Program-made: the position numbers and the translations under genes
Origin: Lachnospiraceae bacterium
GTDB lineage: Bacteria; Bacillota; Clostridia; Lachnospirales; Lachnospiraceae
Assembly (NCBI GenBank): GCA_017476665.1
Contig: JAFUZJ010000035.1
Span: forward strand, 1 to 50,594
DNA length: 50,594 nt
Reading direction: 5' to 3'
In this document: piece after piece, positions 1 to 50,594 of the stretch
Layout of the letters: the number at the start of each line of letters is the position of its first letter
Numbering within the stretch: the first letter of the stretch is position 1
The notes under the pieces: model-generated
Databases searched by the model: none
Told to the model about the DNA's origin: nothing
What the model saw: the letters and a program-made list of their open reading frames with translations, nothing else

Positions 1-1243
1 CCTTCACATCTACCACGCCGCCTACGACCTCGCCGCAGCCCAGTTCCTCAATCAACTGGCAGGCGCGGTTGATCGCCTCCTCCGCATTACGGGGCTCCAG
101 TCCTTTCTCAAACTTACCGGAGGCATCCGTGCGAAGTCCCAGTCTCTTGGCGGATTTTCTGATATTGGGACCGTTGAAGATTGCCGCCTCAAAGAGCACG
201 GTCTTTACCTCATCCGTGATCTTGGAATTCTCACCACCCATGATACCGGCGATACCGATCTCCTTGTCCGCATCACAGATCATCAACACCTCAGAATCCA
301 ATTTCCGCATCTGTCCGTCCAAAGTCTGGAACTCATCCCCGTCCTTTGCCCGGCGTACAATGATCTTATGTCCTGCCACCGTATCCAGATCAAAAGCATG
401 CATGGGCTGACCATACTCTTCCATCACATAGTTGGTGATGTCCACCAGATTGTTGATGGGGCGCTTGCCGCTGGATGCCAGCCTTCTCTGCATCCACTCA
501 GGAGTAGGTCCGAACTTGATATTCTTGCTGACTCTCGCCAGATATCTGGTGCACAGATCCTTGTCCTGCACCTCCACAGAAACATAGTCATTCACATCCT
601 CGGAATTGCCGGTAACCTTCACTTCAGGCGCGCAGAAAGGCTTTCGGAAGGTTGCCGCCGCCTCTCTCGCGATACCCAGCACACTATAACAGTCTACACG
701 GTTACTGGTGATCTCATACTCAAATACCGTGTCACGCAGCCCCAATACCGCTACCGCGTCCGCGCCTACTTCCACTTCCGGCTTGAAGATATAGATTCCC
801 TCTTCCGGCGCTTCCGGATACATATTCCGGTCGCTGCCCAGCTCTTCGATGGAGCACATCATACCGAAGGACTCCACACCGCGCAGCTTGCCCGCCTTGA
901 TCTTGATCCCTTCCTCCGGCAGCGGACCGCCGTCATGTCCGCCTGCAACCTTGCCGCCGTCCAATACCACGGGAACCTTGTCCCCTTCTTTCACATTATG
1001 CGCGCCGGTAACGATCTGGAGCGTCTCCGTTCCCACATCCACCTGACATATGATCAGCTTATCTGCATCCGGATGCGGCGCGATGCTCTTGATCTGCCCC
1101 ACCACGATTTTTTCCAGATTCTTGTCTCTTCTCGCGTAGCCTTCCACCTTTGTACCGGTCAGCGTCATCGCGTCCATGTACTCCTGGTCCGTACACTCCA
1201 GCTCCGGCACATATGCCTTGATCCATGATAATGATGTATTCAT
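1..1243 (-). CDS. pheT: Phenylalanine--tRNA ligase beta subunit, N-terminal part
   Basis: This is the beta subunit of the (alpha-beta)2 phenylalanyl-tRNA synthetase, which charges tRNA-Phe in the cytoplasm. Only the first 414 codons are inside the window; family members are about 800 residues, so the B5, editing-site remainder and anticodon-binding parts lie beyond the left edge. The protein starts MNTSLSWIKAYVPEL, followed by an EMAP/tRNA-binding domain at about residues 40-150 (IVVGQIKSIAPHPDADKL, then a GVESFGMMCS segment) and the B3/B4 region at about 200-370. The start at 1243 is preceded by AGAAAGGAAAAG. It follows pheS on the same strand after 225 nt, most of which is a large inverted repeat. 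Identification is from clear family motifs. Confidence 0.95.
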   Translation of the reverse strand, partial: MNTSLSWIKAYVPELECTDQEYMDAMTLTGTKVEGYARRDKNLEKIVVGQIKSIAPHPDADKLIICQVDVGTETLQIVTGAHNVKEGDKVPVVLDGGKVAGGHDGGPLPEEGIKIKAGKLRGVESFGMMCSIEELGSDRNMYPEAPEEGIYIFKPEVEVGADAVAVLGLRDTVFEYEITSNRVDCYSVLGIAREAAATFRKPFCAPEVKVTGNSEDVNDYVSVEVQDKDLCTRYLARVSKNIKFGPTPEWMQRRLASSGKRPINNLVDITNYVMEEYGQPMHAFDLDTVAGHKIIVRRAKDGDEFQTLDGQMRKLDSEVLMICDADKEIGIAGIMGGENSKITDEVKTVLFEAAIFNGPNIRKSAKRLGLRTDASGKFEKGLEPRNAEEAINRACQLIEELGCGEVVGGVVDVK

Positions 1244-1318
1244 AATTTCTTTTCCTTTCTTCTCTATAAATCCTTTCTTTAATCAGCACTAATAAGCATT
1301 TCAACTTGCGGAAACCGA

Positions 1319-1456
1319 GTCGTGCATGCGATATATTCCTTGAGCAGGCCCTTGAAAAACGCCGGTACTTAGATGCCGTACTTTGGCATCTTATGTACCG
1401 TTGCGTTTTTCACGGAGTGACAACGTGCCTGCGGTGGAATATATCGCATGCACGAC
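1319..1456. repeat. 138-nt nested inverted repeat between pheS and pheT
   Basis: The outer arms at 1319-1339 and 1436-1456 are perfect 21-bp inverted repeats. Inside them are further perfect pairs: 1344-1349 with 1427-1432 (6 bp), 1354-1362 with 1403-1411 (9 bp), 1363-1368 with 1395-1400 (6 bp) and 1371-1377 with 1385-1391 (7 bp), closed by a 7-nt loop that contains GTAC. Together 49 base pairs fold into one long rod. The only large asymmetry is a 15-nt internal loop at 1412-1426 opposite 4 nt. No run of U follows on either strand, so it is not an ordinary terminator, and no flanking target duplication is obvious. It could be a structured RNA in the pheST message or a MITE-like insertion. The short plus-strand open frame across it is not credible as a gene. 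Confidence 0.85.
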
Positions 1457-1468
1457 GGCTCTTTTCCT

Positions 1469-2488
1469 CTAGAACTGCTTTAAAAATCTGATATCATTCT
1501 CATACAGCAGTCTCATATCATCAATCTCATACTTGAGCAGTGCAATTCTCTCCAATCCCACGCCGAACGCAAATCCGGAATACTCGTTGGGATCGATGCC
1601 GCTCATCTCCAGCACATGGGGATGTACCATGCCGCAGCCCAGGATCTCGATCCAGCCCTCGCCCTTACAGAACCGGCAACCCTTGCCGCCACACTTGAAA
1701 CAGGTCACGTCCATTTCGGCGCTGGGCTCTGTGAACGGGAAATGATGGGGTCTGAATTTCACCTTGGTGTCCGCGCCGAACAGTTCCTTCGCGAACTCCG
1801 CCAGTGTTCCCTTCAGATCCGCAAAGGTGATGTTCTTGTCCACCACCATACCCTCCACCTGATGGAAGGAAGGAGAATGGGTGGCGTCCACCTCATCCGC
1901 GCGGAACATTCTGCCGGGTGCGATCATGCGGATAGGCAAAGTACCCTTCTCCATCTCATGCACCTGCACGCCGGAAGTCTGGGTTCGCAACAAAATATCC
2001 CCGTTGACATAAAAGGTATCCTGCTCATCCTTTGCGGGATGATCCGCCGGGATATTTAACGCCTCGAAGTTATAATAGTCCTTCTCCACTTCAGGGCCTT
2101 CCACTACCTCATAGCCCATGCCGATGAAGATGCGCTCGATCTCCTCCAGGGCAATGGTGTTGGGATGTCTGTGCCCGATCTCCGCTTTCTTCGCAGGCAA
2201 CGTCACATCAATGACCTCCGCCTTCATCCGCGCCTCACGCATGGCGTTCTCCATCTTAGTCTTGTGCTCCTCCAGAACAGCCTCGATCTCGCTTCTCACA
2301 TCATTCACCATCTGACCGACTTTCGGTCTGTCCTCCGGTGCTACATCCTTCATGGACTTCAATACGCTGGTCAACTCACCCTTCTTGCCCAAGATATTCA
2401 CGCGGATCTCATTCAGTTTCTCTGCTGTGTCACTGGCAAGGATCTGGGCCAGCGCCTGCTCTTTGATCTGGTCTAATTTTTCTTTCAT
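1469..2488 (-). CDS. pheS: Phenylalanine--tRNA ligase alpha subunit
   Basis: This is the catalytic alpha subunit of phenylalanyl-tRNA synthetase. The 339-residue product has an N-terminal coiled-coil tRNA-binding arm (about 1-85) and a class II synthetase core with TQTSGVQVHEME and the motif 3 segment FGVGLERIALLKY near the end. It carries the CxxCxxxxCxxC insertion (TCFKCGGKGCRFC) common in Gram-positive PheS. An in-frame start lies 15 codons upstream, but the start at 2488 (MKEKLDQIKEQ) is chosen because AGGAG lies 8 nt before it and the protein then matches family length. Expression is controlled by the T-box just upstream. The intergenic inverted repeat begins 12 nt after the stop codon and separates it from pheT. 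Confidence 0.97.
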   Translation of the reverse strand: MKEKLDQIKEQALAQILASDTAEKLNEIRVNILGKKGELTSVLKSMKDVAPEDRPKVGQMVNDVRSEIEAVLEEHKTKMENAMREARMKAEVIDVTLPAKKAEIGHRHPNTIALEEIERIFIGMGYEVVEGPEVEKDYYNFEALNIPADHPAKDEQDTFYVNGDILLRTQTSGVQVHEMEKGTLPIRMIAPGRMFRADEVDATHSPSFHQVEGMVVDKNITFADLKGTLAEFAKELFGADTKVKFRPHHFPFTEPSAEMDVTCFKCGGKGCRFCKGEGWIEILGCGMVHPHVLEMSGIDPNEYSGFAFGVGLERIALLKYEIDDMRLLYENDIRFLKQF

Positions 2489-2535
2489 TTCTCTGCTCCT
2501 TTTCTTCGCGCCATGCGCTGATTCTTTACACAATC

Positions 2536-2841
2536 AAAAAGTCCCCTGCCGAAGTAACTCGGCAAGGGACGTTATCAACATTTCAACGCGGTACCACCCT
2601 TTTTCCCGTATAGCATTCGCCATCCAGGCTCTCCTCATACGCTTAACGCGCGCGACACGATCCGAACTAATCAATTTATCCTGCACAAGACTGATAAACA
2701 GCCTGCAACGAAATCTTTCGCCCGAACAGCTCCGGTGGGAAATTCGCAATTTTATCTGAACCGAAACAGGCTTGCAGCCGATGACCCGTTCTCTCTGCCG
2801 GAAGCTAAAACGCTACTGTACACCATCACAACTTTTCACTG
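2536..2841 (-). promoter_or_regulatory. T-box riboswitch (tRNA-Phe) with terminator
   Basis: The leader of pheST holds the hallmark T-box sequence AGGGTGGTACCGCG on the minus strand (2587-2600), the antiterminator element that binds the uncharged tRNA 3' end. It is followed by an intrinsic terminator: a 12-bp stem (2541-2570) and TTTTTG at 2536-2540. An AGAGA-type stem I motif lies near 2783-2795. A TTC triplet in the segment after the apical part of stem I (about 2742-2746) is a candidate Phe specifier; that assignment is an inference. Known family behaviour is that uncharged tRNA-Phe stabilises the antiterminator and permits transcription of pheS and pheT. It accounts for almost all of the 398-nt space between pheS and the YihY-like gene. 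Confidence 0.93.
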
Positions 2842-2847
2842 TCCTTT

Positions 2848-2876
2848 ATTTTAGTTAGTTACGCCTCAAATGTCAA
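2848..2876 (-). promoter_or_regulatory. Sigma-A-type promoter of the pheST T-box transcript
   Basis: The minus strand reads TTGACA (2871-2876), a 17-bp spacer, then TAAAAT (2848-2853), giving a predicted transcription start near 2841. The -35 box lies directly after a run of nine T that follows the YihY-like stop codon. Confidence 0.85.
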
Positions 2877-2886
2877 GAAAAAAAAA

Positions 2887-3744
2887 TCATTCCTGTATCT
2901 GCCCTCTGCTGTTCCTGCGGGTTCCCATGATCACCTGGTTCACCGGATTAAAGAAATGATTCAGATACGCTCCGATCATCACAATATACATCCCCAGATA
3001 CATCCAGATCATGGCAATGATGATAATGGACAGACTGCCGTAAATCGTATAAGCACCGGAACGGCTGACATACAGAGAGAAGCCCCAGGAAAACACGCTC
3101 CATGCCACCGCCGTAAAACTGGCCCCCGGAATCTGCTCTCTGATCCGCAGACGTTTTCCCGGCACACAGGCATAGATCACCGAAAACAACCATGTCAGGA
3201 TTGCCCACACCACCAGGAATCGGAATTCCATATAAAGCGATACCAGCGCCTGTAGTCTCGGAACCCTATGTAACAGCAGATTCATTAACTGCGTACCGAA
3301 CACCATGACAAACAGAGACAGCACGATTGCCAGCAGCATGATAAACGTATAAAGCGTCGCCACGCCCCGCGCCGCAAAATAATTTTTCCCGTCATCCACA
3401 TCATTGATCGTATTGAGTCCCCTGATCAGCGCCAGAACCCCTCTCGCCGCAGACCAGAGCATGGCAAACACCGCGATAGACAACGCCCCGGAGGATTGCT
3501 GATAAACCTCGTCGATCAGATCCGTGGCCAGCTGGTCCACCGCCTCCGGCGTAAAATCCGTTACGGCATTCACCAGATTCGCCTCCGTGATAGGGGTATA
3601 AGGCAGAATCATACAGATCACCATCAGCATCGGCACCAGCGACAGGAAAAAGAAAAATGCCGTACACGCCGCGTGGGCACCGATATTTTTTTTCTTCATC
3701 TCTGAAGTAAAGTTCTTAAAAATAACCCGAATCTTATAAAACAT
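2887..3744 (-). CDS. YihY/BrkB-like (UPF0761) inner-membrane protein
   Basis: This 285-residue polytopic membrane protein matches the YihY/virulence factor BrkB family. The family pattern is visible: an amphipathic N-terminus, a first membrane helix rich in Phe (about residues 25-50, AACTAFFFFLSLVPML), and five further helices ending with a hydrophobic hairpin (IWMYLGMYIVMIGAYLNHFF). The biochemical role of the family is not settled; the old RNase BN assignment was withdrawn. AGGAAAG precedes the start. It lies 16 nt downstream of the SpoIID-like gene on the same strand, so the two are probably cotranscribed and may share an envelope role. No strong terminator follows, only a T9 run abutting the pheST promoter, so read-through into the T-box leader is possible. 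Confidence 0.88.
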   Translation of the reverse strand: MFYKIRVIFKNFTSEMKKKNIGAHAACTAFFFFLSLVPMLMVICMILPYTPITEANLVNAVTDFTPEAVDQLATDLIDEVYQQSSGALSIAVFAMLWSAARGVLALIRGLNTINDVDDGKNYFAARGVATLYTFIMLLAIVLSLFVMVFGTQLMNLLLHRVPRLQALVSLYMEFRFLVVWAILTWLFSVIYACVPGKRLRIREQIPGASFTAVAWSVFSWGFSLYVSRSGAYTIYGSLSIIIIAMIWMYLGMYIVMIGAYLNHFFNPVNQVIMGTRRNSRGQIQE

Positions 3745-3760
3745 TTTTCTTTCCTATCTG

Positions 3761-5653
3761 TCAATAAACTGCCTGTATCACACAATCTTTATAAAAAAAC
3801 AGCAAGATTTGTTCCCAGTCATACCCGCGATCCGCCATGCGCCTTGCCGCATTCTGGCTCATGCCAACGCCATGCCCGAATCCGCCGCCGACTATTGTAT
3901 ATCCTATCACATCTTTGCTCTCTTTACCAGTTTTTGTTTGCAAAATAAAAAATCCGCTGGGCAACAGATTTGCCATGTCCGCTTTCTTTCCGTCCGCCAG
4001 CTCCACCTTTGCCTTGCCGTCGCACAGGACATAGCGGATATTGTGCTCCGTGATCACCTTATAGGTTCCCTGATCCGTCTCCAGGATCAATTCGTCCACC
4101 ACGCCGCCGTTCCCTCTGGACGCCACATACATACTCTTGATCTCAGAGAATTTTCTTGGCTCCTGCGCGATATATGTCTCCTTCTCCCTGGTCAGGATCA
4201 ACTCCGGTCTCGCCTGATAACGTTTCTTCAGAGTCTCGAACATCCGCTCCACATCCGGCTTTTCGACGGTATAGGTCCATCTGTACCAACTCTCCGCCGA
4301 TTCAAAATCCTCCTTATTTGTGTGAAGAATGAAATCCTCAAAATGCTCCTCCTCCCGCAGATACGTTCCGATCGTCTCATCCCCTCCCTCTCGGATGGCG
4401 CCTGCCTGTAAATAGGGAAGTGTCTCCGCCGCATCCGTTTTCCAGACGCCCGCATCGCTGCCCACACCGCAGGAAGTGGAATAATAATAGGTTTCCGCCA
4501 ATTCTCCGCCCGCCGTATACAACAATTGTCCATGCGTTTCTTTCACCGCACGGGTGGTGCTCTCATGCTCCAAAATATTATTATATACCTGGTATGCCGT
4601 GCTGTCATCCACATGCGCCCCATATGCGGGGTAAGCCGCATGCCGCATATGTCCGTACGCATAAGTCCGCGCACAGACTGCCTGCGCCTTTAATGCCTCT
4701 ATGCCAAAGGACGCCGGCATTTCACTGGGTACCACCGAATACAGATAGTCCTCCAGCAGCAAGGTATTGAGCACCGCAAAACCGTCGGTTTCCTTCACCA
4801 GTTCCATTTGCCCGCGATATCCCGGTATCCCCTGATTCCGATGTACATTTAGAAGCCGGATCTTTCCGGTCAGTGCAGCCGGCTTGATCCAAATTCTCTC
4901 TCCTGTAAAATAACTGTCATCCCGCCGGATCAAAATTTCTTCACCGGCCCGGTAAAGCTCTCTGTCCTGCCCCTTTTCTCCGTAAATAATCTCATAATCC
5001 GTATCACAGCTGACCCGCAATTCCTCATGCAGATTCCCGCCAAAGTCCGACGTTTTGATCAGCACCCGGATCTCCTCCATGGTTTCTTCCCGCACCATGA
5101 GGATTCCGCAGACTTCCCCGTTTTTCAGGACCAGATCCGCAAAATCATAACCAAACGCCAGCTCCCGATAAGTACACATGGATAAGGTATCATAGGTCCG
5201 ATATCCCTTATAATCCGATGCAAGGGGCAGATGCCCGTAACCCTCCACCTCCACCGAATTTTCATCCGCACTCAGGATCACACCATGCACCTTCTCCCGA
5301 TACGGCGCGATGCCGATTACCGCCCCATCCGCCAACAATACATCCGCAACCTGCTCTCTGTCACTCCAATCCGGCTGATACAGGCTGCCATCCTCAAAAT
5401 ACCCCAGATCATAGCTTTCTTCTCTGCCGTCCCTGTAGAGCAGAACCTTCTTTTCTCCGATTTCGATCAGCCAGACATTCGCCAGTTTTTCTAATTGGGG
5501 AACATGCGGCATGCTCTGTTCTCCGCTTCCGCTATGAAAATGGGTATAAAGCCTTCCTGCCAAAAGGAACAGCAACAGGATCGTTCCCAGCAGGCAGATC
5601 CATATTTTTAAACGCATTCTCTCACTGCGGCTTAATTTTCTGTCTTTCCTCAT
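3761..5653 (-). CDS. SpoIID/LytB domain protein, membrane-anchored
   Basis: The 630-residue protein has a short basic N-terminus, one membrane segment (about residues 16-34), a long extracytoplasmic region of no recognised fold (about 40-280) and a C-terminal SpoIID/LytB domain (about 285-630). The domain shows SVVPSEMPASFGIEALKAQA near 305-324, in which the Glu at about 310 corresponds to the catalytic Glu of SpoIID, and the closing motif GGGFGHGVGMSQNAA. SpoIID is a lytic transglycosylase acting on glycan strands denuded of stem peptides in engulfment; LytB is an amidase enhancer. The length is nearly twice that of canonical SpoIID, and no other engulfment gene is adjacent, so its exact role is open. 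It heads a probable two-gene unit with the YihY-like gene. Confidence 0.88.
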   Translation of the reverse strand: MRKDRKLSRSERMRLKIWICLLGTILLLFLLAGRLYTHFHSGSGEQSMPHVPQLEKLANVWLIEIGEKKVLLYRDGREESYDLGYFEDGSLYQPDWSDREQVADVLLADGAVIGIAPYREKVHGVILSADENSVEVEGYGHLPLASDYKGYRTYDTLSMCTYRELAFGYDFADLVLKNGEVCGILMVREETMEEIRVLIKTSDFGGNLHEELRVSCDTDYEIIYGEKGQDRELYRAGEEILIRRDDSYFTGERIWIKPAALTGKIRLLNVHRNQGIPGYRGQMELVKETDGFAVLNTLLLEDYLYSVVPSEMPASFGIEALKAQAVCARTYAYGHMRHAAYPAYGAHVDDSTAYQVYNNILEHESTTRAVKETHGQLLYTAGGELAETYYYSTSCGVGSDAGVWKTDAAETLPYLQAGAIREGGDETIGTYLREEEHFEDFILHTNKEDFESAESWYRWTYTVEKPDVERMFETLKKRYQARPELILTREKETYIAQEPRKFSEIKSMYVASRGNGGVVDELILETDQGTYKVITEHNIRYVLCDGKAKVELADGKKADMANLLPSGFFILQTKTGKESKDVIGYTIVGGGFGHGVGMSQNAARRMADRGYDWEQILLFFYKDCVIQAVY

Positions 5654-5700
5654 ATTGCTGCATTCTCCGTCACAAACATTCTTTTTTATTCCATTGAAAA

Positions 5701-5723
5701 GAGCAGTCCCGTATGGACTGCTC
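5701..5723 (-). terminator. Intrinsic terminator after the 6S-like RNA
   Basis: Arms 5701-5709 and 5715-5723 form a perfect 9-bp GC-rich stem with a 5-nt loop. On the minus strand it is followed by TTTTC. On the plus strand a CTCTCTTTT tract follows, so it may also work the other way. It lies about 30 nt past the predicted 3' end of the RNA and before the SpoIID-like gene. Confidence 0.75.
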
Positions 5724-5749
5724 TCTCTTTTGTCTGCTTATACACCCAA

Positions 5750-5932
5750 AATGCCGCCCCTTGTTTTTTGACTCCTAGCAAAGCTAGGTGGGTGACCGCA
5801 ACCGCACTTTTGTCTTCCCCTGCGATCCTTCCTTGCGGAAGTGGAGGCCTGACAGCCATACGGCAATATAGGAATCCCGTTTAAAGTAAATGTAGGTTCA
5901 AAACTAACAAGGTTTATCGTGCATTTCAGGTT
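5750..5932 (-). ncRNA. ssrS: Probable 6S RNA
   Basis: The roughly 180-nt element has no good open frame. It has a strong closing helix (5898-5912 with 5759-5771), a hairpin with perfect 6-bp arms (5774-5788) and a GNRA-type hairpin (5828-5841, loop GCAA on the minus strand), plus a consensus -10 box just upstream and a terminator downstream. The segments GAACCTACATTT and CTGTCAGGCCTCC near the 5' half resemble what I recall of Firmicute 6S RNA. 6S RNA binds the housekeeping RNA polymerase holoenzyme by imitating an open promoter. Size, long closing stem and large interior unpaired region agree with this. The call rests on remembered sequence features and structure, not on a covariance search; another structured RNA is the alternative. 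Confidence 0.68.
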
Positions 5933-5938
5933 ATCTTT

Positions 5939-5967
5939 ATTATACCGAAATTTCCTGAAAAATACAA
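5939..5967 (-). promoter_or_regulatory. Promoter of the 6S-like RNA
   Basis: On the minus strand a perfect TATAAT (5939-5944) lies 17 bp from a weak TTGTAT -35 (5962-5967), predicting a start near 5932. The -35 and most of the spacer fall inside the inverted repeat at 5950-5985 that terminates pckA. Confidence 0.6.
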
Positions 5968-5985
5968 CTGTATTTTTCAGGAAAT
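5950..5985 (-). terminator. Long AT-rich hairpin after pckA
   Basis: Perfect 17-bp arms (5950-5966 and 5969-5985) surround only two bases, 31 nt past the pckA stop codon. No long U-run follows, but the 3' arm itself is T-rich, so termination or mRNA 3' end stabilisation is likely rather than certain. It overlaps the promoter of the next transcript on the same strand. Confidence 0.6.
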
Positions 5986-6015
5986 TCAATGTTTTTTATA
6001 GAGTTGACTGTAAAT

Positions 6016-7626
6016 TTAGAGCTGAGGACCTGCAGCAACCAGTGCCTTACCGGCCTCATTGCCTTCATACTTCTTGAAGTTCTTGATGAATCTGCCAGCC
6101 AGATCCTTTGCCTTCTCCTCCCACTGTGCTGCATCAGCATAAGTGTCGCGAGGATCCAGAATTGCAGGATCAACGCCGGGAAGCTCGGTAGGAACCTCAA
6201 AGTCAAAGTAAGGAATCTTCTTTGTAGGAGCCTTGTTTACATCGCCGTTCAGGATTGCATCGATGATACCACGGGTATCCTTGATGGAGATTCTCTTGCC
6301 GGTGCCGTTCCAACCGGTATTTACCAGATAAGCCTTAGCGCCGGACTTCTGCATCTTCTTTACCAGCTCCTCACCGTACTTGGTAGGATGCAGCTCCAGG
6401 AATGCCTGGCCGAAGCATGCGGAGAAGGTAGGTGTAGGCTCTGTGATACCTCTCTCAGTACCAGCCAGCTTAGCGGTGAAACCGGACAGGAAGTAGTACT
6501 GGGTCTGCTCCGGAGTCAGAATAGATACAGGAGGCAGTACGCCAAATGCATCTGCGGAAAGGAAGATCACATTCTCAGCAGCAGGACCAGCGGAAACCTT
6601 GTTTACTTCCTGTGCAATATTGTTGATAAACTCGATCGGATAAGATACACGGGTATTCTCCGTCACGGACTTATCAGCGAAATCAATCTTGCCGTTTGCA
6701 TCTACGGTAACGTTCTCAAGCAGAGCATCTCTCTTGATCGCATTGTAGATATCGGGCTCAGACTCCTTGTCAAGGTTGATAACCTTCGCATAGCAGCCAC
6801 CCTCCAGGTTGAACACACCGTTGTCATCCCAGCCGTGCTCGTCATCACCGATCAGGCGACGCTTGGGATCTGTGGACAGTGTGGTCTTACCGGTTCCGGA
6901 CAGACCAAAGAAGATTGCAGTATGTTTACCATCCATATCGGTGTTTGCGGAACAGTGCATGGAAGCCATGCCGTTCAGCGGCAGGAAGTAGTTCTGCATG
7001 GAGAACAGACCTTTCTTCATCTCACCGCCGTACCATGTATTCAGGATAACCTGCTCTTTGCTGGTTACATTGAACAGAACTGCTGTCTCAGAGTTAAGAC
7101 CCAGCTCTTTATAATTGGTAACCTTAGCCTTGGAAGCGTTGTATACAACGAAATCCGGCTCGAAGTTAGCCAACTCTTCATCCGTAGGACGGATGAACAT
7201 ATTCTTTACGAAATGAGCCTGCCTAGCAACCTCAACGATAAAACGAACTGCAAGACGTGTATCATTGTTCGCACCGCAGAAACCGTCTACAACATACAGC
7301 TTCTTGTTGGACAGCTCTTCTACTGCCAGCTTCTTACAAGCATCCCAAGCTTCCTTGGTTGCTCTGTGGTTATCATTGGGATACTCCTCGGAAGTCCACC
7401 AAACGGTGTCATGAGCCTTCTCATCATCCACAATGAACTTATCCTTGGGGGAACGTCCGGTGTAAATACCTGTCATAACGTTCACAGCACCAAGCTCTGT
7501 AACCTGTCCCTTGTCGTAGCCTTCCAGGGTGGGATCAGTCTCATCTTTGAACAGTTGATCATAAGAAGGATTGTAAACGATCTCTGTGGTTCCGGTGATG
7601 CCATACTTGGTCAAATCAATTGCCAT
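6016..7626 (-). CDS. pckA: Phosphoenolpyruvate carboxykinase (ATP)
   Basis: The enzyme interconverts oxaloacetate + ATP and PEP + CO2 + ADP in the cytoplasm. In fermentative Clostridia it often runs in the PEP-carboxylating direction; that is family knowledge, not visible here. The 536-residue length is normal. Motifs include [12 protein letters not shown] (about 55-66), the P-loop [11 protein letters not shown] at about 241-251 and the metal/ATP site [28 protein letters not shown] precedes the start. The gene is monocistronic: its own promoter lies upstream and a long hairpin downstream. The carboxyltransferase subunit at the right end of the window acts on the same metabolite node. A long open frame on the opposite strand is a shadow of the strong codon bias. 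Confidence 0.98.
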
Positions 7627-7695
7627 ATTTTTTTAACCTCTTTCCTTAAAAATTTTTTGGGTCGTATCTTTTGTGGACCACCCAAAACTTTTATT

Positions 7696-7724
7696 ATTAT
7701 ACATGACCGAACCTATAAAATCAA
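7696..7724 (-). promoter_or_regulatory. Promoter of pckA
   Basis: On the minus strand TTGATT (7719-7724), a 17-bp spacer and TATAAT (7696-7701) predict a start near 7689. The roughly 60-nt leader begins with an 8-bp inverted repeat (7655-7662 with 7680-7687) that could fold at the 5' end of the message. Confidence 0.8.
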
Positions 7725-7841
7725 TAACAAAACAGTTTAGCGAGAAAAATTTATATTTTTTACAGAAAAAAGGATTGCAAAAAAAAGAAGAATGCGCCAA
7801 AATATTTCATAAAAGACTATTAAATTAGGGCAGGAAATAAA

Positions 7842-8549
7842 ATGAAGTTTAGAAATGAAATTAAATATCTCGGCAGCGAGGGTATGCTCCGCATTGTAGA
7901 GGCACGTATATCTCCATTCTGCATTCCGGATATGCACGGCGGACCGGACGGTCATTACACAATTCGAAGCCTGTATTTTGACGACCCCAAAGATTCCTGC
8001 CTCGCTGATAACGAAAGCGGTATAGATCCAAGATTTAAATATCGGATCCGAATGTATAACGGCAATACGGATTTTATTGTATTGGAACAAAAGTGTAAAA
8101 GACACGGCATGAATCATAAACGAGTCTGTCCGATAAGCGAACTTTTTTGCCGAAAACTGTTGCAAGGCGAATTTGACCCGGAGACGATCCCTGAGGAATT
8201 TCGTCCCCCTGCCTCCGAAGGACTTCACCTTCTCATGGATTTCTACGCCGATTATCAGCTAAATCTCTTTCGGCCCAAAATAATAGTGGATTATGACAGG
8301 ACCGCTTATCTGCACGATATCGGTAATGTGCGGATCACACTGGATCGCTCGATTTCTGCTTCCGGGTCTGTCACAGAGTTTCTGTCCGAAACTCCTCCCC
8401 TCTCCCCCGTGATGCCTCCCGGGATCCATATTCTTGAGGTAAAATATGATGACATCCTACCGGATCATCTATATCATGCTATGGCGCAAACAGGCTGTAT
8501 CCGTACAGCGTTCTCAAAATATTATTACAGCAGACAATTCTGCGGATAG
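7842..8549 (+). CDS. VTC-domain polyphosphate polymerase
   Basis: The 235-residue protein has the fold signature of VTC-type triphosphate tunnel enzymes, which build polyphosphate from nucleoside triphosphate. Seen in order: the opening EIKY strand (residues 5-8), RSLYFDD (about 43-49), the basic KYRIRMY strand (about 66-72), FIVLEQKCKRHG, RPKIIVDYDRTAY, RITLDRSIS and the acidic/basic strand ILEVKYDD near residue 200. These correspond to the Arg/Lys and Glu residues lining the tunnel in yeast Vtc4. It is a stand-alone catalytic domain without SPX or membrane domain; the next gene could supply the membrane part. It is the first gene of a plus-strand trio. Its stop codon overlaps the ribosome-binding site of the next gene, which suggests coupling. 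Confidence 0.9.
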   Translation: MKFRNEIKYLGSEGMLRIVEARISPFCIPDMHGGPDGHYTIRSLYFDDPKDSCLADNESGIDPRFKYRIRMYNGNTDFIVLEQKCKRHGMNHKRVCPISELFCRKLLQGEFDPETIPEEFRPPASEGLHLLMDFYADYQLNLFRPKIIVDYDRTAYLHDIGNVRITLDRSISASGSVTEFLSETPPLSPVMPPGIHILEVKYDDILPDHLYHAMAQTGCIRTAFSKYYYSRQFCG

Positions 8550-8561
8550 GAGTGATTTCAT

Positions 8562-9242
8562 ATGAGTTTTCAGGATATCTTTAAAAAATCTTTTCTGGAA
8601 GGTTATACCGGTACTTTGGACATGCAGGACATCGTGGTTGCATTATTGATCACAGCTCTCATTGGCATGTATATTTTTGTGATCTATCATTTTGTGGCGG
8701 AAAAGTCTTTCTATTCCAAAAGCTTTAATATTTCCCTTGTCGCCATTGCAGTGATCACTGCAGCTGTTATTTTGACAATTCAAAACAGCATTGTAGTTTC
8801 CCTGGGAATGGTAGGCGCTCTTTCGATTGTCCGCTTCCGGACCGCCGTCAAAGAACCCCTGGATCTGGTCTTCCTGTTCTGGTGCATCTCCGTCGGCATC
8901 ATATGCGGTGCAGGATTTTGGGGAATCGCAGTCACCTTGTCTGCTATCCTCACAGTCATCATTTTGTTTTTACAGCTTCTGCCGAATATAAAAAATCCTC
9001 TGCTGTTGGTGGTCACGCTTTCCGATCCTGCTGTCGAGGAAAATCTTCTGGATACCGTAGAAGCTTATACACGCTATCACAAGATCCGTTCCAGAAGCCT
9101 TACCAACGGAAGTTTAAACGAAATTATAGAAGTCTCTTTCCGACATAAAGGAGAGGAAACGGTACTGCTTCAGGATCTGGATGAAATAGACGGCCTTAAA
9201 ACAGTTTCCCTGCTCTCCCACTTCGGCGAGACATTTTTCTAA
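8562..9242 (+). CDS. DUF4956 membrane protein
   Basis: The 226-residue protein has about four membrane helices in its first 150 residues (segments near 24-45, 55-75, 93-116 and 118-140) and a soluble C-terminal domain of about 80 residues. The conserved family signature lies between helices: SLGMVGALSIVRFRTAVKEP, followed by a DLVFLFWCISVGI helix. No activity is established for the family. DUF4956 genes recur next to VTC polyphosphate polymerase and CotH genes, as here, which suggests a membrane partner, for instance an anchor or channel for the polymer; that is inference. The ribosome-binding site AGGAG lies 9 nt before the start and within 12 nt of the VTC gene's stop codon. Confidence 0.88.
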   Translation: MSFQDIFKKSFLEGYTGTLDMQDIVVALLITALIGMYIFVIYHFVAEKSFYSKSFNISLVAIAVITAAVILTIQNSIVVSLGMVGALSIVRFRTAVKEPLDLVFLFWCISVGIICGAGFWGIAVTLSAILTVIILFLQLLPNIKNPLLLVVTLSDPAVEENLLDTVEAYTRYHKIRSRSLTNGSLNEIIEVSFRHKGEETVLLQDLDEIDGLKTVSLLSHFGETFF

Positions 9243-9276
9243 AATTACCTTATCAAAGTAAAAGGATCGCGCAACT

Positions 9277-10947
9277 ATGTTCACAAAGGCAAAATATATC
9301 CTGTTTATTCTCAACGTGATATTGATCTGCTGGTTTCTCGCTGTCGGTATTGATATGCGCCATTCTCAGGTCATGGGAATGACCCTGATCGATGCCGACC
9401 ACATCAGCCGGATGACCGAAGGGCGCAATAGGATCGCTTATGACGACAGGCTCAGCATAAAACTCCAGGAAACTGCCCTTCCTTACAGCAGCTCAGACAA
9501 TACTCTATATTTCCCCCAGAATGCCGCAGTGGACGGATGGGAAGGACAGCTTCATGCACCTCGCGGATATTCTCTCCGTTTGTTAGAGGATGACGCTCTC
9601 GCTGATAAATCACAGGCCATTCGGGAAAACCATATTTTTTCTGTATACCTTGTAGGAAAGAAAGACTTTATCCCTCTGAATCTGATCATGACAGGCGCGC
9701 CGGTCATCAACATTGTGACCACCTCGGAGGAAGAACCGGAAGAAATCGATTACTTTACCGATCCAGACCGGTTTGTTTTTGAATCTCAGACAAATTACTA
9801 TGGTTCTATTGATATATGGGATCCCGTCACTTCAGCGAACGATTATAATATTGCATCTGCTTATGTGAAATATCATACCAAGGGTGCCACAACCTCTGTC
9901 TTTGAGAAAAAATCCTACTCCATTCATCTAAAAGATAATAACGGAGAAAGTCAAAAGCTTCCTCTTCTCGGAATGAGAAAAGATGATGACTGGAAATTAA
10001 ATTCTCTCGTAACCGACCCGACATACCTTCGTGAAATGACCGCGGCCCAGCTCTGGGAGGAGTTTGCCGCTTCCAATACAGAAGTAAACGAATCCGGTTC
10101 TGCCATGCGATATGCAGAATTAATAATCGACCATGATTATAGAGGACTCTACTGTCTCGTAGAACCTATAGACGCCAAAAAATTGGAGTTGGATGAAAAT
10201 GACTATCTTTATAAAAGCGTGGACGAATTATTGCCGGACTATGATGCGGTCATAGAATCTGCCGAAAATGATTGGCGTGTTGCCCAATCAATCCGTATCA
10301 TGTATCCTGATTTTATTGAGGATTACTCTTCTGCATGGTATCCTCTGTTAAATCATTACTCCGTTTTCCGGTATTATGATCCGGAAACCTATAGTTTTGA
10401 ACGGGCTCAATCCTATATTTATCTTTCAAATCTTTGTGACAGGACCATTTTTAATCTTGTCACCAGCGCCAGTGACAATTCATTCAAAAATACTTATTAT
10501 GCAGTCGATGTAGAAGATGACCCCACCTCTGTGGATTTTTCCTACAGGGCAAGAGAAATCCCCTGGGATCTCGATTATACATTCGGAAACAGATATGATT
10601 ACAACGCCAACCGCTTTACTGTTTTTGACCGGGATTATACCCACATCTATCTGTCTCCAACCTTCGATCAGTTACTGCATTTCAGTCCCATGCAGGCAAC
10701 AGAAGCTATTTTACTCCGCTGGCAATCGTGCCGGGCGTCTTTTCTTACATCCGAAAAACTGACCTCTTTATTTGAAGACAACCAACATTTCCTCCGTGCC
10801 TCCGGCGCGCTCCTTCGTGAGCAAAACCGATGGCCGGATCAGCAGGTGACAGAAGATCTTCAGGATCTGACTGAATTCCAGCAAAAAAGAATGGAATGGC
10901 TGGACCAATATATCACGAATGGAATGGGAATGTTTGAAGCTGATTAA
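9277..10947 (+). CDS. CotH-like protein kinase, probably exported or membrane-anchored
   Basis: The 556-residue protein begins with a hydrophobic N-terminal segment (about residues 6-24, signal anchor or signal peptide) and then an extracytoplasmic CotH domain. Motifs of the CotH atypical kinase fold are visible: FEKKSYSIHL (about 210-219), DWKLNSL, YRGLYCLVEPIDAKKL (about 288-303), SASDNSFKNTYY (about 400-411) and REIPWDLDYTFGN (about 430-442), which hold the Asp/Asn/Asp residues of the active site. Bacillus CotH phosphorylates spore-coat proteins. Here the protein is encoded with a polyphosphate polymerase and DUF4956 rather than coat genes, so its substrate may differ. It converges on the aminopeptidase gene with stop codons overlapping by 4 bp and no terminator between them. 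Confidence 0.88.
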   Translation: MFTKAKYILFILNVILICWFLAVGIDMRHSQVMGMTLIDADHISRMTEGRNRIAYDDRLSIKLQETALPYSSSDNTLYFPQNAAVDGWEGQLHAPRGYSLRLLEDDALADKSQAIRENHIFSVYLVGKKDFIPLNLIMTGAPVINIVTTSEEEPEEIDYFTDPDRFVFESQTNYYGSIDIWDPVTSANDYNIASAYVKYHTKGATTSVFEKKSYSIHLKDNNGESQKLPLLGMRKDDDWKLNSLVTDPTYLREMTAAQLWEEFAASNTEVNESGSAMRYAELIIDHDYRGLYCLVEPIDAKKLELDENDYLYKSVDELLPDYDAVIESAENDWRVAQSIRIMYPDFIEDYSSAWYPLLNHYSVFRYYDPETYSFERAQSYIYLSNLCDRTIFNLVTSASDNSFKNTYYAVDVEDDPTSVDFSYRAREIPWDLDYTFGNRYDYNANRFTVFDRDYTHIYLSPTFDQLLHFSPMQATEAILLRWQSCRASFLTSEKLTSLFEDNQHFLRASGALLREQNRWPDQQVTEDLQDLTEFQQKRMEWLDQYITNGMGMFEAD

Positions 10948-12791
10948 ACTTCTGTCTCATGCTTCAGCCAGCCCCGTTCCTCTTCGTTTAACCATGGAGA
11001 AATTTTGTCATACACTTTTTTCTGATATGCTGCCAGCTGTTCCACACTCTCCCTGGGGAGAATGTTCAGATCGACCGCCTCCATATCCACAGGCACCCAT
11101 GTCAGTGTATCGAAATGCATAAACTGTCCATACTCGTTTTTCACATCATTTCTTGCCACCATAACATTCTCGATCCGGATACCATGACTTCCCTCTATGT
11201 ATACCCCGGGTTCATTGGTGATATCCATACCGTCTTCCAGCACTGCTTCTGCGGCATCCGCCGAAAAACGCCAGCGCATACTCTGCGGTCCTTCATGCAC
11301 ATTCAGAATATATCCTACCCCATGACCGGTACCGCATTTATAATCCAATCCGATTTCCCAAAGCGGTTTTCTTGCCAAAATATCCAGATTTCTGCCCGAA
11401 CAGCCGTAAAGCCATCTGGCGTTCGTCAGCTGCAGCATCCCCTGCAGTACCAATGTGTAATGCCGTTTCTGTTCATCCGAGATTGGTCCCAAGACGATCG
11501 TCCGGGTCACATCCGTAGTCCCGCCCATATATTGTCCACCCGAGTCAACCAAAAGCATCCCCTTCGGGCGCAACACAGCATGCCTCTCCGGCGTGGCTTC
11601 ATAATGCATCATCGCCGCATTTGCCTCATAACCCGAAATTGTCGGAAATGACAGATCAATATATTCCGGAATCTCCCTGCGAAATTCCTCCAGTTTGTCC
11701 GCCGCCGAAACTTCCGTAATATCATTTTTCCCAATATTTGTCTTCAGCCAGTATATAAATTTTGTAAGTGCCACACTATCCTTCAGAAAAATCTGTTCCA
11801 TATTGGCAAGTTCCACCGGATTTTTGATCGCCTTCAGACATTCTGTTGGATTATGTCCTGAGATAACTCCTGTCTCTCCAAGGCGTGTCTGCAAAGTTTT
11901 ATACAATGTATAACTGCAATATCGTTCATCCAAAAGCACTTTCTGCTTAAATGGCAATTCGCTCAGGAATGCCGTGATCTCATCATATTCCCGTATTTCA
12001 ACACCGCACTTTTTCAAATGACCAACGCAGTCATAATTCAATTTCAACTGTAATCGCTCTGCACCGGGTACTGTTTCCGTACCTTCCACGGCTTCCTTAT
12101 GAATAAACAAAACCTTCCTATCCGCATCCATATAGAAATAGGACATTGCCACCGGATTACATTCCACATCACAACCCCTAAGATTCAGAAGCCACATGAT
12201 ATCGTCGAGTTTTGTCAGCAAAAAGCCTTCCGCCCCGACAACCTTTTCACGCACTTCGCATAGTTTCTCTGAAACACTTTTTCCCGCGATCTCATCCGAA
12301 ATCACATAAGCACGTCCCGCAGGAAAAGCCGGTCTTTCCGTCCAGATTGTCTCTGCCATATCCTTTTCATAAACAAATCGGATTTTCTTCTCCTGCAATG
12401 CCTTCTCATACTTTTTTCCCAATTTCGCCGAGATCGTTCTGCCGTCAAACCCAAGGCAGCTCTCCTCCGGCATATGTTCTTTCAAAAATTCCTCTATGGT
12501 GGGAACCCCTTCCTCCTGCATCCGGTACAAGCTCACCCCGGTGCCTTCCAATTCCTTCTCTGCCTGAATGAAGTATCTTCCATCCGTCCAGAGTCCGGCT
12601 CCCTCCTGCCACACCAGGAGCGTACCGTTAGAACCGGTAAAATTGCTGAAATACTCCCGGGTTTTAAAATAATCACTGACATACTCCGAATTATGAAAAT
12701 CCGATGTGGGGATCATATAATGATCAATATGATATTCTCCCATCATTTTTCTTAATTTTACAAGCCTGTCCCGTATGATCTGATTTCCCAT
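10944..12791 (-). CDS. Xaa-Pro aminopeptidase (M24 family, long three-domain form)
   Basis: The enzyme removes N-terminal residues that precede proline. At 615 residues it is the long cytosolic type similar to eukaryotic APP1, with two creatinase-like N-terminal domains (about 1-310) and an M24 pita-bread domain (about 320-550). All five metal-ligand regions are present: LLVDSGGQ and GTTDVTRT (two Asp), GTGHGVGY (His), NEPGVY (Glu) and IENVMV (Glu). An AAGGGAAG motif precedes the start. It is the last gene of a same-strand series that begins near deoC, 48 nt after the third membrane protein, so it may be cotranscribed, though a peptidase has no obvious link to that group. Confidence 0.93.
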   Translation of the reverse strand: MGNQIIRDRLVKLRKMMGEYHIDHYMIPTSDFHNSEYVSDYFKTREYFSNFTGSNGTLLVWQEGAGLWTDGRYFIQAEKELEGTGVSLYRMQEEGVPTIEEFLKEHMPEESCLGFDGRTISAKLGKKYEKALQEKKIRFVYEKDMAETIWTERPAFPAGRAYVISDEIAGKSVSEKLCEVREKVVGAEGFLLTKLDDIMWLLNLRGCDVECNPVAMSYFYMDADRKVLFIHKEAVEGTETVPGAERLQLKLNYDCVGHLKKCGVEIREYDEITAFLSELPFKQKVLLDERYCSYTLYKTLQTRLGETGVISGHNPTECLKAIKNPVELANMEQIFLKDSVALTKFIYWLKTNIGKNDITEVSAADKLEEFRREIPEYIDLSFPTISGYEANAAMMHYEATPERHAVLRPKGMLLVDSGGQYMGGTTDVTRTIVLGPISDEQKRHYTLVLQGMLQLTNARWLYGCSGRNLDILARKPLWEIGLDYKCGTGHGVGYILNVHEGPQSMRWRFSADAAEAVLEDGMDITNEPGVYIEGSHGIRIENVMVARNDVKNEYGQFMHFDTLTWVPVDMEAVDLNILPRESVEQLAAYQKKVYDKISPWLNEEERGWLKHETEV

Positions 12792-12839
12792 CTCTTCCCT
12801 TTCAGCCGGATTATTCGGCTCCTCCTTATCACAAATGAC

Positions 12840-14573
12840 CTATCTGAAATAATATCTCCAATAATTGCCGTCTACTGTTCTGCTTGCCCGGAATTCATTT
12901 TCGAGCCAATTCATCAGCCATGGGTCATTCAGCACCTCATAAGAAAGCTCGCCAAATCCCGCTGATACAACCACCACATCCGGATATTTATCCGGATTTA
13001 ATTCCCAATAATAATACAATTCGTCTCCATAGGTAGGATCTGCCATAGTCGACGGCGCTGCCACAATCGCCGGCTTATACAGATATCCCAGCGTATCCAC
13101 CACAGCTCCTCCGACAATCCAGATCTTACTTCCCTCTTCAATATACTCTTCCCACTCAATCAAACTGTCTCTCTGTCTGGCTGCTCCCTCTTCATCCGTA
13201 ATGATCCCCATAGCCGGTCCCCTGCGGATCAATGCCAGATCAGAAGAGAGGGAACAGATCTGCGAATATCCGTAAATAGGAATATGAATATATACACACC
13301 GAACCATGATCAATGCAAAAAACAAATAGATACCTGTGTAGAATGCCTTCTGCCCTCTTCCGCTTTGCCCTCTTCCGCTTTGCCCTCTGTGCTCAATATA
13401 TCGCATAATAGGCAAAAGCAAACCGCAAATAGCCAACAAACCATATGGCACCGATTGCAGAAAAGGATTGTCCGAAAGGATCAGTGTCGCAAGAACCTCA
13501 CAGCCTCCGATCAGCAAAGCCGTATAAAACATGCACTTTTCCGCCTCATCCGCCAAGAACCTGATACATTGCCATCCCATCACAACCAGATACAGCAAAA
13601 GATATACATAGCCCCCTCTATGATCTGCCCGTATGATATTACCCACCAGATAGACCAACAGACCATACCATCCATAGATCAGTCCTTCTCTGAAACAAAA
13701 CGGCGTTTTATCATCCTGTTGTGCCTTTTTACTGATTTTCCTGACAAGTCCGTATACAGCCGTCCCGCCACAGGCCGTTCCTATGAGAACCGCTGCAATT
13801 TTTAATAAATTTTTCAGATACGCTGTTGATTTTTCCAACGCACTTACCGTATGCGTGGGTTCTACTGCCAGTGCAGATTTCAGACATTTCAGTATAACCT
13901 CCGGTGTGATCCCACCGAAATAATGCCATGCAACAATGGTCCCTATTACAATACACACCCCGGTAAAGAGCCCGATCGCCATCTTCCGTTTTCCGGGACG
14001 AGAATACCTCCACAACAGGATGACCGCAGCAAAATACACAACAATACAGGATGGATAGGACAATATCTCCAGACACAGACTGAGCGCCGCGAGGATCACC
14101 CATCTTTTATGACCGGATTGAAAATATTTCATCAGACACAAAAAAAGCATTGTCCCAAACCACAGCTGCATATTGGCAAATTCCGGTCCCATTACTTCCT
14201 TGGGCGACATCAACAGATAGAACAGCATAATAAACGCAGCAGTCCTGTTCCCTGCAACCGGTCGAAAACAGACAAACAGCCCGACAGCCAGTAAAACACG
14301 AATCAGCCATCCTACTGCCTGCATATAGACCACAATCCCTGTGGTAGTCCCTGTAAGCTTCATAAAAATACGGATCAAAAAAACATTCAAAAAAACGGAT
14401 GTCTGATGCGGTTCCCACATCTGCGTGATCGGCTGATCTCCCAGGAACCTGCGATATGCCATTGATAACTGATATTCCATGTCATAATTGACATTCATGA
14501 ATATCATGCAAAAGCTGATCCCCAATGCCAAAAGCAGATAGACACGATCAATTCTCTTCATTTTTTGTTCCAT
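12840..14573 (-). CDS. Polytopic membrane protein, GT-C-like, function unknown
   Basis: The 577-residue protein has about eleven hydrophobic segments between residues 10 and 440, then a soluble C-terminal domain of about 130 residues ending DGNYWRYYFR. The shape, with long helices, a short acidic first loop and a C-terminal soluble domain, resembles GT-C-fold glycosyltransferases or polymer-assembly proteins, but I see no decisive motif. The start at 14573 is preferred to one 19 codons upstream because AGGAG lies 5 nt before it; it overlaps the upstream gene by 26 nt, implying coupling. A 15-bp in-frame tandem repeat adds a GQSGR repeat to a loop near residue 400. Confidence 0.72.
   Translation of the reverse strand: MEQKMKRIDRVYLLLALGISFCMIFMNVNYDMEYQLSMAYRRFLGDQPITQMWEPHQTSVFLNVFLIRIFMKLTGTTTGIVVYMQAVGWLIRVLLAVGLFVCFRPVAGNRTAAFIMLFYLLMSPKEVMGPEFANMQLWFGTMLFLCLMKYFQSGHKRWVILAALSLCLEILSYPSCIVVYFAAVILLWRYSRPGKRKMAIGLFTGVCIVIGTIVAWHYFGGITPEVILKCLKSALAVEPTHTVSALEKSTAYLKNLLKIAAVLIGTACGGTAVYGLVRKISKKAQQDDKTPFCFREGLIYGWYGLLVYLVGNIIRADHRGGYVYLLLYLVVMGWQCIRFLADEAEKCMFYTALLIGGCEVLATLILSDNPFLQSVPYGLLAICGLLLPIMRYIEHRGQSGRGQSGRGQKAFYTGIYLFFALIMVRCVYIHIPIYGYSQICSLSSDLALIRRGPAMGIITDEEGAARQRDSLIEWEEYIEEGSKIWIVGGAVVDTLGYLYKPAIVAAPSTMADPTYGDELYYYWELNPDKYPDVVVVSAGFGELSYEVLNDPWLMNWLENEFRASRTVDGNYWRYYFR
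13351..13389 (-). repeat. 15-bp in-frame tandem repeat (about 2.6 copies)
   Basis: The unit tgccctcttccgctt occurs twice in full (13351-13365, 13366-13380), then in part. Read on the coding strand it gives GRGQS-type five-residue repeats in a loop between membrane segments. The unit is a multiple of three, so changes in copy number would keep the frame. Confidence 0.85.
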
Positions 14574-15846
14574 GACTACTCCTACTGAATCCGGCAGCTC
14601 CTGCTCCCAATGCAAATACCGAAATTGCAAGTATCCTACATGTGAAAAGCCAATGCTGCTCCGAATGATTTTCTATAAGAAAATACCAGAAAAACGGGTA
14701 TAAGGCAATCAATGCATACGATCCGATCTGAGCCGTGATCCTCCTTCGGATCATTTTCCCCTTTCTCACACAGATAGCCACAAAAACAATAACCCATACC
14801 GCGATCAGCACATAACACCAGTTTCCATACATTTTGACATTTCTTCCGACAACATGAAAGAACCCTTCCAGCCGTGAATACTCCGCCGCACTTCCGGTCC
14901 TTGTTCGTATGTTTTCCCATGCATCCTGTATCACGTGACTGTCTGAGAGTAGATCCGACAACACCCACTTCTCCGCCCACATTCCTGCATATCCGATTCC
15001 CCATTCCACACTGTAGAACAAAACTTTCTTTATTTGCTTTTCCACCTTATCATCCATATGAAAATAGCAATATACGCACAGCGGATAACCAAGGGTGATC
15101 AACGGATAAGTCAGAAAGTCAAAATAGGACGTCAACATACCCATGATCAGGAAGAATTCTGCATATCTGCCTCTTCGGCACAATTTTTCATCCATACACA
15201 CCTGAAACAGGATCTCACAAAGCATCAGGCATAGACAGATACTCAAAGACAGAGAAGCAAAGCTGCTGACATAGTACAAAAAAGGCAGCGAAAACAGAAA
15301 TGCCGCAGCCAGCTTTTCAGCATTCTTTTTGGTAAGTAAGATCAATATTCCACCAACGCAAAAAAGCTGGAATGCCGAGTTGATCAACCGCAAAGTATTC
15401 ACTGAAGTCAATAACAGCAGCGGCTTTAAGATCACCAGGTACCCATGCCAATATCTCCCATATTCCACTTCTCTGGGCTGTGACGCACCTCCCAGATAAT
15501 CCCGCAAAGACTCGCCCGGCTGCCACCCCTCTTCATTTCCTTCCTCATAGTAGCTCTCGCCCCGAAACATGTGAAGCACCTGCGCTAAAACACCATGTTC
15601 TTCATAGGAATACACGGCATGCTCTAACATCAGACAATCTGTAAAGTTTCCCGTAAGCGTGGCAGGATGTCCTAATATCACTTCTTCCTGCTCAAACTCC
15701 CTCTCGATCATGTCCATGGACCAGTAAACGTGCTCTTTCATCGGAGCCAAAGGGAGCAGATGGACCAGTATGAGCAGCAGCAGTCCTCCTACTGCTCCTC
15801 CGATCAAAATCATTCCCTGGATCAAAAATTTCTTTTTAAACCACAT
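14548..15846 (-). CDS. Polytopic membrane protein, function unknown
   Basis: The 432-residue protein opens with a membrane helix (about residues 9-33), has a polar, probably extracytoplasmic region of about 110 residues with many acidic residues (EREFEQEEVILGHPATLTGN), and then about eight membrane helices to the C-terminus. I do not recognise the family with certainty; the pattern of one helix, large outer loop and a helical bundle again suggests a GT-C-like enzyme using a lipid-linked donor. It starts 6 nt after the stop of the 551-residue membrane protein and overlaps the next gene by 26 nt, so the three were probably made to be expressed together. Confidence 0.7.
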   Translation of the reverse strand: MWFKKKFLIQGMILIGGAVGGLLLLILVHLLPLAPMKEHVYWSMDMIEREFEQEEVILGHPATLTGNFTDCLMLEHAVYSYEEHGVLAQVLHMFRGESYYEEGNEEGWQPGESLRDYLGGASQPREVEYGRYWHGYLVILKPLLLLTSVNTLRLINSAFQLFCVGGILILLTKKNAEKLAAAFLFSLPFLYYVSSFASLSLSICLCLMLCEILFQVCMDEKLCRRGRYAEFFLIMGMLTSYFDFLTYPLITLGYPLCVYCYFHMDDKVEKQIKKVLFYSVEWGIGYAGMWAEKWVLSDLLSDSHVIQDAWENIRTRTGSAAEYSRLEGFFHVVGRNVKMYGNWCYVLIAVWVIVFVAICVRKGKMIRRRITAQIGSYALIALYPFFWYFLIENHSEQHWLFTCRILAISVFALGAGAAGFSRSSHGTKNEEN

Positions 15847-15852
15847 ATCCTC

Positions 15853-17508
15853 TTATCTCCTGTCTGTTTCCAAAACCACCGCCCATACCAACGGCTGGAT
15901 CATGGCCAACGGAAAAACATATCGCATACACGTGACAGGTCCCGCAAGATATGTCATCCACAAAAGAATCGCCGGCACAAATGCAACTATCTTTTCACTT
16001 CTACCCGTTACTCTTAAGAAAAAAATACCAAGCAAAATTCCCCATATGGGAATCTGTGTAGAAAACAAAACCCGAACGACAGGCACATGTTCAAATGCAC
16101 TGTAATCGCTTACCTTTTCCAACATAGCGTACACACCGGGAATCTTGCTCTCTCTGACCGGTTGTGCCTTCGGGTAATCAGAAATAAATGTTTCTATATA
16201 CTGCCTGTTGCTAAACACATCCATGCCATGGGCAAACGGATACCACCCCGAAACATGAAGCGCCAGCATTTCATTCAGATAATTGTCCGGATAACGCACC
16301 AACAGGGATCCATACAATTTCAAAAAATCTCCAAAATGATCCTTTATCGCATCCTCATCCGCCAGTTCTTTTACATAATCCGCAAATCTGGGGTTAAAGA
16401 CGGAATTCAGCCTGTCTACGGGCAGAAATCGATTGATACCTTTGACAAGATCTTCCGGCATGTTCTGATTCTCCGAAACGTATACATGCGTTATCTGCTG
16501 CAACGGCAGGGATAATGCCTCCCGCAGATCTCCCTTTCCTATTCCCATTGCTGTATAGATTGGTCCGTTGATACACAAAAACAAAAGTACTGCAACTCCG
16601 AACGCCGCCAATCGTTCTTTCTTTTGGAAACCGTATCTAACAACTGTAAAAAGGATCAAAAGTATCATCACATAAACAGCATTATTGCGCAGCAAACAGC
16701 ACAATATGATTTCCGCTACAAGCCAAATCATCACATGCAGCTTCTGTTCTCCTGCTTCATTGTGTCCGAGCATGAGTAAATGCTTTGTCATCTGTGCAAA
16801 GAAGCACGCAAACATGGCATCTTTTGCAGGAATGATTGCAAAGATCAATACCACAGGATTGCAGATCAGAAAAAGAAGCAGTATGATCTTGATCCACTTT
16901 TTCAGATGCATCTGGATCACCAACATACAGAGCCCCGACAGAACATAGGCATAGAGCATTCCCTGCAAGACACCATAAATGGTGATCCCTTTCTCAATCG
17001 TTTGCTCAAGACTGCTCCCAAAAAGACCTCCCCAACCCAAGCACAATTTCCACAAAAATGTATGAAAAGGCGGCTGAAATCTGTCCATAGGCAAAAATCC
17101 AAGTGCTTCATCCGTCTGAATGATCATATCATACGAGAAGATCCCCGGAAAATATGCAAGCAGCACCACCAGATCCAATGCAAAGATCAATATCCCGAAT
17201 GCCCACCGCAGAAGCACATACTGACGAAACGAAAAGTCTGCGATCCCTTGTTTGCGGGCTTCATCCTGCCTGTCCCTGTATCGGCAGAGCACAACCGCAC
17301 TTCCGGCATAAAACAAGCCGGAAATCAGACCGACTCCCACCAGCTTTCCCACTGTAAAGAGCACTGAGACCGGTGAAGCAAACAGTTGATTCACCGAATT
17401 GTCCGCATAAACCGCGCCGCCTATGACAATGGCAAAAGAAGTGATCACCGAATAGAAAGCGATCACAACCCTGTTATTTTTCAAAAAAACATACCAATTA
17501 TGATCCAA
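15853..17508 (-). CDS. Polytopic membrane protein, DUF6020-like
   Basis: The 551-residue membrane protein has around twelve hydrophobic segments. A conserved-looking outer loop follows the fourth segment: LAYFPGIFSYDMIIQTDEAL near residues 118-137, then DRFQPPFHTFLWKL. An Asp in a first outer loop and a Pro-Pro-His motif recall GT-C glycosyltransferases, and the whole resembles the DUF6020 family as I remember it; function is unknown. The start codon appears to be TTG, 4 nt after the deoC stop, with GGAAGG about 10 nt before it, and no good ATG lies nearby. It is followed after 6 nt by the next membrane protein. Confidence 0.72.
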   Translation of the reverse strand: MDHNWYVFLKNNRVVIAFYSVITSFAIVIGGAVYADNSVNQLFASPVSVLFTVGKLVGVGLISGLFYAGSAVVLCRYRDRQDEARKQGIADFSFRQYVLLRWAFGILIFALDLVVLLAYFPGIFSYDMIIQTDEALGFLPMDRFQPPFHTFLWKLCLGWGGLFGSSLEQTIEKGITIYGVLQGMLYAYVLSGLCMLVIQMHLKKWIKIILLLFLICNPVVLIFAIIPAKDAMFACFFAQMTKHLLMLGHNEAGEQKLHVMIWLVAEIILCCLLRNNAVYVMILLILFTVVRYGFQKKERLAAFGVAVLLFLCINGPIYTAMGIGKGDLREALSLPLQQITHVYVSENQNMPEDLVKGINRFLPVDRLNSVFNPRFADYVKELADEDAIKDHFGDFLKLYGSLLVRYPDNYLNEMLALHVSGWYPFAHGMDVFSNRQYIETFISDYPKAQPVRESKIPGVYAMLEKVSDYSAFEHVPVVRVLFSTQIPIWGILLGIFFLRVTGRSEKIVAFVPAILLWMTYLAGPVTCMRYVFPLAMIQPLVWAVVLETDRR

Positions 17509-17512
17509 TTTT

Positions 17513-18178
17513 TCAATATCCTTCCGTCCGTTCGCCTTTCAATAACCCTACCGCTCTGGAGGTGCCGATCCTGTCGCAGCCCAATTCCACAAACATCTCC
17601 AGATCCTTCAGATCCGATATTCCCCCGGCGGCCTTGATCTTCACATTCGGACCGATATACTTCCTGAACAGCTCCACATCCTCTTTCGTAGCGCCGCCTG
17701 TGCCAAAACCCGTGGAAGTCTTGATGAAATCCGCGCCGGCGTTGGTGACCGCCTTGCACATGGCAATCTTCTCCTCTTCCGCCAGATAGCAGGTCTCAAT
17801 GATCACCTTCAGAATGTGATCTCCACAGATCTTTTTCAAGGTTCGGATCTCCTCCTCCACCTTGTCGAAAAGTCCGTTCTTCACATCCGAGATGTTGACC
17901 ACCATGTCGATCTCATTGCAGCCGTCCGCAAGCGCCCGCTCCACCTCACAAGCCTTTGCCTCCGTTACGCTGTAGCCCAGCGGAAAGCCAACTACGGTAC
18001 AGATGTTGACCTTGTCACCGTAGGTATCGTGAATCCTCTTAATGTAAGCGGGTGGCACACAGACACTGGCCGTATGATACTGTACCGCCTCATCGCAGAG
18101 TTTCATGATATCCTCCCATGTAGCAAACGCCTTCAACTGGGTGTGGTCTACTTTTTCCAATATTTCCTGTGCATTCAT
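17513..18178 (-). CDS. deoC: Deoxyribose-phosphate aldolase
   Basis: The enzyme cleaves 2-deoxyribose 5-phosphate to glyceraldehyde 3-phosphate and acetaldehyde in deoxynucleoside breakdown. The 221-residue TIM-barrel protein has the usual length. Visible motifs are DHTQL (11-15), VVGFPLG (about 62-68), EIDMVVNI (about 89-96), the KVIIETCYL strand with a catalytic-type Lys, and FIKTSTGFGTGGAT, in which Lys153 forms the Schiff base. AAGGA precedes the start. No other deo gene is adjacent; instead it lies between a flavoprotein gene and the membrane-protein trio, only 4 nt before the first of them. Confidence 0.97.
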   Translation of the reverse strand: MNAQEILEKVDHTQLKAFATWEDIMKLCDEAVQYHTASVCVPPAYIKRIHDTYGDKVNICTVVGFPLGYSVTEAKACEVERALADGCNEIDMVVNISDVKNGLFDKVEEEIRTLKKICGDHILKVIIETCYLAEEEKIAMCKAVTNAGADFIKTSTGFGTGGATKEDVELFRKYIGPNVKIKAAGGISDLKDLEMFVELGCDRIGTSRAVGLLKGERTEGY

Positions 18179-18236
18179 GTTATCATTGTCCTTTCCGGTA
18201 ATTCATGCATTCCCTTGCAATACCGCGCGAGATCGT

Positions 18237-18854
18237 CTAGCGGATAAAGTGCGTCGGTGTCCAAGGCTCTTTCTCGGGCAGTCCGTACTTTTCTTTGCCC
18301 AATGCAATGCTCTTCATGAGGAAGGTCATATTTCTCGCCAGGACCCGCATGGTCTGCTTTCCCTCTTCATCCAGCTCGGCCTGCCCCTTCTCCCTGCCAT
18401 GGATACTGTTCCAGTACTGGCTGGAAGCAATGGGCATATTGCAAATGGTAAAATACTTGTTCAGCTCGTCAAAGGTAGCGGAACAGCCGCCTCTCCTGGC
18501 ACAGACCACGCTGGCGCCCACCTTCATGGTCTTGTCAAAGCGCGTGCTGTAAAACAGTCTGTCCAGACAGGCGATCAGCGTCGCGTTGGCAGACGCATAA
18601 TAGACCGGTGTTGCTACCACCAGTCCATCTGCCGCCTCGAATTTCGGCGCAAGCTCATTTACAATGTCATCAAACACACACTGTCCCTTCTGAAAACAGG
18701 TTCCGCAGGCAATACACCCCCGAATGTCCCTGTTGCCGATCTGCACGATCTCAACCTCGACTCCTTCCTCCTCAAAAACGCTCCGCATCTCCTCCAGCGC
18801 AATGGACGTATTTCCGCCCACCCTGGGACTCCCGTTCAATACCAATACCTTCAT
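18237..18854 (-). CDS. Flavodoxin-fold NAD(P)H:FMN oxidoreductase
   Basis: The 205-residue protein has the flavodoxin-like fold of NADPH-dependent FMN reductases: VLVLNGSPRVGGNTS at the N-terminus binds the FMN phosphate, and ATPVYYASANATLIACLDRL is the isoalloxazine-side loop. A CIACGTCFQKGQC segment (about residues 48-60) is typical of the iron-sulfur flavoprotein-like clade, where the Cys residues may bind a cluster. A likely role is reduction of flavins, quinones or xenobiotics; the substrate is not visible. Its promoter lies in the end of the preceding acetyltransferase-like gene, and deoC follows 58 nt downstream on the same strand. Confidence 0.88.
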   Translation of the reverse strand: MKVLVLNGSPRVGGNTSIALEEMRSVFEEEGVEVEIVQIGNRDIRGCIACGTCFQKGQCVFDDIVNELAPKFEAADGLVVATPVYYASANATLIACLDRLFYSTRFDKTMKVGASVVCARRGGCSATFDELNKYFTICNMPIASSQYWNSIHGREKGQAELDEEGKQTMRVLARNMTFLMKSIALGKEKYGLPEKEPWTPTHFIR

Positions 18855-18887
18855 TCTTTTCTTCTCCTTTTACAAAATTCTTCTGTC

Positions 18888-18916
18888 AGTATACCACATT
18901 CTGCATCAAGATGCAA
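18888..18916 (-). promoter_or_regulatory. Promoter with overlapping palindrome before the flavoprotein gene
   Basis: On the minus strand TTGCAT (18911-18916), 17 bp and TATACT (18888-18893) form a good promoter whose -35 lies in the coding end of the upstream gene. A perfect palindrome with 6-bp arms (18902-18915, TGCATC-AA-GATGCA) overlaps the -35 box and spacer, as an operator would. Confidence 0.6.
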
Positions 18917-20483
18917 AGATTGCGGGCGTGCTGCGTACCAGATTCTCCAACTGCTCCGTGGAGTTCTTGGTTGGATCAAAGGTCTTCATGGTACCGGAAA
19001 CCGGATCATAGTACATTGCCACAGCGGCAGGTGCCGCATATTTCGCCTGCACTCCTTCGGAGAACGCCAATGATGCAGCCTCCCGCTCTTTTGCTGCCTG
19101 TGTGGAAGCCTTCGCCGCAGCCACAAAATTCTCCAGCCATCCCTTGATCTGTTCGGTAACCTCTGCCTCAGGTGTGATGATTTCAGCCAATTCATCATAA
19201 GGTGTTTCAAAAAGGATCTCATCCGATATCTTCACCGTGATCTCCTCGACCGCAAACTCTTTTCGCAGCGCCTCCACATAAGCCGCGCTCTCGAAATCCT
19301 GTGTCAGATCGATGATAAAATCACCGTTCTGGCAGGTCATATTCAACACCAATCCGTCCGAACAATTGGAATACAAATGGATCTCATCCACATAGGCTTC
19401 CGGCACATCAAACTGCCCCACATAACTGATCAGGTAAGTGTCCAGCGCCAGATTCTCCATGAACCCCAGCAGTTTCTGCCTGGCTTTAAAAGAATGCACA
19501 TGTCCGATGACACTCAGGAGCATCACAATATTATTAAATTCTTTGGCACAATAATCATGATCTTTTTGCTGATTCAAGAGATTCTTATAGTGCGCTGCCA
19601 ATTCTTCCGCACTCATCTTTTGCTCTTTCTCCCCATAGGGCAGGCTCATACTCTTCACACAGTTCTTAAAGGTCTTCTCACAGCCCAGGATCTTGCGCGC
19701 ATCCATGGGAAAATTACTGATGATCGGTCTGTCATTCTCAGGATATAATTTCTGAATTCCCCGGCTCATCATCATGCTCAGCAGCACAATGGGGGAAGCG
19801 CCGTATTTCTTGCAGACAGTCATAAATTCCTTTTGCCCGAAACGGAGTTCATAGCGCCTGTGCCCGCTCTTATGCACCGACTCCGGCAGCTTAAATCCCT
19901 TTCCGGCAAGCCCTTCCACTTTACCGGATGTCCCAACCATTTCATGTTTCTTTTCGCAGGGATCAATGTATTCCTCATCCGACAATTCCGCCGCCTTTGT
20001 CAGATGGCGCTGTCTGATCTCCTCCAATGCAGCCGCCGAAAGATTTCCGTCCTGCATTTTCCGCTGATCATATTCCGCATAGTACGTTACCAATGTTTCC
20101 AGAAAACTCTTGGCGCCCCGCCCGTCGGTCAGACCATGGTGAAAGGAAATCCTAAGGAGATTTCCCCAGAAAGAAACTCCCATCATGTGATAGTGATTCC
20201 TCTTTCCGCCCAGCGGGATCAACTCCTGCGTGTGAAAAGTTTCCAGGGGATCCTCATTCTTCACCGCATAAAAATCTCCCTTTTCCTCCCGAAATCTGAC
20301 GCTGAAATAGGGATACCGCTCCAAGGTATCAGCCACCGCCGGGTCCAATATCTCCTGTTCGACCTCCTTCTTCATACGGACTTCATATACTTCACTGGGA
20401 AGCCCTTGCGACCGGTAAAGGTAAGGCAATCCGGCATACACCTTGTCATTCTCTCTTGTATCTGTCCTGTTAGCCATGCTCAT
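18906..20483 (-). CDS. Alcohol acetyltransferase-like / condensation-fold acyltransferase
   Basis: The 525-residue protein has the HHxxxDG catalytic motif (HHGLTDGRG at about residues 115-123) in the setting expected for the chloramphenicol acetyltransferase/condensation-domain superfamily, and its overall pattern fits the alcohol acetyltransferase family (AATase). Such enzymes move an acyl group from CoA or a carrier protein to an alcohol or amine. No carrier protein or synthetase gene is near, so a free acyl-CoA donor is more likely; the acceptor is unknown. An upstream TTG is too close to GGAGG (3 nt), whereas ATG at 20483 is 9 nt away, so the latter is chosen. It lies downstream of a two-component system and a small membrane protein. 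Confidence 0.75.
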   Translation of the reverse strand: MSMANRTDTRENDKVYAGLPYLYRSQGLPSEVYEVRMKKEVEQEILDPAVADTLERYPYFSVRFREEKGDFYAVKNEDPLETFHTQELIPLGGKRNHYHMMGVSFWGNLLRISFHHGLTDGRGAKSFLETLVTYYAEYDQRKMQDGNLSAAALEEIRQRHLTKAAELSDEEYIDPCEKKHEMVGTSGKVEGLAGKGFKLPESVHKSGHRRYELRFGQKEFMTVCKKYGASPIVLLSMMMSRGIQKLYPENDRPIISNFPMDARKILGCEKTFKNCVKSMSLPYGEKEQKMSAEELAAHYKNLLNQQKDHDYCAKEFNNIVMLLSVIGHVHSFKARQKLLGFMENLALDTYLISYVGQFDVPEAYVDEIHLYSNCSDGLVLNMTCQNGDFIIDLTQDFESAAYVEALRKEFAVEEITVKISDEILFETPYDELAEIITPEAEVTEQIKGWLENFVAAAKASTQAAKEREAASLAFSEGVQAKYAAPAAVAMYYDPVSGTMKTFDPTKNSTEQLENLVRSTPAIFAS

Positions 20484-20522
20484 ATTCAAACGCCTCCGTT
20501 CTTTTCTTTTTTCGCCGTACTC

Positions 20523-21080
20523 TTATGACTGTGTCAATCTGTTCCCTTTCTCGCAGAGCACATCAATTTCCTCCCGCTTTTGTTCGATCAGTGGCAGCAG
20601 TTTTTCCCTCTGAGATGCCGCTACTTTTCGGAAGACAAAGTAAGGTGAAATCCAGCCCGCAAACCCGGGTATCGCATAAAGCACCGTCAGCACGATATGC
20701 GGTGGATCTGCCGTCACGGCAAACACGGAAAGCGCTATAAACACGGTTCCGATCACGCCCAGTGCAATTGCCGCCATCTGCGCGCGGCTCACCATTGCCT
20801 TTTCCATTTTATCAATCTCTTCCGCGCAGCTCTCAAAATTTCGCTGCAGTCTGGTAAGCTCCGCCTTATTTATGATCTTCCGGTCACGTTTCATACGGGT
20901 CCTTCCTCTATAGCTCTGTTCCGACCCCGGATTTTCATCCAGCCGCCACCCAAAGCATTTACAGCAGTCCACCAGAAAAGAAAGTTTGCTTTCTTCCGCA
21001 CAAATTTCCATATAGTCATATGTAGCAAAATCATTGCTTGTCACTCTGTCCATCTCTCTGTCTCTCATTCTTTTTTGCAA
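20523..21080 (-). CDS. Small two-helix membrane protein, function unknown
   Basis: The 185-residue protein has a soluble N-terminal half with Cys residues (LVDCCKCFGWRLDEN near 35-49), a basic stretch and short helical region, two adjacent membrane helices (about 102-124 and 130-150) and a charged C-terminal helix. No family is recognised. The probable start is TTG at 21080 with AGGA 6 nt before it; ATG codons at 21068 and 21053 have weaker upstream sequences. It follows the histidine kinase gene by 36 nt on the same strand, so it may be an accessory of that signalling pair, and precedes the acyltransferase gene by about 40 nt. Confidence 0.65.
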   Translation of the reverse strand: MQKRMRDREMDRVTSNDFATYDYMEICAEESKLSFLVDCCKCFGWRLDENPGSEQSYRGRTRMKRDRKIINKAELTRLQRNFESCAEEIDKMEKAMVSRAQMAAIALGVIGTVFIALSVFAVTADPPHIVLTVLYAIPGFAGWISPYFVFRKVAASQREKLLPLIEQKREEIDVLCEKGNRLTQS

Positions 21081-21116
21081 TCTGTTTCCTATGTTCTGTT
21101 CCTTATGGCCTGTTTC

Positions 21117-22208
21117 TTATGGTCTGTCCGGTTGCGCGACCGGCAGCGTCACTGTAAATGCACTTCCTTTTCCCTCTGTACTCTCCACAGTGATCTCTCC
21201 GTCCAAAAGCTCCAGTACCCGTTTCGCCAACGCCAATCCCAGTCCGTTCCCCTGGGTTGCATGGGAAGTATCTCCCTGATAAAAACGATCAAAAATATGT
21301 TTTTTATTCTCCTCACTCATGCCGCATCCGGTATCTGTGATCGTCACCCGCACAACGCTTCCCCCGATCTGCGCCGTCGTGGTCTGCGTCACCGTGATCC
21401 TGCCGCCCTTCGGCGTAAACTTTACCGCATTGGACATCAGATTATTCCAGACTAATTCCATGAGCTGCTCATCCGCCTGTACATAGGCCCGATCCTCCAT
21501 ATCCGTATCCAGTTCCAGCTCTTTTTCATCTAAAATATTGTCATATAATAAAATACAGTCGCAGAGCTGTCTGCACACATCATATGTTTCTTTCACAGGT
21601 GCGATCTTTTGATTCTCCAGCTTGTTTAATTTGAGGATATTCGTGATCAGATCAGACATTCTGCCGGCCGCCGCATCAATATCCCGAATGCAGGCATCTC
21701 TTTCCTCCTCACTCAGATTACCCTTCTCGATCAGCTGGGCAGAATTTTTGATGATGGCAATCGGCGTTTTCATCTCATGGGATACATTGGAAATAAAATC
21801 TGTCTTTAACGTCTCAATGCTCCCCAGCTCCTCCACCATCGCATTGATATTGAGGATCGTGGCATCCAGATAATCCAGTCGGTCCGCTGTATGAGTGGGC
21901 GGAATATAGACGGAAAAATCCCCTGCCGCCACCTTTTTCGTCGCCTCCATAATACGATAAAGCGGTTCTTCATAGGCTTTTTTTGTTCGCCACTGCACTC
22001 CCTTAATGACCAGAAATGCAGCCAACGCCCAATAAAAAAGAATGATATGTACCTCCAGGATCTCCGATACCCCCATCCGTTCCAGCAAAAGCAGTAGTCC
22101 TGTCTGCAATCCTGCCGTCAGGAGCAGAATTCCCAATGTGATCCAGAAGGTTGACATGGGAAATCTGGACGTTTTTATTTTCATTTCCTCTTTATACTCT
22201 GATCTCAT
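21117..22208 (-). CDS. Sensor histidine kinase, two membrane helices, HAMP
   Basis: The 363-residue kinase has two membrane helices (about 19-43 and 54-70) separated by only about ten residues, so it has almost no extracellular sensor and may sense within the membrane or through a partner. A HAMP linker (about 75-130) leads to the phosphoacceptor box NVSHEMKTP with His144. The catalytic domain shows the N box WNNLMSNAVKF, the G1 box DTGCGM and the G2 box GNGLGLALA. Its ATG overlaps the stop codon of the response regulator gene in an ATGA arrangement, so the pair is translationally coupled. The exporter genes a few kilobases away are a plausible target group. Confidence 0.95.
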   Translation of the reverse strand: MRSEYKEEMKIKTSRFPMSTFWITLGILLLTAGLQTGLLLLLERMGVSEILEVHIILFYWALAAFLVIKGVQWRTKKAYEEPLYRIMEATKKVAAGDFSVYIPPTHTADRLDYLDATILNINAMVEELGSIETLKTDFISNVSHEMKTPIAIIKNSAQLIEKGNLSEEERDACIRDIDAAAGRMSDLITNILKLNKLENQKIAPVKETYDVCRQLCDCILLYDNILDEKELELDTDMEDRAYVQADEQLMELVWNNLMSNAVKFTPKGGRITVTQTTTAQIGGSVVRVTITDTGCGMSEENKKHIFDRFYQGDTSHATQGNGLGLALAKRVLELLDGEITVESTEGKGSAFTVTLPVAQPDRP

Positions 22209-22879
22209 GCCTTCAGCACCGCCTTATACCCCAACCCTCTGACCGTCTTGATCTCAAATCCGTCACCGGCAGAAAGCTTATCCCGCAGTTTTGTCACATA
22301 CACATCAACAGCCCGCAGGCTGGTGTCACTGTCGATCCCCCAGAATTCATCCATAAGCTGTGCTCTGGAAAAAGTTTTATTCGGATAAGAAAGTAATTTG
22401 TATATAATGTTAAACTCTCTGGTGGTCAGTTCCACCGTCTCCCCGGCAATCTCCGCACTCATTCCGTCTGCATCCAGCAGCAGATTTCCCACAGAGATCT
22501 TCCGCTCTGTCTGGATATTGGCGCGCCGCAAAAGCGCCCGTACCCGCAACACCAATTCTTCCAGATCAATGGGCTTCACCATATAGTCATCGATTCCGAT
22601 CTGGAAGCCCTTCTGCTTCGATGGCAGATCGTCCTTCGCCGTCATAAACAGGATCGGTATCGTTTTATTCACCTGCCGTACATTCTGTGCAAATGCAAAA
22701 CCATCCTCCCCGGGCATCATGATATCGGAAATGATCATCTCATAAAGATTGTTGTACATCTCATTGTAGGCATCATTTGCGTTAAAACATCCTTTTGCAC
22801 TGAACCCGCTGTCGTTCAGATAGGTACATACCAATCTGTTCAGTTTTTCATCGTCTTCCACCACCAGAATATGAACCAT
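22205..22879 (-). CDS. OmpR/PhoB-family response regulator
   Basis: The 224-residue regulator has a receiver domain (1-120) with acidic pocket VVEDDE and phosphorylation site Asp52 in MIISDIMMPGEDGF, and a C-terminal winged-helix DNA-binding domain (about 130-224) ending in the recognition-helix segment DTSLRAVDVYVTKLRDKL followed by VRGLGYKA. OmpR-type regulators bind tandem direct repeats with a spacing near one helical turn; a row of four such 11-bp repeats lies 1.2 kb upstream in front of the epimerase gene. A GGAGAAAA motif precedes the start. It forms a coupled unit with the histidine kinase. Confidence 0.96.
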   Translation of the reverse strand: MVHILVVEDDEKLNRLVCTYLNDSGFSAKGCFNANDAYNEMYNNLYEMIISDIMMPGEDGFAFAQNVRQVNKTIPILFMTAKDDLPSKQKGFQIGIDDYMVKPIDLEELVLRVRALLRRANIQTERKISVGNLLLDADGMSAEIAGETVELTTREFNIIYKLLSYPNKTFSRAQLMDEFWGIDSDTSLRAVDVYVTKLRDKLSAGDGFEIKTVRGLGYKAVLKA

Positions 22880-22975
22880 GATTTTCTCCTTTTCATCTGC
22901 TCCTGTATTGGCTGCGCATTTTTCTCTTATTGTTAGTATATCATTTCTTGGCTGTTAGCGAAAGCCTATCTTGCA

Positions 22976-23989
22976 CTATGCGATCTTGCCCGTTGCTTTC
23001 AGCCACTGCACTTCATCATGAATGGTCTCACGATAGGATCTGGTGGTGTAGCCCAGCTCCTTCTTCGCCTTGCTGGAGTCAAAATCATTGTTTCTGGCCA
23101 GATTATAGACGGAAAACGTGGTCATCATTGGCTTTGTCCCCTTTTTCTTTGCCTGTTTTTCCATCATCTTTGCCATCATATTAGCCATGCCGATGGGCAG
23201 GAAGAAACCGATCTTCTTACAGCCGCTCTCCTCACAGATCAGCTTTGCAAAATCTTTAAATAAAACCTCATCATTTCCCAGAATATAGCACTCGCCGCTC
23301 TTACCCTTGTCCGCTGCCGCAATGGTTCCCGCCGCCAGGTCTCTCACATCGCAGAGATTAAAGGTTCCGTCAATTCCGGCAGGCATTTCGCCATTGATGA
23401 TCTTGATCAAAGTACCTGTGGTCTCGCCCACTGCAAAATCCTCCGGTCCCATGATTCCGCTGGGATGTACCACACAGGCATTCAGACCGCGGTTCTTCAC
23501 CGCATCCAGGACCGCCTGGGTTGCCAGCGCTTTGGACATACTATAGCAGCCTTCCACCAGATCGCCGTCAAAATGATCCACTTCCACAATCTTGGTTCCC
23601 TTGGGGCTCTCCGGAATGGCACCGGTACTGCTGCAATACACCAGCTTCCTGCACTCGGGATGCTCCAGACACAGATTGATGATATTCTCTGTTCCTCCCA
23701 CATTGACGTCCATGACCTTTTTGCTGTATTCCGGATTTACAGTAACAATGCTTGCGATGTGAAGCACGATGGTTTCTGTTTCCTCGGGTACCGTGAATAA
23801 CCGCTTTAAAGATTCCAGATCACAAAGATCTCCTTCCACAATCTCTGCCTCCTTCGGCACATATTTGATTGCTTTGTCGCCGGGGAGCACAAATGCTCTC
23901 ACGCTATCCCCTCTGTTGATCAATTGTCTGCAAATGGTTCCTCCCAAAAATCCCGCTGCACCTGTTACCAAATATACACGATTCTTCAT
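22976..23989 (-). CDS. NAD(P)-dependent epimerase/dehydratase (extended SDR)
   Basis: The 337-residue protein has the extended short-chain dehydrogenase fold: the nucleotide-binding VTGAAGFLGGTICRQL at the N-terminus, VLHIASIVTV, the catalytic YSMSK (Tyr-x-x-x-Lys) and a C-terminal substrate domain. It resembles dihydroflavonol-reductase or sugar-epimerase-like members; the substrate cannot be told. The start at 23989 (MKNRVYLVTG) is preferred to one 11 codons upstream because the nucleotide-binding motif then sits at its usual distance and GAGG lies 8 nt before it. The upstream region carries four 11-bp direct repeats typical of OmpR-type regulator sites. The two-component genes follow after 96 nt. 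Confidence 0.9.
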   Translation of the reverse strand: MKNRVYLVTGAAGFLGGTICRQLINRGDSVRAFVLPGDKAIKYVPKEAEIVEGDLCDLESLKRLFTVPEETETIVLHIASIVTVNPEYSKKVMDVNVGGTENIINLCLEHPECRKLVYCSSTGAIPESPKGTKIVEVDHFDGDLVEGCYSMSKALATQAVLDAVKNRGLNACVVHPSGIMGPEDFAVGETTGTLIKIINGEMPAGIDGTFNLCDVRDLAAGTIAAADKGKSGECYILGNDEVLFKDFAKLICEESGCKKIGFFLPIGMANMMAKMMEKQAKKKGTKPMMTTFSVYNLARNNDFDSSKAKKELGYTTRSYRETIHDEVQWLKATGKIA

Positions 23990-24060
23990 AATCCATTCCT
24001 CTCTTTCCGCCGCCTGGGTCAAATTCTATTTTTGTTTGAATTGTTAGGCTAAACATAACA

Positions 24061-24104
24061 GGGGATTGTTTGGGAATTGTTTGAGAAATGTTTCTGAATT
24101 GTTA
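24061..24104 (-). promoter_or_regulatory. Four tandem 11-bp direct repeats, putative response-regulator sites
   Basis: On the plus strand the hexamer ATTGTT (third copy AATGTT) recurs at 24065, 24076, 24087 and 24098, exactly 11 bp apart, with flanking similarity giving a consensus GGGAATTGTTT. A further ATTGTT lies at 24040. Equal one-turn spacing is what OmpR-family regulators bind. A possible -10 (TATGTT on the minus strand, 24052-24057) would place the nearer repeats at the -35 position of a promoter for the epimerase gene, which lacks a good -35 box. The link to the adjacent regulator is inference. Confidence 0.6.
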
Positions 24105-24125
24105 ACTGAAATGAGAAAATAAAAA

Positions 24126-24156
24126 GGTCTTCTATAGAAAACATCCATAAAAGACC
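24126..24156 (-). terminator. Terminator after the exporter operon
   Basis: A 12-bp stem including two wobble pairs (24126-24137 with 24145-24156) is followed on the minus strand by TTTTTATTTT. It begins 14 nt past the permease stop codon and shields the repeats and epimerase gene from read-through. Confidence 0.85.
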
Positions 24157-24169
24157 CTGGAAAAACATC

Positions 24170-25456
24170 TTATTCATATCGCAGTGCTTCGATTGGATTC
24201 ATCTTCGCTGCCTTGTTTGCCGGATAATAACCGAAAAACACACCAATCGCCAGCGAGAATACCAGCGATCCGATAATACTGCCGATGGAAGGACTGGCCG
24301 CGTAACCCAGCGCCTTGGCTGCGACCGCTCCCATCACGATTCCCAGACCGACCCCGATTGCGCCGCCGATCAGACAGATGATCATGGCCTCTGTAATAAA
24401 CTGAATCCGGATCGATCCGTTGGTCGCCCCCAGCGCTTTTCTGGTTCCGATCTCTCTGGTACGCTCCGTGATGGACACCAGCATAATATTCATGACACCG
24501 ATTCCACCCACTAACAGGGCGATTCCTGCAATGATGGAGATGGCCAATGTGATCGTCCCCATCATAGTCGTCATACTCTCCACCATGGTGGCCATGCTGA
24601 AGGTATCCACCGTCAAATAAGCATTGCTCCGATAATATCCCTGCAGGTAAGTCTTCACCTTGGAAGCCAGTCTGTCCGGGTCCACGCCGGTCTTACCCAC
24701 CACATCAAAATAAGCATAATTCCTGCTGTGTGTCAGCCGCTTTGCCGTCGTCAGGGGAATATACAGATTGGTGACGGACGAACTGCTGCCCATAAGCATG
24801 GATTCCATCTGTGTCCTGTGATATTCATATACCCCCACCACGGTAAAGGTTAGCGTCTGATTTAATGCTTCCATGGAAATCTGTCTTCCCACCGTTGCCT
24901 CATAATCCCCGTCATACAGATCATCCACCAGCTGATCGGATACCATACAGACATTTCTGGCTCCGGATGCATCCGATGCAGAAATCTGGCTGCCCGCTTT
25001 CAGTTTCACATTGTTTGCCACAAAATACCCCTGGCTCACACCCATAACAGAAACCGAAGCCGATTCCGTTCCGCTTTTTATAACCGAGGACTCCACATCT
25101 TCCGTGGCAGAAATTGCCTCGATGGAATCCTCAAAGTCTTTCAACAGATTCGCAATCATCTCATCAGTGATCAGATCGTCCTCTGTAATTTTTTTGGAAC
25201 GATCCACTGTTCCGAACACAATACCGTTCTCTTTCTCATCTTTTTCAGGGTACTTGCGCGTAATATATACTTCTACGTTGTTCGCCCCCATGGACTGCAT
25301 AGAATCCGACAGCGACGCGCTCAGGGAATTTCCCACCGTCATGATTGCAATGACCGACGAGATTCCGATGATGATTCCCAGCATCGTCAAAAAAGCCCTG
25401 GTTTTATTTGCTTTCAGGCTGGTCACAGCCATTCTGATATTCTCAAGAAATAACAT
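24170..25456 (-). CDS. ABC transporter permease, MacB/FtsX type
   Basis: The 428-residue permease has one membrane helix after an amphipathic N-terminus (about 15-40, with the typical NKTRAFLTMLGIIIGISSVIA), a large extracytoplasmic MacB-like domain (about 45-280) and three C-terminal FtsX helices (about 285-400) containing GGIGVMNIMLVSITERTREI. MacB-type permeases do not move substrate through the membrane but drive an adaptor by mechanotransmission, exporting peptides, macrolides or similar compounds. It is encoded after its ATPase with a 14-nt overlap and after the adaptor, so the three form one exporter. Confidence 0.95.
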   Translation of the reverse strand: MLFLENIRMAVTSLKANKTRAFLTMLGIIIGISSVIAIMTVGNSLSASLSDSMQSMGANNVEVYITRKYPEKDEKENGIVFGTVDRSKKITEDDLITDEMIANLLKDFEDSIEAISATEDVESSVIKSGTESASVSVMGVSQGYFVANNVKLKAGSQISASDASGARNVCMVSDQLVDDLYDGDYEATVGRQISMEALNQTLTFTVVGVYEYHRTQMESMLMGSSSSVTNLYIPLTTAKRLTHSRNYAYFDVVGKTGVDPDRLASKVKTYLQGYYRSNAYLTVDTFSMATMVESMTTMMGTITLAISIIAGIALLVGGIGVMNIMLVSITERTREIGTRKALGATNGSIRIQFITEAMIICLIGGAIGVGLGIVMGAVAAKALGYAASPSIGSIIGSLVFSLAIGVFFGYYPANKAAKMNPIEALRYE

Positions 25457-26171
25457 GATTGCTTCCTCCGCGCTCTCCCGTGATCAGCCCGTCGCTGATT
25501 GTCACGATGCGTTCCGTCTCCTCTGCCAGTTCGGTGGAATGTGTGATCAGGATAACCGTTTTCCCCTGCTCTTTGTTTAATTTATGAAACAGATCCATAA
25601 CCACCCGCCCCGTCTTAGAATCCAGTGCACCGGTAGGCTCATCCGCCAGCACAATGGTCGGATCATTGGCAAGGCTCCTGGCAATCGCCACGCGTTGCTT
25701 CTGACCGCCGGAAAGCTCCTCCGGCATATGCTTCATACGGTCTGACATTCCTACCAGTTCCAACAGATACTCCGCCCGTTCCCTGCGCTCCCTGGCCGGC
25801 ATTCCTGCATAAAGCATGGGAAGCTCCACATTTTTCAACGCATTGGTCTTTGCCACCAGATTATACGTCTGAAACACAAACCCGATCTTCTGATTTCTGA
25901 TATAAGAAAGTTCGTCGTCCGTGGCGTCCTCCACGTCAATGTCCTCGATCAGATACTTCCCGCTGGTTGGTCTGTCCAAAAGCCCGATCAGATTCATCAG
26001 CGTCGTCTTACCGGAGCCGGAAGCACCCACCACAGATACAAACTGTCCATCGAAAACGTCCAGGCTGATTCCGTGAAGGATTTCCAGTTCATTGGGCTTC
26101 CCGATATAAAATGCCTTGTGAATATCCTGCAGCTGTAAAATTTTCTTCTGCATCTCTTCCGTCTGATTCAT
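25443..26171 (-). CDS. ABC transporter ATP-binding protein, MacB/LolD type
   Basis: The 242-residue ATPase carries Walker A (GASGSGKTT at about 48-56), the Q loop (VFQTYNL), the signature LSGGQKQRVAIARSL, Walker B (IVLADEPTGALD) and the H loop (LITHST). ADEPTGALD and its length place it in the LolD/MacB subfamily that partners FtsX-type permeases. Its start codon shares one base with the stop of the adaptor gene and its end overlaps the permease gene by 14 nt, which indicates tight coupling of the three-gene operon. Confidence 0.97.
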   Translation of the reverse strand: MNQTEEMQKKILQLQDIHKAFYIGKPNELEILHGISLDVFDGQFVSVVGASGSGKTTLMNLIGLLDRPTSGKYLIEDIDVEDATDDELSYIRNQKIGFVFQTYNLVAKTNALKNVELPMLYAGMPARERRERAEYLLELVGMSDRMKHMPEELSGGQKQRVAIARSLANDPTIVLADEPTGALDSKTGRVVMDLFHKLNKEQGKTVILITHSTELAEETERIVTISDGLITGERGGSNHVIS

Positions 26172-27733
26172 CAGAACCCTGCCTCCTCAAAGAACTGCAA
26201 ATAATCATTGGTGCTGTCGATCACAATGACCGTGGTGCCTTCCTCTAAGTCACCCTTCTGGATCTCTGTATAATAATTGCTCTCCATCACAACATGTACG
26301 TATTTTTTCTCATTGTTTATGCCGTCCTCACCGGGGATCTCCACAAAGGTATTTCCGGCTTCATCCTTTTGGATCGCGTTGTACGGAACTGTCAGCGCGT
26401 TCTCATGTTCCGTCACAATAATGCTCAGACTTGCTGTCATATCCAGACGCAGTCTGTCATTCGGCGTGTCCACAGAGATGCGCACCGCATAAGAAACGCC
26501 AGAGCCGGTAGCTGCCGCCTGCGATGCCACAGGGGACACTTTGATGACCGTTCCCTCCAATTCCTCATCCCCAGTGGCATCCGTCTTGATCAGTACATGC
26601 TGTCCCACCGCAATATCACTGATGTCGTACTGCCCGATCTCCGCCTCAATCTCAAAGGCAGACACATCCTGAATGGTCACAACAGCGCCGACTGCAGGAC
26701 TGTAGCTCTCCCCTTTCTCCACGTTCACATGTGTCACCATTCCCGCCACGGGAGCGGTGAGCACGCTGTCTGCAAGCTGCTTCTCATACGCCTCGATCGC
26801 CCTCCGCTGGGAAGTGGTATCATTCCCCAACTGGGTCTGGGTATAACCGCTTTTGGCGGAAGCGATCATACTGTCCTGACTGGCAACCGTATTATCATAA
26901 CTACGCACCGCCTGATTATAAGCATCCAGCGCTTTCTGCACCACTTCGCTGTCCCGATAATCCTGCAATGCCTCTTTGCTTCTCTGATAGACTTGATCTA
27001 ACTGCTCATAAGCCACTTTTGCTGCTTCAACCTTTATCTTCAAAGCTTCATATGCAGCAGCCGCATCTGCATTCGGCCCGGATACCGTGGCATCCAGCTG
27101 CTTCTTTAACACCTCATACACATCTTCAGCATCGTCTGCATCATCCTCTGCATCATCCCTGGCATCTTCCAGTTCTTTTTCCTGCTTTACCTTATCTTCA
27201 TATGCTTTTTTCGCCTCTGCAACCAGGTCAGCCGCCTCTGCCAGCGTATAATCCCTGTTGCGCTCCGAGTCCTCTATGTTTCTCCTGCTGTTGGAAAGGC
27301 TGAGACCATTCGATGACTGCATCCGTTTCAGCGCATTCCGTGCATCCTCAAGCTCCTCCTCCAGATCCGAGGTATCGAAAGCGACCAGTTTATCTCCGAT
27401 ATTGACTGTATCGCCCACCTCCACAAATACATCCGTAACATCCATCACGGAATTAAATTCGGTGGTGACATCCTTCCTGGAAACGCTCACGATCTTGCCG
27501 GTTGCCCCCACGCTCTTGATGAGGGAACGGGTGGATACCGTGTCCGTGGAAACCATGTTCTGCAGCACTTCGAATGCCTTCTTCGTCGCGTTCCGACATG
27601 CATGTACTCCCAATGCGATCAGGATCAGGACAATCGCCAGAATGATCCATTTGATCTTTTTCTTGCTCTTACTCTTCTTTTTAAACTGATCCATGCCAGT
27701 GGCATTCACATTTTCTTTTTTCTTCATGATCAT
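26171..27733 (-). CDS. Membrane-fusion (HlyD/MacA-like) adaptor subunit
   Basis: The 520-residue protein starts with a basic segment and one membrane helix (about 28-45). A barrel-sandwich hybrid domain is split by a long coiled-coil hairpin (about 130-310, including the very acidic EDARDDAEDDADDAEDVYEV) and closes with VLTAPVAGMVTHVNVEKGES. A beta-barrel and membrane-proximal domain follow. Gram-positive MacA-like adaptors form a funnel above the MacB-type permease. The start at 27733 has AGGA 7 nt before it; a second ATG lies two codons on. It follows the SNF transporter by 53 nt with no terminator seen between them, so shared transcription is possible. Confidence 0.92.
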   Translation of the reverse strand: MIMKKKENVNATGMDQFKKKSKSKKKIKWIILAIVLILIALGVHACRNATKKAFEVLQNMVSTDTVSTRSLIKSVGATGKIVSVSRKDVTTEFNSVMDVTDVFVEVGDTVNIGDKLVAFDTSDLEEELEDARNALKRMQSSNGLSLSNSRRNIEDSERNRDYTLAEAADLVAEAKKAYEDKVKQEKELEDARDDAEDDADDAEDVYEVLKKQLDATVSGPNADAAAAYEALKIKVEAAKVAYEQLDQVYQRSKEALQDYRDSEVVQKALDAYNQAVRSYDNTVASQDSMIASAKSGYTQTQLGNDTTSQRRAIEAYEKQLADSVLTAPVAGMVTHVNVEKGESYSPAVGAVVTIQDVSAFEIEAEIGQYDISDIAVGQHVLIKTDATGDEELEGTVIKVSPVASQAAATGSGVSYAVRISVDTPNDRLRLDMTASLSIIVTEHENALTVPYNAIQKDEAGNTFVEIPGEDGINNEKKYVHVVMESNYYTEIQKGDLEEGTTVIVIDSTNDYLQFFEEAGF

Positions 27734-27786
27734 GTATCCTTCCTTCTATATCTTCATCGATGCATTCCAAAGCACTTCTGATTTTC

Positions 27787-29172
27787 TTACAGCAATCCCT
27801 GGATCAATATGATCAGGATCAAGACCGGAAGCACAAAGCGGAAATAGTACTTCAATCCCTCAGCTATCTTCATCCCTGTCCCTGTATTGGCTTCTTCCCT
27901 GTATTTGTCAAATCCCCAACCCCATTTTGTCACACAGAACAGCAAAAAGATCAGAGAACCCAACGGAAGCAACAGATTACTGACAATAAAATCCTCGCTG
28001 TCCAAAATATCCCTGCCTCCGATCAACTTTACATTGCTCCAGAGATTATAACCCAATGCACAGGGAATACTTGTGATAAAAATCAGAATAAAGTTGATCA
28101 GCGATGATTTCCCTCTGCTCCAGCCGAAATTGTCCATCGCCGCCGCAATCAGATTCTCAAATACCGCGATCACCGTGAAAAAGCTGGCAAAGGTCATAAA
28201 CAGGAAGAAACATGTTCCCCAGATCCGGCCGCCCGCCATATGTAGGAACACCTGCGGAAGCGTGATAAAGATCAGGGACGGCCCTGCCCCCGTCTCCACA
28301 CCGTAAGAAAAACAGGCCGGAAATATAATGAGTCCCGACAAAAGAGCCACAAACGTGTCCAGTCCGCAGATACGCAGCGCCTCTCCTCCCAGCGAAAAAT
28401 CTTTGGACATATAACTGCCGAAGATTTCCATCGCTGCCACTCCCAACGAAAGGGTGAAAAAGCTTTGATTCATTGCCGCCGTGATCACATTGCCCAGGCC
28501 AATCTCTTGGGCCCGCTGAAAATCCGGCAACAGATAAAATTTTACACCTTCCCCCGCACGGGACAACGTCAGACTGTGTACTGCCAACACAATGATCAAA
28601 ACCAAAAGGCCCGTCATCATCACCTTCGTGACCTTCTCGATACCCTTTTGCAATCCCAGACTACACACCAGAATTCCCAACACTACCGTCACAGCCATAA
28701 ATGCAAGCATCTGCGCCGGAGAGGCCAACATGCTGTTAAACACCGCCGCCACGCGGGCTGTGACCTGATCCACTCCCTGGGCAGACTCCCCGCCTACCAT
28801 ATGATGAAAAGCGCCGGTGGCAAATTTCACCATATAGTTCAGCATCCAACCGGAAACCGTGGTATAGTACATCATCAGCATATAACAGCCCAGAATACAA
28901 AACCAGCCGTGAACATGCCATTTGCTGCCCTTCGGCTCCAATTCCCGATACCCCAGAACCACACTTTTTCTGCTGGCTCTGCCCACTGCAAGCTCCATTG
29001 TCAGGATCGGTGCACCCATAATGACCAGGAACAAAAGATATAGCAGTACAAACAGCCCACCGCCGTTCTGCCCCGTCACATAGGGAAATTTCCACACATT
29101 CCCAATCCCAATGGCACAGCCTGCGCTGACCAGAAGAAAGCCTAATCTTGTTTTAAAATTTTCTCGTTTCAT
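27787..29172 (-). CDS. SNF family sodium-dependent transporter
   Basis: The 461-residue protein belongs to the neurotransmitter:sodium symporter (LeuT-like) family, which usually takes up amino acids or amines with Na+. The first helix has the diagnostic GFLLVSAGCAIGIGNVWKFP followed by NGGGLFVLLYLL and ELAVGR; about eleven helices follow. The start at 29172 (MKRENFKTRLGF) is chosen over longer options because the predicted transcription start (about 29214) would remove the earliest of them, and the family's first helix lies at the usual distance. The substrate is not visible. It precedes the exporter operon on the same strand. Confidence 0.93.
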   Translation of the reverse strand: MKRENFKTRLGFLLVSAGCAIGIGNVWKFPYVTGQNGGGLFVLLYLLFLVIMGAPILTMELAVGRASRKSVVLGYRELEPKGSKWHVHGWFCILGCYMLMMYYTTVSGWMLNYMVKFATGAFHHMVGGESAQGVDQVTARVAAVFNSMLASPAQMLAFMAVTVVLGILVCSLGLQKGIEKVTKVMMTGLLVLIIVLAVHSLTLSRAGEGVKFYLLPDFQRAQEIGLGNVITAAMNQSFFTLSLGVAAMEIFGSYMSKDFSLGGEALRICGLDTFVALLSGLIIFPACFSYGVETGAGPSLIFITLPQVFLHMAGGRIWGTCFFLFMTFASFFTVIAVFENLIAAAMDNFGWSRGKSSLINFILIFITSIPCALGYNLWSNVKLIGGRDILDSEDFIVSNLLLPLGSLIFLLFCVTKWGWGFDKYREEANTGTGMKIAEGLKYYFRFVLPVLILIILIQGLL

Positions 29173-29220
29173 ATTTTTCGTTTGCTCTTTCTCATTTCTC
29201 TCGTTGACACTTCGCGTCAT

Positions 29221-29249
29221 ATGATACCACATAAAATGTTATGCCGCAA
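29221..29249 (-). promoter_or_regulatory. Promoter of the SNF transporter gene
   Basis: On the minus strand TTGCGG (29244-29249), a 17-bp spacer and TATCAT (29221-29226) predict a start near 29214, just inside the longest possible reading frame and so favouring a downstream start codon. Confidence 0.55.
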
Positions 29250-29300
29250 TAGAGTCTCTGAAAGTTTGTAGCCGGTCCGCCTGTTCACTGCATAAAGAAA

Positions 29301-29337
29301 GCCGGCGCATGAAACCTTACCAGTTCAATGCGCCGAC
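29301..29337 (-). terminator. Terminator after the DUF6033 gene
   Basis: Arms with the 8-bp core 29303-29310 and 29328-29335 make a GC-rich stem extended by a few more pairs, followed on the minus strand by GCTTTCTTTAT. It ends the single-gene DUF6033 unit before the SNF promoter. Confidence 0.8.
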
Positions 29338-29373
29338 CGATACTCTTATCACTACCTGCATCCTATTTTGTGT

Positions 29374-30306
29374 TTAAAACTTGAAGTCAAAATTCTGTCC
29401 GATCGATCTCTCCGTGTCTGTCATGATGCCTCTTGCGGAATTGTCATATGCATACTGCTGCACCTTGCCCACCAGCTCATCCAACGAGTTTGCCCGAATC
29501 TCCACATACTCCTTGCTGTCCGTGGTCTCCACCTCGTCCGCATCCTTTGCGCTGTCGCTCTTGTCAGCTTCTTTGGCCTTACGATTTTCCTTGGCCTTCT
29601 CCAGGCGTTCTTCCCTCGCTTTCTTCTCCGCCTGTTTCTTCTCCTTGGCCTTCAGTTCCTTCTTCTCCGCCTGCTTCTTTTCAATACGTTTTGCCTGCGC
29701 ATCAGAAGATTTCTCCAACGTAGCGAACATACTCGTGGTGCCGTCGGAATTCACGGACATACCGAAATTCTTTACGCTTGCACCGCTGCTGGCGAGGCTG
29801 TTCTTCGCCGCTGCCATCTGACTCTGGGACATCGCGATGATGCCTTCATACTTCTTGCGGTAGGACTCGTCTGTCGCCATGCGCTCCAGCTTTTCCTCAT
29901 CAATCAGCACCACCATCTTATTGGCGTTGCCGTAAGCTGCTGCATTCTGCTGCACCTGCGACTTCATGTCCTTGCTGACCAGAATAAACTCAGAATTGTG
30001 GAACTTGGACTTCAGCTTGTCATAGTAGTCCTTCGCCTTGTCGGACAACTCCACATCACCGATCGTCATTCCATAGCCCTCTTTTGCAGAAGGCACCAGA
30101 GAACTCTTGGTGTCGATAGGCGACCAGGCCTTGGTCTCTACCTTGGAACTGCCGGAACTCTCAGCACTTGAAGAAGTCTTTGCCGTCCCGGTTGCAGACG
30201 AACCCGCTTTCGCAGAGCTTGTCTTAACGGCACTCGTCTTGCCGGAGCCGCTGTTGTAGGTCTGTGCTGCCTGCTGATAGGCAGACACGCCGAAAAAGTT
30301 TGCCAT
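29374..30306 (-). CDS. DUF6033-like protein, function unknown
   Basis: The 310-residue soluble protein has three parts: a low-complexity Ser/Ala/Thr/Lys-rich N-terminus (about 14-58), a folded alpha/beta middle (about 75-185, with EFILVSKDMKSQVQQNAAAY and KMVVLIDEEKLERMA), and a highly charged Lys/Glu/Ala-rich helical region (about 205-260) before a short C-terminal segment. No signal peptide or membrane helix is seen. It resembles the DUF6033 family as I recall it from Lachnospiraceae, for which no function is set. A strong ribosome-binding site AGGAGGT, its own promoter and its own terminator mark it as a well-expressed monocistronic gene. Confidence 0.75.
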   Translation of the reverse strand: MANFFGVSAYQQAAQTYNSGSGKTSAVKTSSAKAGSSATGTAKTSSSAESSGSSKVETKAWSPIDTKSSLVPSAKEGYGMTIGDVELSDKAKDYYDKLKSKFHNSEFILVSKDMKSQVQQNAAAYGNANKMVVLIDEEKLERMATDESYRKKYEGIIAMSQSQMAAAKNSLASSGASVKNFGMSVNSDGTTSMFATLEKSSDAQAKRIEKKQAEKKELKAKEKKQAEKKAREERLEKAKENRKAKEADKSDSAKDADEVETTDSKEYVEIRANSLDELVGKVQQYAYDNSARGIMTDTERSIGQNFDFKF

Positions 30307-30359
30307 ACGCTTTACCTCCTTGTAAAAATGAATGGAAATCCATTTCCAGTTACTCTTAC

Positions 30360-30388
30360 ATTATAACATATTCTGCAAGGTTTGTCAC
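30360..30388 (-). promoter_or_regulatory. Promoter of the DUF6033 gene
   Basis: On the minus strand GTGACA (30383-30388), a 17-bp spacer and TATAAT (30360-30365) predict a start near 30353. The leader holds a perfect 6-bp inverted repeat (GGAAAT/ATTTCC) ahead of a full AGGAGGT ribosome-binding site. Confidence 0.8.
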
Positions 30389-30434
30389 CCCGTTTGTGGC
30401 ATATTTCCTGCGTTTGAGGCAATTTTATAAAATC

Positions 30435-31937
30435 TTACATTCCCAGGAATTCCTTCACCGTATCCTGCATCTTGTCCACATCACACTGCTTGTCATGCAA
30501 CACAGGGGCAGTGCGAATCTCCTCGATGGCGTTCGGCACCTTCACGTTCGCCAGCCTGGAAAGCTCATCCACCAGCTCAAAATCCCCCATAGCGTCATAT
30601 TTCGCATCAATGGCATTCATCACGCTTCTGGTAAACTTAAACGGACTTGCGGTAGATGCGATCACCGTCTTCGCCGTATCACCGGTCTCCTTCCCATACT
30701 TCTGATAAACCGCCGACGCCACCGCCGTATGGGTATCAATCACATAGCCGCAGCTCTCATAAAGGCGTTTGATCTCCGCTGCAGTCTCCGCCTCACTGGC
30801 ATAGTTGCCGTAGAAGTCATCCAGCCCTTTCTTCATCTCATCCGTGATCTCATATTTGCCCTGACCGCCCAGCGCCGCCATCAATTCCGCATTTTTCTCT
30901 GGGTCATTGCCCGCGATGCGATAGATCAGACGCTCCAGATTGCTGGAGATCAGAATATCCATGGACGGGGAGGACGTCAGCATAAACTCACGGTTTCTGT
31001 CGTAGGTCCCGGTGCGGAAGAAATCATACAGCACCTTATTGTCATTGGAAGCGCAGATCAGTTTTTTGATGGGCAGTCCCATATTCTTTGCATAGAATGC
31101 AGCCAGAATATTACCGAAATTTCCGGTGGGAACCACCACATTGATCTGATCTCCGTCTGCGATCTTCCCCTCTGCCAACAGCTTTGCATACGCATACACA
31201 TAATAACAAATCTGCGGTACCAGCCGCCCGATATTAATGGAATTCGCTGAAGAGAACTGGAAGCCCTTCGCGTCCATCTCTTTTGCCAGCTCCTTATCGG
31301 AAAAGATCTTCTTCACACCGGTCTGTGCATCGTCAAAGTTTCCGTGAATGCCAACCACCAGTGTGTTGGCCCCCTTCTGTGTCACCATCTGTTTCTCCTG
31401 GATCGGGCTCACGCCGTTCTTCGGGTAAAACACAATGATTCGTGTGCCTTCTACTCCTGCAAATCCTGCCAGTGCAGCTTTTCCGGTGTCTCCGGATGTC
31501 GCCGTAAGGATCACGATCTCATTTTTAATCTGATTCTTTTTGGCAGAAGTGATCATCAGATGCGGCAGAATGGACAGTGCCATATCCTTGAACGCGATGG
31601 TTGCCCCATGGAACAGTTCAAGATAATATGCCCCTTCCGCTTCCACTAACGGCGCGATCACATCCGTATCAAATTTCTCATCATATGCTCTCTCGATACA
31701 GGTCTTCAGCTCCTCCTCCGTGAAATCCGTCAGATAAAGCTTCATCACCTCATAGGCTACCTGCTTATATTCCATCTTGGAAAGCTCTCTCAGACTCTTG
31801 TCCAACGCAGGAATATGATCCGGCACAAACAATCCGCCGTCATCGGAAAGTCCCTTCAAAATTGCCTGGGATGCCGTTACGCCGGAAAGCTTCCCGTTAT
31901 TCTCCCTGCTTCTGGTACTGTTATAGAATACTTCCAT
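30435..31937 (-). CDS. thrC: Threonine synthase
   Basis: This PLP enzyme turns O-phosphohomoserine into threonine. The 500-residue length is that of the long bacterial form. The N-terminus MEVFYNSTRSRENNGKLS is typical of this form, the cofactor Lys is at about residue 117 in HGATIAFKDMALS, and TATSGDTGKAALAGF and VVPTGNFGNILAAFYA bind phosphate and cofactor. AAGGAGAG precedes the start. No other thr gene is adjacent; its own promoter lies 50-75 nt upstream. Confidence 0.97.
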   Translation of the reverse strand: MEVFYNSTRSRENNGKLSGVTASQAILKGLSDDGGLFVPDHIPALDKSLRELSKMEYKQVAYEVMKLYLTDFTEEELKTCIERAYDEKFDTDVIAPLVEAEGAYYLELFHGATIAFKDMALSILPHLMITSAKKNQIKNEIVILTATSGDTGKAALAGFAGVEGTRIIVFYPKNGVSPIQEKQMVTQKGANTLVVGIHGNFDDAQTGVKKIFSDKELAKEMDAKGFQFSSANSINIGRLVPQICYYVYAYAKLLAEGKIADGDQINVVVPTGNFGNILAAFYAKNMGLPIKKLICASNDNKVLYDFFRTGTYDRNREFMLTSSPSMDILISSNLERLIYRIAGNDPEKNAELMAALGGQGKYEITDEMKKGLDDFYGNYASEAETAAEIKRLYESCGYVIDTHTAVASAVYQKYGKETGDTAKTVIASTASPFKFTRSVMNAIDAKYDAMGDFELVDELSRLANVKVPNAIEEIRTAPVLHDKQCDVDKMQDTVKEFLGM

Positions 31938-31982
31938 TTTTCTCTCCTTGTCATTTCCTGCTTTTTTCTCAGATCAACGCCT

Positions 31983-32011
31983 ATCATATCACAATTTAAA
32001 TCCGCGCGCAA
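31983..32011 (-). promoter_or_regulatory. Promoter of thrC
   Basis: On the minus strand TTGCGC (32006-32011), a 17-bp spacer and TATGAT (31983-31988) predict a start near 31976. It begins 7 nt past the end of the flavoprotein gene. Confidence 0.6.
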
Positions 32012-32017
32012 TCCCAA

Positions 32018-33169
32018 TTACCGCAGCATTTCCGCCAGCGATTTCAGCTCCAGTTTGTTGGCCTCGGACATCGTCGTTTTAATGGTGATGGGTTCCCCTA
32101 CATAGCTAAGGTTCTCCAGTGGCTCCAGAATCTTTAGCATGGTCTTTGCCGCCGAGGGAGCCCAGCTGCCGTTCTGTACCAATGCCACTTTGCGGTTGCA
32201 ATATTTTTTCGCCGCCAGATGATGCAGAAACGCCTCCATGGGTGGGAATACCCCGGCATCATAGGAGGAAGACATCAACACCATCCGATCGTAACGAAAT
32301 GCGTCTTCCACCACTTCCGCCACATCTGCTCTGGGCACATCGGTGAGCACCACATTCTCCACACCCAGTGCCGCCAGCTCGCTTTTCAGAAATTCCGCCG
32401 CTTTCATGGTGTTTCCATGAATGGATGCGCAGGCAATGAGTACGCCCCGATCCTCCGGCTCATATTTGCTCCAGGTATCATACAGACCTACAAAATAACC
32501 CAGATTTTCCTTTAACACCGGCCCGTGCAGGGAGCAGATCATCCGGATCTCCAGACCGGAAAGTTTCTTCAACAGCATCTGCACCTGGGTACCGTATTTC
32601 CCCACGATATTAAAATAATACCGGCGCGCTTCACAGGCCCAGTCATCCGTATCCGTCTTCACGCCGAATTTTCCGAAAGCATCTGCGGCAAACAGCACTT
32701 TGTCCGCCTGCTCATAACTCACCATAACCTCCGGCCAATGCACCATAGGCGCCATATAAAAAGTCAGCTTGTGCGTCCCCAGAGAAAGCTCCCCGCCCTC
32801 TGCCACCGTCTCATACAACGCAGACAGATCCTCCGCAAAAAACTGAGGCAGCATCCGGAAAGTCAAAGCATTCCCGACTAGCCGCATCTTGGGATACAGC
32901 CTGTGCAATTCCAGAATACCGGCGGAATGATCCGGCTCCAGATGATGCAGCACCAGATAATCCGGTTCCCTGTCTCCCAGGATCTCTTTGATCTGCTCCA
33001 ACCACTCCGATACGGCACGCTTGTCCACCGTATCTAAGATTGCAATCCTTTCATCCAGGATCACATAGGAATTATAAAGCATGCCGTTCGGCAGCGGATA
33101 CTGGCTCTCAAAAAGATCCAGATCCCTGTCCGCCACACCTGCGTATCTGATCTTTTCAGTAATTGTCAT
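32018..33169 (-). CDS. FprA family A-type flavoprotein (diiron flavoprotein)
   Basis: The 383-residue protein has an N-terminal metallo-beta-lactamase-like diiron domain (about 1-245) with the ligand motif HLEPDH at residues 76-81 and further ligands in LHGPVLK, and a C-terminal flavodoxin domain (about 250-383) with ACASIHGNTMKAAEF for FMN. Such proteins reduce O2 to water or NO to N2O with electrons from rubredoxin, protecting anaerobes. No rubredoxin or NADH:rubredoxin reductase gene is adjacent. AGGAGGA lies 7 nt before the start. Confidence 0.93.
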   Translation of the reverse strand: MTITEKIRYAGVADRDLDLFESQYPLPNGMLYNSYVILDERIAILDTVDKRAVSEWLEQIKEILGDREPDYLVLHHLEPDHSAGILELHRLYPKMRLVGNALTFRMLPQFFAEDLSALYETVAEGGELSLGTHKLTFYMAPMVHWPEVMVSYEQADKVLFAADAFGKFGVKTDTDDWACEARRYYFNIVGKYGTQVQMLLKKLSGLEIRMICSLHGPVLKENLGYFVGLYDTWSKYEPEDRGVLIACASIHGNTMKAAEFLKSELAALGVENVVLTDVPRADVAEVVEDAFRYDRMVLMSSSYDAGVFPPMEAFLHHLAAKKYCNRKVALVQNGSWAPSAAKTMLKILEPLENLSYVGEPITIKTTMSEANKLELKSLAEMLR

Positions 33170-33255
33170 ATTTCATCCTCCTGTGCTACTCGTTCTTTTC
33201 TCCCGTCGCATCTACAAAATATTATATTTTTCCTGACTGGGTACTGTCAACCGCT

Positions 33256-33912
33256 TTATTTAAAAAACTCGTGATCTCCCCATTCAAACAGATAGGTCAG
33301 GTGATTGTCAAACCATTTCATACTGCCTTGATCCGCATATTGCCTTGCGGCAAAATACAGCGCGCCCTCCGAAATATCCTCGCCCTGCATCGCACGCTCC
33401 ACCGCTCTCTTTGTCTCCTCGCTGATCTTCACCCTCCAGATTCTTCCGTTCGCCACCGGGGAAAACTGGTAAGTACCGTTCTCTCCCTGCAGGATCACAT
33501 CCCTGACATTGTCCGGAAATTTTTCGCTGGCCACGCGGTTCAACACCACATTTGCCACCAGCAGCCTCCCCTCTGCATCCTGATTGCCGGCTTCCGCTTC
33601 CACAATGCGCAGCAGGAGTTCATAATCTTCCTTGTTTCCCACTATAGCATTTCCGGGACGCTCCACGCGCTGCAGTTCCATGACCCGCTGGTCAGAGACA
33701 GCTGTGTCAATGATCCCTATGGCATGGGCAACCGTCACTGCTCCTCCTGCGGACTCCTGCTCTGTATCATGGTTCATTCCCTCTTTTTCCAACTTCAGAT
33801 CCAGAGTCTTGATCGCCAACTGTTTTTCCAACGCCGCCCCATCCACACAGATTGTTCCGAAGAGAAAGAGAAGGCTCATTAAGATCAAACCGCTGATTGC
33901 TTTTTTATACAT
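33256..33912 (-). CDS. Cell-wall hydrolase, SleB/CwlJ-like, exported
   Basis: The 218-residue protein has an N-terminal signal sequence or anchor (basic MYKK, hydrophobic residues 6-24), a spacer, and a C-terminal Hydrolase_2 domain (about 110-218) with LLRIVEAEAGNQDAEGRLLV, in which the first conserved Glu is the likely catalytic residue, and YQFSPV and ALYFAA segments. SleB is a germination-specific lytic transglycosylase, but relatives also act in vegetative cells, so a spore role is not certain. No peptidoglycan-binding domain is present. GGAGGA precedes the start. It is divergent from the AP2-like gene across a 125-bp gap. Confidence 0.9.
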   Translation of the reverse strand: MYKKAISGLILMSLLFLFGTICVDGAALEKQLAIKTLDLKLEKEGMNHDTEQESAGGAVTVAHAIGIIDTAVSDQRVMELQRVERPGNAIVGNKEDYELLLRIVEAEAGNQDAEGRLLVANVVLNRVASEKFPDNVRDVILQGENGTYQFSPVANGRIWRVKISEETKRAVERAMQGEDISEGALYFAARQYADQGSMKWFDNHLTYLFEWGDHEFFK

Positions 33913-33962
33913 ATGTTTGTCCTCCGATAATCATATGTATGCGGCTTGTCTTTTTTTTATGA

Positions 33963-33992
33963 TTGCTGTCCTTTGAGAAGTTATGATATAAT
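33963..33992 (+). promoter_or_regulatory. Promoter of the AP2/HNH-like gene
   Basis: TTGCTG (33963-33968), an 18-bp spacer and a perfect TATAAT (33987-33992) predict a start near 33999, leaving a leader of about 40 nt. Confidence 0.75.
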
Positions 33993-34037
33993 CACCTAAG
34001 GAAGCACGAGGCATTTTTAATTATGTGGGTGGGAAAA

Positions 34038-34892
34038 ATGCGCAAAAATATAATCTCCGATACAAAGAAAAAAAATCCTGTTCCCGATTCCGGCGGTCAC
34101 CCGCTTCCGGGCGTCTGCCCTTCCGTCAGAAAGGACGGAAGCGTTTATTTTCGCGCCTCTCTGACATACAAACGGAAACATATCAGTCTTGGAAGTTTTC
34201 CTACCGACCATGATGCCCATCTGGCCTATCTGGAAGGGCTGCGTCTGCTGAAGGACACCCGGATCACTCTGCTGGAATATGCGGACCACTCGCCGCTCGC
34301 TTTTGACAAATGGGTCTGTCTCATCAATTTCAGAGACAACGGCATCTATTTCGGCACACCGATCTATATCGGGCAAAAGCAGTTTTATTACTATCTGTCG
34401 CCGTCCAGAATTCTGAAGTTTGATCTGGATGATCTGTTTTATTATTCTTCCCACAAGATCATGTGTCGCGGCAATCACTATTTTGTTGCCGATTACGGCA
34501 TGCAGGTCAATCTGGTGACCCGCTACGGGATTAAAAATTATGCGGTGGAAGGCAGGGATTTTCGCTTTTTAAACGGCGATTCCTCGGATTTCCGCCGGGA
34601 GAACCTGGAGATTCTCAATCTGTACCACGGTGTCCAAAAAACAACAAAAAACGGGCAGCTTATTTTTACTGCCCGCATCCATATTCGGGGAAATGTCCTC
34701 ATCGGCAGATATTCTACCGAGGAGGAGGCCGCCATCGCTTACAACAAAGCGATCGATATCCTGAAAAAAAAAGGATGCCCCAAAAATTTTGTGCCGAATT
34801 ACATTGAAGGGATGTCGCCCAGCCGCTATGCCGATCTCTATACCGGCATCAAGATCTCCGACCGCATTCTTCAATACTACTTTTCCGCATAA
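34038..34892 (+). CDS. AP2-like / degenerate HNH / AP2 DNA-binding protein
   Basis: The 284-residue protein has two AP2-like DNA-binding modules. The first (about residues 20-72) reads SVRKDGSVYFRASLTYKRKH then SLGSF. The second (about 207-250) is a strong match: YHGVQKTTKNGQLIFTARIH, then IGRYSTEEEAAIAYNKAIDI. Between them about residues 140-200 resemble the HNH domain of HNH-AP2 homing endonucleases, ending LNGDSSDFRRENLEIL where the family has a D-H-x-N-G then N-R-x-N-L pattern; here the catalytic His is replaced (FRFLNG), so nuclease activity seems lost. It may be a regulator derived from a homing endonuclease. ATG at 34038 is chosen for GGTGGG 5 nt upstream; an ATG five codons earlier lacks a site. 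It converges on the GH25 gene with 16 bp overlap. Confidence 0.75.
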   Translation: MRKNIISDTKKKNPVPDSGGHPLPGVCPSVRKDGSVYFRASLTYKRKHISLGSFPTDHDAHLAYLEGLRLLKDTRITLLEYADHSPLAFDKWVCLINFRDNGIYFGTPIYIGQKQFYYYLSPSRILKFDLDDLFYYSSHKIMCRGNHYFVADYGMQVNLVTRYGIKNYAVEGRDFRFLNGDSSDFRRENLEILNLYHGVQKTTKNGQLIFTARIHIRGNVLIGRYSTEEEAAIAYNKAIDILKKKGCPKNFVPNYIEGMSPSRYADLYTGIKISDRILQYYFSA

Positions 34893-36001
34893 TCAATGAA
34901 ACTGATATTCAGATTGGCATATCCCGCGATCCCGTCCACATTGGCAGATCTGGTATATTGCCACATGGCAAAACGATACGGATAATCCGGTACGTCCTGT
35001 ATCTGGGACAGCCAGACATCATATCCCGTGAGTTTCGACATGTCCAGCTCCTTGACCAGCCATTCCTTGTCTCCATAAATCATCCCGATATAACCGTTCT
35101 CTTTGACAAGATCCAGGAAAGTCTTGACGATTTCCGTTTTTTCCGCTTTTTTCAACGCTTCGATGCGGGCCGTATCATTCTCCACAAATCCCATATCGAT
35201 TGCAATCGGATAAGTGAGCTTATAATCCCCGATCGCCTCCAGCACAAGCTGAGCCTCCTCCTGCGCTTCTTCCACGGTGATCGCCTGGGAACTGAAATAA
35301 ACGCCCACCTGAAGCCCCGCATCCGTGGCTCGCTTGATGTTATCCGAAAAAGCATCATCCATCACAATCTGTCCCGTGCCGTAACCTCTGGCACCCACAC
35401 GGATCATGACGAACTGAATTCCCGCCTTTTTCAGCCTTACAAAATCGATGTAATCCTGATATTTCGAAATATCCGCACCGACATAGGACACTCTTTTCCC
35501 GTCCACATAATACTGCATCAGATCCGACTGACAGACCAGCTTTGTGAAATCATACTCATGCTTCGGCAGATAAGGGCTGATCAGCACCCACTCCTCTTTC
35601 CCGTTTCGATTTTTTACCAGCGTGTGTTTCCCATCCGTAGCAGGATCGCTGGTCTCCACAGTTTCCACTTCCTTCGGCTTGGATTCCTCGGGCGGTGTAC
35701 TCTCCTTGGTCTCCACAGGATATTTATCCCAGAAATCCAAATCCTCCGGAGACAGCGTACGTCCCGTTACCAGTTGATCCGTGTCCGGATATCCTGTTTC
35801 TTTTGACGCTGTCTGCTGTCTGTTTTCCATCGTTTCCGACTCTTTTGCAGCATTCGGCCCGCCGGTATTCTGCTTCTGATTATTCATCAAAAGTACCGTC
35901 ACCAACACAATTCCCACAAACAAAGTCACTGCCACGATCGCAGAGATCACGGTCGGCGTCAGATTTTGCGTATGATCTTCATAATCTTCCGGCAAACGCA
36001 T
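34877..36001 (-). CDS. GH25-like muramidase domain protein, membrane-anchored
   Basis: The 374-residue protein has a short cytoplasmic start, one membrane helix (about 17-39), a Thr/Glu/Pro-rich linker (about 45-125) and an extracytoplasmic glycoside hydrolase family 25 domain (about 170-370). The domain has VGADISKYQ (Asp177, first conserved Asp), RVGARGYGTG, QVGVYFSSQA and IYGDKEWL. The DxE catalytic pair expected after the YPIAID strand reads D269-M-G271, so the usual catalytic Glu is a Gly; Glu274 lies close by. GH25 members normally cut MurNAc-GlcNAc bonds. It starts only 12 nt after rnfB behind a perfect AAGGAGG, so it is the last gene of the rnf operon. Confidence 0.85.
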   Translation of the reverse strand: MRLPEDYEDHTQNLTPTVISAIVAVTLFVGIVLVTVLLMNNQKQNTGGPNAAKESETMENRQQTASKETGYPDTDQLVTGRTLSPEDLDFWDKYPVETKESTPPEESKPKEVETVETSDPATDGKHTLVKNRNGKEEWVLISPYLPKHEYDFTKLVCQSDLMQYYVDGKRVSYVGADISKYQDYIDFVRLKKAGIQFVMIRVGARGYGTGQIVMDDAFSDNIKRATDAGLQVGVYFSSQAITVEEAQEEAQLVLEAIGDYKLTYPIAIDMGFVENDTARIEALKKAEKTEIVKTFLDLVKENGYIGMIYGDKEWLVKELDMSKLTGYDVWLSQIQDVPDYPYRFAMWQYTRSANVDGIAGYANLNISFIDYAEK

Positions 36002-36013
36002 CCGGGTTCCTCC

Positions 36014-36811
36014 TTATATTGTAATGATGGATTTCTTCGGGCATTTCTCCACACAGGCACCGCATCCGGTACATTTCTCCTGGTCGATCTCCGCATGGAA
36101 ATCGGTCACCGCTACTGCCTGGGATGGACATATTTTGGCACAGATCCCGCATCCCACGCACCCTGCCTGACAGGCCTTCATGGTAACCGGACCTTTGTCC
36201 GTAGATTTACAGGCCACTTCCGTTTTGGCCCGATATGGGATCAGAGAGATCAGATGCCTGGGACATACCGCCACGCATTTTCCGCAGGCCTTACAGGCCT
36301 GTCTGTCTACAACCGCCACGCCGTTCACCACATGAATGGCCTCAAACGGACATTCCTTTACGCAGCTGCCGTAACCCATGCAGCCGCTGTTGCAGGCTTT
36401 CGGTCCGCCGCCCGGCACAAACCCCATCACCCTGCAATCCTCCACGCCGGTATATTCATAGTCTGTGCCCGCCTTTTCACAGTCTCCCTGACAGTGCACA
36501 AACGCCACCATCCGTTCGCTGCTTCCGGCTTCCACTCCCATGATCTCTGCAACACGGATGCCCACCGGCTCCCCGCCTACAGGACAGGCGTTCACAGGGG
36601 CCTCGCCCTTTACGATCGCCGCCGCAAGTCCCGAACAGCCCGCATAGCCGCAGCCGCCGCAGTTATTCCCGGGAAGCACACCAAGCACCGCTTCTTCCCT
36701 CTCATCCGTCTCCACTTTAAATTTAATTCCTGCGATTCCCAGAAACAGTCCCACAAATATTCCCACAAGACTGACTGTTAAGGCCGCAGCAACAATTCCC
36801 GTTATATTCAT
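36014..36811 (-). CDS. rnfB: Rnf complex subunit B (ferredoxin-like, multi-[4Fe-4S])
   Basis: RnfB is the cytoplasmic entry point for electrons from reduced ferredoxin. The 265-residue protein has one N-terminal membrane helix (1-25), a [4Fe-4S] Fes domain (NCGGCGYAGC near residue 50, then a further Cys), and a series of ferredoxin motifs: CNSGCMGYGSCVKECP, CKACGKCVAVCP, CQAGCVGCGICAKICP and CTGCGACVEKCP. All expected Cys groups are intact. It follows rnfA by 18 nt and precedes the GH25 gene by 12 nt in the order C-D-G-E-A-B. Confidence 0.97.
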   Translation of the reverse strand: MNITGIVAAALTVSLVGIFVGLFLGIAGIKFKVETDEREEAVLGVLPGNNCGGCGYAGCSGLAAAIVKGEAPVNACPVGGEPVGIRVAEIMGVEAGSSERMVAFVHCQGDCEKAGTDYEYTGVEDCRVMGFVPGGGPKACNSGCMGYGSCVKECPFEAIHVVNGVAVVDRQACKACGKCVAVCPRHLISLIPYRAKTEVACKSTDKGPVTMKACQAGCVGCGICAKICPSQAVAVTDFHAEIDQEKCTGCGACVEKCPKKSIITI

Positions 36812-36829
36812 ACCCGATCCTCCCCCGAT

Positions 36830-37429
36830 TTATAAAAGTCCAGAGAATCCACAAAACGCAATTGCCATCAGCCCTGCTGTCAGCAAAACAGCCGGCATTC
36901 CACGAAACGGTTTGGGAATATCATTATATTCCATTTTTTCCCGCAGACCCGCCAGGATCACGATGGAAACAGTAAATCCGACAGCCGTTGCGAATCCGTT
37001 CAGCATCCCGGTGAGGATCCCGTATTCCTTCTGAACATTTGTAAGCGCCACGCCAAGTACCGCACAGTTCGTGGTGATCAATGGCAGATACACTCCCAGC
37101 GCCTCATACAGCGTATGCATACATTTCCGCAGAAACATCTCTACAAACTGCACCAATGCGGCAATGACCAGAATAAACACGATGGTCTGAAGATACTCTA
37201 ATCCGAATTTCTGGAGCACAAATCTGTAGATCACACCCGCCACGCCGCTGGCCAGTGTAATGACAAAAATAACCGCCGTTCCCATCCCTGCCGCCGTCTT
37301 GATCTTTTTGGATACGCCGAGGAACGGACACAATCCCAGAAATTGACTCAACACCACATTATTTACCAGCGAGGAGCCAATCAATATGACAAATAACTGT
37401 TTTATCGTATTCATATCTGCACCGCCCAT
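36830..37429 (-). CDS. rnfA: Rnf complex subunit A
   Basis: RnfA is an integral membrane subunit that pairs with RnfE in inverted topology; together they form part of the ion and electron path and hold an intramembrane iron-sulfur cluster. The 199-residue protein has six membrane helices, and the Cys in VVLSQFLGLCPFLGVSKK and in LITTNCAVLGVAL are at the conserved cluster positions. A start at 37429 has GGAGG 8 nt before it; an internal ATG at 37414 would match the usual RnfA N-terminus (MNTIKQLF), so the first five residues are uncertain. It begins 3 nt after rnfE. Confidence 0.96.
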   Translation of the reverse strand: MGGADMNTIKQLFVILIGSSLVNNVVLSQFLGLCPFLGVSKKIKTAAGMGTAVIFVITLASGVAGVIYRFVLQKFGLEYLQTIVFILVIAALVQFVEMFLRKCMHTLYEALGVYLPLITTNCAVLGVALTNVQKEYGILTGMLNGFATAVGFTVSIVILAGLREKMEYNDIPKPFRGMPAVLLTAGLMAIAFCGFSGLL

Positions 37430-37432
37430 TTA

Positions 37433-38173
37433 TCAGCCCTCCGTATCATAGAATCTGCCGTGAGAAGAACATCCGGTCATGCCGCAGGCTGTGCAATCCT
37501 GCCCGCACCCTTCCGGCAGATCATCAGCGTTTTCTCCGCTGCCGTCTTTCCATTTTTTCTGCGCTGCTTTCCGATTCCGCAATGCATTCTGGAGCGCGGA
37601 AAGTCCTGCCAGCACAAAGAACGCACCCGGAGCCAGACCGAAAATACTGATCGGCACAAAAGAATCCGGCAAAAATCCGTATCCAAACAGCTTACCTGCC
37701 CCCAGGATCTCCCTGACCGCGCCGATGCAGGTCAATGCAACAGAAAACCCGAGTCCCATGCCCAGCCCGTCAAAGAAAGATGCGATCATTCCATGGGAAT
37801 ATGCGTAGCTCTCCGCTCTTCCCAGAATAATGCAGTTCACCACGATCAACGGAATATACATTCCCAAAGAACTGTTTAACGCCGGCAGATACGCCTCCAG
37901 CAACAGCTGAACCACCGTCACAAAGGATGCTATGATCACAATAAATGCCGGAATACGCACTCTGTTTGGTATAGCCTTTCGCAGCATGGAGATCAAAAGA
38001 TTACTCATCATGAGGACGACCGTAGTGGTAAGTCCCATCCCCAGTCCGTTGATGGCTGAAGTCGTGACCGCCAATGTCGGACACATACCTAACATCAGTA
38101 CAAACGTGGGATTTTCCTTGATCAGTCCGTTATACAAACGCTCTGCAGGTCTGTCTGCTTTCCACTCACTCAT
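37433..38173 (-). CDS. rnfE: Rnf complex subunit E with Cys-rich C-terminal tail
   Basis: RnfE is the membrane partner of RnfA. The 246-residue protein shows MLGMCPTLAVTTSAINGLGM and IVVNCIILGRAESYA, with the two conserved Cys of the intramembrane cluster, and six helices to about residue 200. After the last helix it has an extra tail of about 40 residues: basic, then acidic, then four Cys in CGQDCTACGMTGC and a short polar end. This pattern looks able to bind a metal or cluster. The start at 38173 has GGAGG 8 nt before it and overlaps the rnfG stop by 8 nt, so translation is coupled. Confidence 0.96.
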   Translation of the reverse strand: MSEWKADRPAERLYNGLIKENPTFVLMLGMCPTLAVTTSAINGLGMGLTTTVVLMMSNLLISMLRKAIPNRVRIPAFIVIIASFVTVVQLLLEAYLPALNSSLGMYIPLIVVNCIILGRAESYAYSHGMIASFFDGLGMGLGFSVALTCIGAVREILGAGKLFGYGFLPDSFVPISIFGLAPGAFFVLAGLSALQNALRNRKAAQKKWKDGSGENADDLPEGCGQDCTACGMTGCSSHGRFYDTEG

Positions 38174-38834
38174 TCTGACCACCTCCCTGCAAAAGTTCTC
38201 CTGCCGCCGCAATTCCGCCGTTCACCGCATTCACGACTGCCTTGGTCGTGATCGTCGCACCGCTGATTGCATCCACCTCCGACTCGGACTGACTGCCTGA
38301 TTTTGTATAAGTGAATTTATTCGCCTGCCTGCCCGCAAACTGCGGCACCAGCACATTCGGTGCTTCCATGCCCAGTCCAGCCGTCTCAGAGATTGTGAGG
38401 ATGGATATGCCGCCTACCCGTCCGTCTGTATCCACCCCGGTATAAAGCACGATCTTGCCGCCATATCCCTGGGAAGATGCGGACTCCACCACATAGCCGC
38501 AGAGAGAGCCGTCCTGCCCCACCGCCTCATATACCGTACCTATGGTAATGCCGTTCTCGGCAAGCTGCGCCGAGAGTTTCTCTCCAGGTACATATTCCAA
38601 CTCCCGGAAAGAGATTCCCGTCTGTTCCGCTCCCGGGAACACCGCCATACATGCTTCTCTGACTGCCTTCTCCTGCTGAACCCGAATCGGTTCTTTCGTC
38701 AACTCATAGACATACCCCAACAGGATACCGCTGACCAGCGTGATCACAAAAAGGATCGCCGCCTCCTTTAACATCTGCCCTACGCCGCTGTTTCCTCTGG
38801 CCGCCGTCTTTTGCATTGCCGCATTATTTTCCAT
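38166..38834 (-). CDS. rnfG: Rnf complex subunit G (covalent FMN)
   Basis: RnfG is a single-helix membrane protein with an extracytoplasmic FMN domain. The 222-residue protein has the helix at about residues 25-47 and the flavinylation motif SGATITTKAVVNAVN near the C-terminus, where the Thr in SGAT carries FMN by a phosphoester bond. AGGAGGG precedes the start, which overlaps rnfD by 11 nt. The flavin transferase ApbE needed for attachment is not in this window. Confidence 0.96.
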   Translation of the reverse strand: MENNAAMQKTAARGNSGVGQMLKEAAILFVITLVSGILLGYVYELTKEPIRVQQEKAVREACMAVFPGAEQTGISFRELEYVPGEKLSAQLAENGITIGTVYEAVGQDGSLCGYVVESASSQGYGGKIVLYTGVDTDGRVGGISILTISETAGLGMEAPNVLVPQFAGRQANKFTYTKSGSQSESEVDAISGATITTKAVVNAVNGGIAAAGELLQGGGQNE

Positions 38835-39804
38835 GTGCGTTTCCCTCCTTTCGATAGCCGAAAGGTTTCGGTCTGGTCACTTTTTCCATCAGGGGAACCA
38901 AAAGATTTCCCAAGATGATTGCATAGGAAACACCTTCCGCTCCCGGTCCGAATATGCGGAAGATCCCTGTCATGATTCCCAGGAAAATGCCAAACAGATA
39001 CTGCCCCCCCACCGTGATGGGTCTGGTCACATAGTCGGTTGCCATAAAAAATGCACCAAGCATCAACCCGCCGCCGGCAAGCTGCGCCGAGAGATACGCC
39101 GGGTCAAAGCCTCTCCCGCCAAAAAGGACTACAAAAATCGAAAAGGACACAATGTAACTGCCCGGAATTCGCAGATCAATAATACCAAGCAGGATCAACA
39201 GGCATGCCCCGATCACCAATGCGATCACGGAAGTCTCTCCGATGGTTCCTCCGGTATTGCCGACGATCATCTCCATCACATCCACACTCTCACCTGCTTT
39301 TAACGTCGCGAGCGGAGTCGCACCGGACAGCGCATCCCAGGTCCGTTCTCCCAGTTCAAACCCTTTCGTGGAAAAATCCGACATCTGCTTGGGAAAAGAA
39401 ATCAGTAGGAAGCATCTGCCCGCCAAAGCCGGGTTCATAAAGTTTTGTCCCAGTCCGCCAAACAAAAGCTTTGCCACCAAAATGGCAAATACACTGCCTA
39501 ACGCAGCCATCCAAAGCGGCAGCGAAACCGGCAGATTCATTGCCAGCAGCAATCCTGTCACCACGGCCGACAGATCCGTAACGGTTGTCTTCTTGCAGCA
39601 CAGGCCGAAGATTCCTTCTGTGATCACCGCTCCCGCAACCGACACCGCAATCACCGCGATCGCCCTGGGACCGAAATGAAAAATACCGTATCCCGCCGCA
39701 GGAAGCAGCGCCACGATCACCGCCAGCATGATTCCGGATGTGGTCCAGCCGGAGCGGATATGGGGATTCGAGGAAACTCTGTACATTTTCTTTTCTTCAC
39801 TCAT
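38824..39804 (-). CDS. rnfD: Rnf complex subunit D (covalent FMN)
   Basis: RnfD is a polytopic membrane subunit of the NqrB/RnfD family with covalent FMN. The 326-residue protein has about nine helices; the Thr in LSGATPLATLK (about residue 160) is the flavin attachment site, and NPALAGRCFLLISFP and GGLMLGAFFMATDYVTRPIT are family signatures. The start at 39804 (MSEEKKMYRVSSNPHIRS) is preferred to a longer frame that would overlap rnfC by 100 nt, because GGGGAG lies just before it and the N-terminus matches the family. It lies 11 nt after rnfC. Confidence 0.96.
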   Translation of the reverse strand: MSEEKKMYRVSSNPHIRSGWTTSGIMLAVIVALLPAAGYGIFHFGPRAIAVIAVSVAGAVITEGIFGLCCKKTTVTDLSAVVTGLLLAMNLPVSLPLWMAALGSVFAILVAKLLFGGLGQNFMNPALAGRCFLLISFPKQMSDFSTKGFELGERTWDALSGATPLATLKAGESVDVMEMIVGNTGGTIGETSVIALVIGACLLILLGIIDLRIPGSYIVSFSIFVVLFGGRGFDPAYLSAQLAGGGLMLGAFFMATDYVTRPITVGGQYLFGIFLGIMTGIFRIFGPGAEGVSYAIILGNLLVPLMEKVTRPKPFGYRKEGNAHGK

Positions 39805-39815
39805 CGCTTTCTCCC

Positions 39816-41135
39816 CTATTTCTTTTTCTTCTTGGCCAATAAGATCTTCCGCATCGATTTGATATTCTGCGTCAATTGGCGCTTGGCAGGACAGATATAG
39901 CTGCAGCATCCGCATTCACAGCACTCCATACCGCCATATTCCAGAAATTTCTCTTCATCAAAATGCTCCGCAAAAGTCGCAAGATAATTCGGCATCACCC
40001 TGCCCGGGCACACCTCCACGCAGCGTCCGCACTTGATGCAGGGTCCCGGCTCCATGGCGGAAACCTCATCCTCCGTCAACGCCAATAGCGCGGTGGAGGT
40101 TTTGGTCGTGGGAATATTCAGATCAAACAACGCCATTCCCATCATCGGTCCGCCGCAGACTATTTTCTGCGGTTCCGTAAGGAAACCGCCCGCCGCCTCC
40201 AGCAGCTCCGCATAGCTCATTCCAATCCGAATCCTGTAGTTACAGGGATCTTTCATGGCATTTCCCGTCAACGTCACAATGCGCTCCGTCAACGGTTTTC
40301 CCTCAGCCACAGCCCGATAAACCGCCACCATGGTATCCACATTGTTCACCACACAGCCCACATCCGCAGGCAGCATCGTCGAATTTACTTTGCGCCCCGT
40401 GACCGCATAGATCAATGTCCGCTCTCCGCCCTGGGGATATTTGGTCTGCAGCGCTTTCACGGAAATCCGGCTTTCCTCTGCAGTCAGTTTGCGCAAAAGG
40501 CTGATACAATCCGGCTTGTTGTCCTCCACAGCCAGGATTCCCTGCGCATTTGGGAAAAGGCGCAGAATGATCTGAAGTCCGCCCACAAGCTTCTCCGGTT
40601 CCTCCAGCATTCTGCGGTAATCACTGGTCAGATAGGGCTCACATTCCGCACAGTTTGCAATCACATACTCAATCTTCTCCGGCTCCTTGGGAGAAAGCTT
40701 CACATGGGTCGGAAAGCCTGCGCCTCCCATACCGACAATCCCGGCTTCTTTGATTGCCTCCCGGATTTCATCCGCCGTCATGTCCTGCAGCGGTTTGACG
40801 TTCTTTGCCGGCGCTTCCTCATATGCACCGTCATTCTCCACGATAATACTCTGTACAAAATCTCCTGACGCCACACGACGGGATTCGATTGTTTTCACCG
40901 TACCAGACACAGACGCAAAAACAGGCGCCGAAACAAAGCCCCCCGCCTCTGCGATCTTCTGTCCCGCAAGCACCCTGTCTCCCTTCGCCACGATTGCCTG
41001 CGCCGGTGCTCCGATATGTTGCGACAACGGATATACCATCTCCCCTTTGGGCAGAATATCCCGAATCGGCTTATCCTTGGAAATATCCTTTCCGTCATAG
41101 GGATGAATTCCTCCCACAAACGTCAATTTCGCCAT
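39816..41135 (-). CDS. rnfC: Rnf complex subunit C (NADH-binding side)
   Basis: RnfC is the peripheral subunit that carries FMN and two [4Fe-4S] clusters and reduces NAD+. The 439-residue protein has an N-terminal region with a lipoyl-like fold (GDRVLAGQKIAEAGGFVSAP), a central NuoF-like flavin/nucleotide domain (GMGGAGFPTHVKL, ANCAECEPYLTSDYR) and two ferredoxin-like motifs near the end, CIKCGRCVEVCP and CCECGCCSYICP. It lacks the long C-terminal repeats of proteobacterial RnfC, as usual in Clostridia. It is the first gene of the rnf operon. AAAGGATGAGAG precedes the start; I see no convincing -35/-10 pair in the AT-rich upstream region. Confidence 0.97.
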   Translation of the reverse strand: MAKLTFVGGIHPYDGKDISKDKPIRDILPKGEMVYPLSQHIGAPAQAIVAKGDRVLAGQKIAEAGGFVSAPVFASVSGTVKTIESRRVASGDFVQSIIVENDGAYEEAPAKNVKPLQDMTADEIREAIKEAGIVGMGGAGFPTHVKLSPKEPEKIEYVIANCAECEPYLTSDYRRMLEEPEKLVGGLQIILRLFPNAQGILAVEDNKPDCISLLRKLTAEESRISVKALQTKYPQGGERTLIYAVTGRKVNSTMLPADVGCVVNNVDTMVAVYRAVAEGKPLTERIVTLTGNAMKDPCNYRIRIGMSYAELLEAAGGFLTEPQKIVCGGPMMGMALFDLNIPTTKTSTALLALTEDEVSAMEPGPCIKCGRCVEVCPGRVMPNYLATFAEHFDEEKFLEYGGMECCECGCCSYICPAKRQLTQNIKSMRKILLAKKKKK

Positions 41136-41225
41136 ACTCTCATCCTTTCATGACAAAATCTATCAACAACTAATTCAATTTTACTATCTTTTTATAAAAA
41201 AAGCTACTGCAACATTCGGAAATAT

Positions 41226-41233
41226 GGTATAAT
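41226..41233 (+). promoter_or_regulatory. Extended -10 promoter of the exonuclease gene
   Basis: TGGTATAAT (from 41225) is an extended -10 element; a second TATAAT overlaps at 41233-41238. No good -35 is present. The predicted start near 41240 would place the whole hairpin series in the 5' leader. Confidence 0.5.
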
Positions 41234-41237
41234 ATAA

Positions 41238-41396
41238 TGGCGTCAAGGAAAAACAAGCGTCGCCAAAGGCGACATTTGTTTTTCTTGCGCCATTAACGAG
41301 AAAGCCATCTGCGAAGCAGATGCAGCATGCGGCACGCATGCAGAAGCGGCGAAGCCGCGTGCTTTCGAGTCTGAACTGCGAAGCATTTCTGAAAGC
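41238..41396 (+). repeat. Series of five hairpins in a 160-nt leader
   Basis: The first hairpin (41238-41292) is a long imperfect stem of about 24 pairs with an AAA loop. It is followed by 41306-41322 (7-bp perfect stem, GAA loop), 41325-41341 (GCATGC arms), 41346-41358 (5-bp stem, GAA loop) and a wider stem 41361-41366 with 41391-41396. The stems are GC-rich against an AT-rich background. The unit ends about 30 nt before the start codon at 41427. It may be a dispersed intergenic repeat of the host or a folded leader of the exonuclease mRNA. Together with the adjoining AT-rich stretch it accounts for the 291-nt gap between rnfC and that gene. Confidence 0.75.
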
Positions 41397-41426
41397 CCTG
41401 AAACTTGAATTGTAAAGGAAAACCAT

Positions 41427-42536
41427 ATGAAAACCAATCACATAACCTTAGAAGACCTTACAATATCTTATCCGCTGGAAAAAATATCCGTGCTGAAGAA
41501 TATTTTATTTCTCGATATAGAAACCACCGGTTTTACCGCCAATTCCTCCTATCTGTATATGATAGGATGTGCCTATCATCAGGATGGGAAGTGGCAGATC
41601 ATCCAGTGGATGGCAGAGCATTACGACCAGGAGCAGGATCTGCTCTCCGCATTCCTTGATTTTGCCTCGGAGTACCACTGTCTGATCCATTTTAACGGCA
41701 ATAATTTTGATCTTCCCTTCCTAATGCAAAAATGTGACAAGTATGGTCTTCGCCATCATTTTGATACGTTTGACGGCGTTGATCTTTACAGACGCATCGC
41801 TCCCTGCAAAAGTTTCTTAAAACTGCCTAATTGCAAGCAGAAAACCTTGGAACAATTCCTGGGCATCGAGCGGGAAGATATCTACTCCGGCGGCGACCTG
41901 ATCAGCCTCTATCACGAATATGTCAAGGCGCCTACAGAATCCGCGGAAAAGACATTATTCCTGCACAATTCAGATGATATAGCCGGTATGCTTCAGATTC
42001 TGCCGCTGTTGGCCTACAGCGATATTCTGAGTACCGCCGAAAAGCTGCGCGCCCGAAAAGTTCAGGCTAACACCTACCGCGATCTGAACAACGCAAAGCG
42101 CAGGGAACTCCTGATCACCGTGGTACTTCCCACGGCATTTCCCAAGCCTGTGGCTGTAGCCGCAAACGGATGCTACTTCCGCGGAGAGAATGCGGAGGCG
42201 ACCATCAAAGTACCGATTTATGACGGTGAACTCAAATACTTCTATTCCAATTATAAAGATTATTACTATCTTCCCGACGAGGATATTGCACTGCACAAGT
42301 CTGTCGCCGGATTTGTGGATAAGGATCACCGCACCCAGGCGTCGGCATCCAATTGTTACACGCGCAAAAATGCTGCCTACCTTCCACAGTGGGACGCGTC
42401 TTTCAAACCGTATTTCAAAAAGGAATACCATAGCAAAGAGCTTTTCTTTGAACTGACCGACGAGATGAAGCGTGACCGGAAAGCTTTTACAGATTATGCA
42501 AATCAGATCTTCCAGATGATCGTAACTTCCTGCTAA
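41427..42536 (+). CDS. RNase H-like (YprB-type) DEDD exonuclease domain protein
   Basis: The 369-residue protein has an N-terminal 3'-5' exonuclease-like fold (about 20-200) of the YprB family. The acidic residues of the DEDD superfamily are visible: LFLDIETTGF (Asp and Glu), HFNGNNFDLPFL (Asp) and HNSDDIAGM (Asp). The C-terminal part (about 205-369) is not recognised. YprB-like proteins are thought to act on nucleic acids; the substrate is unknown. AAAGG lies a few nt before the start. The gene is single, with a hairpin-rich leader and a bidirectional terminator after it. Confidence 0.88.
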   Translation: MKTNHITLEDLTISYPLEKISVLKNILFLDIETTGFTANSSYLYMIGCAYHQDGKWQIIQWMAEHYDQEQDLLSAFLDFASEYHCLIHFNGNNFDLPFLMQKCDKYGLRHHFDTFDGVDLYRRIAPCKSFLKLPNCKQKTLEQFLGIEREDIYSGGDLISLYHEYVKAPTESAEKTLFLHNSDDIAGMLQILPLLAYSDILSTAEKLRARKVQANTYRDLNNAKRRELLITVVLPTAFPKPVAVAANGCYFRGENAEATIKVPIYDGELKYFYSNYKDYYYLPDEDIALHKSVAGFVDKDHRTQASASNCYTRKNAAYLPQWDASFKPYFKKEYHSKELFFELTDEMKRDRKAFTDYANQIFQMIVTSC

Positions 42537-42560
42537 AGACAAAGGGTTAAACCGAAAAAA

Positions 42561-42587
42561 AGAGAACCGATTTTGAATCGATTCTCT
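42561..42587. terminator. Bidirectional terminator between the exonuclease gene and cheR
   Basis: An 11-bp stem with one mismatch or wobble pair (42561-42571 with 42577-42587) has TTTT after it on the plus strand and a run of seven T after it on the minus strand. It serves two converging genes. Confidence 0.88.
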
Positions 42588-42588
42588 T

Positions 42589-42655
42589 TTATATTACCTA
42601 CGTTTCAATAACATCTAGCCTACGGCTTAACAACATCAAGCCTACGGCTTGATGT
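42589..42655 (-). repeat. 22-bp tandem repeats covering the cheR stop codon
   Basis: Two clear 22-bp units (42611-42632 and 42633-42654) share ACATC-AGCCTACGGCTT; a third, weaker unit lies at 42589-42610. The copy at the gene end forms a perfect 10-bp hairpin (42633-42642 with 42646-42655) whose three-base loop region contains the cheR TAG codon. The second copy forms a shorter stem. Confidence 0.7.
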
Positions 42656-43418
42656 AAAAGAAGGAAGACTGTCTTTCGTATCCCATCTCCTTGTAATTGA
42701 TGATCTGCTCCGTACTTCCGATAAACAGCAGACCGCCTTTTGCCAAAGACTTGTTGAACTTGCGGAATACATCATCCTTCGCTTCCTCTGTAAAATAAAT
42801 CAGCACGTTTCGACATACGATCAGATTATAATCTGAAGGATACGTATCTTTCAAGAGATTATGCTCCTTGAACTCCACTCTCGCCTTGATTTCATCCGCA
42901 ATCTTGTAGGAGGGTCCCACCTGCGTAAAATACTTCTTTTTCAGATCATCCGGCACGGAAGCAATACTCTTACTGTTATAGAGACCAACTTTTGCTTTAT
43001 TGATCACCGTCTTATCCAGATCGGTCGCCAAAATCTTAATCTGGTCTAACGGCATGTGCTTCGAAAGCGCCATCACAAGGGAATAAGGCTCATCGCCTGT
43101 GGAACAGGCTGCGCTCCAGATCTTCAGCCTTTTTCCAAACTTATTCACCAATTGCGGAATCACATCTTTATCCAGCAGTTTCCACTGATCCGGATTGCGA
43201 TAAAACTCAGAAACATTGATGGTTATGTAATTGACAAATTCATCAAAATACTCTGTGTTTGTTTTCAGCTCCTTAACATACTGATCATAACCCTTGATAC
43301 CGTGTTTTAAGATCAGTGTGTCAATACGACGCTTCATCTGCTTCTCTTTGTAGCTGTTCAGATCGATCGTGGTCATCGCCATGATCTCTTTTTTGAAATA
43401 CTCATAATCATATGCCAT
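42642..43418 (-). CDS. cheR: CheR-type methyltransferase
   Basis: CheR moves methyl groups from S-adenosylmethionine to glutamates of chemoreceptors. The 258-residue protein has the N-terminal helical domain (about 1-75) and the Rossmann methyltransferase domain with KIWSAACSTGDEPYSLVM (about 94-111), ILATDLDKTVI, CRNVLIYFTEEA and a closing FIGSTEQI. The length is that of a stand-alone enzyme. No receptor or other che gene is nearby, so the partner could be elsewhere or the protein may have a different target. GGGGGAC precedes the start. It is the last gene after the S1-like gene (56-nt gap). Confidence 0.92.
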   Translation of the reverse strand: MAYDYEYFKKEIMAMTTIDLNSYKEKQMKRRIDTLILKHGIKGYDQYVKELKTNTEYFDEFVNYITINVSEFYRNPDQWKLLDKDVIPQLVNKFGKRLKIWSAACSTGDEPYSLVMALSKHMPLDQIKILATDLDKTVINKAKVGLYNSKSIASVPDDLKKKYFTQVGPSYKIADEIKARVEFKEHNLLKDTYPSDYNLIVCRNVLIYFTEEAKDDVFRKFNKSLAKGGLLFIGSTEQIINYKEMGYERQSSFFYIKP

Positions 43419-43474
43419 GGTAATTCGTCCCCCAAAAAAATATTTCTATACCCTTATTTCGAATTTATCCGGCA

Positions 43475-44608
43475 TTACTTCTCCGATGCAATCACAGCGT
43501 CAATATCAACTGATACTACATCTGCATCCTCATCCTTCTTCTCTTGTGTGGGATCCGGAGCAGTCAATGCTTTGATGCTTAGGGAAATCTTCTTCTCTTC
43601 CTCGCTGAAATCAACAACCTTAGCTGTGATCTCATCTCCGATATTCAATACTGCAGAAGGTTTCTCAACATGCTCCTTCGCAATCTGGGAAACATGAAGC
43701 AATGCATCCACACCGTCCTCAAGCTCTACAAACGCGCCGAAATCGGTCATTCTTGCAACCTTGCCGGTCACAATATTTCCAACCGCATATTTGCTTGCTG
43801 CGTTCTTCCAAGGATTTGCATCGTCAAACTTCAAAGACAGTGCGATCTTATTGCCGTTGATCTCCTTGATCAAAACATTCAGCTTATCACCCACTTTGAA
43901 TACCTTCTTGGGATGCTCGATTCTGCCCCAGCTCATTTCAGAGATGTGCAGCAATCCATCCACACCGCCCAAATCGATGAATGCGCCGAAATCCGTCACA
44001 TTCTTTACGGTGCCTTCCACAATGTCGCCTTCTTTGATTCGCTCGAACAGCTGCTTCTGCAGCTCAGCCTTCTGAGCAGTCACCAGCTGCTTGCGATCGC
44101 CGATATATCTTCTTCTCTTAGGATTATATTCCGTTACAACAAATTCTATCTCCTGTCCGGCATATTTGGACAGATCTTTTTCATAGGTGTCGGAAACAAG
44201 GCTTGCCGGAATGAAAATTCTCACCTCATCCACCACAACAACCAAACCGCCCTCAAGCACCTGTGCTACATTTGCCTTCAGCACTTCCTTGTTGTTGAAC
44301 GCCTCCTCGATCCGCTTATTGCCTCTGTCGGCAGCCAGACGCTTATAAGTCAGGAGAACTTGTCCCTCGCCATCATTTACCTTCAGAACCTTGACTTCCA
44401 TCTTGTCGTCGACTTTGACAGCACTCGTCAGATCCACACTGGAATCATTGGTGTACTCAGCTTTGGTAAGAATACCGTCTGCCTTGTAACCGATGTTCAG
44501 GATAATCATATCCGGTTTCACATCGATGACTGTACCTTCGACTACCTCTCCTGTATGTATTGTCTTAAAAGATTCATCCAGCATTTGTTCAAAAGTTAAT
44601 TCTGACAT
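43475..44608 (-). CDS. rpsA: Ribosomal protein S1-like, four S1 domains
   Basis: The 377-residue protein has four S1 RNA-binding domains at about residues 12-85, 100-165, 185-255 and 270-342. The third and fourth are the most canonical (VEGTVKNVTDFGAFIDLGG and TGKVARMTDFGAFVELEDG). Low-GC Gram-positives have such short S1 homologues, whose role in translation initiation is less central than in Proteobacteria. The start at 44608 (MSELTFEQML) lies 9 nt after GAGGAGG, which is inside the end of ispH; the genes overlap by 20 nt. The ispH-rpsA neighbourhood is a known clostridial arrangement. Confidence 0.9.
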   Translation of the reverse strand: MSELTFEQMLDESFKTIHTGEVVEGTVIDVKPDMIILNIGYKADGILTKAEYTNDSSVDLTSAVKVDDKMEVKVLKVNDGEGQVLLTYKRLAADRGNKRIEEAFNNKEVLKANVAQVLEGGLVVVVDEVRIFIPASLVSDTYEKDLSKYAGQEIEFVVTEYNPKRRRYIGDRKQLVTAQKAELQKQLFERIKEGDIVEGTVKNVTDFGAFIDLGGVDGLLHISEMSWGRIEHPKKVFKVGDKLNVLIKEINGNKIALSLKFDDANPWKNAASKYAVGNIVTGKVARMTDFGAFVELEDGVDALLHVSQIAKEHVEKPSAVLNIGDEITAKVVDFSEEEKKISLSIKALTAPDPTQEKKDEDADVVSVDIDAVIASEK

Positions 44609-45464
44609 AATTTTGAACCTCCTCAATTAGATTATTTGGGGTGGATGCCCCCGCTGTAATACCCACCAGTCGAACAGCCTTAGGTAGCTCTAAATGCAAG
44701 TCATCCAGTGTCTGTATAAAATAGGTGTGTGCACACTCTCCGCTGCAGATTTCGTACAGTTTCCTGGAATTGGAACTGTTTTTCCCGCCAATCACGATCA
44801 TGACATCTGCTTCTGCCGCCAGATCTCTTGCCGCGCGTTGACGTTCCTCCGTCGCGTTGCAGATAGTATTCACTACATTACCATTGTAACCTTTTTTCTG
44901 AAAAATTTCAACTATAGATTGAAATTTATTGTAGTTAAATGTCGTTTGGGAGACTAAACAGACTTTTTCACCGTTCTCCGCCGTAAAATTTCCCGCCTCC
45001 TCCTCTGTCTCGATGACCTTCACCGGTCCGGTGCACCACCCGCGGATGCCTTCTACTTCTGGGTGTCCGGGGTTTCCCGCAATCACCACCTCATAGCCGT
45101 CCTTTCCCGCTTTCTCCACAATGCGGTGAATCCGTTTCACAAAAGGGCAGGTGGCATCGATGCACTCCAGACCGCTCTGCTCCATCTTCTCCTGCACCGC
45201 CCGGGGCACGCCGTGGGCGCGGATGATCACCGTCCTCTGTGTCTTTCCATCAATCGCAGATACATCCAATCCTGCTTCTCCATCGATCACCTGCACACCC
45301 TTTTGCTCCAGCTCCCGCACCACTTCCTCGTTGTGCACGATCGGACCATAGGTATAAATTTGTTTTCCGGTTTCTGCCTGCTTTGCAAGCTGCTCATAAA
45401 CCGTGTCAATGGCGCGCTTGACTCCAAAACAGAATCCTGCGCACTCGGCAAGTTTTACTTCCAT
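44589..45464 (-). CDS. ispH: 4-hydroxy-3-methylbut-2-enyl diphosphate reductase
   Basis: IspH makes isopentenyl and dimethylallyl diphosphate in the last step of the MEP isoprenoid pathway using a [4Fe-4S] cluster. The 291-residue protein has the three cluster Cys in AECAGFCFGVKRAID, DATCPFVKR and NTICNATEERQ, plus HGVP and the GNPGHPEVEGIRG loop. It lies 24 nt after cmk and overlaps the S1-like gene, whose ribosome-binding site is formed by its last codons. Confidence 0.97.
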   Translation of the reverse strand: MEVKLAECAGFCFGVKRAIDTVYEQLAKQAETGKQIYTYGPIVHNEEVVRELEQKGVQVIDGEAGLDVSAIDGKTQRTVIIRAHGVPRAVQEKMEQSGLECIDATCPFVKRIHRIVEKAGKDGYEVVIAGNPGHPEVEGIRGWCTGPVKVIETEEEAGNFTAENGEKVCLVSQTTFNYNKFQSIVEIFQKKGYNGNVVNTICNATEERQRAARDLAAEADVMIVIGGKNSSNSRKLYEICSGECAHTYFIQTLDDLHLELPKAVRLVGITAGASTPNNLIEEVQNYVRINF

Positions 45465-45488
45465 ATCCGCCCTTGTCCTTCTTGCTGT

Positions 45489-46148
45489 TTATCGCCTGCA
45501 CAGACTCATGATATGCTCGATTACTTCCTCGATGGTCATATCCGAAGTATCCACCAGGATAGCATCCGCCGCCTGTTTCAAGGGCGAGTGTTCTCTGTGC
45601 ATGTCACGGTAATCCCGGTCCTCGATATCTGCCTTGATCTTTGCCAGGTCACAGGTCTCTCCCTTAGCCGTCAATTCATCGTAGCGGCGCTTTGCCCGCA
45701 CCGCGCTACTGGCCGTCAGATAGATCTTCACCTGGGCATTCGGCAGCACACAGGTTCCGATATCTCTGCCGTCCATGATGCAATCTGTTTTCGCTGCCAG
45801 CGTCTGCTGCAGCTCTACTAGCTTTTTGCGGACTTCCGGCTGCACACTGGTAGTGGACGCCATATTGCCCACCTCCTCGGTGCGCAGATAGGGATTCACA
45901 TTCTCTCCGTTCAGATAGACCACCTGCTCATTTCCTTCATAGGCGATCGTGATATCCGCATCTTTACACTTGGCGCTGATCGCCGCCGCATCCGCCGGAT
46001 CTACCTTTTCCCGGATCATATAGAGCGCCATGGCGCGGTACATCGCTCCCGTGTCCACATAGATAATCTGTAATTTCTTCGCCACCGCCTTTGCGATGGT
46101 GCTCTTGCCGGCGCCTGCCGGTCCGTCTATCGCAATATTATAACTCAT
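45489..46148 (-). CDS. cmk: Cytidylate kinase
   Basis: The enzyme phosphorylates CMP and dCMP. The 219-residue protein begins MSYNIAIDGPAGAGKSTIAK with the P-loop, has the CMP-binding YVDTGAMYRAMAL segment, MDGRDIGTCVLPNA and the lid region TASSAVRAKRRYDEL. Longer in-frame starts exist upstream, but AGAGG lies 7 nt before 46148 and the P-loop then sits at the family's usual place. It is followed by ispH and the S1-like gene, a common order in Firmicutes. Confidence 0.97.
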   Translation of the reverse strand: MSYNIAIDGPAGAGKSTIAKAVAKKLQIIYVDTGAMYRAMALYMIREKVDPADAAAISAKCKDADITIAYEGNEQVVYLNGENVNPYLRTEEVGNMASTTSVQPEVRKKLVELQQTLAAKTDCIMDGRDIGTCVLPNAQVKIYLTASSAVRAKRRYDELTAKGETCDLAKIKADIEDRDYRDMHREHSPLKQAADAILVDTSDMTIEEVIEHIMSLCRR

Positions 46149-46227
46149 ATTTATTCCTCTTTCCCAAACTGTGATTTCAAAACCTTTTTCATCATAACAT
46201 GTGCAAAAAAAAATATCAACCGTCGGC

Positions 46228-47526
46228 TCATACGCTCTCCCCTGCCAGATGCCCGGTAGACCAGGCAATCTGCAGATTAAAGCCCCCGGTATGTGCATCC
46301 AGATCCAAAACCTCTCCCGCAAAATAAAGTCCCTTCACCCGCTTTGACTCCATGGTAGACGGATTGATGTCCTTCACAGACACGCCACCCTGGGTGATGA
46401 TTGCCTCTGCGAAGGGCCTCGTTCCCGTGACAGTAAGAGGCAGATTTTTGATCAGCTGCACAAAGCTTTTTCTTTCTTCTTTGGTGATCTCATTCACCTT
46501 TTTATCCCCGTCTATCCCTGAAAGTCTCACCATGACAGGGATCAGTTTCGCGGGAAACAGGCCGCCCAATGCGTTCTTAAACTGCTTGTTCTTCTGTTCG
46601 TCAAAATCTCTGAGTATGCGCTTGTCCAGCTGTTCCTCCGAGAGTGCCGGTTTTAGATCAATATACAAATAAACCGACTCCGTTTGCCCCGCCTGATTTG
46701 CCTTGCCCTTGTTTGCTTTTTTCTGTGTGTTCCCCAGATAACAGCTTGCCGTGAGCGCCAGAGGTCCACTCACCCCGAAATGGGTGAAGAGCATTTCGCC
46801 CTGCTCTCTATAATATTCTTTCCCGCCGCAGACCATGCGTAGCTCCACATTCTTTAACGAAAGACCCATCAGCTCCCTGCACCAGTCCTGTGCCGTCTCC
46901 ATCGGCACCAGTGACGGTCTGCATTCCGTCACTCTATGCCCGGTCTCCTCTGCAAACTTAAGTCCGTCTCCGGTAGAACCCGTGCTTGCATAGGACAGAC
47001 CACCGGTACAGACGATCACCGCATCCGCGGAAAAACTATGCCCGTCCACTAGCCGTACGCCACGGATATGCCACTGTACATACGATTTTGCTCCGTCCGT
47101 TTCCTGTGTCTCCTCCCTCAAAAGTTCCTTCACTTCCGTCTGCAGCCGAACCTCCACACCATTCTTCTTTAATATTCTGGTCAGCGCTGCGATTACATCT
47201 GAGGAATGATCGGATATGGGAAACACCCGCTCTCCCCGCTCAACCTTCAGCGGACACCCTGCCTGTTCCACCAGTTCCATCACCGCCCGATTGTCAAAGC
47301 CATAGAATGCGCTGTACAGGAACTTTACATTTGTGCACACGTGGGCAAACAGCGTTTCCATATCCGCTGCATTGGTCACATTGCAGCGTCCCTTGCCTGT
47401 GATGAAAAGCTTTTTGCCCAGCTTTTCATTTTTTTCCAATAAAACAACGTGGTGCCCGCGTTCTGACGCAGCAATCGCCGCCATCATACCCGCTGCACCA
47501 CCGCCAATCACAATAATCTCACTCAT
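46228..47526 (-). CDS. HI0933/BaiN-like FAD-dependent oxidoreductase
   Basis: The 432-residue flavoprotein belongs to the HI0933 (YhiN) family. The N-terminal dinucleotide motif is IVIGGGAAGMMAAIAASERG, followed by the family signature LGKKLFITGKGRCNVTNA; the C-terminus has KGLYFAGEVLDLDAHTGGFN and NLQIAWSTG. In gut Clostridia a relative (BaiN) was assigned to bile-acid metabolism, but most members have no known substrate and no other bai gene is here. Its start overlaps the end of the RpiR-type regulator gene by 8 nt, and cmk follows after 79 nt. Confidence 0.9.
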   Translation of the reverse strand: MSEIIVIGGGAAGMMAAIAASERGHHVVLLEKNEKLGKKLFITGKGRCNVTNAADMETLFAHVCTNVKFLYSAFYGFDNRAVMELVEQAGCPLKVERGERVFPISDHSSDVIAALTRILKKNGVEVRLQTEVKELLREETQETDGAKSYVQWHIRGVRLVDGHSFSADAVIVCTGGLSYASTGSTGDGLKFAEETGHRVTECRPSLVPMETAQDWCRELMGLSLKNVELRMVCGGKEYYREQGEMLFTHFGVSGPLALTASCYLGNTQKKANKGKANQAGQTESVYLYIDLKPALSEEQLDKRILRDFDEQKNKQFKNALGGLFPAKLIPVMVRLSGIDGDKKVNEITKEERKSFVQLIKNLPLTVTGTRPFAEAIITQGGVSVKDINPSTMESKRVKGLYFAGEVLDLDAHTGGFNLQIAWSTGHLAGESV

Positions 47527-48457
47527 TTTCCTGTTTTTCCCGTCTAAGCGAATAATTTAACATCGGTTCATCATCTATAAAATTGATCTCATCGTTCAGG
47601 TAAACCTGATAATTGTTCCAGGTTTCCTCCAGCATTTCCAGATTCCGTTTGACCTCCTGCGGCCGCTTCAGGCACATGGATACCACCAGCGCATTGATCA
47701 CGCTTAAGGGGGCCACCAGCGAGTCCACAATGGACACCATGTCGCTGCGTGCCAGCAGATTACAGGAAGAATACAGATTCATCGGCGAATGCACTCCGTC
47801 CGTAATAGCGATCACCTTGGCATTTCTGTCATTGGCAAACTCCATCGCCTTCAAAGTCCGCATGGAATATCTGGGAAAGCTGATCCCGATAAAGCAATCC
47901 TTCTCACCGATATGGATCATCTGCTCAAAAGTCTCACTGACGCTTGTGGTATTCAAAAGAACCACATTCCGCCTGATCATATTCAGATAAAACTGCAAAA
48001 ATCCCGCCAACGGCTCATTGCTTCGAAGTCCCATCACATAGACCGTCTCCGCATCCAGAATCGCATCCACCGCCGCTTCAAACGCTTCTGCATCCAGGTT
48101 CTCTATGGTATGCTGCAGTTTTTCAATATCCGCCTGCATGACAGACAATAGCACCTCAGATTGAGAGCTCTTCCCGTATTTCCGGTCGATGCGCTGCATA
48201 TCGCTCAGTTTGCCCTTTACGCAATCCTCCAACGCCCTCTGCAGCTCCGGATACCCTTCGTACCCAATTCCGGCGGCAAAACGCACCACCGTGGATTCAC
48301 TGATCTCCAGCATTTCACCCAGCTTCGCCGCCGTCATAAACACCGCCTGATCATAATGATTGCGGATATAATCCGCAATCTTTTTATGTCCTTTACTCAT
48401 CTTGTTATAATGTGCCTCGATTCTGTCCAGCACATCATATGTCCGATTGTAATCCAT
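47519..48457 (-). CDS. MurR/RpiR family transcriptional regulator
   Basis: The 312-residue regulator has an N-terminal helix-turn-helix domain (about 1-77, with LGEMLEISESTVVRFAAGIG) and a C-terminal SIS domain (about 120-250, with VYVMGLRSNEPLAGFLQ and ISFPRYSMRT) that usually binds a phosphosugar. No sugar-use genes are adjacent; instead it leads into the flavoprotein and cmk genes, overlapping the former by 8 nt. The start lies 6 nt after the TetR-type gene with no strong ribosome-binding site, so it may depend on coupling. Confidence 0.92.
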   Translation of the reverse strand: MDYNRTYDVLDRIEAHYNKMSKGHKKIADYIRNHYDQAVFMTAAKLGEMLEISESTVVRFAAGIGYEGYPELQRALEDCVKGKLSDMQRIDRKYGKSSQSEVLLSVMQADIEKLQHTIENLDAEAFEAAVDAILDAETVYVMGLRSNEPLAGFLQFYLNMIRRNVVLLNTTSVSETFEQMIHIGEKDCFIGISFPRYSMRTLKAMEFANDRNAKVIAITDGVHSPMNLYSSCNLLARSDMVSIVDSLVAPLSVINALVVSMCLKRPQEVKRNLEMLEETWNNYQVYLNDEINFIDDEPMLNYSLRREKQENE

Positions 48458-48463
48458 CTTCTG

Positions 48464-49027
48464 TTACCGTGCCTTTATGTAAAAATCTTCTAACAATGCT
48501 TTTGTCTCCTGATCCGAGAGATCATAATCCCCCGTAAGACTCATACATGCTGCCCCGTGAATAAAAATCCAGATTTTTGTAAACAGATCGCCCGGATCCG
48601 TGCATCCGGATTCCTTTGCCGCTGTCACCTCACGCACTACATTTCCATCCTCACCGTTCAAGACTTCATACATGCTCTTCCGGTTCACGTGAGCGCCGTC
48701 GCCTGTGCTCTGACTCAGGAATAAAAGTTCAAACAGATGGCTCTCCTCCCTGGCAAACGCAATATACGCCATGCCGAGATTGGAGAACGGCGTCTGACCT
48801 GTCCTCGGATACAGGCTGTAGTAATCCTGAAAATAGGAAATTGCCCGACCATACACAGCCTCCCAAAGTTCCTCCATATTCTTATATACCCGGAAAATAG
48901 GCTGCGTAGAGCATCCTGCCTTCGCAGCAACCTTTCTGGCTGTCACATTGATAAAGCCTTCCTCCCTGGTCATCTCAAATGCCGTATCCAGGATCATCTG
49001 TATGGTAATCGACTCCTTGCGGGCCAC
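48464..49027 (-). CDS. TetR/AcrR family transcriptional regulator
   Basis: The 187-residue protein has an N-terminal TetR helix-turn-helix (residues about 8-50, TAFEMTREEGFINVTARKVA then AGCSTQPIFRVYKN) and a helical ligand domain whose ligand is unknown. The start codon is GTG at 49027 with AGGTGA 6 nt before it. A perfect 15-bp palindrome covers the predicted transcription start, as expected for self-repression. It heads a same-strand run of genes through cheR with gaps of at most about 80 nt. Confidence 0.9.
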   Translation of the reverse strand: MARKESITIQMILDTAFEMTREEGFINVTARKVAAKAGCSTQPIFRVYKNMEELWEAVYGRAISYFQDYYSLYPRTGQTPFSNLGMAYIAFAREESHLFELLFLSQSTGDGAHVNRKSMYEVLNGEDGNVVREVTAAKESGCTDPGDLFTKIWIFIHGAACMSLTGDYDLSDQETKALLEDFYIKAR

Positions 49028-49049
49028 GCCGTCTCACCTGCCTTTCCAT

Positions 49050-49064
49050 TAACAACACTTGTTA
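49050..49064 (-). promoter_or_regulatory. Operator-like palindrome before the TetR gene
   Basis: TAACAA-CAC-TTGTTA has perfect 6-bp arms around three bases. It lies over the predicted transcription start (about 49057) and touches the -10 box, the normal position of a TetR-type operator. Confidence 0.65.
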
Positions 49065-49093
49065 TTTTACCGTCATAAAAAAGCCCTTGTCAA
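49064..49093 (-). promoter_or_regulatory. Promoter of the TetR gene, inside the upstream terminator
   Basis: On the minus strand TTGACA (49088-49093), an 18-bp spacer and TAAAAT (49064-49069) form a good promoter. The -35 box lies in the distal arm of the carboxyltransferase gene's terminator, so one sequence serves both. Confidence 0.75.
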
Positions 49094-49121
49094 GTACTAC
49101 ATCTAGTACCTGCAAGGGCTT
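49077..49121 (-). terminator. Terminator after the carboxyltransferase gene
   Basis: Perfect 9-bp arms 49081-49089 and 49113-49121, extended inside by GTACT/AGTAC (49094-49098 with 49105-49109), are followed on the minus strand by TTTTTT. It lies about 30 nt after the stop codon. Confidence 0.9.
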
Positions 49122-49152
49122 TAAAAGCTTATTTATCACAAGTAGAAAAGAA

Positions 49153-50580
<1,428 letters not shown>

Positions 50581-50594
50581 TTATGATTTTCCTC

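Follow-up and report, generated by a model that had tools for sequence, protein, structure and literature searches.

Locus and protein architecture

The window, by which we mean the whole analysed stretch of 50,594 nucleotides from a Lachnospiraceae bacterium, encodes on its forward strand (34,038..34,892) a protein of 284 amino acids with the layout AP2, dead HNH, AP2. Full-length orthologs of this protein exist, and an alternative ATG start is located at 34,023. The gene is preceded on the same strand by an extended -10 element, TGATATAAT (33,984..33,992), with a weak -35. The 125 bp intergenic region (33,913..34,037) is common to the gene and a divergent neighbor on the reverse strand, a Hydrolase_2 cell-wall hydrolase (33,256..33,912), and a threonine synthase gene (30,435..31,937) is also encoded on the reverse strand; both neighbors are identified by Pfam on the window copies.

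AlphaFold models the protein (pLDDT 90) with two AP2 folds, each a three-stranded sheet plus a helix, which bears out the two AP2-like modules proposed in a preliminary description of this DNA. AP2-1 (residues 24-72; 34,107..34,253) is delimited by the model and by ortholog conservation, and AP2-2 (residues 197-246; 34,626..34,775) comes right after the HNH-like core, the arrangement seen in HNH-AP2 nucleases. The best structural matches of the model are AP2 structures, including plant AP2, and the protein also matches viral HNH or AP2/ERF proteins (E 2e-10 to 1e-9). The Pfam AP2 profile (PF00847) gives no match to the window protein at E≤10 and matches 8 of 44 orthologs at E≤1, the best at 2e-4. 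No LAGLIDADG or HTH domain is matched in Pfam or NCBIfam searches, the folds found being AP2.

Two further parts complete the protein. Residues 86-114 (34,293..34,379) form a conserved segment, not covered by the profile alignment with viral-contig nucleases, in which K91, N97, Y104 and P108 are each at least 99% conserved among 117 distinct orthologs. Its residues 89-101 are a helix in the full model and strands when the segment is folded alone. The C-terminal helical tail (34,776..34,877) contains N254, Y264 and Y268, which are at least 99% conserved.

The HNH-like core

The core (residues 115-196; 34,380..34,625) is defined by profile and conservation. When compared with 15 intact HNH-AP2 proteins from viral contigs, residues 117-244 align continuously with these homing endonucleases (hhalign, 97.3%, E 2e-11), and the core alone scores 23.5, with none of 60 column shuffles above 17.4. 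D72, H73 and N81 are invariant in all 15 relatives and are aligned to R176, F177 and F185 of the window protein. In this alignment, R176-F177 (34,563..34,568) replaces the catalytic Asp-His and F185 (34,590..34,592) replaces the Asn of the DNR motif.

The replacement extends to the 117 distinct orthologs, including those of the f2 family, which form the deepest branch. Position 177 is Phe in 115, Leu in one and Gln in one, with His in none, and position 185 is Phe in 93, Leu in 12, Tyr in 10 and Met in two. Histidines around the motif are sporadic: position 176 has one in 3 of 117 orthologs, and no column of the range 168-191 has one in more than 11 of 117. The HNH frame is kept, with R186 and N189 invariant and N179 and D184 retained in 109 of 117. 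The earlier observation that the catalytic His is replaced while its framework stays is valid for the orthologs examined. Profile searches placed the middle part in no other fold, and an intact catalytic set was not seen at shifted positions; these are the two outcomes that the preliminary description had named as contrary to its reading.

Conservation, distribution and descent

Conservation was measured as the mean frequency of the commonest residue over 117 distinct ortholog cores. By this measure the HNH-like core is the most conserved part of the protein (0.74), followed by segment 86-114 (0.69), AP2-2 (0.64), AP2-1 (0.63) and lastly the tail (0.58). On strands 2 and 3 of AP2-1, a single face (R39, S41, T43, H48, S50 and G52) stands out, each position being 91-100% conserved in the 117 distinct orthologs, with a mean of 0.96 versus 0.78 at the remaining strand positions; AP2-2 has no such face effect (0.62 versus 0.65). 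In plant AP2-DNA structures, a sheet face of this kind reads DNA, and by analogy the conserved AP2-1 face probably does the same. Because this face is near-invariant, the alignment suggests that most members may recognize one common DNA sequence. The f2 family has the AP2-1 face altered as a block (R/K, Y, V/L/T, K/R, Y). Orthologs from f2 (L133, L134, L136 and L137) are about 340-375 amino acids long, and a third AP2-like module was recognized by eye at the C-terminus of the four sequences.

The gene is found in 45 of 61 genomes of the genus sample, with one match each, and is absent from 6 of the 29 good genomes in that sample. The family sample contains 164 carriers among 397 genomes, counting one weak match, and 233 genomes without the gene. 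A single match is present in 158 of the 164 carriers and two matches in six, one of which (G142) has one gene split into two pieces. The orthologs L151 (G682) and L166 (G142) are each in two pieces and could be recent pseudogenes or assembly errors. In the order sample, 111 of 392 genomes carry the gene, distributed over its own family (f1) and families f2, f4, f21, f22 and f24 of an order that we take to be Lachnospirales. No sampled genome outside the order gives a match, the carriers in the class sample (8 of 291) and phylum sample (4 of 249) being own-family genomes only, and the plasmid collection gives none. The titled ortholog records among 43 matches are nearly all from Lachnospiraceae or Acetatifactor.

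A gene tree of 51 rows from the six families requires five label changes, which is the least possible and is not reached in any of 200 shuffles. A branch with 100/100 support separates f2 from all other rows, and another does so for f24; f1 and f22 need two label changes each, and f4, f21, f22 and f24 are nested within f1 on unstarred branches. Constraining f1 to group together is not rejected (p-AU 0.21), and for f22 as a single clade rejection is borderline (p-AU 0.040). Inheritance is accordingly vertical in broad outline, if perhaps not strictly so. The tree, a phylogeny of the kind proposed in the preliminary description for judging vertical inheritance, broadly follows taxonomy. Of 13 close pairs, 11 give dN/dS ratios of 0.02-0.14 and two are saturated; several dS values are above 1, and the ratios are comparable to those of the linked threonine synthase where the latter is scorable. 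Judged by these comparisons, the gene is inherited broadly vertically and is under purifying selection. It is a working host gene of many gut bacteria and no recent relic. A search for the GH25 neighbor at non-carrier loci gave only partial matches in six genus genomes, the best in each at 37-43% identity.

Genomic neighborhood and regulatory searches

Neighbors were counted from mechanically called ORFs of at least 100 amino acids at 79 of the 85 loci, those where a call was possible. A Hydrolase_2 homologue is located directly upstream in 47 of 79 loci. Threonine synthase homologues occur at 59 of the 85 loci and occupy the adjacent position in 13 of 79. The next upstream gene is on the opposite strand in 77 of 79 loci and the next downstream gene in 71 of 77, which suggests a solitary gene under its own promoter. 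Of 103 upstream regions, 67 contain an extended -10, versus 13 in shuffles. The promoter of its own and the lack of phage context noted in the preliminary description both agree with these data; the neighbors are chromosomal host genes with no mobile context. Other immediate neighbors, named by eye from sequence, include transketolase, GyrB/ParE-like, citrate synthase, glycyl-tRNA synthetase and AzlC-like genes, and the divergent neighbor changes in other families. The possibility that the protein regulates one fixed neighbor is rejected because immediate neighbors vary among loci.

Three orthologs labeled as viral or phage, L126 (IMG/VR), L131 (MT837267.1) and L132 (MT836856.1), adjoin leuCD-like or thrC-like genes by eye. 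With such neighbors these records look like bacterial DNA, and they are probably bacterial sequences within viral collections. The remaining four matches in the same viral set as L126 are short AP2 matches. A phage origin of the present-day gene is rejected because the full-length or long matches in the phage and viral collections have bacterial-looking neighbors.

Motif expectation maximization (EM) on 104 non-redundant sequences of 163 upstream regions yielded no operator or autoregulatory site, and by eye the resulting motifs are mainly coding sequence and the promoter of the divergent hydrolase. One block, AAAAATATTTCT, was called present with at least 13 of 17 matches to the seed; 29 of 69 loci that have a hydrolase homologue contain it, against 2 of 35 that have none. 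Given this distribution, which tracks the hydrolase, the block is read as the hydrolase promoter and is rejected as an operator; the window’s own intergenic region is without it (10 of 17 matches). Upstream of Hydrolase_2 in, for example, L011, L015 and L019, the block is accompanied by a CATA-type -10 that by eye resembles those of sporulation sigma factors.

A role as a sporulation regulator is rejected because the gene has no positive association with SpoIVA (TIGR02836, E≤1e-20), which served as the sporulation marker and is present in 257 of the 397 family genomes. The gene and SpoIVA occur together in 95 genomes, the gene only in 68, SpoIVA only in 162 and neither in 72 (163 carriers after dropping the weak match of G124, E 9e-4). 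The odds ratio is 0.62 with p 0.026, a value that serves as a guide only because the genomes are related.

Discussion

The best explanation, which we consider reasonably likely, is that the gene descends from an HNH-AP2 homing endonuclease, was domesticated and now encodes a mostly single-copy host DNA-binding protein, most likely a regulator. We infer DNA binding from the AP2 fold, and we likewise propose the length of the site, the timing of nuclease loss and the regulatory outcome in the following scheme. The nuclease center would have been lost before the family spread through the order, with D-H changed to x-F and N mostly to F, Y or L. The stretch between HNH and AP2 would have been shortened and a further AP2 added at the N-terminus. 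The three-stranded sheets of AP2-1 and AP2-2 would then each enter the major groove in a different portion of a single long, asymmetric site, with the dead HNH core between them acting as a rigid platform that contacts or bends DNA. By occupying one or a few sites on the chromosome, the protein may alter transcription from promoters in trans. Of the earlier suggestion of a formerly selfish nuclease turned regulator, the nuclease descent and the loss of the catalytic residues are supported, the regulatory part is probable, and no operator or regulon was found.

This explanation depends on the ancestry of the middle part, and it is distinctly unlikely that the protein is instead a tandem-AP2 DNA-binding protein whose middle domain is unrelated to HNH nucleases. 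Such a reading would suit the isolated middle, which has a low profile probability when taken alone. With Foldseek, the isolated middle finds no HNH structure among the best 50 of 148 matches, none of the 148 being at E≤0.001, and with VIA-align it returns a single match row with no HNH structure. The case for HNH descent consequently comes from sequence profiles and the order of the domains, and for the middle part taken alone confidence in it is moderate. Against an unrelated origin, the core outscores every column shuffle, directly precedes AP2-2 in one continuous alignment as in HNH-AP2 nucleases, and retains the four framework residues. If the core does descend from a nuclease, it could still be active, as a homing endonuclease or a nickase whose catalytic residue has moved, and conserved residues elsewhere (H48, H139, H147, D129, D132 and D174), together with the occasional His at 176, might supply one. 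This reading is very improbable, as none of the columns around the motif has a fixed His, the f2 family reads Y, Y, Y, T, H at H139 and Y, Y, Y, Y, L at H147, and the gene is mostly single-copy, broadly vertical and without mobile context.

Other readings accept the domesticated DNA binder and differ in its task. The protein may bind specific DNA and shape or mark the chromosome, in the nucleoid, replication or segregation, rather than regulate transcription. Few fixed sites would suit a mostly single-copy gene with a long composite DNA-binding surface, the variation of neighbors between families implies no regulated neighbor, and the f24 copies adjoin the GyrB/ParE-like genes. We regard this role as unlikely, since absence from so many family genomes and from good genomes of the genus makes the gene seem dispensable. 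A protective decoy, in which the dead nuclease shields the sequences that active HNH-AP2 homing endonucleases target and so prevents their homing, is highly improbable. The protein derives from such enzymes and might retain their binding mode, but it matches no PADLOC defense model at E≤1, and its broad conservation and near-invariant AP2-1 face are unlike an arms race.

The domesticated HNH-AP2 endonuclease that we favor has relatives among several known systems; no description of the present protein family itself was found among the open-access papers listed by literature searches. Passages in PMC5318435 and PMC10448857 describe HNH-AP2 homing endonucleases from ciliates, cyanobacteria and phages as a proposed source of plant AP2/ERF factors (Magnani 2004 and Wuitschick 2004, via PMC5318435; ‘IPA-HNH’ in PMC10448857). 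The present protein resembles them in the order of HNH then AP2, the continuous profile alignment and the N, D, R, N framework. It differs in its replaced catalytic D, H and N, the shorter HNH-AP2 spacing, the extra N-terminal AP2 and, in one family, the third AP2-like module. Those enzymes are mobile or patchy and often reside in phages, introns or several copies, whereas this gene is chromosomal, broadly vertical and mostly single-copy. Plant AP2/ERF factors have the AP2 fold, in some cases several AP2 domains per protein (WRI1), and a proposed nuclease origin in common with the present protein, which differs in being bacterial, keeping the HNH shell and, for the window protein, having no Pfam AP2 match. 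Nothing shows that the plant factors and the present family stem from one common domestication event.

Two further systems are parallel cases. The Gram-positive regulator WhiA, in the passages of PMC3781837 concerned with this domain, has a degenerate homing endonuclease domain that has lost its metal-binding and catalytic residues and whose role was called unknown in 2013. WhiA and the present protein would thus have in common a dead homing endonuclease domain within a host DNA-binding protein, the loss of catalytic residues here extending to all 117 orthologs. WhiA combines LAGLIDADG with HTH and binds DNA mainly through the HTH, whereas the present protein combines HNH with AP2. CapR, the capsid repressor of the PLE phage satellite, is described in a passage of PMC10448857 as derived from the part of a homing endonuclease that binds DNA; it comes from T5orf172 nucleases and is satellite-borne, whereas the present gene is chromosomal and order-wide. 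By analogy, the present family is built on the same logic as WhiA and CapR from different parts.

Plant AP2/ERF factors are thought to derive from HNH-AP2 homing endonucleases, and intermediates have not been at hand. We give an even chance to the broader proposal that an order-wide family of regulators arose from an HNH-AP2 endonuclease independently of plants, with the dead shell conserved best of all and further AP2 domains gained later, one family having a third AP2-like module and an altered AP2-1 face. If true, the family would be a living intermediate on the path proposed for the plant factors. A large bacterial family that keeps the nuclease shell without catalysis would let each step between a selfish nuclease and a host DNA-binding protein be tested, and an uncharacterized gene common among Lachnospiraceae and their order relatives would gain a concrete biochemical prediction.
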